Source: Cyanobacteria bacterium REEB459 (GTDB lineage Bacteria > Cyanobacteriota > Cyanobacteriia > Phormidesmidales > Phormidesmidaceae). From it: a stretch of DNA of 64,000 bases. Where the stretch lies: assembly GCA_018970085.1 (NCBI GenBank), contig JAGWXD010000003.1:1-64000 (forward strand), read 5' to 3'. Position numbers and translations under genes: made by a program. A model generated the notes under the pieces. It was not told the DNA's origin, ran no database searches, and saw only the letters and a list, made by a program, of their open reading frames with translations. This document shows, piece after piece, positions 1 through 64,000 of this stretch; within the stretch, counting starts at the first letter, position 1; each line of letters opens with the position of its first letter.

Positions 1-134
<134 letters not shown>

Positions 135-154
135 GTTTAGCTGACTGTGATTTG

Positions 155-188
155 AATAGGGCGCTCCTGCGGGGGTGCCCTATTTTTT
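155..188 (+). terminator. Rho-independent terminator of psbA
   Basis: AATAGGGC pairs with GCCCTATT, extended inward by CTCC/GGGG with one G-T pair, giving a stem of about 13 pairs with a four-base loop. Six or more T follow. It sits 20 bases after the psbA stop and reads in the same direction. Confidence 0.9.
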
Positions 189-351
189 GGGTAGAGATGG
201 GAAACACTGACTAGATTTTGGTAAGGGATTAATCAATTGCCCTTGGCTTTGGGAGCCCACTGCTGCTTGGGGAGAAGTTTTGTCAGGGTGTAATAGCTAG
301 AACTTTATTTGGCTACTCCGTGTAAACCTGTACTGACTTAGGAGTGTCACC

Positions 352-471
352 ATGACTACCCAAGCAAAGATTGTCAAAAACAGATTGGGCCTGTTAATGC
401 TGGCCAAGACCCTAGACAACGCGTCCCAAGCCTGTAACGTGATGGGAGTCTTGCAGGACACCTTAAAATGA
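352..471 (+). pseudogene. Truncated IS481-type transposase N-terminus
   Basis: A 39-codon frame starts MTTQAKIVKNRLGLLMLAK and continues LDNASQACNVMG, which closely resembles the N-terminal helix-turn-helix of IS481-family transposases common in cyanobacteria (family pattern: GLL.LA..L.NVS.AC.VMGYSRD.FYR). After VMG the sequence degenerates and stops at TGA. No DDE catalytic domain follows and I see no terminal inverted repeats. It reads as a stub left by a deleted insertion sequence between psbA and tRNA-Glu. The start ATG and an upstream GGAG are intact, so a 39-residue peptide could still be made, but no function is expected. Confidence 0.7.
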
Positions 472-548
472 GAATTGCTGGCGCAGAGTCGTGGAGGTTT
501 GACAAGGGTCTAAGGGTTATCTATACTAATTAATGCGTTTGAGTTCAG

Positions 549-621
549 GCCCCCATCGTCTAGAGGCCTAGGACACCTCCCTTTCACGGAGGCGACGGGG
601 ATTCGAATTCCCCTGGGGGTA
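549..621 (+). tRNA. trnE-UUC: tRNA-Glu (anticodon TTC)
   Basis: A 73-base cloverleaf without encoded CCA. The acceptor stem GCCCCCA pairs with TGGGGGT (first pair G-T), anticodon stem CCTCC/GGAGG encloses loop CTTTCAC with anticodon TTC at 583-585, and the T arm contains GGGGATTCGAATTCCCC. In cyanobacteria glutamyl-tRNA(Glu) also feeds 5-aminolevulinate and so chlorophyll and heme synthesis. Confidence 0.96.
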
Positions 622-686
622 TGGTCAACTGGATAGTCCTGGCAGGCAAACACTTGCATAGGCAAGCTATTACTTTACCTGGTCTA

Positions 687-727
687 CAGTTGAGTTAATG
701 TGTTTGTGTCTGTAGTCCACTCAACTG
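687..727. repeat. Inverted repeat downstream of the HTH gene
   Basis: CAGTTGAGT (687-695) and ACTCAACTG (719-727) form a perfect 9-base inverted repeat with a 23-base spacer. It lies immediately after the stop of the minus-strand gene ending at 733 and downstream of tRNA-Glu, so it may stop transcription from either side, although neither strand has a clear T-run. Confidence 0.4.
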
Positions 728-732
728 AATTA

Positions 733-1665
733 TTAAACTTCAGCAATACTGGCTTGAGCGTCATCCAGGGTGAAGACCTGACCGTCGATTAACAAGCGAG
801 TAATGCCCTTAGCTTTGAGGTAGGGCATAGTAGTTTGCAAAAGCATGCCGTCGGGCACCTTAATGACCCGTTGGTTGCGCCGAGAAAAGCGGCGAGCAAT
901 GTGGTGATTATCAAAAACCGGTAAGGTGCGCGAGTCTCCTTCCACCTCAGGAATTTGTCCTAGATTAGCAAAGGTCCGCAGGGGCAGCGCCACCAGTTCA
1001 GAAGACATCCGCTCAACCACCAGGTAACACAACGATGGCAAGGCCTCAGCCGTCAGAGGATAGATTTCCAGGGCTTCTAGTTGGGGCTGGAGGGCAGCTT
1101 CGCCCCGTTCCCAGGTCTCCTCTTCTCCATCCTCCTCCTCGAAGTCTTCGTCATCGAGGTAATCGTCATCCAGGGCCTCTTCGTCTTCAGCCCAGGCTGC
1201 CTCTAGATCTACCTTCGCCTCTACCATCCCAAAGTCAGTGGAGTTGGCGGAGCTAGAGGCAGTGCTTAACCCTGTCCCCAGGTCCGGGAGCATCGAAGCA
1301 GTCGCCATCCGATCCGGGGTTGGGGTAGCCGCATCAGCCCCAGAGTTACCTTCGCTGGTTAACTGAAGCTTTTGTTTCTTCAACACAGGTGCTGCTACAG
1401 TCCTGAGCGGGGGATCGGAATCACTTAAGGAGGAGGGTTCTAGAATCTGATCCGGTAGCACTGCAGAGTCTTTTTCTGCAGGCGTGCGTTTTTGCTGAAT
1501 TAAAGCGCTGTAAACAGCTTCGGGCAGACTGGCCTTAAGCAAACGACTAATTGTACTGTTGCTGACTCCGTAGCGTTCTGCCAGAGTCGAGGTGGTTTGC
1601 CCCGGTTGATGGTACAACCCGAGAATGGTTTGCTTATCGGCTTCAGTGAGCTTTTTCGGTGCCAT
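733..1665 (-). CDS. Helix-turn-helix protein with acidic linker, conserved in cyanobacteria
   Basis: 310 residues. Residues 1-45 form a homeodomain-like or transposase-type helix-turn-helix (LTEADKQTILGLY, then TSTLAERYGVSNSTISRLLK), so DNA binding is likely. Residues about 60-150 are low-complexity, followed by a very acidic stretch (about 155-190, rich in D and E). The C-terminal third (about 195-310) looks folded and ends with a module around VIKVPDGMLLQTTMPYLKAK and LLIDGQVFTL. I do not recognise that part. I recall similar proteins from other cyanobacteria, sometimes labelled transposase because of the HTH, but no catalytic domain is visible. The gene stands alone, convergent with tRNA-Glu. 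A regulatory or nucleoid role is a guess. Confidence 0.8.
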   Translation of the reverse strand: MAPKKLTEADKQTILGLYHQPGQTTSTLAERYGVSNSTISRLLKASLPEAVYSALIQQKRTPAEKDSAVLPDQILEPSSLSDSDPPLRTVAAPVLKKQKLQLTSEGNSGADAATPTPDRMATASMLPDLGTGLSTASSSANSTDFGMVEAKVDLEAAWAEDEEALDDDYLDDEDFEEEDGEEETWERGEAALQPQLEALEIYPLTAEALPSLCYLVVERMSSELVALPLRTFANLGQIPEVEGDSRTLPVFDNHHIARRFSRRNQRVIKVPDGMLLQTTMPYLKAKGITRLLIDGQVFTLDDAQASIAEV

Positions 1666-1698
1666 AGCAGATCCTTGGCGAGACTACCCTTTATCATC

Positions 1699-2652
1699 TT
1701 AAGCCCTGCGATGACGAGGGCTGTGGTAGGAATGGATAGAAACTGACCGTTCTACCACTGCGCCTAGCCAGAAGAAAATCGCTGAAAAGGGCCAAAAAAC
1801 CTCCCACAAACTGCCTTCTACGTAGGTATTGCGGTTGGCTGCATAGGCAAAAAACATATCGGCGACATAAAGGGAAAAGGTGGCTAGAGCAATTAGGATC
1901 CAGGCCTGTGAAGACCGCCCACCCCAAAAAGCTACCAGTAAGGTGGCGGCAATAATCAATAGCACCGTATCCCCAATTACATACAGAATACTGATTATAT
2001 CAGCCAGGGGTTGCAGATGGTGATCGAGTCTGGTAATCCAAACTGGGGGCTGGGTGGCCGGTTTAACCGCCAACAGAACATCAGCAGAAAGGTCCGGAAT
2101 CAGCCCGTTCTGGATAGTTAAGGGGGCCCAGTCGGAGGTAGCCTGGGCCGCTTGAACATGGACAAACAGAGCCAGGAGGATACCCATCAGGCCAACCCCC
2201 CCGACAATTAACCATTGAGTTAATTCAAGATTTAGGCGCCGCTGCAGGGCGGCCTTAATCATGCCGGTAGCCAGCAATAGATAGCTCAAAATGTAAAAAA
2301 TATCCCCCAGGGATACCACCGGATCCAGGCCCCAAATGGTGCCCCAAATAAAGAATAGAACGTTGCCACAGCCATAGGTGAGTAAACCCGCCCCGAGCCA
2401 CAACCAAACTTGCCGACCACTGACGATATAGCGGCTTTGCCAGTTGCGAAAACACAATAGGGCGGCAATGGCGAAGGCACCGGTTTCCAGTCCGTTAGTA
2501 CCGGCTAAAAACCACCCTGGCTGGGTAGCGGTGGGAGAAGGGGTACTGCCCAGCAAAAAAAAGAGCAGGGTGATAATTCCCCAGGCGATGGCTGAACCAA
2601 TTAGAAATATACTCGATTGTTTTTTAGTGATGGACGAGGGCGATTTACTCAA
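1699..2652 (-). CDS. Multi-pass membrane protein of unknown function
   Basis: 317 residues starting at TTG, chosen because AGGAG lies 7 bases upstream and no internal ATG precedes the first membrane segments. About eight hydrophobic segments are visible, beginning near residues 15-35 and 45-65, with the last around 285-305. The segment GDIFYILSYLLL resembles the membrane-sensor part of some cyanobacterial GGDEF proteins, but no GGDEF, kinase or other output domain is attached. It is likely an inner-membrane protein. It shares strand with both neighbours (gap 33 bases to the HTH gene), so it may be cotranscribed. Confidence 0.75.
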   Translation of the reverse strand: MSKSPSSITKKQSSIFLIGSAIAWGIITLLFFLLGSTPSPTATQPGWFLAGTNGLETGAFAIAALLCFRNWQSRYIVSGRQVWLWLGAGLLTYGCGNVLFFIWGTIWGLDPVVSLGDIFYILSYLLLATGMIKAALQRRLNLELTQWLIVGGVGLMGILLALFVHVQAAQATSDWAPLTIQNGLIPDLSADVLLAVKPATQPPVWITRLDHHLQPLADIISILYVIGDTVLLIIAATLLVAFWGGRSSQAWILIALATFSLYVADMFFAYAANRNTYVEGSLWEVFWPFSAIFFWLGAVVERSVSIHSYHSPRHRRA

Positions 2653-2769
2653 GACCGTACTCCTGGGGGTAACAGGGGAGGGGAAGGCTGCGGGGGCAGA
2701 TCGAAAGGAATACTGAGAGATTATACATATAGCTTTGCTCAGAGGGTTGAGACTGGGGCTGATGGGGCC

Positions 2770-3459
2770 TTAAGTTTCTGCTGCCAGCCAGAGTTGACCA
2801 GCTGGAGATGTTTTTAGCCACTGGCTAACCGTTTGTTGTTCCTGGGTCGAGAGGTCCATCAGGGTTTCCAGGGCTCGACTGGCAAAGGTGGTGTTACCAA
2901 AATAATCTTTACCCGTGCGGTAGAGTTCCTGCAGCAGTCGATGCAGGTGATTTTCTTCCCAGCCAGGGAGTTGGGATAATTCGAGGGGATTGGTTTGCAG
3001 CAGGATTTTCATGACCTGGGGATGATCTGCGAGGGGAAAATTCCAGTCAGTCAAGATGCGGTGGACATCGTTGGTAAATTTTTTAGCCTGCTTGGGGCCT
3101 AGCAGATCTTCTACATCCATATAGACAGCCTGCAACACTAACAGGCAGGCTTGAATGAAAAGGTCTTGAGCCAGACTGGGAGAAGTCATGGCCTGATCGC
3201 GGCGACTGGCCATGATCTGATCGAGGCGAAGCTTACCCCAAACACTAAAGCGATTGGGTTCTTCTAAAAGAACACAGATTTTGCCCTGGTTATCAGTTAG
3301 ATCTCGCCAAAAGGAGCGGGCCTGATCTTCCTGGGCAGATGGAAATACGCTCAGGAGAGTGAAAACCTGGTCTTGATAGCATAGGATTAAAATCTGCTGC
3401 GCCCGATGGGGATGGTGTATTTTTTTAATCTCAACATCCTGTCTTTTTAGGATAAACAT
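2770..3459 (-). CDS. Conserved cyanobacterial protein (Npun_F0813-like)
   Basis: 229 residues, cytosolic, no signal or membrane segment. The N-terminal part MFILKRQDVEIKKI and the later FWRDLTDNQGKICVLLEEP and FSVWGKLRLDQ match my memory of the Npun_F0813 family, a lineage-specific protein of unknown function found across cyanobacteria. The rest is mainly helical. It is separated by 117 bases from the downstream membrane-protein gene on the same strand. No catalytic motif is evident. Confidence 0.8.
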   Translation of the reverse strand: MFILKRQDVEIKKIHHPHRAQQILILCYQDQVFTLLSVFPSAQEDQARSFWRDLTDNQGKICVLLEEPNRFSVWGKLRLDQIMASRRDQAMTSPSLAQDLFIQACLLVLQAVYMDVEDLLGPKQAKKFTNDVHRILTDWNFPLADHPQVMKILLQTNPLELSQLPGWEENHLHRLLQELYRTGKDYFGNTTFASRALETLMDLSTQEQQTVSQWLKTSPAGQLWLAAET

Positions 3460-3754
3460 TGGCGTGGCTTGCGTTCCTATCTAGCAGGGCAGATCTAGCA
3501 GGGCGGTGCCGTTGGAGCGCTGGCAGAAATATCCTGCTGGCGATGGCGCATGGAACCGGGTAGCTGGCCTGGGGCTATGGCTGATAAATCATCCCATTGT
3601 ACCTATAGGTTGAATTACTGCTGAGCACCTGCCAGAAAACCTGATGCTGAGTCCTGGATGGCGACGATCGCTGAGGGCTGGGTCTGACTTCAGCTATATC
3701 TAGCTTTTGAGTTATCGCTTTACAATGGAGGGGAAACAGTTCAGGTAATCGGGT

Positions 3755-3827
3755 GGGCCATTAGCTCAGTGGATAGAGCAACCGCCTTCTAAGCGGTTGG
3801 TCGCTGGTTCGAGTCCAGCATGGCCCG
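3755..3827 (+). tRNA. trnR-UCU: tRNA-Arg (anticodon TCT)
   Basis: A 73-base cloverleaf. The acceptor stem GGGCCAT pairs with ATGGCCC, the D arm carries TAGCTCAGTGGATAGAGC, the anticodon stem ACCGC/GCGGT encloses CTTCTAA (anticodon TCT), and the T arm is CTGGTTCGAGTCCAG. CCA is not encoded. It decodes AGA and AGG. Confidence 0.96.
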
Positions 3828-4010
3828 TATACCTATTTCCTCGCGGGCAATTGCCGGGGTACTTCCTGAATCAGCTAGATGCTGGCGAGAGTGGCCAGGG
3901 TCCTGATCGGGTGGGGTAGAGCACTGGCGGGCAGGGCTGGGGTAATCCGCCGGTTATGGCCTTACCCCCACCCGACTGATCAGGCCTGGGGTCAGGGCGA
4001 TCGCCCTAGT

Positions 4011-4772
4011 TTATCCAACCGGCCCGGCCGCCTTAACGGTCTCCAGGCTTTCTCGCAATTGGCGAACGGCGGCCACCATCGCCAGGGGATTATCTAGCCG
4101 GTTGACCGCTGCCCCGACCCCGACCCCAGCGGCACCAGCGGCGATCGCCATGGGGGCGGTGACATCGGAAAGACCGGACGCACAGAGCACGGGCACAGCT
4201 ACCGCCCGGGCCAGGGCATGGGCGGCGGCCAGGGTGGGGGCAGCCTTTTCAATTAATCCCAGCACACCGCCATGGCCAGGCTGGCTGGCGGTGCCTCCCT
4301 CGGTTTGAATGATATCGGCACCGGCGGCGACCAACGCCTCGGCCAGGGCCACTTGTTCATCGAGGGCCAGCAGGTGGGGAACGGTCACCGATAGGGTAAC
4401 GGTGGGTAACAGAGCCCGGGTACGGCGGGTGAGGGCCAGGACTTCCTCGGCTTCAAACCGCAGTCCCTGGGCATAAAAGGCGTCAAAGTTGCCGATTTCA
4501 ATCAGGTCTGCCCCGGCCGCCAGGGGCGCCAGGAAGGCGTCTGGGTCAACGGCGGAAACACAAATAGGGAGACTGGTGTGAGATCGCACCAGGCGCACCA
4601 GTTGGGCATCGGCAGCTATATCCACCAGGGTGGCCTTGCCTTGATCTGCAGCCCTGGCAACCGCCAGCACCCGACTGGCATCAAAATTGGTGAGACCGCT
4701 GATGATTTTTAAGGCGCGGCGGTGGGTCAGAGCTTGTTGTAGGTCAAAACGCATAGACATGACTCCAGGCAT
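4011..4772 (-). CDS. ycf23: Ycf23 / DUF561 TIM-barrel-like protein
   Basis: 253 residues resembling the plastid and cyanobacterial Ycf23 family (DUF561). Diagnostic stretches are RRALKIISGLTNFDASRV, ATLVDIAADAQLVR, LPICVSAVDP and GADLIEIGNFDAFY; glycine-rich turns at the C-termini of predicted strands (AAGADII, CASGLSD, GAAGVGVG) suggest a phosphate-binding TIM barrel. The reaction is unknown. Possible starts are 4772, 4760 or 4754; GGAG upstream favours one of the last two. The gene is monocistronic or paired with the anchored protein upstream (24 bases). Confidence 0.88.
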   Translation of the reverse strand: MPGVMSMRFDLQQALTHRRALKIISGLTNFDASRVLAVARAADQGKATLVDIAADAQLVRLVRSHTSLPICVSAVDPDAFLAPLAAGADLIEIGNFDAFYAQGLRFEAEEVLALTRRTRALLPTVTLSVTVPHLLALDEQVALAEALVAAGADIIQTEGGTASQPGHGGVLGLIEKAAPTLAAAHALARAVAVPVLCASGLSDVTAPMAIAAGAAGVGVGAAVNRLDNPLAMVAAVRQLRESLETVKAAGPVG

Positions 4773-4795
4773 AGAAGTATCAGCCTCATTGTCGC

Positions 4796-5548
4796 CTACT
4801 CCTGAGAGATCGGAAACCGCCCACGGGGATTCTTGCCCGGGGGCATGGTTGCCTCCAGCCGGGCCTGGCCCTGGCCTAGACGAATCTGCTCCAGGCGTAG
4901 TTGGTCGGTGGCCAGAGCCTGATTAATCGCCTGGTTAATCTGGGCTGGAGTGACACCGGTGAGGCGAGCCACATCAGCCAGGGTTAGAGTCATCCGACCG
5001 ACCTGCACCCGGGTGTCATCCCCCAGCACCAGCCGCCCATCCTCTATCTGGGGCCGGGCTTCCAGCCCCAGATAGAGGGGGCGATCGGCAAGGGCGGGAA
5101 ACAGGTCCAGGGCCCGATTCAAGGCATGGCCAGCCCGACCAGGTAGGCTCTGAGGATCCAGCCTGGCAGGGGTAATGACCACCCCGCCCTTGACCCGATC
5201 GCCCTCAATGCTGGTGGTAATGCTTTGGGTCGCCCCCAGCATCGCCCGGGCTTGGGGCAGCTGATTTAATCCTGCCGCCACCAGTTGGTTCAGGTCCTTC
5301 TCATTAAATTCCATGTGAACTCGCCGCCCTGGCCGCTGATCCCCCCCGTCTAACCGGTCTAGCCTGGTGTTGAGTAAATGACCGGGGCTCGACTGCAAGG
5401 TAGGCCGAAGACTGGCCAGAGAACTGGTAACGCCGCGACTAGGGGGTAGGGCCGTCGCTCTCTGCCACTCATAGGCTGCCCCCGCACCGACCCCGGCGCC
5501 CACCCCGATTAGCAGAAGCATGAGCCAGACTTGCTTGTTTACCATCAT
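4796..5548 (-). CDS. Membrane-anchored or exported protein of unknown function
   Basis: 250 residues. Residues 3-25 form a single hydrophobic, glycine-rich segment typical of a signal anchor. The rest is soluble: a low-complexity linker, then a folded region with a helical motif FNEKDLNQLVAAGLNQLP and later LTLADVARLTGVTPAQINQAINQAL. Conserved proteins of this general form occur in cyanobacteria, but I cannot name a family. A perfect 14-base inverted repeat lies inside the gene (5041-5078). Start at 5548 or 5545. The gene is divergent from the CobW-type GTPase. Confidence 0.7.
   Translation of the reverse strand: MMVNKQVWLMLLLIGVGAGVGAGAAYEWQRATALPPSRGVTSSLASLRPTLQSSPGHLLNTRLDRLDGGDQRPGRRVHMEFNEKDLNQLVAAGLNQLPQARAMLGATQSITTSIEGDRVKGGVVITPARLDPQSLPGRAGHALNRALDLFPALADRPLYLGLEARPQIEDGRLVLGDDTRVQVGRMTLTLADVARLTGVTPAQINQAINQALATDQLRLEQIRLGQGQARLEATMPPGKNPRGRFPISQE
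5041..5078. repeat. Perfect 14-base inverted repeat within a coding region
   Basis: CCTCTATCTGGGGC (5041-5054) and its exact reverse complement (5065-5078) are separated by 10 bases. In the minus-strand gene this segment encodes LYLGLEARPQIED. It would form a very stable hairpin in mRNA or single-stranded DNA. Confidence 0.85.
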
Positions 5549-5714
5549 TTCTCCACACCGGTGGTTTCTTTATTTACGGTAGCAAAGTCGGGCCGCCCTG
5601 GAGGGGCTGGCCCCCTTAACCAGAGTCAGGAAGAGACAGCCTCCCTGAAGTCAGACTATACATTTCCTGAACTTGATCGCTACTATAGACAATGACCCTT
5701 AATTCTGAGTTTTC

Positions 5715-6800
5715 ATGACTATTTCGGCCCCTGGGGTGACAGCTCCAGCCATGGACCACAGTAAAGGCGGCCTACCCGTTACCATCATTACGGGCTTTTT
5801 AGGCAGCGGCAAAACCACTTTGTTGAACCATATTCTTTCCAACCAGGAAGGCTTAAAAACCGCCGTCCTGGTGAACGAATTCGGAGAAATCGGCATTGAT
5901 AATGATTTACTGATCACCACCGAGAACAGCGACGATACTATGGTGGAGCTGAGCAATGGCTGTATCTGCTGCACCATCAATGACGATCTGATGAATGCGG
6001 TCTATCGGGTACTAGAACACCAGGATAAAATCGACTACCTGGTGGTAGAAACCACAGGTCTGGCCGATCCCCTACCCATCGCCCTGACCTTCTTGGGCAC
6101 GGAATTGCGGGATATGACCCGGCTGGACTCCATTGTCACCGTTATTGACGCTGAAAACTATAGCCTGGATTTGTTCAATAGCCAGGCCGCCTACAACCAG
6201 ATTGCCTACGGCGACATTCTGCTATTAAACAAGGCCGACTTAGTAGATGAGGCCGACCTGGATCTGTTGGAGGTGAAAATTCGCCAGGTTAAGGAAGGAG
6301 CTCGTATCCTGCGCACCACCCGGGGGCAAATACCCCTGCCGATGATTTTGAGTGTGGGGCTGTTTGAGTCAGACCAGTACTTTAGTCCCACTTCAGGGGA
6401 GATAGACGACCCCGCTGCTCAAGATCATAGCGACTGTGACCACGACCATGGCCACCCTGATCACGACCACCACCATCACCACCATTCCGATCACCTGGCA
6501 GTGGATGGATTTACCTCCCTTTCCTTTGAGAGCGATCGCCCCTTTGCCATCCGGCAATTCCAGCATTTCTTAGACAATCAGCTACCCCAGTCCGTATTTC
6601 GGGCCAAGGGTATTCTCTGGTTTGCCGAAAGCCCACGCCGCCATGTCTTTCACCTCAGTGGTAAGCGATTTTCCCTGGATGACGAAGACTGGAAAGCCCC
6701 GCCCAAGAACCAAATCGTCTTGATTGGCCAGAATTTAGACCACCAAACCCTGCGTCAGCAACTCAGGGATTGCCTGGCTAAGGTGTCTGAGCCAGCTTAA
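5715..6800 (+). CDS. CobW/COG0523 metal-chaperone GTPase with His-rich loop
   Basis: 361 residues. The G3E GTPase domain has the P-loop GFLGSGKT (27-34), NEFGEIGID, the metal-binding CxCC in NGCICC (83-86), ETTGLADP (switch/Walker B region) and the base-specifying LNKADL. A histidine-aspartate-rich stretch around residues 230-260 (HDHGHPDHDHHHHHH) links it to a CobW C-terminal domain (about 265-355). Such proteins (YjiA, ZNG1 types) use GTP hydrolysis to deliver metal, most often zinc, to client proteins. No cobalamin genes are nearby, so a cobalt role is less likely than zinc. No clear Zur box is visible upstream. Confidence 0.93.
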   Translation: MTISAPGVTAPAMDHSKGGLPVTIITGFLGSGKTTLLNHILSNQEGLKTAVLVNEFGEIGIDNDLLITTENSDDTMVELSNGCICCTINDDLMNAVYRVLEHQDKIDYLVVETTGLADPLPIALTFLGTELRDMTRLDSIVTVIDAENYSLDLFNSQAAYNQIAYGDILLLNKADLVDEADLDLLEVKIRQVKEGARILRTTRGQIPLPMILSVGLFESDQYFSPTSGEIDDPAAQDHSDCDHDHGHPDHDHHHHHHSDHLAVDGFTSLSFESDRPFAIRQFQHFLDNQLPQSVFRAKGILWFAESPRRHVFHLSGKRFSLDDEDWKAPPKNQIVLIGQNLDHQTLRQQLRDCLAKVSEPA

Positions 6801-6851
6801 ACCGGCAATGCTAACCACGATCGACATCGACAAGGGTCGAGGGCAACAGGA

Positions 6852-7580
6852 ATGATTCAGCAGGCTTTAGCGACGGTGGTGGGCCTGGGTAGTGTCGCCC
6901 TCTATGGAGCGGCTTTTTTCTTCCCCGAGGTACACCGCAAACACGATTTTTTCTGGAGCGGCGTTGGTCTGTTCTACGCCCTGGTGCTCTGGGTCAATGC
7001 TGGTCAGAGTCAGCCGACAGAACTCCTGGGCCACTGCGCCGCCATTAGTTTGGTGGGGTGGTGGGGGTGGCAGGCTTTGACCCTGCGCCGTCGGCGTACC
7101 CCCCTGGCCCTGCGAACTCCCTTTACCGAAGACTCCTGGCCTAGCTTTCGGACTCAAATGGCAGAACTGGGGCTGGCCTTTGTGCGCCAGACCGCTCTGG
7201 GGCGCTGGTTATTCCGTCCCCGCAGAGCGGCCCTAGCGGTGGGCCCAGGCGAGGGCCCAAAACAATTGCGGGCCTCAGCTTTAAAGGACGTGGAATACGA
7301 ATTCCTAGACGATCTAACACCGGCGGCCAGGGCCCCTGCGGCCAGGGCTACGCCTACGGTGGTGTCCCTAGCCCGGCCCCGATCCCAGGCGGCTACCGAC
7401 TCCCAACCAGGGGCGGGGCGGTGGCAGACACTGGTGCGGTGGCTCAGCCGTCTGGGACGATCCCTCAGCCGCCCCAAGCCCAGGCGAGCTATCATTGACA
7501 TTCCTCCCCGATCTCCTGCCCCTGAGGCTGAACCGATCACCGAGAATCCTGAGCAGCCCCCGGCAGAGGCTGACCTCTAG
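6852..7580 (+). CDS. ycf66: Ycf66 family protein
   Basis: 242 residues. The N-terminal about 80 residues match the Ycf66_N domain: two or three membrane segments (VGLGSVALYGAAFFFPEV, HDFFWSGVGLFYALVLW, and a third around CAAISLVGWWGW). A basic loop and a segment ALKDVEYEFLDDL follow, then a proline- and arginine-rich tail. The family occurs in cyanobacteria and some plastids; its role is unknown. It follows the GTPase gene by 51 bases on the same strand, so cotranscription is possible. Confidence 0.88.
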   Translation: MIQQALATVVGLGSVALYGAAFFFPEVHRKHDFFWSGVGLFYALVLWVNAGQSQPTELLGHCAAISLVGWWGWQALTLRRRRTPLALRTPFTEDSWPSFRTQMAELGLAFVRQTALGRWLFRPRRAALAVGPGEGPKQLRASALKDVEYEFLDDLTPAARAPAARATPTVVSLARPRSQAATDSQPGAGRWQTLVRWLSRLGRSLSRPKPRRAIIDIPPRSPAPEAEPITENPEQPPAEADL

Positions 7581-7689
7581 CCAGGGCCCTGGCCAGAGAA
7601 AAGCTTAAGTTTTCAGCGATAGCCCCTGGCCAGCAGTCACCGTTGATTAAAATAGGGGTGAGGATGACAGTAGCAACAAATAGGGGCTA

Positions 7690-7959
7690 ATGGATATCAA
7701 ACTGATTAATATTGGCTTTGGCAATATTGTCTCCGCCCACCGGGTAATCGCTATTGTTAGCCCCGAGTCAGCCCCGATTAAGCGTCTGGTGAGTGATAGT
7801 CGAGAACAGGGAAAATTAATTGATGCCACCTACGGTCGCCGCACCCGATCAGTGATGATTGCCGACTCCGGCCATGTGATTCTATCGGCTATTCAGCCAG
7901 AGACCATCGCCAATCGATTGATCACAGGTAGAGACAGTGAAGGTAAACCCGCTGGCTAG
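7690..7959 (+). CDS. remA: RemA-like regulator (DUF370)
   Basis: 89 residues, the usual size for RemA/DUF370. The conserved pattern is visible: [47 protein letters not shown] and [18 protein letters not shown]. In Bacillus, RemA is a DNA-binding activator of matrix and osmoprotectant genes; in cyanobacteria the role is not established. It starts at an ATG after AGGGG. Confidence 0.93.
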
Positions 7960-7988
7960 GGCGGGCCCCAACAAAGCTTGGAGGGCGG

Positions 7989-8438
7989 CTAAATAAAGCG
8001 GAAGCCCTTGAGCCCTTGATAGCTGGTCATACGAGCTAGGGTTCGGGTAAATTCACCCACTGAAGGATTACCGTCTGGGTCAATTACCCCGGTGGCCTGT
8101 TGCCAGAGGGCCTGGGGAGCCGGGCGAACTACGTATTGCCGGCGCTGATGGCTAACGGCATCGGGATTACAGAGCCACACATGATACCAGGTGACCTCCT
8201 GACACTGGGGACACCAAAAAGCCTCCAGCCACTCTCCAGTAATCGGCACCGCCGTGTGGGTACGAATTACGGTCAGGGCAGTGCGCCGTCCCATCCCCCG
8301 CTGCTGAAGCTGTTCGGCCCGGTCGGCATAGAGTTGGTGCTTACAGCTAACACTCTCTAAGGGGCAACCATGGCTGGGGCAGTAGATAGCGCGACGTTTG
8401 GAACGGCTACGGGAGCGATTGCTGCGGAGTTGGTGCAT
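7989..8438 (-). CDS. Conserved cyanobacterial protein with two CxxC-like pairs
   Basis: 149 residues from the ATG at 8438 (MHQLRSNRSRSR); an upstream start at 8474 would add a hydrophobic 12-residue lead that I think is not translated. The core holds IYCPSHGCPLESVSCKH, LYADRAEQLQQRGMGRR, GEWLEAFWCPQCQEVTWYHV and the C-terminal GVIDPDGNPSVGEFTR plus YQGLKGFRF. CPSHGC and CPQC suggest a zinc-ribbon-like fold. I recall closely similar proteins in many cyanobacteria without known function. It is convergent with remA. Confidence 0.8.
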   Translation of the reverse strand: MHQLRSNRSRSRSKRRAIYCPSHGCPLESVSCKHQLYADRAEQLQQRGMGRRTALTVIRTHTAVPITGEWLEAFWCPQCQEVTWYHVWLCNPDAVSHQRRQYVVRPAPQALWQQATGVIDPDGNPSVGEFTRTLARMTSYQGLKGFRFI

Positions 8439-8920
8439 AACTAAGCAAATAGGTAAAAAATATATAACAGTCAAAATCGAAATGAACCAGCAAAGCTTAG
8501 AGTCAAGATTTAGAAAACCGGGTTGCTACCCCTTTATCGTTAACCACCCTAATTATAAAGACTTTTCATACCCGTCTATACCTGGGCTCAGCTATAGGAT
8601 TTGTTCATCGGGCATAGCCCCTTGCCTGGGGGCAAACCCTAAAATTAACCCCAGTGCCCTTAACTATAGGACCTAACCGCTCCCACTAGGGCTATAAGGT
8701 TGACTGAGCCAGACACCCCCGCAGAAATGATATAACCAAAATGAAATTAAGGTTTTACCAGGGCTATTGCCCTCAAACCAATAAAATCAAATTTTTTCTT
8801 ATTCTAATCTGACCTTCTTAAAGCATAGGCCAGCTCTCTATTCACCCTTACCAACTCTTCATACCCTACTCTGGCCCTACCCTGGGAGGCCCTGTAGAAC
8901 CTTTGCTCGAGATCAAGGCT
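8439..8920. other. 482-base gap without a recognised gene
   Basis: AT-richer spacer between two minus-strand genes. It has several short A/T runs and two copies of CTATAGGA, but I see no coding frame with plausible protein content, no tRNA and no clear terminator. It probably holds the promoter of the minus-strand gene ending at 7989. Confidence 0.5.
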
Positions 8921-9808
8921 TTATGGCTCAGGAGTGGATTTCAAACCGGAAAGGCTAGTAGACTCCTCTGACCCTTGACCAGCAGCTGGCATCAACCCCA
9001 CCGGTCTTTTGCTCACACCCAGACAGCCCAATAACCCTACCGCCCCCAACACCGCCGTAATGACAATTCGGCTGCTACTGGGGTGGTTCAACCCAATCAT
9101 CACCAGGCTGGCAACTATGGTTAGGGTGAATACCCCATCTCGATGTTGACTAATCATTCTGAGACTGATTAGAACCATGGCCACCATGGCTAACACCGCA
9201 CCGATATCAGTGCGATCGCGCCAGCCCCAACCATAGAGACTAGCAGCCACCGTTAAACAACACAACACCGTAGACCAGGCCAAATAGGCACTGAAAGCGG
9301 GATGACAAAACCGGCGCCGGCGCCGCGAAGCAAACACCAACCCAATTCCCAAAATTTGATAGATAGTTGTCAATGCTGCCAGCACCACCATTAAGGGAAC
9401 CAGGGCCAGAACAAATTGCCTGGAAGCAAATAACCAGCACCAAGCTGCCTGGGCAATACCTACGACTATCAACCAGCGATTAATCTGTCGAAATTGCTTA
9501 GCAGAGACCGAATTTCGGGTAGCCCCAAAGGGTGCAAATCCCAACAGACCTAAAGCCATGTGATCAACCCTGGCCTGATAGGCAAAATAGGCCAGCAAAC
9601 TGCCATAAATAAGTCCCCAAATAGCCAGACTATAACTAGAGGGAGTCAACCCCATAGGGGCTAAATCAATCTTAAACAGGTGAAAAATACTGTGGTCAGA
9701 CCCTGCCAGGGTAGCTAAAACATTAACCACTAAACTGATCAAGGTTACTAGTAAAGCCCAACCAAAATTAGACCCACTCGATCTCAGGGAACTCTCTGTG
9801 TTATTCAT
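8921..9808 (-). CDS. TspO/MBR-related membrane protein, long form
   Basis: 295 residues from the ATG at 9808; a TTG at 9841 would add 11 residues. About nine membrane segments are visible. LTPSSYSLAIWGLIYGSLLAY matches the conserved TspO core (P..YA.AIWGLIY), and HPAFSAYLAWSTVLCCLTVAASLYGWGW matches its C-terminal half. It is longer than classical TspO (about 160), which fits the tryptophan-rich sensory protein-like forms in cyanobacteria. The ligand is unknown; tetrapyrroles are plausible. Residues after about 260 are a soluble low-complexity tail. Confidence 0.78.
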   Translation of the reverse strand: MNNTESSLRSSGSNFGWALLVTLISLVVNVLATLAGSDHSIFHLFKIDLAPMGLTPSSYSLAIWGLIYGSLLAYFAYQARVDHMALGLLGFAPFGATRNSVSAKQFRQINRWLIVVGIAQAAWCWLFASRQFVLALVPLMVVLAALTTIYQILGIGLVFASRRRRRFCHPAFSAYLAWSTVLCCLTVAASLYGWGWRDRTDIGAVLAMVAMVLISLRMISQHRDGVFTLTIVASLVMIGLNHPSSSRIVITAVLGAVGLLGCLGVSKRPVGLMPAAGQGSEESTSLSGLKSTPEP

Positions 9809-10232
9809 AGTTTTCTTATCAAACACCCCAAAAACAATCAATTAGAACTTTTTGCCAATGGGATCATTTACAGCAATAAAAGCTAGGAGCCACTCACAAA
9901 AGCTAACAGAAATTCATTGATTGGTGGCTAAATAGCGTAGACACGATCATCATAGCAAAGCAAAAGCTGTCTTGACAGAGTAGTAGGCCGGAAAACGTTA
10001 GTCACTTAGTCACCCGCACAGGCAAAAGTGATTTCAATGCCTGACTTTACCCCTTCAACATTAATCACTGAGGGGGCCTAAACCCGCTCAGACTTGTTAC
10101 GGAATTTTACCTAAAGATACTCTAATACGGCAGAAAGCGCAGAAGCTAAGGGGCTCTCACCCATCTTGGCAAAATACTATTTATATGGTATAAAGATTAG
10201 CCTTTATACTGACCAAGGACAAAGTCCCCGAG
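9809..10232. other. 424-base gap upstream of a broken gene
   Basis: No intact gene. The last about 60 bases may hold upstream remnants of the following glycosyltransferase pseudogene, since its frame stays open from 10194. The rest should contain the promoter of the TspO-like gene. Nothing else is recognised. Confidence 0.45.
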
Positions 10233-10617
10233 GTGGCCCTGAGGGGTGGGCTACCGATCTTTTTGACCAGAAAAAAGGGCCAGGGAGAAATCTTTGGTCG
10301 GGTTGCCATCGAAGCCCTGGCCTTTGGTCTTCCTGTGTTCGGCACTAAGACCGGCGGTACAGCCGAAATTATTGAAGATGGCGTTACCGGTCTGTTGCAC
10401 CCGGTGGGGGAAGCGGGCGCAGCCCTATTCAAGACCCATCTATTGAGGTTGGTTAGGGATCGGTCGATCGGCTTAACTATGGGATAGGCCGCCAGACAGC
10501 GAGCCCTGGAGTCCTTTACAAAAAAGCCGGACGTTTCAGCAGTTTGCTGGGAGTTTCGATCAGATGCTGGCTAACCAGCCCAACCCTGATGGGACACCCT
10601 TGGTCTGTTTGAATTAA
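10233..10617 (+). pseudogene. Glycosyltransferase (family 4-like) C-terminal remnant
   Basis: The first frame encodes GEIFGRVAIEALAFGLPV then GTKTGGTAEIIEDGVTG and LLHPVGEAG, the donor-nucleotide-sugar binding region of group 1 glycosyltransferases (E-x7-E motif region). It stops at an in-frame TAG (10485-10487). The same frame then continues AARQRALESFT, and a +1 or -1 shift restores FQQFAGSFDQMLA to a final TAA at 10615-10617. No N-terminal acceptor domain is upstream. At least one nonsense and one frameshift mutation plus 5' truncation mark it as a pseudogene. Its end overlaps the end of the convergent permease gene by 4 bases. Confidence 0.85.
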
Positions 10618-11660
10618 CTCATTTCCTGTAATCGAATACGGGGATCTGCCATACTCAGCCCCAGGTCGGCTAATAAATTTCCCAAAATCAGCATCACCGC
10701 CCCCATCATCAAGCTGGCCATGGTCAGATAGAGGTCTTTGGCGGTGACCGCATCTAAAATCAGCTTGCCCAATCCGGGCCAGCTGAAGTAGTTTTCAGTG
10801 ATAAAAGCTCCCCCAAGCAAGCTGGCAAACTCAAAACCCAACAGGGTAATCAAGGGATTAACGGCATTGCGAAGGGCATGGACGTAAATTACCCGGTTTT
10901 CAGGCAATCCCTTGGCACGAGCTGTTTGAATATAGTTTTGCCGCAGCACATCCAGCATTTGGCCCCGGGTAATCCGTTGCAGCCCAGCAAAACTCGTAAT
11001 ACTCAGAGCCAGGGTGGGTAAAATCAGGTGCCAGCCGATATCCAGCAGTTGCCCCAGCCAGGTGAGGTCATCATGGGTGATGCTGGTGCGCCCACCAATG
11101 GGGAATAGGGGGGCGGTCAATTGGGCAAAACATAGCAATAGCAAACCAGTGATGATGGTAGGCATACCCTGGCCCAGGTAGCTAAGCACCTGCAAGCCGC
11201 GATCGAGCCAACGATTCTGGTGAACAGCACCGAGAATCCCCAGGGGAATGGCCACAGACCAGGTCACCAGGAATGAGGCTAAAGACAGCAAGAGAGTATT
11301 GGGCACGCGCTCCCAGAGAATCTCTACTACCGGTCGCTGGTAGGAAAAACTAAGGCCAAAGTTACCATGGAAAACCACCTGATAAAGCCAGGTCAGGTAC
11401 TGTTGCCAGGCGGGTTTGTCTAACCCAAACTGGGCCTTTAAAAGTTTCAGGGTTGCCGCCGAAAACTGAGGACTCTGGCGATATTGATCTAAAAAATTGC
11501 CGGGAGCCAGCTCAATAATAAAGAAACTCAGAGCAGAGGCTAACAACAGGGTAAATAAAGCCTGTAACACTCGCTTACCCACGTAAAGACTGGTTTGGCT
11601 CAACAACCTGGTACTCAACCAGCTCCGGATCACAGTTGGATTAACTACAAATAAGCTCAT
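10614..11660 (-). CDS. DppB-type ABC transporter permease
   Basis: 348 residues, typical for the DppB/OppB permease. The first membrane segment is near 30-50 (TLLLASALSFFIIELAPGNF), followed by an extracytoplasmic loop with QFGLDKPAWQQYLTWL, then five membrane segments. The coupling EAA-like loop is present near the C-terminal third (QTARAKGLPENRVIYVHALRNA). It ends FSWPGLGKLILDAV and MADPRIRL, as expected for this family. It would import peptides or related substrates with a DppC partner, ATPases and a binding protein, none of which are nearby. Cyanobacterial genomes often scatter these genes. Confidence 0.93.
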   Translation of the reverse strand: MSLFVVNPTVIRSWLSTRLLSQTSLYVGKRVLQALFTLLLASALSFFIIELAPGNFLDQYRQSPQFSAATLKLLKAQFGLDKPAWQQYLTWLYQVVFHGNFGLSFSYQRPVVEILWERVPNTLLLSLASFLVTWSVAIPLGILGAVHQNRWLDRGLQVLSYLGQGMPTIITGLLLLCFAQLTAPLFPIGGRTSITHDDLTWLGQLLDIGWHLILPTLALSITSFAGLQRITRGQMLDVLRQNYIQTARAKGLPENRVIYVHALRNAVNPLITLLGFEFASLLGGAFITENYFSWPGLGKLILDAVTAKDLYLTMASLMMGAVMLILGNLLADLGLSMADPRIRLQEMS

Positions 11661-11707
11661 GGCAGAAAAACTATCGATTCAGGCAGGGCAGAGTGGGTAA
11701 ATAATCC

Positions 11708-12865
11708 CTATTTACCCATGCCCAGTTGCTGTGCCTTTTGGTATACCTTACCCTCTGTTAACAGGGAGGGGGCGATGACCACCTCTACCTGTTGCATTTC
11801 CTTAAGATTCTTGGCCCCCAGGGTACCCATGCTGGTTTGCAGTGCCCCTAAAAGATTATGGGTACCGTCATCCAGTTGGGCGGGTCCCCGTAGAATCTGT
11901 TCCAGGCTACCAGTGGTCCCCACCTGAATTCGGGTACCTCGGGGTAGAACTGGACTCGGGGTGGCCATGCCCCAATGGTAACCCCGCCCAGGGGCTTCTG
12001 CTGCCCGGGCCAGGGGAGAACCAACCATCACTCCATCGGCTCCGCAGGCAATACATTTACAAATATCACCCCCAGTTACTAACCCGCCATCGGCAATAAT
12101 ATTGACGTAGCGCCCGGTATCTTGATGGTATTGATCGCGGGCAGCCGCACAATCAGCTACAGCGGTAGCCTGGGGAACTCCTACCCCCAATACCCCCCGG
12201 GAGGTACAGGCGGCACCGGGGCCAATCCCGACTAGCAGGCCGGCAGCCCCGGCTTTCATAAGGTTTAAGGCCACCTCGTAGGTAACGCAGTTGCCTAAAA
12301 TGACTGGCATTGGCATGGTAGCGCAGAAACTGGGCAAATCCAGAGGTACTCCCCCCGCCAGCGTCAGATGGGCCGTGGACACCACTGTAGCTTGAACAAA
12401 CAGCAGATCGGCACCAGCGGTGGCAACAATTTCGCCAAACCGGGCAGCTCCAGCTGGAGTCAGGCTGACTGCCGCAATTCCTCCCTGGCGTTTAATGTCT
12501 TGAATGCGCTGGGTAATTAACTCAGGCTTAATCGGCTCGGCATAAAGAGTCTGCATCAAACCGACAAACTCGGCCTTACCCACCCTGGCAATCTGATCAA
12601 GCACCGGATTAGGATCATCGTAGCGAGTTTGAATACCCTCTAGGTTTAAAACCCCCAGTGCCCCAAACTGGGATAGCCGTACCGCCATGGCCACATCGAC
12701 AACGCCATCCATGGCACTGGCAATAATGGGAATTTCTCGGTTAATGCCACCAATCTGCCAGTGGGTATTTGCCAGAGCCGGATCAAGGGTGGTGGGACCA
12801 GGGACCAGGGCAATTTCATCGATACCGTAGGCTCTACGAGCGGTTTTACCGCGACCAAGTTCCAT
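11708..12865 (-). CDS. guaB3: GuaB3 family IMP dehydrogenase-like protein
   Basis: 385 residues, no CBS domains, as in the GuaB3 subfamily found in cyanobacteria and actinobacteria. PIIASAMDGVVDVAMAV, the phosphate-binding glycines in GAAGLLVGIGPGAAC, the catalytic-cysteine loop (C220 in GAACTSRG) and IIADGGLVTGGDICKCIACGADGVMVGSPLA are visible. The family oxidises IMP to XMP with NAD in guanine nucleotide synthesis; whether this copy is the main enzyme or a paralogue of a CBS-containing GuaB cannot be told from the window. Single gene, 47 bases upstream of the permease on the same strand. Confidence 0.93.
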   Translation of the reverse strand: MELGRGKTARRAYGIDEIALVPGPTTLDPALANTHWQIGGINREIPIIASAMDGVVDVAMAVRLSQFGALGVLNLEGIQTRYDDPNPVLDQIARVGKAEFVGLMQTLYAEPIKPELITQRIQDIKRQGGIAAVSLTPAGAARFGEIVATAGADLLFVQATVVSTAHLTLAGGVPLDLPSFCATMPMPVILGNCVTYEVALNLMKAGAAGLLVGIGPGAACTSRGVLGVGVPQATAVADCAAARDQYHQDTGRYVNIIADGGLVTGGDICKCIACGADGVMVGSPLARAAEAPGRGYHWGMATPSPVLPRGTRIQVGTTGSLEQILRGPAQLDDGTHNLLGALQTSMGTLGAKNLKEMQQVEVVIAPSLLTEGKVYQKAQQLGMGK

Positions 12866-13177
12866 GTTTACCTTTCCCTAAAATCATTCCGTTAGCCTAG
12901 CAAAAAAGACTTCCCCACGGATGAAAAACCTAGCAAAGCTCTCGGTGCTGCTGGGGGACTATGGCCATCGGTCTGGCTCCAGGCTCTGGTCAATCCTTAA
13001 CCCCGGCGGCAGCGCAAAGAGTAGAGTAAAGAAATGTCGATCAAAGGTACCGGGCCGTTGATAATTGTATCAGGGGCTGAGATCGCCTCAGCCAATTGGT
13101 ATAGGGGGCTGGAGCATCGGTGAACTGAGCGCCCCCATCTCAGCTAGAGCCTTGCCAGCCCGGGAGTGAAGCGTAGT
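12866..13177. other. 312-base divergent promoter region (guaB3 / ktrA)
   Basis: Separates two divergent genes and must carry both promoters. I looked for a c-di-AMP (ydaO-type) riboswitch, which often precedes potassium-channel genes, and did not find its conserved core. No other structure recognised. Confidence 0.5.
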
Positions 13178-13885
13178 ATGAATCTGCCATCTCTGTCCTT
13201 TCTCCGTCAGGGGCGATCGCCCCACCATCAATTCGCTGTCATTGGTCTTGGCCGCTTTGGTCGGGCTGTTTGTACCACCCTCCATAGGTTGGGCTATGAG
13301 GTGTTGGCAGTTGATCAAAGCGAACTCCAGGTAGCTCAAGCGCTGGCGGATAAAATTGTTGACCACGCTCTGCAATTAGACACCACCCAGCCCAATGCCC
13401 TTAAGGAGGCCGGCATCTTCGAATTTGATACTGTTATTGTGGCGATTGGCAACTACGTCGAAGAGAGTGTCATTACCACTTTAAATCTAAAGGAAGCCGG
13501 GGTCAGACAGGTGGTGGCTAAGGCCTCTTCTGAGATCCACGGCAAGTTGCTAAATCGGGTCGGGGCTGACCAGGTGGTTTTTCCAGAACATGAAATGGGA
13601 TGCGAATTAGCCCGTTCCCTGACGTCGCCAGGCATCCTGGAACGCTTTGAAATCGACCCTGACCATAGTATCGCCGAGATTGTCATACCCCCGGCCTTTG
13701 ATCAGCAAACTATTATCGATCTTGATTTACGCAACCGCTACGATCTAACCTTGCTCGCCCTGAGTCAGGAGAACCATCCAGATAAGTTTGAGATCAATCC
13801 CAGTCCGATTACCCGTCTTAAGGCCGGCAACTTGATGGTGGTGATTGGCAGTAACCGTGGCCTAGAAAAGCTGCCAGTGAATTAG
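13178..13885 (+). CDS. ktrA: KtrA/TrkA-type potassium channel gating subunit
   Basis: 235 residues from ATG 13178, giving MNLPSLSFLRQG, the form I recall for cyanobacterial KtrA; a GTG at 13166 would add four residues. The RCK N-domain has the Rossmann motif VIGLGRFGRAV followed by VLAVDQ, with DTVIVAIGNYVEESV and VVAKASSEIHGKLL further on. The RCK C-domain occupies about residues 150-230. It forms the cytosolic nucleotide-binding ring that gates the Ktr sodium-dependent potassium uptake system, important in osmotic shock. KtrB and KtrE are not in this window. anmK follows after 2 bases. Confidence 0.93.
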   Translation: MNLPSLSFLRQGRSPHHQFAVIGLGRFGRAVCTTLHRLGYEVLAVDQSELQVAQALADKIVDHALQLDTTQPNALKEAGIFEFDTVIVAIGNYVEESVITTLNLKEAGVRQVVAKASSEIHGKLLNRVGADQVVFPEHEMGCELARSLTSPGILERFEIDPDHSIAEIVIPPAFDQQTIIDLDLRNRYDLTLLALSQENHPDKFEINPSPITRLKAGNLMVVIGSNRGLEKLPVN

Positions 13886-13887
13886 CC

Positions 13888-15060
13888 ATGCGAGTTATCG
13901 GGTTAATGAGTGGGACCTCGGTAGACGGGATTGACGCTGCCCTGGTAGATATTAAGGGTACCGGCTACGATCTCACCCTCAGGCTGGTGGATGGAGAGAT
14001 CAGAGCCTTCCCGACCTCTCTCCAGCAGGCGATTTTAGCGGTTTGTCGGGGCGATTCCATTAGCCTGGCAGAGCTTGCCAGCCTCGATGATGCCATTGCC
14101 AGAGAGTTTGCCCTGGCCGCCCAGCAGTTAATCGATCGCTGTGGGCCAGTGGATTTGATTGCTTCCCATGGGCAAACCGTCTTCCATCGGTCTGCCGGAG
14201 ATCGCTCCCAGAGCAGCCCGGTCAGCTTGGGCTATAGCCTGCAATTGGGGCGCGGTAGTGTGGTAGCCCAGCAATTAGGCCTACCCACCGTCAGTAACTT
14301 TCGTCAAGCTGACATCGACGCAGGGGGAGAGGGCGCCCCCCTGGTACCGATTGTTGATCTGTGTTTACTTAGTCATGCCCAGCAGAGCCGCTGTATTCAA
14401 AATATTGGCGGCATCGGCAACGTCACCTATCTGCCAGCCTGGAACCGGCAAGGGCAGGCGTGTCCACCCACGGTTTTGGGCTGGGATACGGGCCCCGGCA
14501 ACTCTCTGATTGATATTGCCATGACCCAGTTATCGGAGGGTGCCCTCACCTACGATCGCGACGGCCTCTGGGCGGCCCAGGGCACCCCCTGCGATGCCCT
14601 GATCAATAGCTGGCTAGAGCACCCCTATTTTCGTCTGCCTCCACCCAAGTCAACCGGCCGGGAACTATTTGGCTGGCAGTACTTTCAGCATTGCCAACAG
14701 ATGGCCCGCCAGCGGGGCTTAGTCGCTGTTGATCTGGTGGCCACCTTGACCCGATTTACAGCGGCCACCATCGCCCAAGCCTACCAGCAGTTTCTACCCG
14801 CCTTACCAGAGGCGGTCTTAGTCTGTGGGGGAGGCAGCCAGAATCCGATGCTGATGACTCACCTGCGCTCCTACCTACCGGAGGTGAGCGTCGTAACCAC
14901 CACAGCGGCTGGCCTCTCGGCTCGCTACAAAGAAGCGATCGCCTTTGCCGTATTAGGATTCTGGCACTGGCATCAATTTCCGGGCAATCTGCCCTCAGTG
15001 ACAGGAGCCAGGGCAGCGGTCGTTTTAGGACAGATCCACTATCCTAAGGGTAGGGCCTAG
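13888..15060 (+). CDS. anmK: Anhydro-N-acetylmuramic acid kinase
   Basis: 390 residues. The N-terminal GLMSGTSVDGIDAALVDI is the phosphate loop typical of AnmK. Also visible are ASHGQTVFH, RQADIDAGGEGAPLVPIVD (catalytic aspartate region), NIGGIGNVTYLP, GWDTGPGNSLID and VCGGGSQNPMLM. It phosphorylates and opens 1,6-anhydro-MurNAc to MurNAc-6-phosphate in peptidoglycan recycling. It starts 2 bases after ktrA, so the two are probably cotranscribed. nagA, another amino-sugar gene, lies 15 kb away. Confidence 0.96.
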   Translation: MRVIGLMSGTSVDGIDAALVDIKGTGYDLTLRLVDGEIRAFPTSLQQAILAVCRGDSISLAELASLDDAIAREFALAAQQLIDRCGPVDLIASHGQTVFHRSAGDRSQSSPVSLGYSLQLGRGSVVAQQLGLPTVSNFRQADIDAGGEGAPLVPIVDLCLLSHAQQSRCIQNIGGIGNVTYLPAWNRQGQACPPTVLGWDTGPGNSLIDIAMTQLSEGALTYDRDGLWAAQGTPCDALINSWLEHPYFRLPPPKSTGRELFGWQYFQHCQQMARQRGLVAVDLVATLTRFTAATIAQAYQQFLPALPEAVLVCGGGSQNPMLMTHLRSYLPEVSVVTTTAAGLSARYKEAIAFAVLGFWHWHQFPGNLPSVTGARAAVVLGQIHYPKGRA

Positions 15061-15209
15061 GAGGGACCTGACCAGAGCGCCTGAAACAGCATTAGGCGAT
15101 CCAGGCAGTCATGGGTTGGCTTCCCACCCTGCCTTGCCCTGGCTGAGCTGTGCCATGGCAGGCTAAGGGCTAGGCCTGTGAGCCCATCATCCACCCTGGA
15201 GGCCAATTT

Positions 15210-15692
15210 TTGCTGCACAGCTTTCTTCTAGAACCGGGGCGCTGGCTTTTGCAAGGTAGCTGGCTAGAACGAGACCGCCTGCCCACCGCCATTAGCGGCA
15301 AGATTCTAATTGGCTGGAGCGGGCAGTCCTGGTTCACCATAGTGATGAAATTACTCCCCTCTGCCCAGCAGTTACCCGAGATGGACCTTCAGTATCGAGG
15401 TCATCTGACTGCTGGGGAAAGACAGTATACCTTTGTTTTAAAGCATAGTTTGCTGGGTCGGGTAGAAGGGGAAGGCTGGATAGCTGCCGACTCAATTATT
15501 CAGCGCTACTGGGCCCTGGATGACCCCCAACGGCGGACCGGGTTTGAGACCCTCTATCGGCTGACGGAAGAACGCTATCATTTATCCAGTGGAATTATGG
15601 CAGGCCACTACCTGACCAGCGCGATGGAGGCAACGGTTTACCGTCAGGGCTTAGCAGACCCTAAACCCCAGACAAGGCTGGGCAAACAATAG
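15210..15692 (+). CDS. Conserved cyanobacterial protein of unknown function
   Basis: 160 residues from TTG 15210, chosen because GGAGG (15198-15202) sits 7 bases upstream. The protein is a predicted beta-rich domain: LLEPGRWLLQGSWLER, LIGWSGQSWFTIVMKL, YRGHLTAGERQYTFVLKHS, GRVEGEGWIAADSIIQRYW. The pattern suggests a lipocalin-like or other beta-barrel fold, which is only inference. I recall similar proteins in other cyanobacteria without assigned function. It precedes the kinase gene by 61 bases on the same strand. Confidence 0.75.
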   Translation: MLHSFLLEPGRWLLQGSWLERDRLPTAISGKILIGWSGQSWFTIVMKLLPSAQQLPEMDLQYRGHLTAGERQYTFVLKHSLLGRVEGEGWIAADSIIQRYWALDDPQRRTGFETLYRLTEERYHLSSGIMAGHYLTSAMEATVYRQGLADPKPQTRLGKQ

Positions 15693-15753
15693 AGTTATAA
15701 CGGTCAGGTGCCGATACCGGGGTGACAAGGTGTTGATAGCGGGTTAAGACTCC

Positions 15754-17295
15754 ATGGTAGATCTAAATGCCAATGCTAAAGTAGCCAACCGCTATCAGCT
15801 GCTAGAACTCATTGGGCAGGGGGCGATGGGGCGGGTCTATCTGGCCGAAGACCTGCTGTTGGGCCACGTTAAGGTAGCCATCAAGTTTTTAACCCAAACT
15901 CTAATTACTGATAGAACCCGAGAGCGTTTTGAAAATGAGGCGATTACCTCTGCCTTACTGGGGCAAAAGAGCATCCATGTAGTGCGGGTAACTGAACACG
16001 GAGTCAACGAAGACAAGATTCCCTTTTATGTCATGGAGTATCTCAAGGGGCAAAGTCTGAGTCAGTTGATTCAGGCCCAACCCCTACCCACTCCCCGCTT
16101 TTTGGGATTAACCTTGCAGATCTGCCTGGGTCTGCAAGCCGCCCACGAAGGTATTACCCTGAAGGGACAAAGCCAGGTGGTGCCGATTATCCATCGTGAC
16201 ATTAAACCCAGTAACATTATGATTGTTCAGGATCCAACCCTGGGGGAAATGGCTAAGATCCTGGATTTTGGCATTGCCAAGTTGATTCAAATGGGCAGTC
16301 AGCAGACCGATTGTTTTATGGGTACCCTGGCCTACGCCTCCCCTGAACAAATGGATGGCTGTGAGCTAGATCGACGCTCCGACATCTACAGCCTGGGCAT
16401 CATGATGTTTGAAATGTTAACCGGGCACCTTCCCCTGCGGCCCCATGCCCATAATTTTGGTAGCTGGTATAAAGCCCATCACCAGGAGTCACCTCGATTG
16501 ATGGGGGAGGTTGCCAGTCAGCTGAAGATTCCCCGATCTCTAGAGGATGTGGTGATGAGCTGTATCGCCAAACGACCGGAGGATCGACCTCAAACGGTAC
16601 GGGAGATTTTGCAACGACTAGAACCCCTGGAATCTCGCTACGGAGCGGGTTTTCGCATGGGTCAACGGATTAATACAGCCCTGAATCGAGTACCGGTAGT
16701 CGGGCACCCGGAAGCTAAAAAGGTCATCGAAGACGACCATGTTTGTAAACTCGCGACCTGGCCCCAGGGCAAGCCTGTTGCTGAGATTGTTTTCTCCCGG
16801 ATTTTGTCCAGCAGTCGTAGTAACCTGGCCACTCTCTGGGCCATGATGCCTGAAGAAGATGTTACTCGGCGCTTGGTCAGTACTCGCTACAACACCTTTA
16901 TCTGTACCATGGAGCCCCACCCGGTGATGCTTTGGCTAACCGTACTTTATAACAGCGTACAGGGGGCTCGCTGGTTACCCTGCTACCTGGATTTAAAAAC
17001 TGCCGCAGGCCAGGACATGGTGTCTTTATTGGCGGCAACAGGTAGTTATAAAATTCTTCTGTTCGCCCTTGAAAACCCTCACCAGTGTCAGGAGGTGCTC
17101 ACCTGTAGTATTGCCCAGCCCCAGCGCAGCATGTTACAAGAGTGGGTGATTACCGCTAGGACTCGGCCTTCCCTAGGAACCATGACCACCAGTCGCAATT
17201 TATTGCGCAACGAGTTTAAGACCAACCTTAAAACCAAGGTGATCAAAAAGTTAGAATCCATCTATATAGACGGTAGCTCAACCTTTTCAGAATGA
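15754..17295 (+). CDS. Hanks-type Ser/Thr protein kinase with extra C-terminal domain
   Basis: 513 residues. The kinase domain (about 14-290) is complete: glycine loop GQGAMGRV (21-28), ATP lysine K44 in VAIKF, catalytic HRDIKPSN (147-154), DFG (171-173), and activation-segment end GTLAYASPEQM. Residues about 300-510 form a second domain I do not recognise (VCKLATWPQGKPVAEIVF, EPHPVMLWLTVLYNS, GSYKILLFALENPHQC). No transmembrane segment is visible, so the kinase is probably cytosolic, unlike PknB. Substrate unknown. Confidence 0.92.
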   Translation: MVDLNANAKVANRYQLLELIGQGAMGRVYLAEDLLLGHVKVAIKFLTQTLITDRTRERFENEAITSALLGQKSIHVVRVTEHGVNEDKIPFYVMEYLKGQSLSQLIQAQPLPTPRFLGLTLQICLGLQAAHEGITLKGQSQVVPIIHRDIKPSNIMIVQDPTLGEMAKILDFGIAKLIQMGSQQTDCFMGTLAYASPEQMDGCELDRRSDIYSLGIMMFEMLTGHLPLRPHAHNFGSWYKAHHQESPRLMGEVASQLKIPRSLEDVVMSCIAKRPEDRPQTVREILQRLEPLESRYGAGFRMGQRINTALNRVPVVGHPEAKKVIEDDHVCKLATWPQGKPVAEIVFSRILSSSRSNLATLWAMMPEEDVTRRLVSTRYNTFICTMEPHPVMLWLTVLYNSVQGARWLPCYLDLKTAAGQDMVSLLAATGSYKILLFALENPHQCQEVLTCSIAQPQRSMLQEWVITARTRPSLGTMTTSRNLLRNEFKTNLKTKVIKKLESIYIDGSSTFSE

Positions 17296-17302
17296 TTTTC
17301 CC

Positions 17303-18157
17303 TTAGCCAGCCACACGGGTTAGCAGCACCGGGCAATTGGCGTAGACCCGCACAAAGTCTCCCAGGGATTCCCCCAGTAGCTTATCTAGATCGGGTAAGG
17401 CCTTGGCAATGGTAGGTCGGCGATCGGTTGACCCTAAAACAATCAGATCAATGTTGCGATCTTCTGCTAGCTGGCAGATGCGATAACCTGGCTTGCCTTC
17501 CGGTGCTACCAGTTTGCAGGTAATACCGTATTGTTTGACCGTCGCCGCTGCTGCCAGCAATATGGGGTCTTGATTGGGATCGTTAGCAGCAACGTCAAAG
17601 GGTTTGGCCTTGAGGTTGGGAATGGTGTGAACTAGGGTTAACTCGCTCTCAGGAATATCTCGTAGTAGGGTAATCGCCAGATTTAAACCACTTTTAGCCG
17701 AGTCGGATTTATCCATCGCTACCATTACCCGCTTGATCGGACGAATCGAGTAAAGATCGTCTTTAACCAATAGCATGGGCCGGGAGGACAACTGGAAGAC
17801 GTACTGACTGACTGAATTTTCCAAAATTGCCTTGAGTCCCTGGAGACCCCGGGATCCCATGATGATTAGACCCGCATCGATTTCATCGGCGACCTTGACC
17901 ACCACATCCTTGGGGTCGCCTTCTCGGAGAATGGCCGTGACGCGAGCAGGATCAAGGTTGAGGGTGGTAATCGTATTAGCCAGAGTGCGACCGCCGGCCT
18001 CCCACTTGCTAGCCATGGTTTCCGCTGACACCTGGGACGGCACCACATGTAGAACGGTGAGCGCCGCTCGCTGGACCAGGGGAATATTCATCAGCACCTG
18101 CATCATGGCCAGGGTATTACCGGTACCCGAGTCGGCCAGGAGAATTTTTTCAAGCAT
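17303..18157 (-). CDS. Tandem universal stress protein
   Basis: 284 residues with two UspA domains (about 1-140 and 142-283). The first begins KILLADSGTGNTLAMMQVLM and holds AGLIIMGSRGLQGLKAILENSVSQYV, close to the GxxGx9GS nucleotide-binding signature; the second begins KRVMVAMDKSDSAKSGLNLA and holds DLIVLGSTDR. In cyanobacteria such two-domain proteins respond to starvation, salt or oxidative stress. Convergent with the kinase gene (7 bases between stops). Confidence 0.93.
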   Translation of the reverse strand: MLEKILLADSGTGNTLAMMQVLMNIPLVQRAALTVLHVVPSQVSAETMASKWEAGGRTLANTITTLNLDPARVTAILREGDPKDVVVKVADEIDAGLIIMGSRGLQGLKAILENSVSQYVFQLSSRPMLLVKDDLYSIRPIKRVMVAMDKSDSAKSGLNLAITLLRDIPESELTLVHTIPNLKAKPFDVAANDPNQDPILLAAAATVKQYGITCKLVAPEGKPGYRICQLAEDRNIDLIVLGSTDRRPTIAKALPDLDKLLGESLGDFVRVYANCPVLLTRVAG

Positions 18158-18267
18158 GGGTTCCTATAGACGCTGGAAAAGTAATATGAATTGCTATGCC
18201 TATATCATAGGCACTGGGTCTGGCCTGGTTTTCAGGCTATTCATAATTTGTAGTAGATAGGGTACCG

Positions 18268-18678
18268 ATGGATACTAGGTCCTGGTTTGAATACGGCTTG
18301 ACGGTGCAGCCCCACCATACTGACTATGCTGGTATTGTCTGGCATGGTACCTATATCGCCTGGATGGAAGAAGCCCGGGTTGCCTACCTCCAAGCCCGGG
18401 GTATGAACTTTGCCGACTGGGTTAGGGCCGGCATTGATCTGCCGGTCATCGACCTTGGTCTGCGTTATCGCCAATCTCTAACCCTGGGCCAGGGGGCGCT
18501 GGTGAAGACCTGGCTGGAGCCCTTTCGGGGGGTGCGCCTGATCTGGCACTACGATATTCAACGGGTTGGTACTGGCCTTACCTGTGTTGAGGGTACGGTC
18601 ACCCTGGCTACGGTAGACTTAAAAAGTCGCCGGGTGTTGCGGCGATTACCGGATGGTCTAGGGGAGGTTTTACAATGA
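18268..18678 (+). CDS. 4-hydroxybenzoyl-CoA thioesterase-fold (YbgC/FadM-type) acyl-CoA thioesterase
   Basis: 136 residues, a single hot-dog domain. The signature HTDYAGIVWHGTYIAWMEEAR carries the catalytic aspartate (D19) of the 4HBT family and the following helix; LGLRYRQSLTLGQ and GVRLIWHYDI are the central strands. It hydrolyses acyl-CoA or acyl-carrier thioesters. It does not look like the cyanobacterial phylloquinone-pathway DHNA-CoA thioesterase as I remember it, so the substrate is open. The stop overlaps the start of the next gene (ATGA). Confidence 0.88.
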   Translation: MDTRSWFEYGLTVQPHHTDYAGIVWHGTYIAWMEEARVAYLQARGMNFADWVRAGIDLPVIDLGLRYRQSLTLGQGALVKTWLEPFRGVRLIWHYDIQRVGTGLTCVEGTVTLATVDLKSRRVLRRLPDGLGEVLQ

Positions 18679-19199
18679 AGGCGGGGACACAAGGGAGGGG
18701 TAAAGTCCCTGGATTAGTGGCTAGTTGGGTGATTCTACTGGTGGCGATCGCGACTCTGGTCTGGCTTATCCCCACGGCCCAGGCTCAGGAGAACACCGTA
18801 GACTATACCCTCACTGATCTGAGTTTTCGAGATTTTTCTGGCCAGCAGCTGACTGGTACCTCCTTTGCCGCCGCTGAAATGCGAGAGGCCAATTTCAAAG
18901 GGGCGGACCTGAGCCGCACAATTCTGACTAAGGCCTCTTTTTTACGAGCCAATCTGACCTCTGCCAACCTATCCGGTACCTTTGCCGACCGGGTGATTTT
19001 TGATGAGGCCAATTTAACCGACGCTCGCTTTATCGATGCTATTCTCACCAGCAGTAGTTTTCGATCGGCGGAGATCGCTGGGGCTGACTTTTCTGGTGCC
19101 ATTTTGGATCGCTATCAGATCACTCAACTTTGCCAGTATGCCGATGGCACTAATTCCGTAACCGGTACAACCACTCGCGATAGCCTGGGCTGCCGGTAA
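18675..19199 (+). CDS. Exported pentapeptide-repeat protein
   Basis: 174 residues. A Sec-type signal peptide (basic start, hydrophobic WVILLVAIATLVWLI, cleavage around AQA-QE at about 39) is followed by pentapeptide repeats from about 50 to 145 (ANFKGADLSR, ASFLRANLTSANLSG, ANLTDARF, AEIAGADFSGAIL), forming a right-handed quadrilateral helix. A short C-terminal segment contains two cysteines (LCQYADG, SLGCR) that may form a disulphide. This architecture matches thylakoid-lumen proteins of the TL15/TL17/TL20.3 kind. Translationally coupled to the thioesterase gene (4-base overlap, GGGAGG upstream). Confidence 0.88.
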   Translation: MKAGTQGRGKVPGLVASWVILLVAIATLVWLIPTAQAQENTVDYTLTDLSFRDFSGQQLTGTSFAAAEMREANFKGADLSRTILTKASFLRANLTSANLSGTFADRVIFDEANLTDARFIDAILTSSSFRSAEIAGADFSGAILDRYQITQLCQYADGTNSVTGTTTRDSLGCR

Positions 19200-19211
19200 C
19201 CCGAAGCCGCC

Positions 19212-21062
19212 TTAAACGGCCTGCACCTGTTTCAACTGCTCTCGCAGGGCCTCTCCCTCAATCACTTCTGTGTCTAGCAGTTGGCGTGCCAGGGTTTCTA
19301 ACAATGGTCGATTACGCTCTAAAATCGCCACAGCCTGCTGATGAGCAGCTTCTACCAGACCCTTAACCTCAAGGTCAATAGCCTTGGCGGTGTCTTCGCT
19401 GATGGGTCGACGGGCGTTGGCCATACCGCTATCAAGAAAGCTATTACGCTGCGATCGATCGTAGGCCAGAGGCCCCAAAACCTGACTCATACCGTAGGTG
19501 GTAACCATCTGTTCGGCCAGATCGGTAGCCCGCTGGAGATCATTGGCCGCGCCGGTGGTAATCCGACCGAATACCAGCTCCTCCGCCGATCTGCCCCCTA
19601 GCAGAGTGGCGATTTGTCCCTTCAGCTCCGCCTCATCCCGTAAAAACCGATCCTCGGTGGGCAGTTGCAGGGTATAGCCCAGGGCTGCCATGCCCCGGGG
19701 CACAATGGAGATTTTTTCCACCTGGTCAGAACCGGGCATAATTGCCGCCACCAGAGCATGACCGACTTCGTGATAGGCGACAATTTCCTTTTCGCGATCG
19801 CTCAACACCCGACTCCTTTTCTCTAGCCCAGCTACGACCCGTTCGATCGCCTCGCCAAAGTCCTGCTGCTGTACCCGGGTGCTATTGCGGCGAGCCGCCA
19901 GCAGAGCCGCCTCGTTTACCAGGTTAGCCAGATCGGCTCCGGCAAAGCCTGGGGTACGGGTAGCAATTTGCTTGAGATCCACACTATCCGCCAACTTAAC
20001 CCCCTTAGCATGAATCTGCAGGATCGCTTCGCGACCCTTGAGATCGGGACGATCCACCAGCACCTGACGGTCAAACCGACCCGGACGCATGAGGGCAGGA
20101 TCGAGGGTTTCGGGGCGGTTAGTGGCGGCCAGAACAATCACCGTAGCGGCCCCAGCATCAAAACCATCCATCTCTGTTAACAATTGATTGAGAGTTTGCT
20201 CTCGCTCGTCATTACCACCGTAGAAACCAGAGGCCGCCCGAGACTTACCAATGGCATCTAACTCGTCAATAAAAATAATGCAGGGCGCTTGTTTTTTAGC
20301 CTGTTCAAAGAGGTCACGGACCCGAGAAGATCCGACTCCAACAAATAACTCTACAAACTCAGAGCCCGAAATACTAAAAAAAGGCACCCCAGCTTCTCCA
20401 GCCACCGCTTTGGCCATCAGGGTTTTACCTGTACCCGGTGGGCCTACCAGCAATACCCCCTTAGGAATTTTGGCTCCCAAGTCGGTAAAGCGCTGGGGGG
20501 TTTTGAGAAAATCAACAATTTCCACCAATTCCGCCTTGGCTTCTTCGACTCCGGCAATATCATCAAAAGTAATCTTGCCCGTTTCCCCCTCTACGTAGAC
20601 CCGGGCCTTACTTTTACCAATGGAGAGGGCTCCCTGGGGGCCGCCATTGCGGGCGACAAAGAAACGCCAGATAGCAATAAAAATTAGGGGAGGAATCACC
20701 CAGCTTAAGAGGCTGCTCAGCCACTGGCCCCGGGGCGGAGGTACCGCTGCAAACTCAACTCCCTTATCTTCTAGTAGCTGGGGTAGCTGCAAATCAAAAA
20801 TCGGAGTAGTGGCATAGACGGGTCCGGGCTGACCCGCTTCATCTTTAACCTGATAGCGGATTTCATTTTGGCCCACCGAAGCCCGCAGGACTTCCTGGTC
20901 CTGTACCCGATGAATAAACATACTGTAGGGTTCCTTTGTTAATTGGGAGCCAAAGAACCCGGAGGCAACAACGTTAATTAGAAATAACCCGGTGGCTACC
21001 CACAGCACCAGGTTGGCAATCAGGCGAGCCCGTGAGGGTTGGGGATCTTTATTGACAGGCAT
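19212..21062 (-). CDS. ftsH: FtsH membrane-bound AAA+ zinc metalloprotease (FtsH4-like)
   Basis: 616 residues. Membrane segments near 15-37 and 115-136 flank a lumenal or periplasmic domain. The AAA domain has Walker A GPPGTGKT (207-214), Walker B IIFIDE (262-267) and the second region of homology ending RPGRFDRQ. The zinc site is HEVGH (431-435). From memory the N-terminal domain and the ending are closest to Synechocystis FtsH4 (sll1463), but paralogue assignment needs a tree. FtsH degrades damaged membrane proteins, including D1 for the FtsH2/FtsH3 pair. Convergent with the pentapeptide gene. Confidence 0.96.
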
Positions 21063-21106
21063 AGCAACACTTCAAAACAAAGGAGACAACAAGGGGGGCG
21101 GAGGGT

Positions 21107-21394
21107 CTACTTGGGCATGACATCCACCGTAGTCTGAGAGTCGGCCGATACCTCCGACTTTAAATCACGGCGACGACGATCGCGCTGTGACAGCAGTAAC
21201 TGGGCCAGAGAGGTGACCAGCATCGAGGCAACTACCCCATCGTCAATCCAACCCAGAATGGGGAGAAAATCCGGGGAAATATCAACAGGGCTGATCAGGT
21301 AGATCAGGCTAGCTACAATGACAATCCACCGGTACTGCGGGTGTTCTAAGGTTTTCTGGTACCAAGTATAAAAAGACTTGAGCACTGTGGGCAT
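21107..21394 (-). CDS. DUF1232 (YkvA-like) small membrane protein
   Basis: 95 residues. The core YLISPVDISPDFLPILGWIDDGVVASML is the DUF1232 signature: a membrane segment with proline-rich turn. The N-terminus is short and the C-terminus basic then polar. Function unknown. It lies 44 bases upstream of ftsH on the same strand, so the two may share a transcript. Confidence 0.92.
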   Translation of the reverse strand: MPTVLKSFYTWYQKTLEHPQYRWIVIVASLIYLISPVDISPDFLPILGWIDDGVVASMLVTSLAQLLLSQRDRRRRDLKSEVSADSQTTVDVMPK

Positions 21395-21514
21395 GGGGAG
21401 AGGTTCATAGAATTAATTGACCCTATTATGGTGCCACGGCCAGGGGCGAAATACCCTGGCGAAATAGCCGCCCGCCGACGTCGCGACTGCCGAACCCAGC
21501 GGTCAATCGTGGCT

Positions 21515-21697
21515 TCAGCCGTAGAGCCAGCCTAACCGCTTAGATACCAGGTCGATCGGGCCCCGAGGCACCCCTGTAGAGAGCTTAATGCGGGCCTGCA
21601 ATTCCGAAGAAATTGCTAAAGCTAAGGCGGTTTGCCGATTATTCTCTCTAAAGTGGTAATAAATTAATTCGCCTGGGTCTCTAAACCCTTTTGGCAT
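21515..21697 (-). CDS. Candidate 60-residue protein divergent from ctaA
   Basis: A 60-residue frame starting MPKGFRDPGELIYYHFRENN and continuing QTALALAISSELQARIKLS then GPIDLVSKRLGW. The composition is protein-like (an amphipathic helix, no low complexity) and the region is otherwise an unexplained 300-base gap. Its ATG overlaps that of ctaA on the other strand. The ribosome binding site is weak. I do not recognise it, so treat it as a candidate only. Confidence 0.4.
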   Translation of the reverse strand: MPKGFRDPGELIYYHFRENNRQTALALAISSELQARIKLSTGVPRGPIDLVSKRLGWLYG

Positions 21698-22682
21698 GGC
21701 CACCAACCTTTCTTCCCTAACTCCTACGGGTCCATCCTCTGCCTGGTTTTCTGCCTGGCGCTCTGGTACAGGCGGATCCAATCCTACCGATAGGCTGCGG
21801 CGACTAGTCTGGAAAATTGCTTTCGCCACCCTGGCGCTGATGGCCGTGGGCAGTGCTACCCGGGTGATGAATGCGGGTCTGGCCTGTCCCGATTGGCCCT
21901 TGTGCTACGGCCAGTTGGTTCCCCAACAGCAAATGAATCTACGGGTTTTTCTGGAGTGGTTCCATCGGCTGGATGCGGCCCTGATTGGGGTCAGCACCCT
22001 CTGGCTGGTAGGGCTAAGCTGGTGGTATCGATCTCAGGTGCCGACCTGGCTACCCGGAGCTAGTACCCTAACGCTACTGCTGATTGGCCTCCAGGGAGCC
22101 CTGGGGGGGTTAACGGTTACCCAATTACTGCGCTTTGATATCGTAACTGCCCATTTAGGGACAGCTTTATTGTTTTTTGCCGCCTTACTGGTGATTGGGT
22201 CAGCCCTGTTACCCTATAGCCCTACGGGCACCGTCGGTCGACTCCCCCTGGCTGGCCTGGTAGCTACCGGTTTAGTCTATGGCCAATGCTTACTGGGCGG
22301 ACTGGTGGGTTCTCGCTGGGCCGCCCACCAATGCTTTGGCCTAGGAGACCTATGTCAGGTGATGAATAGCCACCTGCTGGGCATTGTGCCTACTTGCCTG
22401 ACCGTGTTGGGCTTAACCCTGGCGGTGTGGCGTACCCCCGCCCTGAGTTATGCCCTGCGCTGGCTAGCCAATCTGGTCAGCAGTGTTTTAGCCTTCCAAC
22501 TGCTGATCGGGATTACGACCTTTCGGCTCAGACTCCAGGTTGAACCCCTAACCATCTTGCACCATACCCTTGGAGCTGTGTTGTTGGGCAGTCTCACCTG
22601 TTTTACGGTTCTGGCTCTGCGGGATGCCATGGCTGCGCCGGTAGCCCCAGCGGCAAGCTTGACCACTCCCCTACAGGAGTAG
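21696..22682 (+). CDS. ctaA: Heme A synthase (CtaA/COX15)
   Basis: 328 residues, eight predicted membrane segments. VWKIAFATLALMAVGSATRV, NAGLACPDWPLCYG and LEWFHRLDAALIG are characteristic, with the conserved histidines in WFHRLDA, TAHLGTA, ILHHTLGA and NSHLLG as heme ligands. It oxidises the C8 methyl of heme O to the formyl of heme A for aa3-type cytochrome c oxidase. The first about 35 residues are not conserved, so a later start is possible. ctaB follows on the same strand. Confidence 0.94.
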   Translation: MATNLSSLTPTGPSSAWFSAWRSGTGGSNPTDRLRRLVWKIAFATLALMAVGSATRVMNAGLACPDWPLCYGQLVPQQQMNLRVFLEWFHRLDAALIGVSTLWLVGLSWWYRSQVPTWLPGASTLTLLLIGLQGALGGLTVTQLLRFDIVTAHLGTALLFFAALLVIGSALLPYSPTGTVGRLPLAGLVATGLVYGQCLLGGLVGSRWAAHQCFGLGDLCQVMNSHLLGIVPTCLTVLGLTLAVWRTPALSYALRWLANLVSSVLAFQLLIGITTFRLRLQVEPLTILHHTLGAVLLGSLTCFTVLALRDAMAAPVAPAASLTTPLQE

Positions 22683-22765
22683 GGGCTCTTACCAGGGGTT
22701 GACAGGGCCCTGGCCCGTTTCAGACCTTCGCTCCAGTTGTATTGAGTAATGAGGACTGCTTGACC

Positions 22766-23728
22766 ATGAACCAAACTACCACCTGGAATGAGGCAACTCG
22801 TCATCACCACTCCCTAGCGGATGTCCTACGTAGCTACTGGCAATTGACTAAGCCACGGATTATTCCCCTACTGCTGATTGAAACCGCCGCCGCCATGTGG
22901 GTGGCCAGCCAGGGACAGATTGATCCGATGTTGTTAGGGGGTACCCTACTCAGTGGGACTCTGGCAGCGGCGGCAGCCCAGAGTATCAACTGCGTCTACG
23001 ATCGCGACATTGATTTTGACATGGAGCGGACCCGCCATCGTCCCATTCCCTCTGGCCGCATTCAAGTTCGAGATGCACTCATTTTTGCCCTGGTGATGGC
23101 CATGCTGGCTTTTGTTCTGCAGGCCTGGGTGGCAAATTTATTGAGCGCAACCCTGGCTATGGTGGGGATTGCCATCTACGTCGGAGTTTATACCCATTGG
23201 CTGAAGCGATCGTCGCCGCAAAACATTGTTATTGGTGGAGCCGCTGGGGCCATTCCTCCCCTGGTGGGGTGGGCGGCGGTAACGGCCGATATTCCCCTGG
23301 CGGCCTGGTTGTTTTTTGCCATTGTGCTGATCTGGACACCCCCTCACTTTTGGGGGCTGGCCATGCTGATTCAAGAAGATTACGCCCGGGTCAACGTCCC
23401 GATGATGCCGGTAGTGGTGGGAGATGCGGCTACGGCCCGGCAGATCTGGTACTACACCCTGGTGTTGGTTCCCCTAACCGTTATGATGACCTTTCCCCTG
23501 GGGGTGACTGGGGCGGTGTATACCCTGGTAGCCCTGCTGCTGGGAGGTTGGTTTCTCAAGAAAGCCTGGGCCCTTTTACAGGAACCGGGCAATCGCGACC
23601 TGGCCCGTTCCCTATTCAAGTTTTCCATTCTTTACATGATGCTGTTGTCCGCCGGCATGGTGGTCGATAGCTGGCCCGCTACTCGGGCATGGGTAGCCAG
23701 TTTATCTAGCTATCATCTGTTGGGCTAA
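22766..23728 (+). CDS. ctaB: Heme O synthase (protoheme IX farnesyltransferase)
   Basis: 320 residues from ATG 22766 (an in-frame TTG at 22742 would add eight). UbiA-type prenyltransferase with about nine membrane segments. The first aspartate-rich motif is NCVYDRDIDFDMERTRHRPI; the second lies in the loop after PPHFWGLAMLIQEDYARVNVPMMPVV. It adds a farnesyl group to heme B, giving heme O, the substrate of CtaA. The ctaA-ctaB pair is typical of cyanobacteria, where cox genes often lie close by; none are seen here. Confidence 0.95.
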   Translation: MNQTTTWNEATRHHHSLADVLRSYWQLTKPRIIPLLLIETAAAMWVASQGQIDPMLLGGTLLSGTLAAAAAQSINCVYDRDIDFDMERTRHRPIPSGRIQVRDALIFALVMAMLAFVLQAWVANLLSATLAMVGIAIYVGVYTHWLKRSSPQNIVIGGAAGAIPPLVGWAAVTADIPLAAWLFFAIVLIWTPPHFWGLAMLIQEDYARVNVPMMPVVVGDAATARQIWYYTLVLVPLTVMMTFPLGVTGAVYTLVALLLGGWFLKKAWALLQEPGNRDLARSLFKFSILYMMLLSAGMVVDSWPATRAWVASLSSYHLLG

Positions 23729-23751
23729 ACCCACCCAAACCCACCTGAAAA

Positions 23752-24297
23752 CTAACGCCTTGGGCGGGGCCTGGCTGGATTAGATCGTTGGTGGCCATGG
23801 GTTCTGCGTTTGCGGCTAGAACTCAGCCAATCGGCGGTGTAATGGCTTAGGGCCCCCAACTCTAAACCTGCTAGCAGAGCTACCCCCACCGGCCAGTGGG
23901 TACTGATAAAGGAGCCCAAGCTGGTTTCCAGGTCAGCCCAGCTGAGGGCGGTGCGCTGCAAACCATTGAGCACATCCACCACCATCACTAGGCCCAGGGC
24001 TAACCAGCCAGCCGCATAGATCACCCGCACGGTGGTGCCAATAATTGGACCGTGGGACCAGACGGAACGATGGCGCAGGCTACCCCGGTAGGGTAACCAG
24101 ATCCACCGCAGCCAACCCCAGCGCTTATACTGCACCGAGTGAATATCAAGGTCAGGGCCTAACATCAGTCCCCCAATTAAGAAACCCAGGGCCACCCAAA
24201 GGGTTAGCCAGAGGCTCTGGACCACCCTATGGGTGGCCAACACCACCAGAGGCAGGCTGCAAAGAGTAATGCGATCGTGGGTTTGACCAGAGGACAT
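23752..24297 (-). CDS. DUF2227 putative metal-binding membrane protein
   Basis: 181 residues from the ATG at 24297 (MSSGQTHDRITL), the form I recall for this cyanobacterial family; an upstream start at 24375 would add an unlike 26 residues. Conserved histidines and aspartates occur in SGQTHDRI, MLGPDLDIHSVQYKRWG, LRHRSVWSHGPIIGT and GALSHYTADW, consistent with a metal site in a phospholipase- or hydrolase-like membrane protein. Three or four hydrophobic segments. The tail is very basic. Convergent with ctaB. Confidence 0.88.
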   Translation of the reverse strand: MSSGQTHDRITLCSLPLVVLATHRVVQSLWLTLWVALGFLIGGLMLGPDLDIHSVQYKRWGWLRWIWLPYRGSLRHRSVWSHGPIIGTTVRVIYAAGWLALGLVMVVDVLNGLQRTALSWADLETSLGSFISTHWPVGVALLAGLELGALSHYTADWLSSSRKRRTHGHQRSNPARPRPRR

Positions 24298-24663
24298 AGC
24301 AACAGCAGGTACCGCCAGAATGAATTGGGCAGACAGCCGGTGGACAGGCCCCGAAATTCCCAATCTTTTGCCCAAGTGTCTCCCTGGCTATCGAGTTACT
24401 GTGCTGACCAGCGTGGAGAGTAGGACTTAAGCTGTATTTTATAATACCAGTCATTCCTGATTTGAAACACCTGTACTAAATTAAGGGCTGATGGAGCTGG
24501 GGTGATTAATCCCTAGTACTACAGCATGTCAATACTCCCTCCAAGGCCCCAGCCCTCTATCCCCGGCTGCGACCCTGTTCTGCTTTTTGGCCATGTTTGC
24601 CGATGCGATCGCCCCTAAACCCGCTAAAGTCTTGGAAGTCCCTAGTGTTAAGCCTCAGTTCCT
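24298..24663. other. 366-base divergent region before aroB
   Basis: Divergent promoters for the DUF2227 gene and aroB are expected here. An A/T-rich stretch near 24432-24446 (GTATTTTATAAT) could be a -10 region. One HIP1 octamer lies near 24604. No gene recognised. Confidence 0.45.
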
Positions 24664-25779
24664 ATGACATCTGTGATTACCGTTGCCCTACCCGATCAGC
24701 CCTATAACGTGGTCATTAGCGCCGGCGGCTTAGGCCGCGTGGGGGAATGGCTCCAGGGAAACCCAACGGCCCTGGTTAAACCCGGTCAACGCCTGCTGGT
24801 GGTCGCTAATCCAGGGGTGTTCAAAATATACGGCGAGGCCCTGGTCAGGTCCCTTGCCCAGGCGGGCTACCTGGTTGAGTCCTGTTTATTACCAGCAGGA
24901 GAACGCTACAAAACCTTGAAATCCATCCAAAAGATCTATGACGCCGCCCTGGCCTTTCGTCTGGAGCGTCAGTCAGCCATGGTAGCCCTGGGGGGAGGCG
25001 TAATCGGAGATATGACCGGGTTTGCTGCCGCTACCTGGCTACGGGGGGTAGGATTGGTTCAGGTGCCAACCTCCCTACTGGCCATGGTAGATGCCGCCAT
25101 TGGGGGTAAAACCGGGGTTAACCACCCCCAGGGTAAGAATCTGATCGGAGCCTTCTACCAGCCTCGTCTGGTTATGATTGACCCTCTAGTACTGAAAACC
25201 TTGCCAGTGCGAGAATTTCGAGCCGGTATGGCAGAGGTCATTAAGTATGGAGTGATTTGGGATCAGCCCCTATTTGAAGCTCTAGAAGCTCCTACTCGCT
25301 TAGACCAGTATCGTTATCTTAATGATCAGTTACGCCATACTATTTTGACCCATGCCTGTCAGGCTAAGGCTGAAGTCGTTTCCCAGGATGAGAAGGAAGC
25401 AGGATTACGGGCCATTCTCAACTATGGCCATACCATTGGCCACGCGATCGAGAACCTGATGCATTACCGCGGTATCAACCATGGCGAAGCCGTAGCCCTG
25501 GGTATGGTAGCCGCAGGTCACATTGCCTCCAGGCTGGGATTCTGGAGCAATACCGAGGAACAACGGCAACGGGCCTTAATTGAGAAAGTGGGCCTACCAA
25601 CCTGTTTACCAACTGTTCTTGACGCCAGGGCCGTGCTAGCAGCTCTCCAGGGTGATAAAAAAGTGGAGGCCGGGCTGCTGCGATTTATTATGCCTAGGGG
25701 CCTGGGATCCGCCCAGATCACCACTGCGATAGATCAGCAGATGATTCGGGCCGCCCTGGAGGTGATTGGTAGTACTTAA
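24664..25779 (+). CDS. aroB: 3-dehydroquinate synthase
   Basis: 371 residues. Conserved features: [63 protein letters not shown] (NAD site and catalytic lysine), [11 protein letters not shown] and [15 protein letters not shown] with zinc-binding residues. It converts DAHP to 3-dehydroquinate, the second step of the shikimate pathway leading to aromatic amino acids, quinones and tocopherols. Single gene, no other aro genes nearby. Confidence 0.97.
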
Positions 25780-25963
25780 GTCGATAACCGCTGGTTCGCC
25801 TGTGTGATGGGCGATTAGCCATGGGCTCTACTAGCACCGCGGGCGGTCAACTTCTTAAGCTATCCAGGAGATCCTGCGGTAGGCCAACCCAGGAGGGGTG
25901 AAGCGGCCTAAAATGTAATCGGACTATACTAACTGTCCGGTATCAGTACGAGATTTACAGCCC

Positions 25964-26968
25964 ATGCGAGAGCTGGATCATGCCTATCGAATTCTGGAGC
26001 TAGAACCGGGTGCCTCAATGGAAGAGGTCAACCGGGCCTATAAGGATTTGGTGTTTGTCTGGCATCCCGATCGCATACCCCAGGATAACGAACGTCTTTA
26101 TCAAAAAGCCCAAGACAAAATCAAGGCATTAAACCAGGCCAGGGAATTACTGCGAGCCCATAGCCGTAATGGTCGTCACCCTGGTTCCACCGGCAGTACC
26201 CACAGCTACAGTAGCTACAGCTATCGGTCGGCTCATCACGGTAACGGTCATCGCTCCTCCGAGGCCCATTCCTACCAAACCAGAGGCCACGACAGCCATC
26301 ATGGCCACAATGGTCACAGCTCAACCACAGACAGTAGCCATAGCTATCGCTATCAAAATCCCTATTCCTCGGGGTCTCGCCCTGACTATAGATCTTCGGA
26401 GGCCACCCCTAACAATTCTGGCCAAGAGCCCCCCCGCAGTTCTCAGCAGACCTATCGTCAACGGCGAGATGCGGCGGCCGGAGTCGGTGCCTCCCAACCT
26501 AAAACCCATCATCAACCTTCCCCCACCGGCAGCGATCAAAGTTATAACACCTATAATGCCCACACCCGCAACGGTAGCAGTAGTCCCCATCGATCGCGAC
26601 AAAGCCCAGATCTCAGTGGAGCTGACCTGCGGGGAGCCAACCTGCGGGAAAAGGATTTTGCCAGCCGTAACCTGAGTGAAGCAAACCTGAGTGGAGCTGA
26701 CCTAAGCGACGCCTTTCTCCATAAAGTTAACCTGAACCGGGCTAACCTGAGTCGGGCCAAGCTATTTCGAGCCAATCTTCTACAAGCCGACCTGAGCCAC
26801 GCCAACCTAAGAGAAGCAGACCTGATCGGGGCTGACTTCAGTGGAGCCGACCTAAGCGGGGCTGACTTAAGCGGAGCCAAGGTGGCGGTCGGCGGTCGTA
26901 CCATGATTAAAATGACCGGAGCGATTCTCACTGGGGCGATTATGCCTGACGGATCGATTCACGACTAA
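25964..26968 (+). CDS. J-domain protein fused to pentapeptide repeats
   Basis: 334 residues in three parts. Residues 1-67 form a J-domain with the HPD motif (VWHPDRIP), which would stimulate an Hsp70/DnaK ATPase. Residues about 70-215 are a low-complexity, Ser/His/Tyr-rich linker ([18 protein letters not shown]). From about 216 to 320 there are pentapeptide repeats of A(D/N)L type ([15 protein letters not shown] to [17 protein letters not shown]). No signal peptide, so it is cytosolic. The fusion suggests a DnaK co-chaperone with a beta-helix client- or partner-binding arm. It ends in a 4-base convergent overlap with rlmN. A TATACT -10-like sequence lies about 35 bases upstream of the ATG. 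Confidence 0.9.
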
Positions 26969-28065
26969 GAATTTGCCTCACCATCTACCACCGGATCCAG
27001 CTGGGCAGCCCGAAGTTGACCACAGGCAGCGTTCTCTTCTAATCCTCTGGAGTAGCGCACACTAACCGCAATATGATGATCCCTCAGGGCGGCGACAAAG
27101 GCCTTGATTCTGGCCTCGCTGGGGCGCTCATAGGCGGCCTCGGCAATGGGATTGTAGGGAATTAGATTAACGTGGCTTTGAAAGCCTCGCAGATGTTGAG
27201 CCAATTCTCGAGCATGGTCAGGATCGTCGTTAACTGCCGCCAGCAAAATATACTCAAAGGTAATCCGCCGACCGGTAGCACTGACGTAGTCCCGGCATTC
27301 CTTGATCAAAGCTTCCAGGGGATAAGCCTTCGCACTGGGAATCAACTGTAGGCGCTGGTCCTGATTCGACCCATGCAAGCTAACGGCCAGGGTAACTTGT
27401 AACCGAGCCTCTGCTAATTGTCGAATACGGCCGGGCAACCCCACCGTAGATAGGGTCATAGACCGCTGACTAATACCCACATCCTGGTTCAGACAGTGAA
27501 TAGCCGCGATCACCGCGGCACTGTTCAGCAGAGGTTCACCCATGCCCATAAATACTAGATGACTGACCCGTTGCCCTAGGTCCTCCTGTACCGTCAGAAC
27601 CTGGTCCACCATCTCGTGAATGTCAAGATTACGCCTAAACCCCCCCTTACCCGTTGCACAGAAATCACAGGCCATGGGACAGCCCACTTGGGAAGACAAA
27701 CAAACCGTCAGACGCCGGGCTGAGGGAATTCCCACCGTTTCAATGAGCTCCCCATCTGCCAATTGCAAGAGGTACTTAACCGTGCCGTCGGCGGCGACGG
27801 TCCGATGGTAGAGACTGGATCGCCCTACTCTGACATCAGCCAGGGTCTGGCGCCATGCTTTAGGAAAAACACTGATCTGCCCTAGCGATCTCGCCCCCTT
27901 TTGATAAATCCAACTGTGTAACTGCTGCCCTCGATAGGAAGGCTGCCCTTGGGTGGTGACCCAATCTTGCAGAAATGGCAAAGACTGACCCAGCAGATAG
28001 ACGGGTACCCCAGTTTGAGAACCGGCTGGGCCCTCGGACAAGGGAGAAAAAGCACTAGTAGCCAT
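26965..28065 (-). CDS. rlmN: 23S rRNA adenine-2503 C2 methyltransferase
   Basis: 366 residues. The radical SAM cluster motif CxxxCxxC is in [11 protein letters not shown], preceded by TVCLSSQVG and followed by [13 protein letters not shown]. The essential second cysteine lies near the C-terminus in [13 protein letters not shown]. It methylates A2503 of 23S rRNA and often A37 of some tRNAs. N-terminal helical domain includes [13 protein letters not shown] and [15 protein letters not shown]. Divergent or convergent with unrelated neighbours. Confidence 0.96.
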
Positions 28066-28508
28066 AGTGGCGGTAATCCCAGGGGATCGATCACTTCAAT
28101 TGTATTCTGGCCATCGGTAAAATTCCCTCATAAATCCCTAGCCGATGGCCAGGGCAGCCGCCACGCCAACCCAACGCTATTAATGCATCTATGGCTGATT
28201 GACTGACAAAACTGAGTCAGAGGTATATTGGTACATGTGTATCTTGAACTCAATTCGATAGGTACGTCCGTGATGCCATCGCCGGTTAAGTGTCCTTAGT
28301 ATGAGTAAAACAAACTGAGTCAATCAGCGTCTGGTTATACTCTCCGACAAGACGTTCGTTGATGATCCCATCACGGTCGAGAAAAAGAGCTCTGGTTACT
28401 CTGGTTAGCATGTCATCTCAACAATAGTTGATCGTTGGCCGATGGATAAGCCTTCTGCAGATATTACTGCGAAAGGAGATTTCCATTCAATGTCAAGTCT
28501 CTCCTGCC
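28066..28508. other. 443-base gap with small repeats, no gene
   Basis: Lies between rlmN and the broken flippase. Contains the 10-base inverted repeat pair at 28195-28204 and 28318-28327, two copies of AAACTGAGTCA, and a 9-base tandem CTCTGGTTA repeat near 28391-28408. No coding frame with plausible content. Confidence 0.5.
28195..28327. repeat. 133-base segment bounded by 10-base inverted repeats
   Basis: CTGATTGACT at 28195-28204 and its exact complement AGTCAATCAG at 28318-28327 bound a segment with no coding capacity. It could be a degenerate miniature transposable element, or chance. No flanking target duplication is visible. Confidence 0.35.
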
Positions 28509-29495
28509 CCTTTTTATGCATGGAAGCCCCTGTCTCAATTCTTTGCGATCTCCTGATCCTGGCTATTGGTACAGGCGGGAGCCGGCATAGCCGGGGCAAC
28601 GGCTGCCCTACCCCTGGCCTCTCTACTCTATGGCGTGGCAGGTCCTTGTCTGACTCGGGTGCCCCTCTGCAGTCCCCAGGCTATGCCGGTCCAGGAATTA
28701 TTGACCTACAATCGCATGCGCACCGCTAACAGCCTGCTCAACAGAATTCTGAGCAACATCGATATGGTGGCGGTGCAGGGGTGGAGCGGATCAGCCCATA
28801 TCACCGGTCTCTAAGCCGCCGCCAAAAATATGGCGCTGCTGCCGGCCTTGGTGTTCACCAGTGGTCAGTCGGTCATTTTATCTACCCTATCTAGGAGTTA
28901 CGGCCAGGGACAGGCTGACCTGACAGACCGCCTAGGGGGGTCTGATCGGTGTCCTGGCTACCCTCAGCCTCAAGGGTATGGCTATTATTTTAGGCCCCAG
29001 CTATGGTGAAGCGGGCCCCATTGCAGTAGTCTTGATGATGGCCGTCGGCTTACAGTTAAGCAATACCAGTGCCGTGATCTTGACCAGCGCTCGGGGGAAA
29101 CGGGGCACTATGGCTCCGACCCTGGCGATAGGGATTAGTCAGGCCCTGATTAGTGCCGGTATGATTGCTCTGATCACTGCCCTGGCTCTACGGAAAATGG
29201 TTTTCATCTGTCATCTGTCCCTGCCCTGGCGGAGTTTTGCCTGCACCGCTGCGGTCATGGAGTTAGCGATCGGGCAGGAGTGGGACTAAACCAGGGATGG
29301 TTGTCGGCTAGTTCAAGGCTGACCCTGATTGGACAAGGCTTACTGCTAACCTTAATCTACCTGGCAGTCTTAGTAAGTTTGGGGAAAAAACCCTTTTTCG
29401 CAGGCTCGTCTAACCAGGGGCAAGGGGTTGAAAAGGGGGTAGATCAGAAGACTGCTGGCTTCAGCATAGGTCAGCCCGCAAAATTAGCTGATTAG
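28509..29495 (+). pseudogene. Polysaccharide flippase (Wzx-like) remnant
   Basis: Pieces of an oligosaccharide flippase appear in successive frames: FYAWKPLSQFFAIS, a TGA at 28554, then LVQAGAGIAGATAALPLASL, LLNRILSNIDMVAVQG, a TAA near 28812, ALLPALVFTSGQSVILSTL, a frameshift, LGPSYGEAGPIAVVLMMAVG and SNTSAVILTSARGK, another shift, and a last membrane segment LTLIGQGLLLTLIYLAVLVS. Order and spacing match one family member of the MOP flippase superfamily. At least two nonsense codons and two or more frameshifts make it non-functional. The true 5' end is not found. Confidence 0.82.
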
Positions 29496-29551
29496 CTTTA
29501 GGGCTTCTAGCTTAGAGAGTCTATGGTTATTTTCGACTTGAAATAAAAGTG

Positions 29552-29589
29552 TTACTCTTAATCAAATAGGTAACTCTTAGATAACTCTT
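29552..29589 (+). repeat. Three direct octamer repeats upstream of the Fur-family gene
   Basis: TTACTCTT (29552-29559), TAACTCTT (29571-29578) and TAACTCTT (29582-29589). The last two are 11 bases apart, the helical spacing used by PhoB/OmpR-type response regulators. They lie about 150 bases before the regulator's ATG. Confidence 0.45.
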
Positions 29590-29741
29590 CATTCATGGTG
29601 TGCTGGCTCACTGGGCAATCATAGCGCTAGCTACAGTTCTGGGTTAAAGCCATCGTTGAGCTATCATTACTGACAGGATTTTGGCAACCGACCTCCACTT
29701 AACCCCGTTTAAATTGGACCCTATGTCCGCGTCCCCCGGTC

Positions 29742-30161
29742 ATGACAATGCAGCAACAACGTGAGGAAATTATCAGGGCCTTGAAGGCTAAAGGGTTGCG
29801 GGTGACACCCCAGCGCTTTGCCGTCTACGCCAACCTGCTGCATCGCTGTGACCATCCCACCGCTGAAGATATTTTGCAGGACCTCAACCGGGTCGCTCCC
29901 ACCTCTTCCCAGGCCACGGTGTATAGCTCTTTGCAAACTTTGCGCCAAGTTAATCTGGTCCGGGAAGTGCTTTTAGAAGAGGGTGTTCGCCGTTATGACG
30001 CCAATCTTAAGCCCCACCATCATTTCCGGTGTCAATACTGCGGTACCATCGCCGATATTGCCTGGCAGGCCCTGGCTCACCTCGATTTGAAGAATCTCAA
30101 GTCTGGCTGGCAAATTCAGGATTACGAAGTCACCATCCATGGACGGTGCGATCGCTGCTAA
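29742..30161 (+). CDS. perR: Fur-family regulator, PerR-like
   Basis: 139 residues. Winged-helix domain with KGLRVTPQRFAVYANLL and HPTAEDILQDLN, recognition region SSQATVYSSLQTLR, then VREVLLEEGVRRYDANL. The dimerisation domain has HHHFRCQYCG and a C-terminal HGRCDRC; two CxxC pairs form the structural zinc site. From memory it is closer to cyanobacterial PerR (peroxide sensing by metal-catalysed histidine oxidation) than to FurA or Zur, but the subtype is inference. No peroxidase gene is adjacent. Its stop overlaps the nagA start (TAATG). GTG or ATG alternatives at 29748 exist. Confidence 0.88.
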   Translation: MTMQQQREEIIRALKAKGLRVTPQRFAVYANLLHRCDHPTAEDILQDLNRVAPTSSQATVYSSLQTLRQVNLVREVLLEEGVRRYDANLKPHHHFRCQYCGTIADIAWQALAHLDLKNLKSGWQIQDYEVTIHGRCDRC

Positions 30162-31369
30162 TGGAGTCTCGCCCCTATGCCCTTACCCATTGTCGGTTCT
30201 ACACCGGCTACCAACAACTCGATCACCACGCTCTAATCATTGCTGACCATACCATCCTGGCACTGGTGCCAGAATCTCAGCTAGATTCAACCATTGTGCG
30301 TATGGATGGCCAGGGGTGGGCAGCGGCCCCTGGCTTCCTTGATTTACAACTCAATGGCTGTGGGGGAGTCATGTTTAACGACACCATTACATCCCAAACC
30401 CTAGACAGCATGCACCGGACCAATCTCAATAGTGGTACCACCAGCTTTCTACCAACCCTGATTACCACCACAGACAAGGCCATGTATAAAGCTCTGGAGG
30501 TGGTAGCCGATTATCGTCGAGTCTATCCCTGGCGAGTTCCCGGTCTACACCTAGAGGGGCCTTACCTCAATCCTCAACGGCGAGGTATTCATAATGGTGA
30601 CTATATTCGACCTGCCGATCCAGCTATGGTGAACCAACTGGTGGCCCAAGGCCCAGAGGTGGTTAGACTGATTACCCTGGCTCCAGAAATGGTTGAAACC
30701 TCCGTGATCAGAGCCCTATCATCAGCCGGAATCCTGGTTGCAGCGGGCCACAGCGAAGCCACCTTTGAACAGGCTCTAGCCGGGTTTGATGCCGGCATAG
30801 GCATGGTCACCCACTTATTCAACGCCATGTCTCCCTGGCTAGGGCGTAGTCCGGGCCTGGTAGGAGCGACCCTCAGTCAGAACCAGGTCTATGCTGGCAT
30901 TATCGCCGATGGCCACCATGTCCATTACGGTTCTATCGAACTGGCCCAGAGGATTAAACCAGAAAGATTGATCCTGGTGAGCGATGCCACCCCTCCGGTT
31001 GGTGCCACCCTAGATGAATTTATGATCGGTGGCCAAACAGTTTTTTACCGGCAGGGTCGCTGTATTTCTGCAGATGGTACCCTGGGAGGCTCTGCCCTGA
31101 CCATGATGGCGGCGGTGGCAAATGCCGTGCGCCACGGCGGCATCGCCCTGGAAGAAGCCCTGAGAATGGCTACCCTCTACCCCGCTAGAGCCATTGGGGT
31201 GGATCATAGCTTAGGGGTTTTGGCACCCGGGTATCAGGCCAATCTAGTTTTATTTGATCCCCAAGAGTTGACAGTCAAGGCGACCCTTGATCAGGGTCAG
31301 CCCTACTTTGCCGGAGCTAAACCGCAGTCCCCACTTGCCTGGCTACCGCCGATGCCACCAGAGACTTAA
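30161..31369 (+). CDS. nagA: N-acetylglucosamine-6-phosphate deacetylase
   Basis: 402 residues from the ATG at 30161, which overlaps the upstream stop by one base. Amidohydrolase fold: AAPGFLDLQLNGCGGVMFND, PGLHLEGPYLNPQRRG, VAAGHSEATFEQA, MVTHLFNAMSPW, ADGHHVHYGS and LVSDATPPVG carry the metal- and substrate-binding residues. It deacetylates GlcNAc-6-P to GlcN-6-P, linking amino-sugar recycling to central metabolism; this suits the MurNAc kinase anmK seen elsewhere in the window. The coupling to a Fur-family regulator is unusual. The 3' end overlaps the convergent receiver gene by 53 bases. Confidence 0.95.
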   Translation: MESRPYALTHCRFYTGYQQLDHHALIIADHTILALVPESQLDSTIVRMDGQGWAAAPGFLDLQLNGCGGVMFNDTITSQTLDSMHRTNLNSGTTSFLPTLITTTDKAMYKALEVVADYRRVYPWRVPGLHLEGPYLNPQRRGIHNGDYIRPADPAMVNQLVAQGPEVVRLITLAPEMVETSVIRALSSAGILVAAGHSEATFEQALAGFDAGIGMVTHLFNAMSPWLGRSPGLVGATLSQNQVYAGIIADGHHVHYGSIELAQRIKPERLILVSDATPPVGATLDEFMIGGQTVFYRQGRCISADGTLGGSALTMMAAVANAVRHGGIALEEALRMATLYPARAIGVDHSLGVLAPGYQANLVLFDPQELTVKATLDQGQPYFAGAKPQSPLAWLPPMPPET

Positions 31370-31715
31370 CAATGTCGAGACTCAGAGGTTTGACTAAAAA
31401 ACCGTCTAGATCGGGATTGTCTTGCCAGTACTTCCACTGGGGACTGGTGGAGTCTGCTAAGGCAACAATAGTCATATCGGCAGCCGATTGAATTTGCCTG
31501 AGCTGCTGAATCCAAAGCTGGGACCAATCCTGCACATTGTTAATCACCAAAATCACCAACCAGGGTAGTCCTTGGTGCAGCCGCCCAATCGCCTGCTCAG
31601 TAGAGTTGGCGACAAAAACTGGATAATCTATGTTGGTTTCAATACAGTGGTTAACCTGAATTTCCTGATATTCTGGATCCACGATAAGAATATAGCCATC
31701 CCGGTTGGAAGTCAT
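31317..31715 (-). CDS. Receiver-only protein lacking the phospho-acceptor aspartate
   Basis: 132 residues, one receiver (CheY-like) domain: YILIVDPEYQEIQ at the start, alternating strands and helices, and the conserved lysine in GFLVKPLSLD (K109). The strand that should carry the phosphorylated aspartate reads LVILVINNV, with no aspartate, and the N-terminal acidic pair is reduced to one D. It is likely a pseudo-receiver that signals by binding rather than phosphorylation. No output domain. It overlaps the 3' end of nagA antisense by 53 bases. Confidence 0.75.
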   Translation of the reverse strand: MTSNRDGYILIVDPEYQEIQVNHCIETNIDYPVFVANSTEQAIGRLHQGLPWLVILVINNVQDWSQLWIQQLRQIQSAADMTIVALADSTSPQWKYWQDNPDLDGFLVKPLSLDIVKSLVASAVARQVGTAV

Positions 31716-31960
31716 GGTGTTCTGGGCAATCGTTAGTTCCTATAGTACCCAACCCCCACAGGCCGATCAGAGGCGGATGAAGGCTTTTTAGTACTGGTAT
31801 CAGGGGGGTTCAGCCTAATTAGAAGGTTTTTTCTAGCCAAATATCTTCCAGATTTCTTAGACTATATAAATCATTCTCAACGTTTTTTAGACCCTGGGTC
31901 CCGCCCTATCTCCGTAGTCTTGGGTAAGACGATAGAGCATTCCCCTGGTTTAGCTGGGCT

Positions 31961-31975
31961 CAGCTCAGCTCAGCT
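31961..31975. repeat. Short CAGCT tandem repeat
   Basis: Three CAGCT units in a row within the 295-base divergent gap between the pseudo-receiver and the response-regulator gene. An A/T-rich TATATAA about 100 bases before (near 31863) may be a promoter element for the response regulator. Confidence 0.5.
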
Positions 31976-32010
31976 CTAAGGGGGGGTAACCCTAGCTACA
32001 AAAAAAAACA

Positions 32011-32808
32011 GTGGGCTTTGCTATGGTTGGCCCATCTTATTCAAGTTTCAATATTGATCCAGTGGGCGCTGTATCTGTTCAAATTATTGAGGGCAATCCC
32101 CATTTGCGATCGCTACTAGGATGGCATCTTCAACAGGCTGGCTTTAAAGTGTTTCAGTCTGCGGATATTGCCCGTACTCGTGATTTATTTCAGACCCGCA
32201 AGCCCGATCTGGTCATTCTTGACTCCCAGTTACCGGATGGAGATGGCATTGAATTGTGTCGATGGTTGTACAAACAAAGCCACCCTTTAATCATGATTCT
32301 CTCAGCCTGCACCACCGAATCTGATATTGTCAATGGCCTCAAGGCTGGGGCAGATGATTACCTGACCAAACCCTTTGGCATGCAAGAGTTTTTAGCCCGG
32401 GTTGATGCCCTGACCCGGCGCATTCGACTGATTAGCGCGCCAGCTTCTCTAACCTACGGCGATCTTAATATTGATCTGGTGCAGCGGCGGGTTCACTTTC
32501 GGGGTCAGTATATCGACCTGACCCCACAGGAATTTAGTCTCCTGTACGTTCTCACCCAGGCCTCTGGTTCTCCCCTAAGTCGCACCGATTTATTACGTCG
32601 AGCCTGGCCCGATGCCATTGATAATCCCCGTACTGTGGATACCCATATCCTATCGCTGCGAAAAAAAATCGAGCTCGATCCGCGCCAACCGAGTATTATT
32701 CAAACGGTACGTAACGTCGGCTACCGCTTCAATGTCACCCATCTAACGGCCCCCGTAAATGGCCATGGGCGTAACCCTTCCCTTAACTCTTTAGGGGTTT
32801 ACTCCTAG
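32011..32808 (+). CDS. OmpR/PhoB-family response regulator
   Basis: 265 residues from GTG 32011, or 261 from ATG 32023. The receiver domain (about 22-138) has the phospho-acceptor D71 in LVILDSQLPDGDG, the switch serine in ILSAC, and K120 in YLTKPF. The acidic pocket at the start is atypical: QIIEGNP holds one glutamate where two acids are usual. The winged-helix DNA-binding domain (about 145-250) ends TVRNVGYRFN, with DLTPQEFSLLYVLTQA and DTHILSLRKKIELDP. No histidine kinase is adjacent. It is not obviously RpaA, RpaB or ManR. Confidence 0.9.
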   Translation: MGFAMVGPSYSSFNIDPVGAVSVQIIEGNPHLRSLLGWHLQQAGFKVFQSADIARTRDLFQTRKPDLVILDSQLPDGDGIELCRWLYKQSHPLIMILSACTTESDIVNGLKAGADDYLTKPFGMQEFLARVDALTRRIRLISAPASLTYGDLNIDLVQRRVHFRGQYIDLTPQEFSLLYVLTQASGSPLSRTDLLRRAWPDAIDNPRTVDTHILSLRKKIELDPRQPSIIQTVRNVGYRFNVTHLTAPVNGHGRNPSLNSLGVYS

Positions 32809-32927
32809 CTTAATTAATCCCCAGCCTACCCATAGCCAGCTTTTAAATTGGCTCTATTTGATCGTCAACTGACTCCGACTACCTGCCGGTGACACCAATG
32901 GCGACCAGGGGTTAAACTAAATAACTT

Positions 32928-33488
32928 ATGAAAACATGGATTCTAACCACCTTAATCTGTCTATCAGGGCTGGCCCCAGCCAGGGCTGCTACAGAAATTG
33001 TGTTGAAATACCAGGGCTTTAGCCGCTCTATCCCGATTGTCGATCTGGTTGATCTAAGCCAGACTGGAACCCCCAGCGCGGCCTTGACAACCGTACTAAA
33101 TCAGGCTGGCTTAGCACCTGAGGAGTTGCGATCGCAGCTAATCTACCCGGTCTCAGCCGACCCAGTTTTACTGGATCGAGTGCTAAACAGTTGGCCAGGA
33201 GAATGGATTCTTGACCAATTAGCAACCTCTGTACATCCAGCTGCGGGGGTAGCCAGGCGCCAGGCGCTACGATCTGCTCTGGTGCTGGCCGCCACCCCTG
33301 CCAATCAGCTCACCCTGATCGGCATTTTACAAACCTATCCCACCGAGGTAGTAGTACTAGAGGGAGATGATATTGGCCGGGTCTACAGTCAAGTAGGGAC
33401 CCTATTGGACTCCCTCACCAGTCTGTGGTCCCTTAAGTTAGGGAAACCAACACCATCGCCACCACCGCCGCAATTACTAAAAAGGTGA
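32928..33488 (+). CDS. Exported DUF1400-domain protein
   Basis: 186 residues. A signal peptide (MKTWILTTLICLSGLAPARA, cleavage after about residue 20) is followed by a domain typical of DUF1400, found at the N-terminus of cyanobacterial alpha/beta hydrolases: EIVLKYQGFSRSIPIVDLVD, PEELRSQLIYPVSADPVLLDRVL, QALRSALVLAA and TLIGILQTYPTEVVVLEGDD. No hydrolase domain follows; the protein ends in a proline-rich tail. It may be a stand-alone version. Its 3' end overlaps an antisense small gene by 56 bases. Confidence 0.85.
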   Translation: MKTWILTTLICLSGLAPARAATEIVLKYQGFSRSIPIVDLVDLSQTGTPSAALTTVLNQAGLAPEELRSQLIYPVSADPVLLDRVLNSWPGEWILDQLATSVHPAAGVARRQALRSALVLAATPANQLTLIGILQTYPTEVVVLEGDDIGRVYSQVGTLLDSLTSLWSLKLGKPTPSPPPPQLLKR

Positions 33489-33609
33489 GGGGCTCGATGC
33501 GCATACTAACTTTAGCCTTACCTGAGGTAGGAGCTAAGTTATCACTGGCTATAAACACTAAACTCAATCCAACCCCAACAATAATCATCAGATCAACACC
33601 TGTAAGCAT
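33433..33609 (-). CDS. Small two-segment membrane protein, 58 residues
   Basis: A 58-codon frame beginning MLTGVDLMIIVGVGLSLVF and ending FLVIAAVVAMVLVSLT. It has two hydrophobic segments joined by a polar turn (ASDNLAPTSGKAKVSMRIEP). A good ribosome binding site (AGGAG, 8 bases before ATG) supports translation. Size and shape resemble small photosystem or NDH accessory proteins, but I do not recognise it. It overlaps the end of the DUF1400 gene on the other strand by 56 bases, and that overlapping part encodes its second segment. Confidence 0.6.
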   Translation of the reverse strand: MLTGVDLMIIVGVGLSLVFIASDNLAPTSGKAKVSMRIEPLTFLVIAAVVAMVLVSLT

Positions 33610-34151
33610 TGTTCCACTCCTGGTCGCTGATTATGAGTAGCTGATCATAGAAACTTATAGGCCCTGGTCTGGCTGAGATTAACGACCGCAATTAACTACA
33701 AAGACGAGACCATGGCAAACACTTTTTGATTAGTTACAGCCCCAACCCTGGTTCACAGAACAGTAGCCAAACCATCACCAAAAACTTGCAGGCAAGCACA
33801 AACTTACCTCAGCAGCTGGCCCTGATGGGGCTGCAATTGCCGACCTGATTGCCAGGTCAACCTTTGAATAGGCCGCCCTTGCAACCGGTTTGAGATTCTA
33901 TAATTGCAATTAATAGGCCGACAGTTACCCAAGTCTTTCTCAACCCAAGGCTAAAATTACCCTGGATAAAAATACTTGATTTGACCCCAATCGAAAATAG
34001 TTTCCAAAAGTATTCAAACCAATAAGGTTAGGGGTAGATGTGTTGATTAAAGTATATTATCTAAACATTTAGTAAGATGATAAATAATATAGCTTTATAC
34101 CCTGATTACTAGTTTGTTAGTTTAGCACAACTACCTGGAGTTGTGGAGAAT

Positions 34152-34247
34152 ATGGTAGCTGTGGGAACAAAATTTAAAATTTTGCTGGCTACGGGTTTGG
34201 TTTGTCCCACAGCTCTGTCCAAGCCTCTGATTGAAGCGACTCCTTGA
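34152..34247 (+). CDS. Possible 31-residue peptide with signal-like start
   Basis: ATG preceded by GGAG at a short spacing, then MVAVGTKFKILLATGLVCPT and a short polar tail to TGA. The basic-hydrophobic-small pattern resembles a signal peptide, which makes it either a tiny exported peptide or the stub of a lost gene. An inverted repeat overlaps the frame. Confidence 0.3.
   Translation: MVAVGTKFKILLATGLVCPTALSKPLIEATP
34158..34213. repeat. Near-perfect 13-base inverted repeat
   Basis: GCTGTGGGAACAAA (34158-34171) pairs with TTTGTCCCACAGC (34201-34213) with one bulged base. The spacer contains AAAATTTAAAATTTT. Could form a long hairpin; a T-run is lacking, so it is not a clear terminator. Confidence 0.6.
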
Positions 34248-34312
34248 CTCTGGCACGACTACAGCGGCCGACCATCCTAGGATAAGGGCCTGCTTAACCG
34301 CCAGCCCCCACT

Positions 34313-35086
34313 CTATTGCTGGGGCCAAAGATTAAACCGAGCCAGACTGGTGACTAGCATCGACGGCAACTGACTGGCTAAGTCAGCCTGGGTGGTAAAG
34401 GTAAGGCGATTCTGACTGGGCACATCGAAGGGATAGGATCCCGCCAGATCGGGTCTATCCATCTGGGTCAGAAGAATCTGTTCTAAGGCTTTAGCCTGAA
34501 GAGCATAGCCCATCTCAACACAAACATTGGGGCTGGGTACCGACAGGTTGACCTCGCCGCTGGTTTGCAAGATGGGGGTGCCATCGGCGATAAATAGTAA
34601 AGACTTGCGAATCTTGCGGGTGAGGGAGCTATCCAGTCGGGCTGGACCGGCGCTCAGTCGTTGGGAGATTTCTAGACTCAGAGGTAGACGGGATTTTTGG
34701 TTGAGGTTGGAGATCGCCGCTGTGAGTTCCTGGTGCAATAGTGTCGCTGCCGGTTCGTAATCTGATTGACAGCAGAAATAGATCATCGGTTCCAGGTGGG
34801 CCATGACCTCCTGCTTAACGAAATATATTTCATGACTAATTAGATCAATATTGGCGATGGTGTATCCCCCACTACCCTCAATATAGAAATCAACGGGTTC
34901 TCCGCCAAGATAACGTTGAAACCAAGGACTCTGGCGGACGACCTCACTATCGTCTAAGAAATCTGCCCGCAACCCAGCTTTCAACAGACTGTTTTTGCTC
35001 AATCGTAGATCGTAGGGTCGCTGTTGCAGCTGGTTGAAGGGTTCGTAGGCTGGAAGATACCAGGCTTTCAGGGCAATAATTGCCAT
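34313..35086 (-). CDS. Conserved cyanobacterial protein with TIR-like C-terminus
   Basis: 257 residues, cytosolic. N-terminal half: MAIIALKAWYLPAYEPF, RPYDLRLSKNSLLKAGLRADFLDD, FYIEGSGGYTIANIDLISHEIYFVKQE. C-terminal half (about 100-257) has an alternating strand-helix pattern, a segment RKIRKSLLFIADGTPI and SPNVCVEMGYALQAKALEQILLTQM. The SPNVCVEMGYA motif resembles the NxNVxxELGYA signature of TIR-like and nucleotide-hydrolase effector domains, suggesting a possible nucleotide-binding role; this is inference. I recall similar proteins widely in cyanobacteria, which argues for housekeeping rather than defence. Confidence 0.75.
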   Translation of the reverse strand: MAIIALKAWYLPAYEPFNQLQQRPYDLRLSKNSLLKAGLRADFLDDSEVVRQSPWFQRYLGGEPVDFYIEGSGGYTIANIDLISHEIYFVKQEVMAHLEPMIYFCCQSDYEPAATLLHQELTAAISNLNQKSRLPLSLEISQRLSAGPARLDSSLTRKIRKSLLFIADGTPILQTSGEVNLSVPSPNVCVEMGYALQAKALEQILLTQMDRPDLAGSYPFDVPSQNRLTFTTQADLASQLPSMLVTSLARFNLWPQQ

Positions 35087-35144
35087 CGGATTAGCCTCAG
35101 AGATAGGTTAAGCATGGATCAGGGGAGTACCAATCATCAAGTCT

Positions 35145-35729
35145 CTAACCCGCGCTACTGGCGGCGCGGCGTTCCATTTCTGTGCGAATGGCTTGCATGG
35201 TTTCCGTTAAACTATTTTCAAACAGTTTATAAAACATACCCTTAAACGGGCCTAAATCGGTTTCGGCCTCAGCCTGCACCTGTTGGGAAATCAATAGCCG
35301 AGATATCGCATTGGCTTCCGGGGGAGGGGTATCCAACCGCCAGTGCCCGTACATATAGGCCAGATTACCCTGGAGCATCTGAAAGCTAATTTGTTGTTGA
35401 TTGATTTCCAGATTTTCGGTGCGGATTCTAGACTCTACGATAGATAACAGAATCCGGCGACGGTCTAGTTGCTCAACCACTTTACGACCGCCTTCAGCCT
35501 CTAAAATTCGACTCTCAACTACCGTTGGCAGGAATTGATGGAAATTGCCGTAATCGGTGAGAACAGCCCAGGCGATCGCCCCTTCTGCAGGGGTAAGCGC
35601 CAGGATGCGATACTGACCCCGCCCCCCCTGTAGCAATAGCTGACCTGTCATCAGGTGAGTCCAGTCTGCTGGCGTCAAATCGGCCAGATAGGTTTGGGTT
35701 GGCAATACCTGATCAGATAATTGGGACAT
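35145..35729 (-). CDS. START/SRPBCC-fold cyclase-dehydrase-like protein
   Basis: 194 residues. The SRPBCC (polyketide cyclase/dehydrase, COQ10-like) fold is suggested by EGAIAWAVLTDYGNFHQFLPTVVESRILEAEGG, then a run of beta-strand segments (KVVEQLDRRRILLSIV, ISFQMLQGNLAYMYGHWRL) and the long C-terminal helix GMFYKLFENSLTETMQAIRTEME. Such domains bind lipids or other hydrophobic ligands. In cyanobacteria and plastids, related proteins act with thylakoid lipids or carotenoids, but nothing here fixes the ligand. It lies 58 bases upstream of the TIR-like gene on the same strand. Confidence 0.85.
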   Translation of the reverse strand: MSQLSDQVLPTQTYLADLTPADWTHLMTGQLLLQGGRGQYRILALTPAEGAIAWAVLTDYGNFHQFLPTVVESRILEAEGGRKVVEQLDRRRILLSIVESRIRTENLEINQQQISFQMLQGNLAYMYGHWRLDTPPPEANAISRLLISQQVQAEAETDLGPFKGMFYKLFENSLTETMQAIRTEMERRAASSAG

Positions 35730-35826
35730 AATTAAACTGAACTACCCTACCGTTAGTTTAACCTCAGGGTTTTAGTTTCTGCTGCCCATCGGTAACCTTA
35801 GCCCTCCGGAGGGACCCTCTCGAGCT

Positions 35827-36321
35827 ATGCCTGACTTTGACAGTGTCAATGCCGCCTACCAAAACCTATCAAACCAATTGCAAAGCCTGATTCTGGCTAC
35901 GGTGAATGCTGATGGCAGCCCTCAGATTAGCTACGCTCCCTATGTGATGGACGAAATTCACCAGATTTATATTTTTGCCAGCGGTTTGGCAGGTCACACC
36001 GCTAACCTGCTTAGGGGAGGGGAGGTCAGTGTTCTACTGATTGCCGACGAGGCTCAGTCAGCTCAAATCTTTGCCCGCCAGCGCCTCACCTACCAGTGCA
36101 CGGTGCAACCGGTGCCACGGGATAGTGCCCTGTGGTCAAGGGTGAGCGATCGATTCCTAGATCGCTTCGGGGACATCATTGAAACCCTGCTCTCCCTTGG
36201 GGATTTTCAAATATTTCAACTAAGTCCCCGTGGGGGTCGATTTGTGATGGGATTTGGTGCCGCCTATGAGGTTGATCCTAATCGGCTGAGCCAGCTTAAA
36301 CCTGGCCCGGTGAGGGGATAG
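35827..36321 (+). CDS. HugZ-type pyridoxamine-oxidase-fold protein
   Basis: 164 residues, one split-barrel flavin/heme-binding domain. N-terminal LQSLILATVNADGSPQISYAPYV is the family signature, followed by IYIFASGLAGHTANLLRGGEVSVLLI and the C-terminal LGDFQIFQLSPRGGRFVMGFGAAYEV, characteristic of HugZ heme-utilisation proteins. Possible roles are heme storage or degradation without the classical heme oxygenase, or flavin-linked redox. Divergent from the START-like gene. Confidence 0.88.
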   Translation: MPDFDSVNAAYQNLSNQLQSLILATVNADGSPQISYAPYVMDEIHQIYIFASGLAGHTANLLRGGEVSVLLIADEAQSAQIFARQRLTYQCTVQPVPRDSALWSRVSDRFLDRFGDIIETLLSLGDFQIFQLSPRGGRFVMGFGAAYEVDPNRLSQLKPGPVRG

Positions 36322-36338
36322 GCCCTGCCCGCTTAAGG

Positions 36339-37763
36339 TCAATCCACAGTTAGCACAAACCTTCCTGGCATAGCCTGGTTATAGGCATTGACAACAGCAG
36401 TATACTGGCCGTTGCGAGGAAGGGTGACGACGATCTCTGAATCAGTGGTATGGGGGTTGGCATTGTCGTTTTCCCCTAACACCTCACCTTGATCATCGAT
36501 CAATACCAGGTAGGTGTCAAAGTCAGGACTTTGTAATATCAGGTGAACAGTTTCACCCCGTTGGCCTCGAAAGGAGAATTGTTGAAAGTAGGTACCATCG
36601 TCAAGGACAGGATCACCTGGCCCCAGCCGCCCTTGATGACGTAAAAGAGCTCCTTCTAGTTGGGCTGGAGCTGCTCCCCGGGCCGTCGCCCGAATTTGGT
36701 AGCGGCCAGTTTCTCCTTTAGCTACAGCATTAGCGAAAATTAGATAGGTGGCCGTGTAGGGTAAGGCCAGGGAGATGCGAGGGTTATAGCCGCCACCGCT
36801 GTCATCATCCTGGATAAACACATCCTCGTGGTCGGGGGCCATCAAAACCAGGAAGGAATCCATCTCATTGCTAACCATATCAATGGTCACAGTCTGGCCA
36901 GCCTGACCTTCAAACCGGTAAGGGTTGTAATAGCTGCCATCGGGTAGAACATTACTACTATCGTCTAAACGACCCTGCAAGGAAGACCCGTTCAGGGCAA
37001 TGGCAATTGGCTGGCGACGGGTACGGGCGATAGGTACCGTAGTCGTCGCCCGACCCGATCGCACATCGCCAAGGAAGGATTGCACCAGATCGGTGGGAAT
37101 GGCAAAGCCAATACCAACGCTGCCGCCACTTTCGGTGGTGGTAAAGATGGAGGTGTTAACCCCAATCAACTGACCATTGCTATTCAGCAGGGGGCCGCCA
37201 GAATTACCAGGATTAATGGCCGCATCGGTTTGAATCAGATTGCGATCGGAATCGAGGCGGCTAACAATGCCCATGGTAAAGGTCCCTTGCAAGCCAAAGG
37301 GGTTACCAATGGCAAAGGCGGTTTGACCAACCCGCACCGAGTTGGGGGGAGCGATCGCCACGGTGGGCAGGCTAGTGGGATTACCCCTGAGTTTAACCGC
37401 AGCGAGATCCAGACGATTTTGGCCGTAGGCTACCACCTCACCTGAAAAGGCACGCCCATCGGCCAACCGTACTCGCACCACCCGGTCGTCGCCAACAACA
37501 TGGGCATTGGTGAGAATTAACCCGTCAGGGTCGATCAGGCTGCCACTGCCAACCCCAGCCTGGGTTTCAATGGCCACCACCGCTGGTTTAACCCGCTCGT
37601 AGACCTGAACTCGAGTGGCTTCATCCAATCCCGATTGAGCTAGGGCTGGTAGGTCAGAGGCGAACCCCAAGCAACCCGGAACCAGCCCCAACCCAGCGCT
37701 CAAAACTAAGGAACCGGCCAGCCATGTTCTGACTATCCTGACCATAGTGCTGCTGCCCTCCAT
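36339..37763 (-). CDS. HtrA/Deg-type serine protease with two PPC domains
   Basis: 474 residues. A signal or lipoprotein-like leader (1-43; a cysteine follows PG in GLVPGCLG) is followed by a trypsin-fold domain with catalytic H88 (LTNAHVVG), D119 (LDLAAVKL) and S188 (GNSGGPL). Instead of the usual PDZ domains, two bacterial pre-peptidase C-terminal domains follow (about 262-362 and 370-474), each starting DGSYYNPYRFEGQAGQTVTI-like or DDGTYFQQFSFRGQRGETV and ending in a beta-strand with YQIRA or FVLTV. It probably acts in periplasm or cell envelope quality control. Start 37763 or the ATG of MVRIVRTW. Confidence 0.92.
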   Translation of the reverse strand: MEGSSTMVRIVRTWLAGSLVLSAGLGLVPGCLGFASDLPALAQSGLDEATRVQVYERVKPAVVAIETQAGVGSGSLIDPDGLILTNAHVVGDDRVVRVRLADGRAFSGEVVAYGQNRLDLAAVKLRGNPTSLPTVAIAPPNSVRVGQTAFAIGNPFGLQGTFTMGIVSRLDSDRNLIQTDAAINPGNSGGPLLNSNGQLIGVNTSIFTTTESGGSVGIGFAIPTDLVQSFLGDVRSGRATTTVPIARTRRQPIAIALNGSSLQGRLDDSSNVLPDGSYYNPYRFEGQAGQTVTIDMVSNEMDSFLVLMAPDHEDVFIQDDDSGGGYNPRISLALPYTATYLIFANAVAKGETGRYQIRATARGAAPAQLEGALLRHQGRLGPGDPVLDDGTYFQQFSFRGQRGETVHLILQSPDFDTYLVLIDDQGEVLGENDNANPHTTDSEIVVTLPRNGQYTAVVNAYNQAMPGRFVLTVD

Positions 37764-37812
37764 CGCTAAGATACCACCCTGAGCCAGGCGGACACATCGC
37801 CGACCCTGTCAA

Positions 37813-39402
37813 CTACTGACTAATGGCGGGGGCTTTTAGAACCGGCAGGGCCGCCACCGGAATCGAACCCTCGCCAGTTTTCTGACTAGCCACAAAGACC
37901 TGATTCAGGCGAAAGTTTAAACTTTGGGTAGTAGCATCGTAAATTTGGGTCAGCAGTTTTGGATAAAACCCAAACCCAATAATAGGTACCAGCAAACAGG
38001 CAATAATAAATACTTCCCTAGGCTCGGCATCTACCAGCACCTCGTGTTCAACCAAGGCTTTGTTTTCGGGTCCATAAAAAATCTCCCGGAGCATCGAGAG
38101 CAGATAAATCGGAGTCAAAATCACTCCAATCGCCATAAACAAAACCGCAATTAACCGGAAGGTAAAGCTATAGGCATCGCTGGTAGCGAAACCCACAAAC
38201 ACCATTAGCTCCGCCACAAATCCACTCATGCCAGGCAGAGCTAAAGAGGCAAGGGAACAGGTTGTAAACATCGCGAAGATCTTTGGCATCTTTTTGCCAA
38301 CCCCGCCCATTTCCTCCAGGACGAGGGTATGGGTGCGATCGTAGGTAGCCCCAACCAGAAAGAATAAACTAGCCCCAATTAAGCCATGGGAAACCATTTG
38401 TAACATGGCTCCACTCAGACCTAAATTGGTAAAAGACGCGATACCAATTAATACAAAGCCCATGTGAGAAATGGAAGAATAGGCGATTTTCCGCTTTAGA
38501 TTACGCTGAGCAAAGGAGGTCAGAGCGGCATAAACAATATTAACGCAGCCTAAAATTACCAGAATGGGAGCAAAGTAGGCGTGGGCGTCGGGCAACATGC
38601 CAAAGTTCATTCTAATCAGCGCGTATCCTCCCATTTTCAAAAGAATGCCAGCCAGCAACATATGCACCGGGGCAGTAGCTTCTCCGTGGGCGTCGGGCAA
38701 CCAGGTATGCAGGGGAATAATTGGCAGCTTTACCGCATAGGCCACTAGAAAGGCCAGATAGAGGAGCAGCTGTAAACGCAGGGGATAGGCCTTTTCAGCC
38801 AGTAAACCCATGTCAAAACTAACGGCGTCACCATAGAAGGCCATAGCCAGGGCTGCCACCAAAATAAACAGAGACCCCCCAGCGGTATAGAGAATGAACT
38901 TGGTGGCGGCGTAGAGTCGCTTTTTGCCGCCCCAAATCGATAACAACAGGTAGACCGGGATTAGCTCTAACTCCCAAAACAAAAAGAACAGCAGTAAATC
39001 CTGCACAGCAAAGACGCCTATCTGGCCACTATACATAGCCAACAATAGAAAATAAAACAGCTTGGGTTTAAGGGTGACGGGCCAGGCGGCCAGGGTAGCC
39101 AGGGTCGTGATAAACCCAGTCAATAGCACCAGGGGCATAGACAGACCATCGACCCCCAGGGACCACTTCAAATCCAGTTGGGGCACCCAGGTATAGGTTT
39201 CAACCAGTTGCAAGCCTGACTGACTGAAGTCGTAATTCAGGGCAAAGGCCACCACGATCAGTACAAAGTCGATCAGCCCGACAATCAGAGCATACCAGCG
39301 AACAGTTTTACCATTTTCATCGGGAAGCAGAGGAATAGCCAGGGAGGCTAGTAAGGGAAAAAGGATGACGGTTGTCAACCAGGGAAAGGTCTCGAGGTCC
39401 AT
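37813..39402 (-). CDS. ndhD: NDH-1 subunit 4 (NdhD1-like)
   Basis: 529 residues from the ATG at 39402 ([16 protein letters not shown]), the usual NdhD1 start; TTG 39432 would add ten residues. A proton-pumping antiporter-like subunit with about 14 membrane segments: [40 protein letters not shown] (conserved glutamate), [20 protein letters not shown] and [16 protein letters not shown]. With NdhF1 it forms the distal membrane arm of NDH-1L, used in respiration and cyclic electron flow around photosystem I. It lies 125 bases after ndhF. Confidence 0.96.
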
Positions 39403-39527
39403 AGGGTTATCAAGATTATTGGTGGTCGGCAAACATTACCAGGCAAGAAACTGGAAAGATAAACCAAGGGATCACCCTTCTACCAAAGTTTGTTTCAGAG
39501 AATTGACCTGAAACAAACTCAGCAGAC

Positions 39528-41597
39528 CTAGGTGATTCCTGAAAGTAGAACCAGCCCCAAAACAGCACCAAACACAATCAAGGCATAAAATTGAGCCCGT
39601 CCGTTCTCCAGATATTTCAAGCCTTCGCCGGTAATCAGGGTAACAAAGCCAGTGAAATTAACCAGACCATCGACAATACGGATATCGATATTGAGTACCT
39701 GTTTAGCCAGTCGACGACTACCCTGTACAAACACCACCTCGTAAAGGTCATCAACATACCACTTGTGGAGAGAGACGTTATAGAGGAAGGGAATCTTAGA
39801 GGCAATGGCACCGGCATCAATGACCCGGGTTCGATACATTAAGACCGCCAGCACAATCCCGACGGTAGCGATCGCCACGGAACTACCGGCCATCAGAGTA
39901 AACTCACTCCAATCAAAGGCCTCCAATTCTTCAGCCACACCACCGGGATGGATGAAAGCTTCAAAGAAGTTGGCAAAGGGAGTACCTAAGAGCCCGATCA
40001 AAACCGAGGGAACAGCCAGAACCAGGAGGGGAAAGGTCATGGCTAAGGGAGACTCATGGGGTTCATGGCCATGGTGGGAATCACCAGAATGATCATCTTC
40101 AGAGTCGAGGGTCAACTCCTGAGGGTTCATCGCCCCTGGCCCCAGAGATAGCCCCAACCGTTGCAGGTGCGCCTGCTTTAATTGCCGACGAGTGGCCTGG
40201 TCGTTACCCCGAAAAGACCCTTCAAAGGTAGAAAAATACATGCGAAACATGTAAAAGGCGGTAATTCCGGCTGTCAACCACCCGATCGCCCAGAGGGCCG
40301 GATTAACCGCAAAAGTAGAGCTCAAGATCTCATCCTTTGACCAGAAACCAGCAAAGGGAGGAATGCCACAAATAGCCAGAGTGCCGATCAAAAAGGTCAG
40401 GGCCGTAATCGGCATATACTTGCGCAATCCCCCCATCAACCGCATATCTTGGGCCAGCACCGGGTCGTGGCCGACCACCGCTTCCATGCCATGGATCACT
40501 GAACCAGAACCGAGAAACAGCATGGCTTTGAAGTAGGCGTGGGTCATCAGGTGAAACAGACCGGCACTATAGGCCCCTACCCCCATCGCCATCACCATGT
40601 AACCCAGCTGGGACATGGTGGAAAAGGCCAGGCCTTTTTTAATATCATTTTGGGTGATGGCGATGGTCGCTCCCATCAGAGCCGTAAAGGCGCCAGTCCA
40701 GGCAATCACCGTCATCACCGCAGGGATAGGCTCAAACACCGGATACATCCGGGCGACCAGAAACACCCCGGCGGCCACCATGGTAGCGGCATGGATTAAG
40801 GCGGAAATGGGAGTTGGGCCTTCCATGGCATCGGGCAACCAAACATGGAGAGGAAACTGGGCTGATTTAGCCACTGGCCCTAAAAACACCAGCACGGCAA
40901 ACACCGCCGCCAGGGTTGGGGCTAACCCTCCAGTATTAACTAGGTTGGTGAGGCGATCGCCCATGACCTGAAAATCAAAACTACCGGTCGCCCAAAACAG
41001 AGCTAGCATCCCCAACAACAGGCCAAAGTCTCCTACCCGGTTAGTGACAAAGGCTTTTTGACAGGCTTCAGCGGCTGCTTTGCGGTTATACCAAAAGCCG
41101 ATTAATAGGTAGGAACACATGCCCACCAGTTCCCAAAACACATAGACTTGGAGCAGGTTAGGACTGATGACCAGGCCCAGCATCGAAGAACTAAACAAAC
41201 TCAGGTAGGCATAAAACCTGACGTAGCCTGGGTCGTGGGCCATGTAGCCATGGGTATAAATCATCACCAAAAAAGCTACCGTGGTGACCACCACCAACAT
41301 CAGGGCCGCCAGGTGATCTACGGTGTAGCCCATCTCTAGGTGGAAATCGCCAGCGGCGGCCCACTCAAACATGGAGGTATAGGTAGGATGACCCTGCACC
41401 TGACTCCAGAAGAACAGAAAGGATAACACCATAGCCGCCCCGGTCAGGGAAACGATTAGAACAGCTGCTGGCTGCCTCAGCTTGCTGGTGGTTTGGCTGT
41501 AGGAGATCAGGCCGACCCCTACGATCGCCGCTCCGACCAGGGGTAACACCGGTACCAGCCAGGCGTATTGATACAAAAGGTCGATAGATTCCATCAT
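39528..41597 (-). CDS. ndhF: NDH-1 subunit 5 (NdhF1-like)
   Basis: 689 residues, about 15-16 membrane segments. Diagnostic: LYQYAWLVPVLPLVGAAIVG, YTVDHLAALMLVVVTTVAFLV, VFWELVGMCSYLLIGFWYNR, FPLHVWLPDAMEGPTPISALIHAATMVAAGVFLVAR, and the long lateral helix region toward the C-terminus. A histidine/aspartate-rich loop (DDHSGDSHHGHEPHESP) precedes the last segments. Start 41597 or 41594. Paired with ndhD1 as in other cyanobacteria, which points to the respiratory NDH-1L complex rather than the CO2-uptake NDH-1MS forms. Confidence 0.96.
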   Translation of the reverse strand: MMESIDLLYQYAWLVPVLPLVGAAIVGVGLISYSQTTSKLRQPAAVLIVSLTGAAMVLSFLFFWSQVQGHPTYTSMFEWAAAGDFHLEMGYTVDHLAALMLVVVTTVAFLVMIYTHGYMAHDPGYVRFYAYLSLFSSSMLGLVISPNLLQVYVFWELVGMCSYLLIGFWYNRKAAAEACQKAFVTNRVGDFGLLLGMLALFWATGSFDFQVMGDRLTNLVNTGGLAPTLAAVFAVLVFLGPVAKSAQFPLHVWLPDAMEGPTPISALIHAATMVAAGVFLVARMYPVFEPIPAVMTVIAWTGAFTALMGATIAITQNDIKKGLAFSTMSQLGYMVMAMGVGAYSAGLFHLMTHAYFKAMLFLGSGSVIHGMEAVVGHDPVLAQDMRLMGGLRKYMPITALTFLIGTLAICGIPPFAGFWSKDEILSSTFAVNPALWAIGWLTAGITAFYMFRMYFSTFEGSFRGNDQATRRQLKQAHLQRLGLSLGPGAMNPQELTLDSEDDHSGDSHHGHEPHESPLAMTFPLLVLAVPSVLIGLLGTPFANFFEAFIHPGGVAEELEAFDWSEFTLMAGSSVAIATVGIVLAVLMYRTRVIDAGAIASKIPFLYNVSLHKWYVDDLYEVVFVQGSRRLAKQVLNIDIRIVDGLVNFTGFVTLITGEGLKYLENGRAQFYALIVFGAVLGLVLLSGIT

Positions 41598-41991
41598 GAC
41601 TGCCTACCCCAGAATCTGGATTGATCTGGCAAAAGCCGCTTACATTTTGACATACCCTTTCCCAAGCAGTAGTAGAACATAGGGCACAGTTTTAGATTTT
41701 GCCCTGGTTTTTACCCTTTACAGGGCTCAGACAAATCCATCCAGAAGGTCTAAAAACCTTTTCTAGAGAAGGCTTCAGGAGAATCTAATCAGTTCTGATA
41801 AATTTATTTTTCTTAAGGAAAACATTCGATTGTGGTCCCTGATTGGCTCACCAGAGGATTGGTAAAAGTAAATCCTGAGGAAACATCATCTCTATGGTTC
41901 TGGCTCTATGGCCCAACCATGGCGACTGGGGCAACAGAGTCCGCTAAGCTGGCTCTATTGCTCAATCTTGATTGCCCAATCTTGTTCACCC
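41598..41991. other. 394-base divergent region before ndhF and the decarboxylase gene
   Basis: AT-rich (notably 41750-41830), carrying two divergent promoters. TGACATAC and TTACATTT near 41640-41653 resemble half-sites of the light-regulated HLR1 box but not at the expected spacing. The alternative longer start of the decarboxylase (41908) falls in this region. Confidence 0.45.
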
Positions 41992-43482
41992 ATGCCTAGA
42001 TCGCAGTGCCTCAATCAGACCCAAACCCCTTTATTGACAGCAATTCAAGCCGTCAGCCAGCGGCCCCACGCCGCCTTTTACACCCCCGGGCACAAGGGCG
42101 GACAGGGAGCCAGCGACACACTCAAGGGATTACTGGGATCAGCCGCCCTCAGGGCCGATTTGACGGAATTGCCAGAACTGGATAATTTGTTCGCCCCAGA
42201 AGGGGTGATTGAAGCCGCCCAAGAGCTGGCGGCAGCGGCCTTTGGGGCAGAGCAAACCTGGTTTTTGGCAAATGGCTCTAGCAGCGGCTTAGAGGCGGCT
42301 ATCCTGGCTACCTGTAATCCAGGAGACAAAATTATTGTGCCCCGCAATGCCCACCGGTCAGTGGTTTCAGGCTTGATTTTAGCCGGTGCCCGACCGGTTT
42401 ATGTTCAACCTCAGTATAGCCCTGAACTGGGATTGGCTGGAGGACTGGAGCCTGGGGCGATCGCCCGGGCCCTGGAGGGCCATCCCGATAGCCGGGCCGT
42501 GTTGGTGGTATCACCTACCTACCATGGCTTTTGCTCTGACCTGCAAGCGATCGCAACCCTTGTCCATCAGCATGGTCTGCCCCTATTGGTGGATGAAGCC
42601 CACGGGCCTCACTTTGGTTTCCACCCTGGTCTGCCCCAATCAGCCCTGAGCCAGGGGGCCGATCTGGTGGTGCAATCGACTCACAAGGTCTTGTCGGCCC
42701 TGACTCAGGCGGCCATGGTGCATTGTCAGGGGCCGCGGCTGAATCGAGATCGACTGCGGGCCGCCTTGCAGATGACCCAATCCACCAGTCCCAGTTACCT
42801 GCTGCTGGCTTCCCTAGATGCCGCTCGCCACCAGATCGCCACCGTTGGAGAAGGGCTGCTGGGGCAAACCCTGGGCCTGGCCCTGGAAATGGGACGGCAG
42901 ATTGACGCCATCCCTGGATTTAGAGTACTGAAAAAGGCAGAGATTCTGGCGACCCAGATCGGCACAGATCTGGATCCAACCCGTCTGACGCTCGATGTGA
43001 GCGGGTTAGGCCTGAGCGCATCCGAGGCAGACGACTATCTGCACCAAAGCCTAGGGGTAACGGTTGAACTAGCCCAGGGCTCCTATCTCACTCTGATCGT
43101 TAGCCTGGGGAACAACTCCCGGGATGGCCACAATTGCGTTCGGGCTTGCCGCATCCTGGCTCAGACTTACTCGCGATCGCCGCAGCCAGCCAAACCATGG
43201 CCCCTCGCCTCCAGGGAGGATGGCGGTAGTTTCACCCTGCCCAGCCTATCTCCCCGTCAGGCTTTTTTTAGTCAGGCCGCTACTCTACCCACCCAACTGG
43301 CCCTGGGACGCTTAAGCGCCGATACCATTGCCCTCTATCCCCCAGGCATTCCCACCCTGGTAGTGGGAGAGGTAATTACCCCTGAAGCGATCGCCCACTT
43401 GGCCGCCCTGCAGGCCGCAGGAATCACCCTAATCGGGGCCACTGACCCCAGTCTGACCACCCTTAGGGTACTTGCACCTTAA
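41992..43482 (+). CDS. Orn/Lys/Arg-type PLP decarboxylase
   Basis: 496 residues from ATG 41992, which puts the conserved TPLLTAIQAVSQRPHAAFYTPGHKGG at the N-terminus as in family members; the ATG at 41908 would add 28 unlike residues. Aspartate-aminotransferase fold: LANGSSSGLEAAIL, VVSPTYHGFCSDL, LPLLVDEAHGPHFGF (D201, H204) and the pyridoxal lysine K232 in STHKVLSALTQ. A C-terminal domain (about 380-496) ends TLVVGEVIT. Members decarboxylate arginine, lysine or ornithine to polyamine precursors. The short form without the N-terminal wing domain is usual in cyanobacteria. The substrate cannot be told. Confidence 0.92.
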   Translation: MPRSQCLNQTQTPLLTAIQAVSQRPHAAFYTPGHKGGQGASDTLKGLLGSAALRADLTELPELDNLFAPEGVIEAAQELAAAAFGAEQTWFLANGSSSGLEAAILATCNPGDKIIVPRNAHRSVVSGLILAGARPVYVQPQYSPELGLAGGLEPGAIARALEGHPDSRAVLVVSPTYHGFCSDLQAIATLVHQHGLPLLVDEAHGPHFGFHPGLPQSALSQGADLVVQSTHKVLSALTQAAMVHCQGPRLNRDRLRAALQMTQSTSPSYLLLASLDAARHQIATVGEGLLGQTLGLALEMGRQIDAIPGFRVLKKAEILATQIGTDLDPTRLTLDVSGLGLSASEADDYLHQSLGVTVELAQGSYLTLIVSLGNNSRDGHNCVRACRILAQTYSRSPQPAKPWPLASREDGGSFTLPSLSPRQAFFSQAATLPTQLALGRLSADTIALYPPGIPTLVVGEVITPEAIAHLAALQAAGITLIGATDPSLTTLRVLAP

Positions 43483-43715
43483 TCATCTGACCCTGAGTAA
43501 CTGGAGATTTCCAGGGCCGACCTAAGAGTAGGACCGCAGTTGCCTAGCTCAATAGGCCAGGTAAAAAGCAGTATTAGCCTTTCATCAAGTAGGGCCTCAG
43601 CTAGCTTGAACGGACTGGCAACGGCTACACCCACCCCTCTTAACCCATCATACCAACCAGGGATCAGAGAAAAGCAGTCTGCTAAGGACCTTAGCCCCAG
43701 CGTTTAAGCATGAGG

Positions 43716-43886
43716 TTAAATCCATCCTAACCAGGATAAAATTCCCTTCCCTGTGACTAACTCAATCACAATAATGGCGATGAACCCCACCATGGCGGCC
43801 CGGCCATTGAGGCGTTCCACATAGTCATTAAAACCCGTGCGGGGGCGATGGATGTTGGGAGTTACCGGTTGCTTAAGATTGGCCAT
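43716..43886 (-). CDS. hli: High-light-inducible / small CAB-like protein
   Basis: A 56-residue protein with one membrane helix and the chlorophyll a/b-binding motif ERLNGRAAMVGFIAIIVIEL, followed by GKGILSWLG. The glutamate, asparagine and arginine of ExxNxR ligate chlorophyll and pair two helices into a dimer. N-terminal part MANLKQPVTPNIHRPRTGFN is typical. HLIPs bind chlorophyll and carotenoid, protect photosystem II assembly intermediates and rise under high light. It lies 138 bases downstream of dnaE-N on the same strand, with its own -10-like TATAAT at 43924-43929. Confidence 0.93.
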   Translation of the reverse strand: MANLKQPVTPNIHRPRTGFNDYVERLNGRAAMVGFIAIIVIELVTGKGILSWLGWI

Positions 43887-43923
43887 ACCACTGATCTAAG
43901 GCTAGAACTATCGTTAGATCTAC

Positions 43924-43929
43924 ATTATA
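43924..43929 (-). promoter_or_regulatory. Likely -10 element of the hli gene
   Basis: TATAAT on the minus strand 38 bases before the HLIP start codon, within the gap after dnaE-N. TTGACA lies 26 bases further upstream, too far for a canonical -35 partner, so an activator-dependent (type 2) promoter is more likely. Confidence 0.5.
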
Positions 43930-44024
43930 GCCCCAGCCATAGTTCAAGGGGGGGTTGTCAAAGCTGGGGAAAAGACTGGTAATTTTTCTGACAATCTTAC
44001 CCGTAAAACCCGACCAATCAGCTA

Positions 44025-46622
44025 TTAGGCGCAGCGTAGCACCCTGGGCCAGGGTGCCGCTGCCTGGTGTAGCTCCAGGCCCTGGGCAAAGATCTGATCA
44101 ATAGCCAACATTTCCCCCGTTGTGGTCATAAATTGGTGATCAGGGGTAGCCCGAATGGTAGTACCGTCATCTAGGCCATACTCAAACACCTCCTGCTCGC
44201 CCCGGTGGTGCCATTGGGCAATGGGTTGACTGTAGACGTAGCCCCGATCATTGACACTGAAAACCCGACAGGGAATGCGTTTAAGGACGATCTCGCCAAT
44301 CGACAAGGGACCATATTCCAGGGTTAACACCTGGGTGTCAGCACTGAGGCAGTACTCGGCAAACTTCACCATCTGGTCCCAGAGTTCCGTCGCCACGGCT
44401 TTTTCCACCCCCCGGGCCACGGCCCCGGTGACAAAGTTCTCCTGGTGCTTGAGCATTTCCGACATTTTCTTCTTACCCATGGCCCGCCGCAGTAGGTCCG
44501 CCTGACCCAGGGAGTAGCCCCCCATGTCCTGGGCAATTTTCATGATCTGCTCCTGGTAGACCATAATGCCGTAGGTTTCACTGAGGATGGGCTTGAGGAT
44601 TTCGTGGGCAAAGTCAATGTTTTCCCGCCCGTGTTTACGGTTAATAAATTTGGGAATGAGTCCGGCATCCAGGGGGCCGGGGCGATAGAGGGCCAGTACG
44701 GAGGAAATATCCTCGAGGCCGTCGGGCTTGAGGTCCCGCACAATCTGCCGCATGCCGGAGGATTCCAACTGGAAGACTCCCCCCAGGTCTCCCCGTTCCA
44801 GGAGTTTGTAGGTGGCCGGATCATCCATGGGCAAGTCGTCGGGGTCCAGGGTTTCACCGTGGTTTACCTCAATTAGCTCCAGGGTTTTCTGGATCATGGT
44901 GAGGTTCCGTAGCCCCAGAAAGTCCATCTTTAACAGGCCAATCGCCTCCACATCCTCCATGTAGTACTGGGTGATCACCTGGCCGTCGTTGTTGCGTTGC
45001 AGGGGAACAATTTCATCCAGGGGATCTTTAGATATCACCACTCCAGCGGCGTGCATACCAAAGGTTTTATTGGTGCCCTCAATCCGCATAGCCATGTCTA
45101 CCCAACGCCGGGTTTGGGGATCGCTGTCGTATTTTTCCTTGAACTCCGGGGCTGGGGTTTCGTCGGAGATCATCACCTTGAGCTTGGTAGGTTTACCCCG
45201 AGCCACCGGAATCAGCTTGGCCATCCGGTCGGACTCGGCGTAGGGAATATCTAACACCCGGGCCACATCCTTGAGCACCGCCTTGGAGGTCATGCGGTTG
45301 AAGGTGATGATCTGGGCCACCCGGTCTTCGCCGTAGCGCCGGGTGACGTACTTGATCACCTCATCCCGCCGTTCAATGCAGAAGTCGGTGTCAATATCGG
45401 GCATGGACTTGCGTTCGGGGTTGAGGAAGCGCTCGAATAGCAGGCCGTGGTGCACCGGGTCAATATTGGTGATACCCATGGCGTAGGCCACCAAAGACCC
45501 CGCCGCCGACCCCCGGCCCGGCCCCACCGGAATGTTATTTTCCCGGGCGAAGCGGATGTAGTCCCACACCACCAGAAAGTAGGTGGGGAACCCCATCTGG
45601 ATCATCATTTCGATTTCGTAGTCCAGGCGATCGCGGTAGTCCTGGGCAATCTCCCCGTAGCTGGCCACCTTCATCCGTTGCACCAGCCCCTCCCGAGCCA
45701 CCGCCGCCATGTAGGCCCCGGCATCGGTAAACCCCTCCGGTAGGGGAAAGTCGGGGATACGGGGCTGGCCCAAAATGCCGGTGTATTCCTCCACCTTGTC
45801 CGCCACCGCCAGGGTATTGGCGATCGCCTCCTCGATTACCGCCGGTTCTAAGTGGTCGCGGAATAGCCGCCGCATCTCATCGGCGGACTTCAGGTACTCA
45901 GTGCCACTGTAGCGCAGGCGCTTGTCCTCCGTCAGTAGCTTGCCGGTCTGGATGCAAAGCAGGGCGTCGTGGGCCTCCACATCGTTACAGGAAATGTAGT
46001 GGGAGTCATTGGTGCAAATAATGGGAATAGCCAGCTCTCGGGCGATCTCCAGGATTTCCACATTCACCAGGCGGTCCTCCGGGGAGCCGTGGTCCTGAAG
46101 CTCCAGGTAGTAATCGTCGCCAAATATATCTTTATACCACTGGGCCACTCGCCGGGCCACATCGGGCCGCTTTTGCAAAATCGCCTGGGGCACCTCGCCC
46201 CCCAGACAGGCGCTGGTCACGATCAGCCCCTGGTGGTACTGCTCCAGTAAGTCCTTGTTGATGCAGGGCCGGGAGAAAATTCCCTTACCCTGCACCCCCT
46301 GCAGGTGGGAGAGGGTGGTGAGTTTTACCAGGTTCTTGTAGCCCTGGGTATTTTTCGCCAGCACCACCTGGTGGTAGCGGGGGCGGCGCTGCTGCTGGGT
46401 GATGTCACCATTGATGATGTACATCTCGTTACCGATGATGGGCTTAATCCCGGCGGCGCTGCACACCTTGATCAGCTCGATCGCCCCGTACATTACCCCA
46501 TGGTCAGTGAGGGCCAGGGCCGGCATCCCCAACTCCTTAGCCCGGGCCACTAGCTGGGGCAATTGGCTGGCACCGTCCAGCAGACTATAGTTGCTATGGA
46601 TATGAAGGCCAACAAAGGACAT
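44025..46622 (-). CDS. dnaE: DNA polymerase III alpha subunit, N-terminal half with split intein
   Basis: 865 residues: 757 of polymerase extein plus 108 of intein. The PHP domain ([32 protein letters not shown]) is at the start; the polymerase core has [14 protein letters not shown] and the catalytic aspartates PDIDTDF; the extein ends KFAEY, the known split point. The chain continues with an intein N-half. A partner gene encoding intein C-half plus the rest of DnaE should lie elsewhere; the two products join by protein trans-splicing. This is the replicative polymerase. No C-half is in the window. Confidence 0.97.
44028..44351 (-). other. Split-intein N-half coding segment (DnaE-N intein)
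   Basis: 108 codons after KFAEY, starting with the nucleophilic cysteine ([20 protein letters not shown]), carrying the block B motif RATPDHQF with the TxxH-type histidine and ending with a short tail ([17 protein letters not shown]) before TAA. The layout matches the naturally split DnaE inteins of cyanobacteria. The tail and several positions differ from the well-studied Ssp and Npu inteins as I remember them. Confidence 0.95.
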
Positions 46623-47161
46623 AGGGCAACCGCTATTGAGTACAAGATTACTGGATTCAACCCCTCAACACCAGAGTCATCTGGCTAGTTTTTGCTAATT
46701 CGGGCCAGGTCAGGAATGAATCTACATCTAGTAGATTTTAGAGAAATATTCTACTGGTGGACTCTACATTTAGAAAAAGAATTTAGAAAAAGAATTTAGG
46801 TAAATAAGTCAGGGGACTAGTCTTAAGCGTTGCCTTGAACGTAATTTTTTCCCCGATCTGACCTGGGCTCTGGTTCTGGGTCACTGGCGCAACTGGCCCA
46901 GGGCCCGGCAGTTAAGGTCAGAATGTAGCCGCCCTGGAGTGGGGGCAAAGGGTGCCTGCAAAACCGCTAGATCAGACGCAAAATAGCTAATGGCTCACCT
47001 AAAACTGGGGCTGGGTATCATCCACTACAGAAAGTGTCCTGAGCTCTCCCTCCATGTCTTTTTCCCCTCGATAGAACAGGACTATGGGTTGGCCGATGCC
47101 TGAAGCTGAGGCCCTGCCCTAATCCAATCTAGCTACACCATCCTGTATTAGGAGGAACATC
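46623..47161. other. 539-base divergent region, dnaE and outer-membrane protein gene
   Basis: Holds promoters for dnaE-N (minus) and the next plus-strand gene. Contains the 13-base tandem repeat at 46769-46799. AGGAGG at 47150-47155 is the ribosome binding site of the next gene. A 27-codon frame near 46717 is probably spurious. Confidence 0.5.
46769..46799. repeat. 13-base tandem repeat, 2.4 copies
   Basis: TTTAGAAAAAGAA occurs twice in a row (46769-46781 and 46782-46794) followed by TTTAG. Confidence 0.8.
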
Positions 47162-47650
47162 ATGAAAACTCGTTTTATCGCCGCGATCGCCCTGGGTTTA
47201 ACCACCGCCAGCCTGATCAGCCTGCCGCTAGCGGCCCGAGCCAATGACAACACCACTGACTACAACTACTTGGGCCTGGGGGTTGGTCTGGGTAAGTTAG
47301 GCAGCAATGATCTGGGGCTGTCCCTGAATAGCAAAATCACCGTGGCTAACCACCTTTCTCTTCGCCCTGGGGTCATCACTGCCTTTAACTCCAGCAACAC
47401 AGGGCAAACCCTGGTGCTGGCACCCCTCACCTACGATATGGGCGGAGCTTCCAGTGACGGTCGCCTGGTCCCCTTTGTGGGTGCCGGACTATCGGTATCA
47501 ACGAAAGGCTCTGGGTCTGTAGGCCCGCTTATAACTGCTGGGGCAGACTACCGCCTGACCGATAAGGTGGTAGCCAATGGAACCGTGCACTGGTCCCTAC
47601 TTGGCGATAGTCAAGTCAATGGTTCCCTGGGTTTAGGCTACATCTTCTAG
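47162..47650 (+). CDS. Exported outer-membrane beta-barrel-like protein
   Basis: 162 residues. A signal peptide (MKTRFIAAIALGLTTASLIS, cleavage around ARA-ND at about 27) is followed by alternating polar/hydrophobic strands rich in glycine (YLGLGVGLGK, KITVANHLSLRPGVITAF, LVLAPLTYDMG, LVPFVGAGLSVSTKG, VNGSLGLGYIF) ending in an aromatic residue (F), as is usual for outer-membrane barrels. It is small for a porin (about 8 strands). A strong AGGAGG lies 6 bases before ATG. Function unknown. Confidence 0.82.
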   Translation: MKTRFIAAIALGLTTASLISLPLAARANDNTTDYNYLGLGVGLGKLGSNDLGLSLNSKITVANHLSLRPGVITAFNSSNTGQTLVLAPLTYDMGGASSDGRLVPFVGAGLSVSTKGSGSVGPLITAGADYRLTDKVVANGTVHWSLLGDSQVNGSLGLGYIF

Positions 47651-47791
47651 GGCGGAGTCAGACTGCCAGAGGGGCCGCCCAGGTCTGCCACGGCCAGGTT
47701 GGCGGCGCCCCCTGCCCCAGGTACTCCCTGAGCAGGGTCAAGCCCGTCCCTGGCCCCATATCCGTTAGCTTGATTCGCATCACAGTAGCTA

Positions 47792-49144
47792 CTAGCTAAC
47801 GGGAATAAGCGGTTCGCCGGTGAGGCTAAAGGGCCGGACCTGGGTAATTTTGACCGCCACTATTTGCCCCTTGAGAACAGCTAGATCCCCGGGCAGAAAG
47901 GTCAGCCGGTTGGAACGGGTACGCCCCATCACCTGAGCCGGATGCTTGGGATTAATAGCTTCCACCAGCACCTCTTCAATACGCCCCTGGTAACGTTGAG
48001 AGCGCTCTGCGGCCTTAACGGCTACCAAATGGTTAAGTCGCTGCAAGCGATCGGCTTTGATCGGCTCGTCTATCTGATTATCCCATCGGGCAGCAGGTGT
48101 ACCGGGACGGGGAGAGTAGGCCGCCGTATTGAGGTGATCAAAGGCGATATCGTTAACCAGATCAAGGGTATGTTGAAACTGCTCCTCAGTTTCCCCTGGA
48201 AAACCCACGATCGCATCGGCACTGATGGCCGCATCCGGGATATAAGACCGAATAGTGTGGATGATCCGACGATATTTTTCCTGAGTATAGCCCCGAGCCA
48301 TGGCCTTCAGGACCTGGTTATCTCCCGACTGAAACGGAATATGGAAGTGCTCACACACCTTTGGCAACTCAGCACAGGCTCGAATCAAGCGTTCTGTAAA
48401 GTAGCGCGGGTGGCTGGTGGCAAAGCGAAACCGCTCAATACCTGAGACATCATGAAGGTAATAGAGCAAATCAGTAAAATTATGTTGATGGCGTCCAGCC
48501 ACCGTACTACCGGGTAGGTCGCGACCGTAAGCATCAATATTTTGCCCCAGCAGAGTCACTTCCTTAAACCCCTGTCGGCCCAATTCCTCGATCTCAGTCC
48601 GAATCGCCTGGGGCATGCGAGATTGTTCTACCCCCCGCACCCCAGGCACAACACAATAGGTGCAGCGTTCGTTACATCCATAAATCACATTTACCCAGGC
48701 AGTTACCTGACTATCCCGGCGGGGTTTGGTGATGTCTTCCATGATATCGACAGCATCGGTGGCCACCACCTGATTACCCGCCAATACCTGATCCAGCAGG
48801 TCTTGCAAGCGGTTAGCATGCTGGGGACCCATCACCAGGTCTAACTCCGGCACCCGACGCAGCAGAGCTTCACCCTCCTGCTGGGCTACGCAGCCAGCTA
48901 CAACCAGGGTCAAATCCGGCCTTTGCTGCTTACGTCTGGCCTGCCGCCCCAGATAGGAGTAAACTTTTTGCTCCGCATTGTCCCGAATAGTGCAAGTATT
49001 ATAAAGCACTAGATCCGCCTGGTAGGGATCGTCAGTCCAAACCAACCCCATATGATCAAGAACACCCGCCATGCGCTCCGAGTCGGCCTTATTCATCTGA
49101 CAGCCGAAGGTGGTGATGTGATACCGACGGGGGGAAGGGGTCAT
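47792..49144 (-). CDS. miaB: tRNA-2-methylthio-N6-dimethylallyladenosine synthase
   Basis: 450 residues. MTTase N-domain with [34 protein letters not shown] and [10 protein letters not shown] (three cysteines of the auxiliary cluster); radical SAM domain with [16 protein letters not shown]-terminal TRAM domain (about 380-445). It adds the methylthio group to i6A37 of tRNAs reading UNN codons. It follows infA by 29 bases on the same strand, where cyanobacteria normally carry rpmJ. Confidence 0.96.
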
Positions 49145-49173
49145 GGGTCAGTTACACGTATGGTGAGGGGCGC

Positions 49174-49398
49174 TTATTTTTTCCTCAGGCGGTAGGTAAT
49201 CCGTCCCTTGGTCAAATCGTAGGGAGTGAGTTCTACCTTGACCCGATCGCCAGGCAGAATTTTAATGTAATTACGGCGAATCTTGCCAGAAATATGGGCC
49301 AGGACATTAAAGCCATTATCTAAATCAACGCGGAACATAGCGTTAGGCAGGGATTCGGTGACCGTGCCTTCCATTTCAATCAGGTCCTGTTTCGACAA
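49174..49398 (-). CDS. infA: Translation initiation factor IF-1
   Basis: 74 residues, an S1-type OB fold: [72 protein letters not shown]. The start is TTG, supported by GGGAGG 7 bases upstream. It blocks the ribosomal A site during initiation. It is the last recognisable translation gene of the spc-type cluster here. miaB follows after 29 bases. Confidence 0.97.
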
Positions 49399-49427
49399 AC
49401 TAAAGCCTCCCTACAATCCATCGCTGT

Positions 49428-49982
49428 TTAACCAATAATCACCCGTTGTAGACTGCCATGGACCGCTTCCATAGTTTGATTGCCGTCTACAGAAACAAGT
49501 TGCTGACGAGCCCTATAGAACTCAATCAAGGGCTCGGTTTGCTGACGGTATACCTGCAGTCGATTTCGAATCACCTTCTCCTCGTCATCCTGACGCCCTC
49601 GGTTGAGAAGGCGAGCTACAATGATTTCGTCTTCTACATCCAGATTAATCACAAAATCCGCTGGTTGGGAAATCTGATCCAGAAGATGGGTAAGAAACTC
49701 GGCCTGGGGAAGATTGCGGGGAAACCCATCCAAAATCCATCCGGTTTCAGTATCAGCCTGGTTTAGGCGCTCTTGGATCAAATCCAGAATGAGCTGATCA
49801 GGAACTAATTCACCGGCGTTCATATAGCCTTCTGCTTGGTTACCCAAATCGCTGCCGGCTACCACCGCCGATCGCAGAATATCTCCAGTAGAAATATGGG
49901 GTACGCCGCAATCATCAGACAGCATTTTGGCCTGAGTGCCCTTACCTGCCCCCGGAGGCCCTAAAAAAATCAAGCGAGTCAC
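49428..49982 (-). CDS. adk: Adenylate kinase
   Basis: 184 residues, the short form without the zinc lid insertion (lid is about RGRQDDEEKVIRNRLQVY). P-loop GPPGAGKGT at the start, GWILDGFPRN further on. It interconverts ATP + AMP and 2 ADP. The start codon is GTG, whose G is the last base of the secY stop (TAGTG), indicating translational coupling. secY-adk order is standard. Confidence 0.97.
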   Translation of the reverse strand: MTRLIFLGPPGAGKGTQAKMLSDDCGVPHISTGDILRSAVVAGSDLGNQAEGYMNAGELVPDQLILDLIQERLNQADTETGWILDGFPRNLPQAEFLTHLLDQISQPADFVINLDVEDEIIVARLLNRGRQDDEEKVIRNRLQVYRQQTEPLIEFYRARQQLVSVDGNQTMEAVHGSLQRVIIG

Positions 49983-51289
49983 TATTGCTTCACCATCCCT
50001 TCGTAGCGCTGGGAGATCACATAGGTTTGTACCTGTTTAGCGGTCTCAATGGCCACCCCGACCAGAATCAAAAGGGAAGTAGCGCCAAGGCCACGGAAGG
50101 TTGGCACCCGGGTGAGGTTTTCTACAGCGCTAGGAACAACCGCTACCAGACCAAGAAAAATCGCTCCAAGAAAGGTCAACCGTCCCAGAATACGACTAAT
50201 ATAATCAGTCGTTGCCTTGCCCGGTCGCACACCAGGAATACTGGCTCCCATTTTCTTCAAGTTGCGAGATAGATCTTCAGGGTTAAGCACCAAAGAGGAA
50301 TAAAAATAGCTGAAGAATAAAATCAGCAACAGCTCGGTACCGATATATATCAAGGACGTAGGGCTAAGGTATTTGCCTACGGCTTGGTTGAAAGTGGGAT
50401 TAGAAATATAGGACGTCAAAGACAGGGGGAGGACCAGCACAGCTGAGGCAAAAATGATGGGCATGACTCCACCCTGGTTGAGGCGCAGAGGTAAATAATT
50501 ACTCTGCTCAAGATAGAGCTTGCGACCCACCTGACGACGGGCAGAAATAATCGGAATCCGCCGAGTTCCTTCCTGAACAAAGACAATGCCGACAATCATC
50601 ACTAGAAAGACCAGCATTAAAATGACAATACCGCCCACAATGCCGCGATCTCCACTCTGGGCCAATTCCACAGTCTGCCCCAGAGAACGAGGCAGGGAGG
50701 ACACGATATTAAGAAAAATCAGTAAAGAAGCCCCGTTACCAATGCCTCGTTCCGTAATCAACTCGCTCACCCACATCACAAACATCGAGCCAGCGGTGAG
50801 GGCAACAGTGACCTGAACCACAAAAGCCGGCCCAGGGCTGTCAGCAAAACGGGCCAGAATAAAGGAGGATAACAGGGTGCCCTGAAGAATTGCCCACCCC
50901 AGAGCGACGTAGCGAGTAATCTGGGATATTTTGCGCCGTCCAGCCTCCCCCTCGTTCTTCTGCAAATCTTCCAGGGAGGGAATAGCCGCCGTCAACAACT
51001 GCATGATGATAGAGGCATTGATGAAGGGTAAAATGCCCAGGGCAAAGATCCCTACAGCCGACAACCCCCCACCCGCAAAAATATCTAAAAACCCTAAAAC
51101 GCCGCCCCCGGTCTTGAGGGACTCAGAGAAGGCGGCTCGGTTAATACCTGGTATAGGAATAAAAATTCCTAGCCTTACTAATATTAACAATCCCAGGGTG
51201 ACCAGTAGCCGACTTCTCAAGCCAGCTGCCTGAGCCATCTGCATAAAAGTTTCCTGAGCGCTGGGAGTCTTGCCCCGATTTACAACCAT
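49982..51289 (-). CDS. secY: Preprotein translocase subunit SecY
   Basis: 435 residues from the ATG at 51289 (MVVNRGKTPSAQETF), which matches known cyanobacterial starts; the ATG at 51340 would add 17 residues. Ten membrane segments; PIPGINRAAF, GILPFINASIIMQLL and IPGVRPGKATTDYISR are characteristic. It is the pore of the Sec translocon in plasma and thylakoid membranes. Gap of 86 bases after rplO. Confidence 0.97.
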   Translation of the reverse strand: MVVNRGKTPSAQETFMQMAQAAGLRSRLLVTLGLLILVRLGIFIPIPGINRAAFSESLKTGGGVLGFLDIFAGGGLSAVGIFALGILPFINASIIMQLLTAAIPSLEDLQKNEGEAGRRKISQITRYVALGWAILQGTLLSSFILARFADSPGPAFVVQVTVALTAGSMFVMWVSELITERGIGNGASLLIFLNIVSSLPRSLGQTVELAQSGDRGIVGGIVILMLVFLVMIVGIVFVQEGTRRIPIISARRQVGRKLYLEQSNYLPLRLNQGGVMPIIFASAVLVLPLSLTSYISNPTFNQAVGKYLSPTSLIYIGTELLLILFFSYFYSSLVLNPEDLSRNLKKMGASIPGVRPGKATTDYISRILGRLTFLGAIFLGLVAVVPSAVENLTRVPTFRGLGATSLLILVGVAIETAKQVQTYVISQRYEGMVKQ

Positions 51290-51375
51290 AGGGATTATTT
51301 CCTCGAACCTTAGTTTCGCCAACAATTTGGCGCTGGGCATTTAACTACAGTCTAAAGGAGGACCGTAGCATCTGG

Positions 51376-51822
51376 CTAATCGGTCACCTGACAAGTTCCG
51401 CCCGCCGCTTCAATTTTAGTCCTAGCCGATTGGGTAAAAGCGGCAGCGGTCACCGTCAGAGCTACCGTGATGTCCCCACTGCCCAGAACCTTAAGGGGAC
51501 CCTTGCTAGCAGTAAGGATTCCCCTTTCTAGCAAAAATTCCAGAGAAACCTCCGTGGCAGCTGGCAAGGCCGCCAGGTCCTTCAAATTAATGATGGTATA
51601 AACCTTTTGATTGACCAGAGGAAAATGCTTCAACTTTGGAATCCGCCGGTAAAGAGGCATTTGACCGCCCTCAAAACCTGGACGGGTGCCGCGACCAGAA
51701 CGGGATTTCTGCCCGCGCATGCCAAAGCCACAACTGGCCCCCTGCCCAGCGGCAATACCCCGGCCGACTCGACGGCGACGGTGCTTAGAACCGGATTGGG
51801 GTTGTAGATCGTTCAGTCTCAT
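51376..51822 (-). CDS. rplO: Ribosomal protein L15 (uL15)
   Basis: 148 residues. N-terminal [37 protein letters not shown]-type extension is basic and glycine-rich; the globular part has [13 protein letters not shown] and [14 protein letters not shown]. Binds 23S rRNA late in 50S assembly. Between rpsE (24 bases) and secY, with no rpmD in between, as is normal in cyanobacteria. Confidence 0.97.
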
Positions 51823-51846
51823 GACCTAAAGAAAGTAAAGGAATAA

Positions 51847-52368
51847 TTAACTGTAAAGCTTCTCGATGGAAATGTCGCGCTCCTCAGCAACCTCTGCCAG
51901 GGTGCGCAGGGCCGATAGGGCAGAAGCCGCTGCCCGGGCGTTATTGAGGGGATTGTTAGAGCCCTGTTGTTTGGCTAGCACATTACGAACCCCCGCTAAT
52001 TCTAAAACCGTTCTCACCGCCCCCCCGGCAATTACCCCGGTACCTGGGGCAGCCGGACGCATGAAGACTTTAGACCCTCCCCCCAGCCCCGTAGAGGGAT
52101 GGGGAATAGAGGCTGAGCGGGTGAGGGGCACATCTACCAAGTGCTTTTTGCCATCGGCCACCCCTTTTTTGACCGCCCCAATCACATCACTGGCCTTGCC
52201 AACACCAACGCCAACCTGACCCTTCTCGTTACCAATCACAACAATGGCGCGGAAGCTTAGTTTCTTGCCGCCCTTCACCACTTTGGTGACCCGGCGAATT
52301 TGAACGACACGCTCCTGCCAGTCAGTTTTCTTTTCCTTTGTGCGGGCTTCTTTACGACGGTTTGCCAT
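51847..52368 (-). CDS. rpsE: Ribosomal protein S5 (uS5)
   Basis: 173 residues. [23 protein letters not shown] is the double-stranded-RNA-binding-like start of S5; [20 protein letters not shown] and [29 protein letters not shown] follow. 30S protein near the mRNA entry channel, important for decoding accuracy. Gap of 78 bases after rplR. Confidence 0.97.
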
Positions 52369-52446
52369 GGTTTTCTCAGGGGATCTACATCAAGGTTAAT
52401 CAGGTGCTATCTAAATCTCAGCAATAGCTAGCCAGCAGGGTTGGCT

Positions 52447-52809
52447 CTAAAGCTCCAAGCCAGCTTCTCGGGCCGCCTCCGCCAGGGCCGCAACTCGACC
52501 ATGGTATAGTTTGCCACCCCGATCGAAGACCACCTTGGTGATACCCGCATCCAGGGCCCGCTGGGCGATTAATTTGCCGACTGCGAGGGCCGCTGTCTGG
52601 GTGGCGGTGGACTCTGAGGGGATATCGGCATCACTCTCAAGGCTAGAAGCCGCAACCAGGGTATGGTGCGCCGTATCATCGATAACCTGAGCGTAGATAT
52701 GCTGATTAGAACGGAAGACGGCTAAACGAGGCCGTTCTGGGGTGCCAAACACACGCCTACGGATACGGGTATGGCGACGACGAGTGAGTTCCTTACGACT
52801 TGCTTTCAT
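52447..52809 (-). CDS. rplR: Ribosomal protein L18 (uL18)
   Basis: 120 residues. [29 protein letters not shown] is the L18 core, ending [19 protein letters not shown]. Binds 5S rRNA with L5 and L25. Only 3 bases after rplF. Confidence 0.97.
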
Positions 52810-52812
52810 GGC

Positions 52813-53352
52813 TTATTTCTTCCCTGACTTCCCGGCCTTACGTCTGACCTGCTCACCGGCATAGCGTACCCCTTTGCCCTTGTAGGGCTCTGGCGGTCGA
52901 CTGGCGCGAATACTGGCAGCGGTATTGCCTACCAATTCCTTGTCGATGCCACTAACGATGACGTTGGTGTTATTCTCGACAGCAAATTCAATGCCGGCTG
53001 GCGGCTCAAACACCACGGGGTGGCTATACCCCAGACTCATGTTGAGGTTATGGCCCTGCACCTGAGCCCGGTAACCAATTCCCTGAATCTCCAAGCGTTT
53101 CTGGTAGCCATTGGCAACCCCTTCCACCATATTGGCGACCAGGGTCCGGCAGAGGCCGTGGCGCTCCCTGGCCAGCCGAGAATCGTCGCGGCGGTGAACC
53201 AACACCTGATCGCCCTCTTGAACCACCGATACTCCGGTGGGGAGGGTACGAACCAACTCACCCTTAGGCCCCTTCACCTGAACTTCCTGACCCATAATGG
53301 TAACCACCACCTTGGCCGGAATTGGAATTGGCCGTTTGCCAATACGTGACAT
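52813..53352 (-). CDS. rplF: Ribosomal protein L6 (uL6)
   Basis: 179 residues: [19 protein letters not shown] start, then two related L6 folds with [37 protein letters not shown] and the C-terminal [18 protein letters not shown]. Binds 23S rRNA near the factor-binding region. Gap of 58 bases after rpsH. Confidence 0.97.
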
Positions 53353-53410
53353 GATGCAATACTCCTAAACCCTTGTCAGTTATAGTGCTTTACCCCTAAG
53401 CCCTGTTGTC

Positions 53411-53812
53411 CTACCAGATGTAGCAGAGCACTTCGCCCCCGACCCCCTGCCGTCGAGCATCGCGATCAGTCATGATGCCGCTGGAGGTGGAAATAATGGC
53501 AATGCCAATTCCTCCCAGAACCCGGGGTAGTTCCTTCCGGTTGGAATAAACCCGTAACCCGGGCTTGCTAACACGTGTCAGATTTCTAATGATCGGTTGA
53601 CGGGTTTTACCCTTGTACTTCAAAGCAATCAGTAGCTGGGGCCGGCCGGTTTCAGCAGCCTCGGAGAAGTCGGCAATAAACCCTTCTTCTTTTAAAACCT
53701 GGGCAATACTGCGGGTCATTCGAGTAGAAGGAATACTGACAGTTTGGTGCCGCGCCAGGTTCGCATTTCGAATGCGAGTCAGCATATCCGCAATTGTGTC
53801 GTTAGCAGCCAT
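53411..53812 (-). CDS. rpsH: Ribosomal protein S8 (uS8)
   Basis: 133 residues: [19 protein letters not shown] start, [22 protein letters not shown] and the C-terminal [25 protein letters not shown]. Primary 16S rRNA binder; in E. coli it is the autogenous repressor of the spc operon through a site near rplE. rpsN is absent between rplE and rpsH, as usual in cyanobacteria. Confidence 0.97.
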
Positions 53813-53839
53813 AGTCCTAGTTACGCGTATAAACCTGTA

Positions 53840-54385
53840 TTAGTTGTCTCGGAATGGCATACCCAATGCCTTGAGTAGCGCTCGCCCTTCTTCATCGGTA
53901 TTAGCGGTAGTCACGATGGTGATGTCCATACCACGAATTTGATCAATACCGTCGTAGTCGATTTCAGGGAAAATCAACTGTTCCCGCAACCCCAGGGTGT
54001 AGTTGCCCCGACCGTCAAAGCTCTTGGGGCTGATGCCCCGAAAGTCACGAATGCGAGGCAGGGCCAGGTTAATCAAACGGTTCAAAAAGGCATACATTCG
54101 ATCAGAGCGGAGGGTTACCATGATGCCAACGGGCATACCCTGACGAATTTTGAAACCAGCGATCGCCTTTTTTGCTCGAGTTACCACAGGGCGTTGACCG
54201 GTCACCAGGGCAAGCTCGCTCAGGGAGGACTCCAGGGCTTTGGCGTTTTGAGACGCTTCCCCCAGGCCGCGGTTAACTGTCACCTTGACCACCTTAGGAA
54301 CCTGATGGATATTGGTGTACTTAAACTGATCGATCAGTTTGGGGACAACGGTTTCTTTGTAGAGGGTTTTTAGTTGATCTGTCAT
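53840..54385 (-). CDS. rplE: Ribosomal protein L5 (uL5)
   Basis: 181 residues: [66 protein letters not shown] and [17 protein letters not shown]. Binds 5S rRNA and contacts the P-site tRNA. Gap of 68 bases after rplX. Confidence 0.97.
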
Positions 54386-54453
54386 GATTCGTGTTAGTTT
54401 CCTGGGCTTGGTCAGGAATAGGGCATAGAACAGGGACTGGAGATGGCCTGAAA

Positions 54454-54804
54454 TTAGTCGATAATTTCACCGGTTTTCTTAAGCATGCGTACCTTGCGGC
54501 CATCTTCGGTAAAGGTATAACCGATACGGCTAGCGACTTTTTCCTTCTCGGAGTAAACCATGACGTTGGAGCTATGGATCGCCGCTTCCTGGGTAACAAT
54601 TTGACCCGACTCGCCTTCCTGCTTAGGTTTGACGTGCTTGGTCCGGATGTTCACTCCCTTGACCACCACCTGACTCTTCTTGGGGTTAACCGATAGAATT
54701 TCTCCAACTTTGCCGCGATCTCGACCAGCGATCACCTGCACGGTATCTCCCTTACGAACATGCATTTTATGGCGACTGGGTCGCTTAGCAGTAGTTGTTG
54801 CCAT
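54454..54804 (-). CDS. rplX: Ribosomal protein L24 (uL24)
   Basis: 116 residues. KOW motif within [27 protein letters not shown]-terminal [22 protein letters not shown]. One of the first proteins to bind 23S rRNA. Its ATG shares one base with the rplN stop (TAATG). The first about 14 residues ([12 protein letters not shown]) are a basic extension. Confidence 0.97.
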
Positions 54805-55169
54805 TACAGTACCTCCGGTGCCAGAGAGACAATCTTGGTAAAGTTTTTATCCCGAAGCTCGCGGGCCACCGGACCAAATACCCGGGTACCACGAGGATTT
54901 CCATCATTATTGATAATCACAGCGGCATTGTCATCAAAACGAATACTCATCCCACTGGATCGCCGCAGCCCTTTTTTAGTACGGACAATGACTGCCCTCA
55001 CTACATCGGACTTTTTCACGGCCATGTTAGGGATGGCATCCTTAACCACAGCAATAATTACATCGCCCACGCCAGCATAACGACGATTGCCCCCTAAAAC
55101 TCGAATACACATGAGCTTACGGGCACCACTGTTATCGGCCACATTCAGGTAGGTTTCTTGTTGAATCAT
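54804..55169 (-). CDS. rplN: Ribosomal protein L14 (uL14)
   Basis: 121 residues: [43 protein letters not shown] and [26 protein letters not shown]. Contacts 16S rRNA at an intersubunit bridge. Nine bases after rpsQ; one-base overlap with rplX. Confidence 0.97.
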
Positions 55170-55178
55170 AATTCCCTA

Positions 55179-55430
55179 CTAAGCCTCCGCCACCCGATTA
55201 ACAATATCTGCCACCACCCAGCGCTTGGTGCGACTCAAGGGACGGGTCTCTAAAATGCGGACGCGATCTCCCTCCTGACAAGCATTTCCCTCATCGTGGG
55301 CTTTATAACGCTTGGTGCGCACCACAATCTTGCCGTATTTAGGATGGGAGGCCCGGCTTTCAACGGCAACAACAACGGTTTTATCCATTTTGTTGCTCAC
55401 CACCAACCCCACTCGTTCTTTAACCGCCAT
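55179..55430 (-). CDS. rpsQ: Ribosomal protein S17 (uS17)
   Basis: 83 residues from the ATG at 55430 ([21 protein letters not shown]); an open frame further upstream overlaps rpmC and is not used. [25 protein letters not shown] and [16 protein letters not shown] are typical. OB-fold 16S rRNA binder. Gap of 16 bases after rpmC. Confidence 0.97.
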
Positions 55431-55446
55431 CGCAATGTCCTCCCTC

Positions 55447-55713
55447 CTACTGTACTGATGTAGATTCTGACGGGGTCCCGACCTCTGCCTCAACCTCAGA
55501 GAGGGCAACAGCAGCAAGCTCGCGCTCCCGCTGAACAGTCATCAATTGAGCCAGACGATGTCGAGCATGCTTAAACTGATGGACCTCCTTACTCAATTGT
55601 CGAGTAGCCTGCTTGAAGCGCAGTTGAAATAACTCCTGCTTAACTTCAACAATGGCCTCGATCAATTCTTCATCACTGAGATTACGGGCTGATTCAATCT
55701 TAGACAGTGCCAT
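55447..55713 (-). CDS. rpmC: Ribosomal protein L29 (uL29)
   Basis: 88 residues from the ATG at 55713, 4 bases after rpl[31 protein letters not shown] is the L29 helical hairpin. The C-terminal about 25 residues are an acidic extension ([14 protein letters not shown]) longer than in E. coli (63). Located at the polypeptide exit tunnel with L23. Confidence 0.95.
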
Positions 55714-55717
55714 AGCC

Positions 55718-56140
55718 CTAGACCTCCTCCTGACTGTCTTTGAGAATAAACTTGGTCTTAAAGGGCAGCTTAAAAGAAGCCAGGCGCATAGCCTCACGGG
55801 CGGTTGCCTCAGGCACCCCGTCAATTTCAAAAATAATTCGACCAGGCTTAATCACTGCCACCCAAAACTCCGGATTCCCCTTACCAGAACCCATGCGGGT
55901 TTCAGCAGGTCGCTGGGTCACCGGCTTGTCTGGAAAGACCCGAATCCAGATCTTACCGCCCCGCCGGATATAGCGAGTCATAGCTCGCCGGGCTGCCTCG
56001 ATCTGGCGCGAAGTTAACCAGCAAGGTTCAATCGCCTGCAGGGCGAAATCACCAAAGCTAATATCACTACCCCGGTGAGCCATCCCGCGCATACGCCCGC
56101 GATGCTGCTTGCGAAATTTAGTTCGTTTTGGACTAAGCAT
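55718..56140 (-). CDS. rplP: Ribosomal protein L16 (uL16)
   Basis: 140 residues: [24 protein letters not shown] start, then [41 protein letters not shown]-type core and [15 protein letters not shown]. Sits at the A-site finger of the 50S subunit. Gap of 45 bases after rpsC. Confidence 0.97.
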
Positions 56141-56185
56141 GGATCGGCACTCGTGAACTCAGAACTTAAATGAAATCAGCAAAAG

Positions 56186-56917
56186 TCAAGCTTCGTTAGA
56201 ACGATCTTCAAACTGTTGGCGTCGCCGCGGCTGACGCCGCCGCGGCTGAGCATTGGGGGCAGCAGCAGGCTCCTCCTGCCCAGGAATAATCTCACCTTTG
56301 AAGATCCAAACCTTAACGCCCAAAATACCGTAGGTGGTTTGGGCCGTCGTATAGGCATAGTCAACATCTGCCCGGAGGGTATGGAGCGGCACCCGTCCTT
56401 CCCGAGTCCATTCCGTACGGGCAATTTCAGCCCCATTCAGACGACCACTCACCTGAATTTTAATGCCTTCAATACCAGCCCGTTGAGCCCGTTGAATAGC
56501 TTGGCGTACAACCCGACGAAAGGAAACCCGACGCTCTAATTGCTGAATAATATACTCCGCCACCAGGGCGGCCTCAGCATCGACTCGATTGACCTCTACG
56601 ACATTTACCCGAATCTGGCGGTTAGGATCCTTCAGAGCCTTTTGCAAACCGCTCCGCAGCGCCTCAATGCCAGCCCCTCCCCGACCAACCACCACCCCAG
56701 GACGAGCCGTACGAACCTCCAGGTCAATCTGATCAACCTTGCGTTGAATGCGAATGTCGGCGATACCTGCATTGTTGTGGGCCTTACGAACGTACTCGCG
56801 AATACAGTAATCTTCCTGCAGGAGCTCAGCATAGCGCATACCCTCGGCAAACCAGAGGGACCGATGCTCCTGCACGACCCCAAGGCGAAACCCAGTTGGA
56901 TGAATTTTATGTCCCAC
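56186..56917 (-). CDS. rpsC: Ribosomal protein S3 (uS3)
   Basis: 243 residues from [23 protein letters not shown], a KH domain ([21 protein letters not shown]) and the C-terminal S3 domain ([45 protein letters not shown]). The last about 25 residues are arginine- and glutamine-rich ([12 protein letters not shown]). Head of the 30S at the mRNA entry. Gap of 80 bases after rplV. Confidence 0.97.
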
Positions 56918-56997
56918 AAACAGACCCTCTAAAAAATGCTAGCTAGTTAACGACAACCCGGCTCAACCAAATCCAGACAAACCCATTAAACGCTCAA

Positions 56998-57354
56998 TTA
57001 CTCCATCTCTGGAGCCACCGCAACGGTAATATGACAGGTCGGCTTACGAATCTGATAGGCTCGCCCCTGGGCTCGAGGCCGAAACCGCTTTAAAACCGCC
57101 CCACCATCTGCGTAAGCCTCGCTCACCACCAAACCCAGAGGATCGAGGCCATTATTATGTTCGGCATTGGCCACCGCAGAACGCAGCACCTTGATCACAG
57201 GTTCACAGGCCTTATAGGGCATAAACTCTAGAATAATCAAAGCATCTCGATAACTTTTTCCCCGAATTTGATCGAGCACCCGCCGTACCTTTCGAGGTGA
57301 CATACGGATATTACGAGCCACAGCCTTGACCTGATTTTCGTTACGTACAGCCAT
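56998..57354 (-). CDS. rplV: Ribosomal protein L22 (uL22)
   Basis: 118 residues: [30 protein letters not shown], the extended loop [36 protein letters not shown]-type ending. Lines the exit tunnel, where loop changes give macrolide resistance. Gap of 15 bases after rpsS. Confidence 0.97.
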
Positions 57355-57369
57355 CTCCCCAGTTTCCCC

Positions 57370-57648
57370 CTAACGACGAGCTTTCTTGTCACTTTTGGCG
57401 TGACCCCGGAAAGTACGGGTCGGAGCGAATTCCCCCAGCTTATGCCCCACCATCTGCTCTGTCACGTAAACCGGCACATGTTGCCGACCGTTGTGGACCG
57501 CAATAGTATGGCCGATCATCTGGGGCAGAATGGTTGAAGCTCGAGACCAGGTTTTAATCACCTGTTTATCTCCTCGGGTATTGAGGGCCTCAATTTTTGT
57601 CATTAAATGATCGGCCACAAAGGGCCCTTTTTTTAGTGAGCGTGACAT
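57370..57648 (-). CDS. rpsS: Ribosomal protein S19 (uS19)
   Basis: 92 residues from the ATG at 57648 ([16 protein letters not shown]); an in-frame upstream start at 57678 would add ten unlike residues. [49 protein letters not shown] are conserved. In the 30S head near the A site. Gap of 51 bases after rplB. Confidence 0.97.
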
Positions 57649-57699
57649 AACAATCCCTTGCCCATAACCAGGCAGCAAACATTAATCCAGGCACTTTGA

Positions 57700-58563
57700 C
57701 TAAGCATTGCGACCACCCCGTCCCCGTTTCGACACCCGGCGCCGGCGCCGCACCACATACTTATTGCTATCTTTTTTCTTACTCCGGGTTTTGTATCCTA
57801 AAGCTGGCTTACCCCAGGGAGTCACAGGTCCAGAGCGACCAATAGGGGCACGTCCTTCTCCGCCACCGTGGGGGTGATCCACCGGGTTCATAACACTGCC
57901 TCGCACCTCTGGACGGCGGCCCAGCCAGCGCTTGCGGCCAGCCTTACCCAAACTGACGTTACGAATATCAGCGTTACCTACCTGACCAATGGTGGCATAG
58001 CACTCCCGTCTGACCATACGAACTTCGGTGGAGGGCAACTTCAGGGTGACGTAGTCCCCTTCCTTAGCCACCACCTGGGCACCCGACCCAGCAGTACGCA
58101 CCATTTGGCCACCCTTACCGGGCAACATTTCAATATTGTGAACAGTGGTACCTAAAGGAATTTTATACAGGGGCAGGGCATTACCCACCTCTAGGGGAGA
58201 ATCGGGACCAGAAATGACCGTGCTACCAACGGTTAAACCAGCGGGAGAGAGAATGTAGCGCTTCTCTCCATCTTCGTAATGAAGCAGAGAAATACGAGCA
58301 TTACGGTTAGGGTCGTATTCTATGGTGGCAACCCGGGCAGCGACACCGACCTTATCACGACGAAAATCAATTACCCGGTAGAGCCGCTTATGGCCTCCAC
58401 CCCGATGGCGACAGGTAATAACTCCGCGGTTATTACGCCCCTTGGCACGATGCTTAGAGTGAACTAAGGACTTTTCAGGCTCACTACAGGTGATCTCGGC
58501 GAACTCAGAAACGGTTCGCTCGCGAGTACCGGGAGTATAGGGTCGGTAGGAACGGATGCCCAT
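57700..58563 (-). CDS. rplB: Ribosomal protein L2 (uL2)
   Basis: 287 residues. [21 protein letters not shown] start, [30 protein letters not shown], and the essential peptidyl-transferase-adjacent histidine region [19 protein letters not shown]. One of the most conserved 50S proteins. Gap of 64 bases after rplW. Confidence 0.98.
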
Positions 58564-58627
58564 GGCGATACTGACTGGCTACTGGATTAAACGACGGAAA
58601 AGTAAGAAAAATCGATTGGCAGCAGGG

Positions 58628-58930
58628 TTAAAGATCAGGGAAGAGGGGAATGGAATCTCCTGCAGCCAGGGTCACCACAGCTCGTTTATAGTGAGCTCGA
58701 TGACCGACAAAGCGCCCCATACGACGCTTTTTCTTAGGAGGATTGAAGGTGTTAACAGCAACCACTTTGACATCAAACAGTTCTTCGATCGCCGCTTTAA
58801 TTTGCAGTTTGTTGGCGTCGGGTACCACCTCGAAAACATACTGGTTGTTTTCCAGCAGCATGGTGGCTTTTTCTGTCAATAGCGGCCGGCGAATCAAATC
58901 TGCCAGGGTGGGGATCAAAACCTTAGTCAC
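58628..58930 (-). CDS. rplW: Ribosomal protein L23 (uL23)
   Basis: 100 residues from GTG 58930 ([21 protein letters not shown]), chosen because AGGAGG (58937-58942) sits 6 bases upstream and family members start there; a longer frame reading from 58954 is not supported. Its first 8 bases overlap the end of rpl[30 protein letters not shown] is the conserved tail. Docking site for trigger factor and SRP at the exit tunnel. Confidence 0.96.
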
Positions 58931-59555
58931 AATAAACCTCCTGAATAGTCTCAAGGGCAGTCGAGGTAATTACCAGTTGGTCAGCCGCCAGCAGGTCATA
59001 GACATTTAACCCATTGGCCGTAATTAACTTGAGCTTTTCAACATTACGGGCTGAAAGGTAAATCCCCTCTTGTTTCTCAGCGATTACCAGGAGTACCTTA
59101 CTGTGAGCATCTACGCCCCAGCGACTCAAGGCCTCAACTAGTTCTTTAGTTTTGGGTCGCTCAAACCGAGCAGCAAAGGATTCCACCACAATCAGGTCAT
59201 CAATACGACTCTGTAGAGCAGTACGCAGGGCTAGACGACGCTCCTTGCGATTCATTTTGAGACTATAGTCTCGAGGTTTAGGACCAAAAATGACCCCACC
59301 GCCCCGCCATAGAGGAGATCGGTTAGACCCTGCCCGAGCCCTACCAGTGCCCTTTTGGCGCCAGGGCTTGCGTCCCCCTCCCCGAACCTCAGCCCGAGTC
59401 TTAGTCGAGACCGTGCCCTGACGAGCATTGGCCATCTGGCGAACCAGGGCCCGATGGACAACGTGACTGGCTGTAGACTCATCGGCGACCTTCAGGTCTA
59501 GGGTGGCGCTGCCAGCATCCTTGCCATCCCAATTTTTAATGGCGCACTTTACCAT
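58923..59555 (-). CDS. rplD: Ribosomal protein L4 (uL4)
   Basis: 210 residues. [57 protein letters not shown]-type extended loop is unmistakable, with the globular part [25 protein letters not shown]. Lines the exit tunnel; in E. coli it also represses the S10 operon. Gap of 62 bases after rplC. Confidence 0.97.
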
Positions 59556-59617
59556 ACTCTTGACCTATCTCTAAACCTCTGCAAGTTCTGCCCCAAAACC
59601 GTCACAACCGTACTAGG

Positions 59618-60253
59618 TTAGGCCTTAACCCACTTGGCTGGAGTGATACTCACCAAGCCCCCTGGCTTACCAGGAATAGCTCCCTTAATCAGCAGCAGAT
59701 GGCGATCGCTGTCTACCTGGACAACCTCTAATTTTCGAATAGTCACCTGGCTATCACCCAGGTGGCCTGCCATCCGCTTGCCTGGATAAACCCGCCCTGG
59801 GGTGGTACCAGCCCCGGTGGAACCAGGCAAACGATGATTTTTAGAGCCGTGGGCCATAGGCCCACGGCGAAAGTTATGGCGTTTTTGGTAACCGGCAAAG
59901 CCTCGACCAATACTCTTCCCTCTGACATCAACCAGTTGGCCCACCGTAAAGGTGTCAGCGGTAATAGACTGGCCCAACTCATACTCTGTCGCCACCTCAA
60001 CCCGGTACTCCTTTAGATAGCGCAAGGGAGCACTACCAGATCGGTTCAGGTGACCCAACTTAGGGCGATTCAAAGACTTTTCTGTAGTTTCTTCAAACCC
60101 TACCTGAATTGCCCCATAACCATCCGTATCCGGAGTCTTAACCTGGGTGACCACACAGGGGCCAGCCTGAATCACGGTAACGGGAATAGCCCTACCGGTC
60201 TGATCAAAGATTTGGGTCATACCCAGCTTCTTGCCGAGGATACCGAGTGCCAC
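59618..60253 (-). CDS. rplC: Ribosomal protein L3 (uL3)
   Basis: 211 residues from GTG (GGGAGA upstream). [38 protein letters not shown] start; [50 protein letters not shown] is the extension reaching the peptidyl transferase centre. First gene of the cluster: rpsJ, which precedes it in E. coli, lies elsewhere in cyanobacteria. A leader with hairpins extends upstream. Confidence 0.97.
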
Positions 60254-60288
60254 AGCGTTGTCTCCCTAGGATCACACTACCAACAATA

Positions 60289-60318
60289 GTTTCTTAGGCC
60301 CTAAACAGCCTGAGAAAC
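60289..60318 (-). promoter_or_regulatory. Hairpin in the leader of the ribosomal protein operon
   Basis: GTTTCTCAGGC pairs with GCCTAAGAAAC (10 Watson-Crick pairs plus one G-T) around an 8-base loop. It ends 35 bases before the rplC GTG. Position suits an autogenous control site, perhaps for L3 or L4, but nothing in the sequence proves that. Confidence 0.5.
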
Positions 60319-60428
60319 GTCCAACCGCATTTACTCTTGAAGGCGCTATCAGAGGCCGCAACTCCTGCTTAGAAGTGGGTCCCTGTAACCGATAACTATT
60401 CAAAAGAAAATTGGCCCTCTACGGTGGG

Positions 60429-60461
60429 TAAAGATGGCCCTGACCTAATCAGCCATCTTTA
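60429..60461. repeat. Perfect 10-base inverted repeat
   Basis: TAAAGATGGC (60429-60438) and GCCATCTTTA (60452-60461) with a 13-base loop, about 175 bases upstream of rplC. Symmetric, so it could act on either strand. No T-run. Confidence 0.8.
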
Positions 60462-60701
60462 AAAACCGCAATGACCTTTGCCAGGACTTGAAGAGCACCT
60501 ATGCCCTTCAGTATCCTTTTTCAGCGGCAACTTCTAATGGTACATCTTCCCTTGAAAGATGTCTATTATTATCCAGCATTTTCTTTAGTCCCCCGGATCA
60601 GCAGACCGCAGCCAGCTAAATCCAGCCATATGACTGAACTGCTCAGAGCCACTACAGCCTAGCCTGGCCAGGGGGGCAAGCTAGGGTCAACGGGACTTCC
60701 G

Positions 60702-60756
60702 CTCCCAACTCCTATGGTCAGTACTTTGCTACAACTATTGGGTTGGGAGTTTTTTC
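60702..60756 (+). terminator. Terminator-like hairpin without an upstream gene
   Basis: CTCCCAAC (60702-60709) pairs with GTTGGGAG (60742-60749), followed by seven bases of which six or more are T. The loop is long (32 bases). No protein gene ends just before it on the plus strand, which suggests a short RNA or readthrough from outside. Confidence 0.55.
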
Positions 60757-60936
60757 TTGGCAGCAGCCAGCCCACCGCCCTGTTCTTCATCTACCCTTCA
60801 CCTGGCTGTAGGTATTCTATAAAGTTTCCCCGCTTTCAGCTAAATGGCGCACCGTTATTCACCTTTCCTCCGGTCATACTAGGACATGTCAGCCCCATGG
60901 GGTTAGACACTCCCTAAAAAGAGAAACCCAATACAG

Positions 60937-60965
60937 CGGTCTGGCAAGTTGCTGGGCCGTTTTTT
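60937..60965 (+). terminator. Second terminator-like hairpin without an upstream gene
   Basis: CGGTCTGGC pairs with GCTGGGCCG (9 pairs, three of them G-T) around AAGTT, followed by six T. Plus-strand orientation, about 170 bases before mscS. A possible end for a small RNA starting near 60780-60840. Confidence 0.6.
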
Positions 60966-61134
60966 GTAGGTAACCCAACCTCGCCCCCCTGCCGGTCTAT
61001 AGCAGCCTGATGTACCCCAGGGACGACTGGCCAGGCTCTCTCAGAGTATTCTTAAGCTATGCCCGAGCTGGGTCACAAGGGGTTAGCCTAAAGACCTGAC
61101 TGGGCCCATCCGCCTTAGAGGTATAACAGAGTTC

Positions 61135-62937
61135 ATGGCCAATCCCGATTACCGCCGGTCTAGCTATAGATGGTCCAGCTATAGATGGATAGGGGGAATA
61201 ATGGTCAGCTTAGTGGTCTGCTTATTGGGGTTCGCCATAGAGGCTCAAGCTCAACTCCCCAACCCCCTGGAGAATTCGGTCAGCACCCCGCCGATGAGAG
61301 TCCAGCGGGCTGGGGTACTGGAAGTCACCGCCGTTACGTTAGATGGCAAAGATCTCTTTGACATCGCTGCGCCGGTTGTTTTGAATCGCCAGCAACCTGG
61401 CCTGCAGATACCGGTTGAGCTGCGGGCTAGGCAAATTGAACTAACTCTCAATCAGGTGGTAAGCCAGGCCCTCACCTATCTTGAAGAAAATGCCGTTGAT
61501 GCCGAACCCCAGGTCCCTGGGTCAGAGTTGATTCAAGTTAGGATTGAGCAAATCAATAACCTGCCCGCACTGTTTGCTCGGATTGGCAAATTCTCTGAAC
61601 CCAGGGTATTACTCACCGTCACCAATCATGACAGCCAATACCACGGGCGATCGCCAAGCCAACTGGCTCAAGTATGGCAGCGCCAGTTGCAAGAGTCTTT
61701 ACTGCAATCGCTAGCCAGTCGCCAACCAGCAGCCCTCAAAACCCAGCTTAGGACCGCCCTTCTGATTTTACTAGGCAGTTTGGGGTTGACGGTGCTGCTG
61801 GCCGGTAGCTGGCAGCTTTTGGGTTGGCGGAAGCGTAGCCTAGAACACAAGCCAGACGTGGCCCCGAGAAGTTTCGCCGCTGAAATTCTAAGCAGCCCGG
61901 AGTTGTCCCCTGTGTCGCGCTACCAGCTTTCTACGCGGCAGCGTCTGCAGTTAGTGGCTTTCTTTCGCTGGTTAATTTTCTGGGGCATTGCCTTTGTCTG
62001 GATTGCCGGTCTGGCCGGCACCTTGCATGTTTTCCCCCAGACTCGTCGCTATGCCTCGGATTTGTTTAAAGTGCCAGTTTTATGTCTACTGACCTGGTTT
62101 ACCAGTGGGTTGTTAAATCGGCTGGCCAATATTGGCATTGACGGGTTTGCCCAGGCTTGGGAAAAAAACGATTTGGGCAGTGGCCGCAATGTGGCGCACC
62201 GAGCTATGCGAATCTCTACTATTATTAACGCTGCCAAAGGCTTCAAAACCGTTGTTATCTATCTTTTAGCGGCATCACTGCTGCTACAGGCTTTAAAGCT
62301 TGCTCCTGTGTCAGTCTTTGCCCTGGGGGCGATCGCGGCTTTAGCCCTATCCTTTGCTGCCCAGAGTTTGGTCAAAGACCTGGTAAATGGCGTTCTGATT
62401 CTCCTAGAAGACCAGTATGCCATCGGCGATCTAGTCTCTACCGGAACCGCCACTGGCATTGTAGAGAACCTCAATCTTCGTATTACCCAAATTCGGGGGG
62501 AGGACGGGCGCCTGGTCACCCTACCGAATAGTCTGGTTACCCAGGTAGCCAACCTCAGTCGAAACTGGTCACGGGCGGTGATTACCATCGACGTAGCCTA
62601 TCATACAGACGTCGATCGAGCTCTGGCGGTGGTCCAAACAACTGCCCAGACCATGGCCCAAGACCCCAACTGGCGGGGTGACATTATTACTCCGATCGAA
62701 AACCTGGGAGTCAATGAGGTCACCCACGCTGGCCTCACCCTACTCCTCTGGATTCGAACCCAGCCCTTGAAACAGTACGGGGTAGCCAGAGAATTTCGGC
62801 GTCGACTACGGCTGGCCTTAGCCGCAGCGGGCATCCCCATCGGCATTCCTCAGCAGGAGTTAACCCCCTTACCGGAGGAAAAACCACCAGAAAACCACCC
62901 CGGGCCCGATCACCCCAAGCCAGACCTATTGACCTAA
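61135..62937 (+). CDS. MscS-family mechanosensitive channel with exported N-domain
   Basis: 600 residues. An N-terminal signal peptide (hydrophobic IMVSLVVCLLGFAIEAQAQ, about 22-40) and an extracytoplasmic domain (about 45-200) precede five membrane segments (near 207-228, 278-298, 312-332, 370-388, 393-412). The pore helix and following region GAIAALALSFAAQSLVKDLVNGVLILLEDQYAIGDLV and RITQIRGEDGRLVTLPNS are diagnostic of MscS. C-terminal cytosolic cage to about 580, then a proline-rich tail. It opens on osmotic downshock. The first residues contain a short repeat SSYRWSSYRW. Confidence 0.94.
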   Translation: MANPDYRRSSYRWSSYRWIGGIMVSLVVCLLGFAIEAQAQLPNPLENSVSTPPMRVQRAGVLEVTAVTLDGKDLFDIAAPVVLNRQQPGLQIPVELRARQIELTLNQVVSQALTYLEENAVDAEPQVPGSELIQVRIEQINNLPALFARIGKFSEPRVLLTVTNHDSQYHGRSPSQLAQVWQRQLQESLLQSLASRQPAALKTQLRTALLILLGSLGLTVLLAGSWQLLGWRKRSLEHKPDVAPRSFAAEILSSPELSPVSRYQLSTRQRLQLVAFFRWLIFWGIAFVWIAGLAGTLHVFPQTRRYASDLFKVPVLCLLTWFTSGLLNRLANIGIDGFAQAWEKNDLGSGRNVAHRAMRISTIINAAKGFKTVVIYLLAASLLLQALKLAPVSVFALGAIAALALSFAAQSLVKDLVNGVLILLEDQYAIGDLVSTGTATGIVENLNLRITQIRGEDGRLVTLPNSLVTQVANLSRNWSRAVITIDVAYHTDVDRALAVVQTTAQTMAQDPNWRGDIITPIENLGVNEVTHAGLTLLLWIRTQPLKQYGVAREFRRRLRLALAAAGIPIGIPQQELTPLPEEKPPENHPGPDHPKPDLLT

Positions 62938-62945
62938 ATAATCCA

Positions 62946-62964
62946 GCGGCCTGGCCCAGGCCGC
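62946..62964. terminator. Possible bidirectional terminator hairpin
   Basis: GCGGCCTGG, one C, CCAGGCCGC: a perfect 9-base inverted repeat between two convergent genes (stops at 62937 and 62986). No T-run, so intrinsic termination is uncertain. Confidence 0.45.
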
Positions 62965-62985
62965 AGACAGGGTACATCCCCGGCC

Positions 62986-64000
62986 CTACCCGGGAGGCAC
63001 CTGGTCACCCCCAGGGGCTGGGCCAGCGGGCGGGTTAGCAGGCTGATAGGGGACTGAAGGCTGGCTAGATCTGTCAGGACTCTGGCCCCCAGAGGGTGGG
63101 GAGAAAGTGCTATCTGCAGATCCAGAGGAGGGGTCAGCGGCAGGGCGACCGACCGGAACAACGGGTTGGTTAAGTTCTTTCTGAGTAGCCTCAGCAACCC
63201 GACGAATTAACTCGCTGGCCCGGCCGTCATTATCAGGCCGCTGCACCAAAATAGCCAGCACATAACGCCTACCATTAGCCGTATCTACCAGGGCCACATC
63301 CCCCAGGGAGGTAGCGATGTCTCCGGTTTTATTCGCTACAATGGTACCATCCTCAGCACCGATGCCCTTGGGTATCAGGCTCCGACTAGCGGTACGTTGC
63401 ATAATACTCAGCATGCGATCTCGAGAACGGGGCGACAACAATCCTCCTTGATCGATCAGGGCCATCAACAGAGCCAGGTCGTGGGCACTGGTCGTATTGG
63501 TACCCTGCAGATCGGGCAAGGCATTGTGCAAAATAGTAGAGCCCAATCCCCAATCGGCAAAGCGCTGATTCAAGGCCTCCTGTCCCCCCAGGGCCTCAAT
63601 CAACATATTTGTGGCGGTATTATCGCTATGAATAATCATGCGGGTAGCCACATCCAGGGCACTATACTGAGTACCCACCGGATCGTTAGCCATAGATCCC
63701 GATCCACTGGCGATCTGATTTTCCTTCAACACCAGGGTCTGGTTGAGACTCATGGCACCGCTATCGACCTGCTGCAAAAAAGCTATCAGAATCGGTACCT
63801 TGATCGTGCTGGCCGCCGCCATCGATTGACTACCCTTGAGATCAATATAGTGGCCAGAGTCTAGATCTAGGGCAAACAGGCTAGGGGTAAGACCAGGGGT
63901 AAGGGTAATGAGTTGCTCAATCTGAGCCTTAAAGCGAGTGAGCTCGTCGGTCAACTTTACGTCATCCACCCTATTGATGCCAGCCGAAGAGCCAGAATCG
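62986..64000 (-). CDS. Penicillin-binding-fold serine hydrolase, 5' end outside window
   Basis: At least 338 residues, open to the window edge; an internal GTG at 63969 is possible but the frame continues upstream, so the gene is probably partial. Class A beta-lactamase fold: active-site STIK (ASTIKVP), SDN (HSDNTATNM) and KTG (VANKTGDIA). The residue aligned with the deacylating Glu166 seems missing (PDLQGTNTT where PELN is expected), so beta-lactam hydrolysis is unlikely; a wall-related or unknown hydrolase role is more plausible. The C-terminal about 60 residues are Pro/Ser-rich. Convergent with mscS. Confidence 0.9.
   Translation of the reverse strand, partial: DSGSSAGINRVDDVKLTDELTRFKAQIEQLITLTPGLTPSLFALDLDSGHYIDLKGSQSMAAASTIKVPILIAFLQQVDSGAMSLNQTLVLKENQIASGSGSMANDPVGTQYSALDVATRMIIHSDNTATNMLIEALGGQEALNQRFADWGLGSTILHNALPDLQGTNTTSAHDLALLMALIDQGGLLSPRSRDRMLSIMQRTASRSLIPKGIGAEDGTIVANKTGDIATSLGDVALVDTANGRRYVLAILVQRPDNDGRASELIRRVAEATQKELNQPVVPVGRPAADPSSGSADSTFSPPSGGQSPDRSSQPSVPYQPANPPAGPAPGGDQVPPG

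Follow-up and report, generated by a model that had tools for sequence, protein, structure and literature searches.

A split DnaE intein N-half in a Nodosilinea-like cyanobacterium, and the endonuclease-bearing, cassette-filled, contiguous and intein-free dnaE alleles of its relatives

Naturally split DnaE inteins of cyanobacteria (Ssp, Npu) are said to have been described by Wu in 1998 and by Caspi in 2003, papers cited in PMC5874633. Fractured genes, in which a free-standing endonuclease lies between the halves of a split intein, were reportedly recognised by Dassa et al. in 2009, mainly in phage-like sequences and often with an enzyme of the Vsr type. Split DnaE inteins have become workhorse tools, and their origin is still treated as open in reviews, which in the passages available describe it as a break in a mini-intein (PMC7765530) or as the splitting of a contiguous intein when the genome was rearranged (PMC5874633). 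The presence of the DnaE intein is sporadic. According to the accessible parts of two papers, it was found in all compared strains of Thermosynechococcus except one basal MAG (PMC9403480), and cyanobacterial clades with and without it have been explained by a single gain and convergent losses (PMC5029880). Mixed presence and absence is therefore already in print, Thermosynechococcus being a within-genus case, and it is likewise seen in the genus studied here; unlike the series of loci described below, the accessible passages of these two papers do not deal with the order of the genes, with contiguous forms or with any endonuclease lying between the halves.

The window, that is, the whole stretch of 64,000 nucleotides analysed, belongs to a genome whose genus is Nodosilinea-like, as judged from named loci (Nodosilinea nodulosa PCC 7104 and others). 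Its dnaE-N gene (Table 1) encodes 865 residues, recognised as DnaE by Pfam PF07733, PF17657 and PF02811 (PHP, DNA_pol3_alpha, finger), and the whole protein scores 1652.7 bits against the cyanobacterial dnaE-N equivalog NF007079 (cut-off 1525). The preliminary description had the polymerase reading into an intein after KFAEY and stopping 108 residues later; the ORF bears this out, as do the matches of the intein part to TIGR01445 intein_Nterm (51.4 bits, cut-off 24.5) and, over residues 1-95, to the Npu DnaE N-intein in PDB 4qfq (E 6.6e-37, 129.3 bits). All these matches lie far above chance. The N-half starts with Cys1 at the FAEY/C site, which we take to be the first-step nucleophile of splicing, and contains a TxxH presumed to be the intein block B motif; C1, T69 and H72 are identical in each of 13 aligned N-halves. 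No match to the N-half was found in the phage collection searched. With the Ssp and Npu inteins the window intein shares the host protein, the site Y/CFN, TxxH, the +1 Cys, an N-half of about 100 and a C-half of about 36 residues and a terminal Asn after Ser, and it differs from them only in a 13-residue tail and in scattered substitutions. As far as its sequence tells, the element belongs with the known split DnaE inteins in every respect considered, and the copy alone, an ordinary representative of an established family, is of low interest. Nothing in the analysis points to the different splicing properties that had been suggested for it.

Table 1. Coordinates of the dnaE-N gene and intein N-half in the window, and of displaced intein N-half (IntN) copies in relatives (positions within the respective loci)
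Feature	Position	Strand	Basis
dnaE-N: N-part of DNA polymerase III alpha joined to the intein N-half	44025..46622	-	ORF, Pfam, NF007079 above cut-off
Split DnaE intein N-half, 108 aa, end VLRCA	44028..44351	-	TIGR01445, 4qfq match, alignment
Cys1 (block A) codon	44349..44351	-	sequence; invariant 13/13
T69-P-D-H72, block B TxxH	44136..44147	-	T69 and H72 invariant 13/13
C-terminal tail, residues 96-108, outside common intein core; genus-conserved	44028..44066	-	alignment, genus comparison
Stop codon closing the N-half	44025..44027	-	sequence
Gap 3' of the N-half, 542 bp	43483..44024		ORF and profile checks
Displaced IntN 3' partial copies, downstream of dnaE-N	L036 814-1032; L037 4286-4503; L039 3931-4024; L038 2945-4691

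The full-length DnaE model NF005617 has two matches in the window genome: the one in the window covers model positions 1-760, and the other, on contig C51, covers 755-1168. There, a separate gene (match 83815-85104) encodes a C-half, MAKIISRQ...VASN, which ends in Asn and is followed by CFN and DnaE-C. Neither of the findings named beforehand as refuting a naturally split intein was made: the genome search recovered the dnaE-C partner, and among the 102 contigs (99.84% complete) no intact dnaE was found, the window copy being the sole dnaE-N. About 44 kb of its own contig, C100, downstream of dnaE-N lack a C-half, so the halves are truly apart, as is usual in cyanobacteria. The expectation that the partner must lie elsewhere in the genome thus holds here but fails as a general rule, since the halves lie side by side in 17 of 79 loci of relatives. 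In the window genome, dnaE-C overlaps a convergent gene, pheS-like by reading only, by 11 bp (L003 1492-1502); a potD-like or pentapeptide gene adjoins dnaE in some relatives, unlike this pheS-like neighbour.

To place the two halves across relatives, 80 named loci were retained from a set of 393, and an N-half was obtained from all except L131; some of these L loci are the same genomes as those carrying G handles (L146 = G027, L117 = G003). No C-half occurs within 9 kb or more in 35 of the 79 loci, while 23 run off the contig and were not classed. The C-half lies downstream on the same strand, separated by other genes or bare spacer, in 11 loci; endonuclease sequence lies between the halves in six and at a contig end in one, and three loci are contiguous. 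Two loci first considered dispersed, L116 and L118, were dropped from the dispersed count as their contigs end before 9 kb. Side-by-side halves are also found in genomes G012 (8 kb apart), G038, G050, G054 and G056, and in G013 the halves are 15 kb apart on opposite strands. The apparent single frames of about 1,600 residues in G010, G056 and G027 turned out not to be contiguous genes: the N-half stops and the C-half restarts later in the same frame. Only about 152 bp, with no ORF of 50 codons, separate the dnaE halves of Leptolyngbya FACHB-36 (L144).

The endonuclease is clearest in Leptolyngbya PCC 7375 (G027/L107) and in G038 (L108), where ORFs of 260 and 252 residues, respectively, overlap the end of dnaE-N and run up to or into the start of dnaE-C. 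Pfam LAGLIDADG_3 matches both above cut-off (1.6e-9 in G038, 7.5e-11 in PCC 7375); NCBIfam gave no match. Phormidium pseudopriestleyi FRX01 (where the frame ends early), Laspinema olomoucense D3b, Planktothrix UBA8402, G154 and G158 have homologues in the same position, which brings the loci with an endonuclease ORF between the halves to seven. Two further copies are broken, by a frame break in Microseira wollei and, on the complete chromosome of Microcoleus vaginatus HSN003, by an interruption with genes that we assume to be transposase-like; the copy of G093 is cut by contig ends. Two acidic motifs, presumably those of LAGLIDADG endonucleases, are invariant in all five aligned ORFs. Among solved proteins, the profile comes closest to I-Tsp061I (2dch, E 8.7e-7), which is also the top fold match of the endonuclease model; the low confidence of that model (pLDDT 61) makes the fold match supporting evidence only. 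For all the likeness in profile and fold, the present ORFs differ from I-Tsp061I in sitting between the halves of a split intein. Like the fractured genes, the relatives have a split intein interrupting a gene and an endonuclease encoded between the intein halves; they differ from them in the host, a cellular cyanobacterial dnaE, and in the enzyme, a LAGLIDADG one. The window genome does not show this organisation, as its halves lie on different contigs and the endonuclease profile has no match there. Few genomes carry the endonuclease: among 388 class genomes searched at E 1e-15, six have a match, which lies at dnaE in five and, in G057, elsewhere and is more distant.

Over eight loci, with HSN003 entered as two joined pieces, divergence of the endonuclease follows that of the intein (Mantel r 0.92, p 0.0006) more closely than that of the C-extein (r 0.60, p 0.008), the pattern that a single unit should give. 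Only C-exteins were used here, because the Laspinema N-extein seems to hold a second intein. By reading only, this apparent second and larger intein follows ...NETYGIL in the Laspinema-type DnaE proteins (L132, L134, L140, L154).

The tail of the N-half had been called divergent and its ending unusual. This is true against characterised inteins such as Npu but not within the genus, where 16 of 18 readable N-halves are also 108 residues long and 14 of the 18 end in LRCA; the nineteenth, from L024, is frame-broken and was left out. In that genome (G024:C245), the frame breaks after 34 residues of the N-half and the dnaE matches lie in four pieces, which may be an assembly error. Beyond about residue 96, the 13 aligned N-halves have no sequence common to all families; being genus-wide and outside the shared intein core, the tail reads as a lineage signature. 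In G038, PCC 7375, FRX01 and D3b, the last IntN codons overlap the first endonuclease codons in another frame, and it is our guess that the window tail could be a vestige of such an overlap.

An N-half match was obtained in 19 of the 26 genus genomes, the window genome included. Six others (G004, G008, G011, G018, G019, G022) have a single intact intein-free dnaE with no second match or stray half, and the seventh, G014, has only a dnaE fragment. In the class, one match spanning the full DnaE model was found in at least 85 of 156 genomes (drawn among those at least 95% complete). The neighbours of the six intein-free genus loci were compared in flanks of up to 1.5 kb. X311 lies upstream of dnaE in five of them, and the order X311-dnaE-potD, with a potD-like gene downstream, is found in three (L044, L047, L048); of the others, L046 has a pentapeptide gene downstream, the sequence of L045 ends too soon and L050 has none of these markers. 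The synteny of the intein-free loci is not uniform. The same neighbours nevertheless frame split alleles: Nodosilinea WJT8-NPBG4 (L122) and ULC186bin1 (L124, the same as G010) have the order X311, dnaE-N, 0.9 kb, dnaE-C, potD-like gene. Against the intein-free L044, L122 carries a 1,336-bp insert precisely where the Tyr(-1) codon meets the Cys(+1) codon, with flanks 91.5-96.3% identical over 60-1,200 bp. In G009, whose halves are far apart, potD still adjoins dnaE-C. X311 adjoins dnaE-N in L116 and L118, the two loci whose contigs end before 9 kb. In the stretches checked of the window genome, neither X311 nor potD was found. Co-conversion at the junction was considered and rejected: the excess of identity near the junction is equally present between intein-free genomes and hence carries no such signal.

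What lies between the halves varies. P64, P80, DUF2513 and a gene for a 226-residue protein occur there, in different subsets, in L120, L122, L124, L141 and L158; the 226-residue protein is PD-(D/E)XK-like (PADLOC PD_DExK, 7.5e-8) and has no Pfam match. In three genomes (G009, locus L126; G001, locus L129; and G013), P80 or the 226-residue gene still stands behind dnaE-N with dnaE-C gone elsewhere. P80 is absent from five of the six intein-free genomes tested. It is an imperfect marker, as it is absent also from four of the nine split ones (G012, G015, G025 and the window genome), and P64-P80 also occur away from dnaE in G001 and G022. The P80 of the intein-free G022 was rejected as a fossil of a split, the surrounding 8.5 kb containing no match to dnaE, the intein, X311 or potD. 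Other genes found in the gap encode Uma2 (G056, G049, L152), PemK (G020), XisI (G012), SLFN_AlbA_2 (L138) and an adenine methyltransferase (L155). Some gaps contain genes of other kinds: G050 has a 683-residue protein without a Pfam match and, by reading, G054 has a large kinase-like and G012 a peptidase-like gene. Neither P80 nor the 226-residue gene was found in the window genome, and the 542-bp gap behind its N-half gave no ORF of at least 60 residues, no endonuclease, none of the spacer genes tested and no tail copy.

Some cassettes leave a trace in the intein itself. Partial copies of the IntN 3' end lie downstream of dnaE-N in G001, G003, G015 and G055 (Table 1), with two more in L137; a tail match in L149, at 26% identity, was dropped from this set. 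In three of the four tabulated loci, toxin-antitoxin or restriction-like genes flank the displaced copy, and the genes between it and dnaE-N are UPF0175 with DUF3368 and ParE in G001, DUF433 with DUF5615 in G003, and Mrr, PIN and DUF4160 in G055. UPF0175 also stands directly 3' of dnaE-N in G013 and G025. Together with what follows it, the displaced copy of G003 gives an unbroken alignment of about 561 nt to the end of IntN and the adjoining downstream sequence in G001 (89%) and L116 (87.5%), and it therefore looks like the original 3' end. In G003, a new cassette bringing its own IntN end would have pushed the original one away; such copies could arise if recombination, for example in the course of transformation, were homologous at one end but illegitimate at the other. 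Insertion with a long target duplication was reportedly described by Nobusato in 2000, a paper cited in PMC3874152, and is another name for the result of such one-end homologous recombination. The likeness lies in toxin-antitoxin or restriction-like genes beside a duplicated target, here the IntN 3' end, and the difference in the target, an intein N-half, and in the older downstream sequence that the displaced copy of G003 keeps.

In the three contiguous loci (L140, L154, L156), one protein contains an intein of 133-137 residues, that is, a contiguous mini-intein. These proteins group with endonuclease-bearing fractured genes on the DnaE-N tree (L134 and L132; L179). At the seam of L156 an out-of-frame ATG lies where the C-half of L179 starts; the match is short, and it is suggestive only of a split gene that may have closed up into a contiguous form. 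The tree is a quick-search tree of one gene with 97 DnaE-N exteins, and its SPLIT states include loci running off the contig. The six locus states need 24 changes on it, with five the minimum possible, and intein-free, side-by-side and dispersed (or off-contig) alleles are intermixed at very short branches within the genus. These counts give no direction, gain and loss being indistinguishable by them.

We consider it likely that the window copy is what a fractured mobile intein becomes late in its history, with its two halves dispersed and splicing in trans. The dnaE-N product would associate with the dnaE-C product from the other contig, and the intein halves would fold together and ligate the two parts into intact DnaE. 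As to origin, a mobile intein of DnaE that carried a LAGLIDADG endonuclease may have fractured in place at the normal dnaE locus into dnaE-N-IntN, a free-standing endonuclease and IntC-dnaE-C. The endonuclease would then have been lost, or replaced in the gap by nuclease and toxin-antitoxin cassettes; rearrangement would next have separated the halves, the window genome being an end stage, and in a few lineages the closing of the gap may have produced a cis mini-intein. What the sequences show directly is the anatomy, the partner, the range of states, the neighbours common to split and intein-free alleles, and the spacer genes that stayed behind dnaE-N in three genomes with dnaE-C elsewhere; that the halves splice, that the element homes and in which direction most steps ran is proposed here from comparison of sequences. 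The window genome's own passage is reconstructed from its relatives, as it lacks the endonuclease, the 226-residue gene and P80 and, in the stretches checked, X311 and potD. In its general form, to which we give a probability of roughly 0.5, this reading takes the split DnaE intein for what remains after the decay of a fractured homing element (IntN, LAGLIDADG endonuclease, IntC) that is still in circulation, and not for an ancient, frozen relic. The element would move as a unit into intein-free dnaE, lose its endonuclease, take up cassettes that displace the IntN end, and then scatter or re-fuse to a cis mini-intein, with the stages coexisting, several of them in one genus.

On another reading, the intein-free genus alleles were never invaded, and the intein-bearing ones owe their intein to a recent conversion by homing, with a relative as the source. 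In its favour, the branches on which intein-free and split species intermingle are very short (mostly 0.004-0.02 changes per column), and P80 is missing from most of the intein-free genomes, although the split genomes without it, the window genome among them, weaken that argument. Yet P80, DUF2513 or the 226-residue gene lie between the halves outside the genus as well (L141, L158), at 62-81% identity, which suggests long residence; none of the six genomes with an endonuclease match in the E 1e-15 search belongs to the genus, and the junction bears no sign of co-conversion. We find recent conversion unlikely. A single ancient split in the cyanobacterial ancestor, with the dispersed state old, side-by-side halves brought together again and intein-free alleles due to simple loss, would agree with the single gain and convergent losses of PMC5029880, as far as its passages go, and with the many loci (35 of 79) lacking a nearby C-half. 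Such a re-approach would, however, have to restore exactly the place between the two neighbours of intein-free dnaE that the halves occupy in L122 and L124, and it sits poorly with an endonuclease at the same place in distant lineages and with spacer genes retained behind dnaE-N in three dispersed genomes; we regard it as distinctly improbable.

That the window copy is a plain member and the variety of arrangements an artefact of draft assemblies and binned genomes seems hardly credible. Many of the loci do come from MAGs or short contigs, 23 of the 79 run off the contig and the G093 endonuclease is cut by contig ends, but the endonuclease lies between the halves in the single-contig G038 and in PCC 7375 and, interrupted, in the complete HSN003 chromosome, and each of the six intein-free genomes has one dnaE match and no stray half. 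The fractured mobile intein remains our preferred reading, and it is the series of intermediates, not the window copy, that gives the finding its interest. The titles, abstract openings and passages available mention neither an endonuclease encoded between the two parts of dnaE nor, for cyanobacteria, a contiguous mini-intein of DnaE at this site; an earlier report of either is possible. Novelty rests with the endonuclease-bearing relatives. The coexistence of endonuclease-bearing, cassette-filled, contiguous, dispersed and intein-free alleles makes the origin and reversibility of the split directly testable, and it bears on deep cyanobacterial phylogeny where the DnaE intein serves as a marker gained only once, as in the accessible parts of PMC5029880. 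Candidate reagents are the endonuclease and the natural mini-inteins of the contiguous DnaE forms (L140, L154, L156).

Elsewhere in the window genome, a ThyX-like gene cut by the end of the stretch (L004, G000:C21:1-1700) also seems to hold a large intein; the thyX and IscB models stay below their cut-offs, and TIGR01443 and TIGR01445 match it above theirs.
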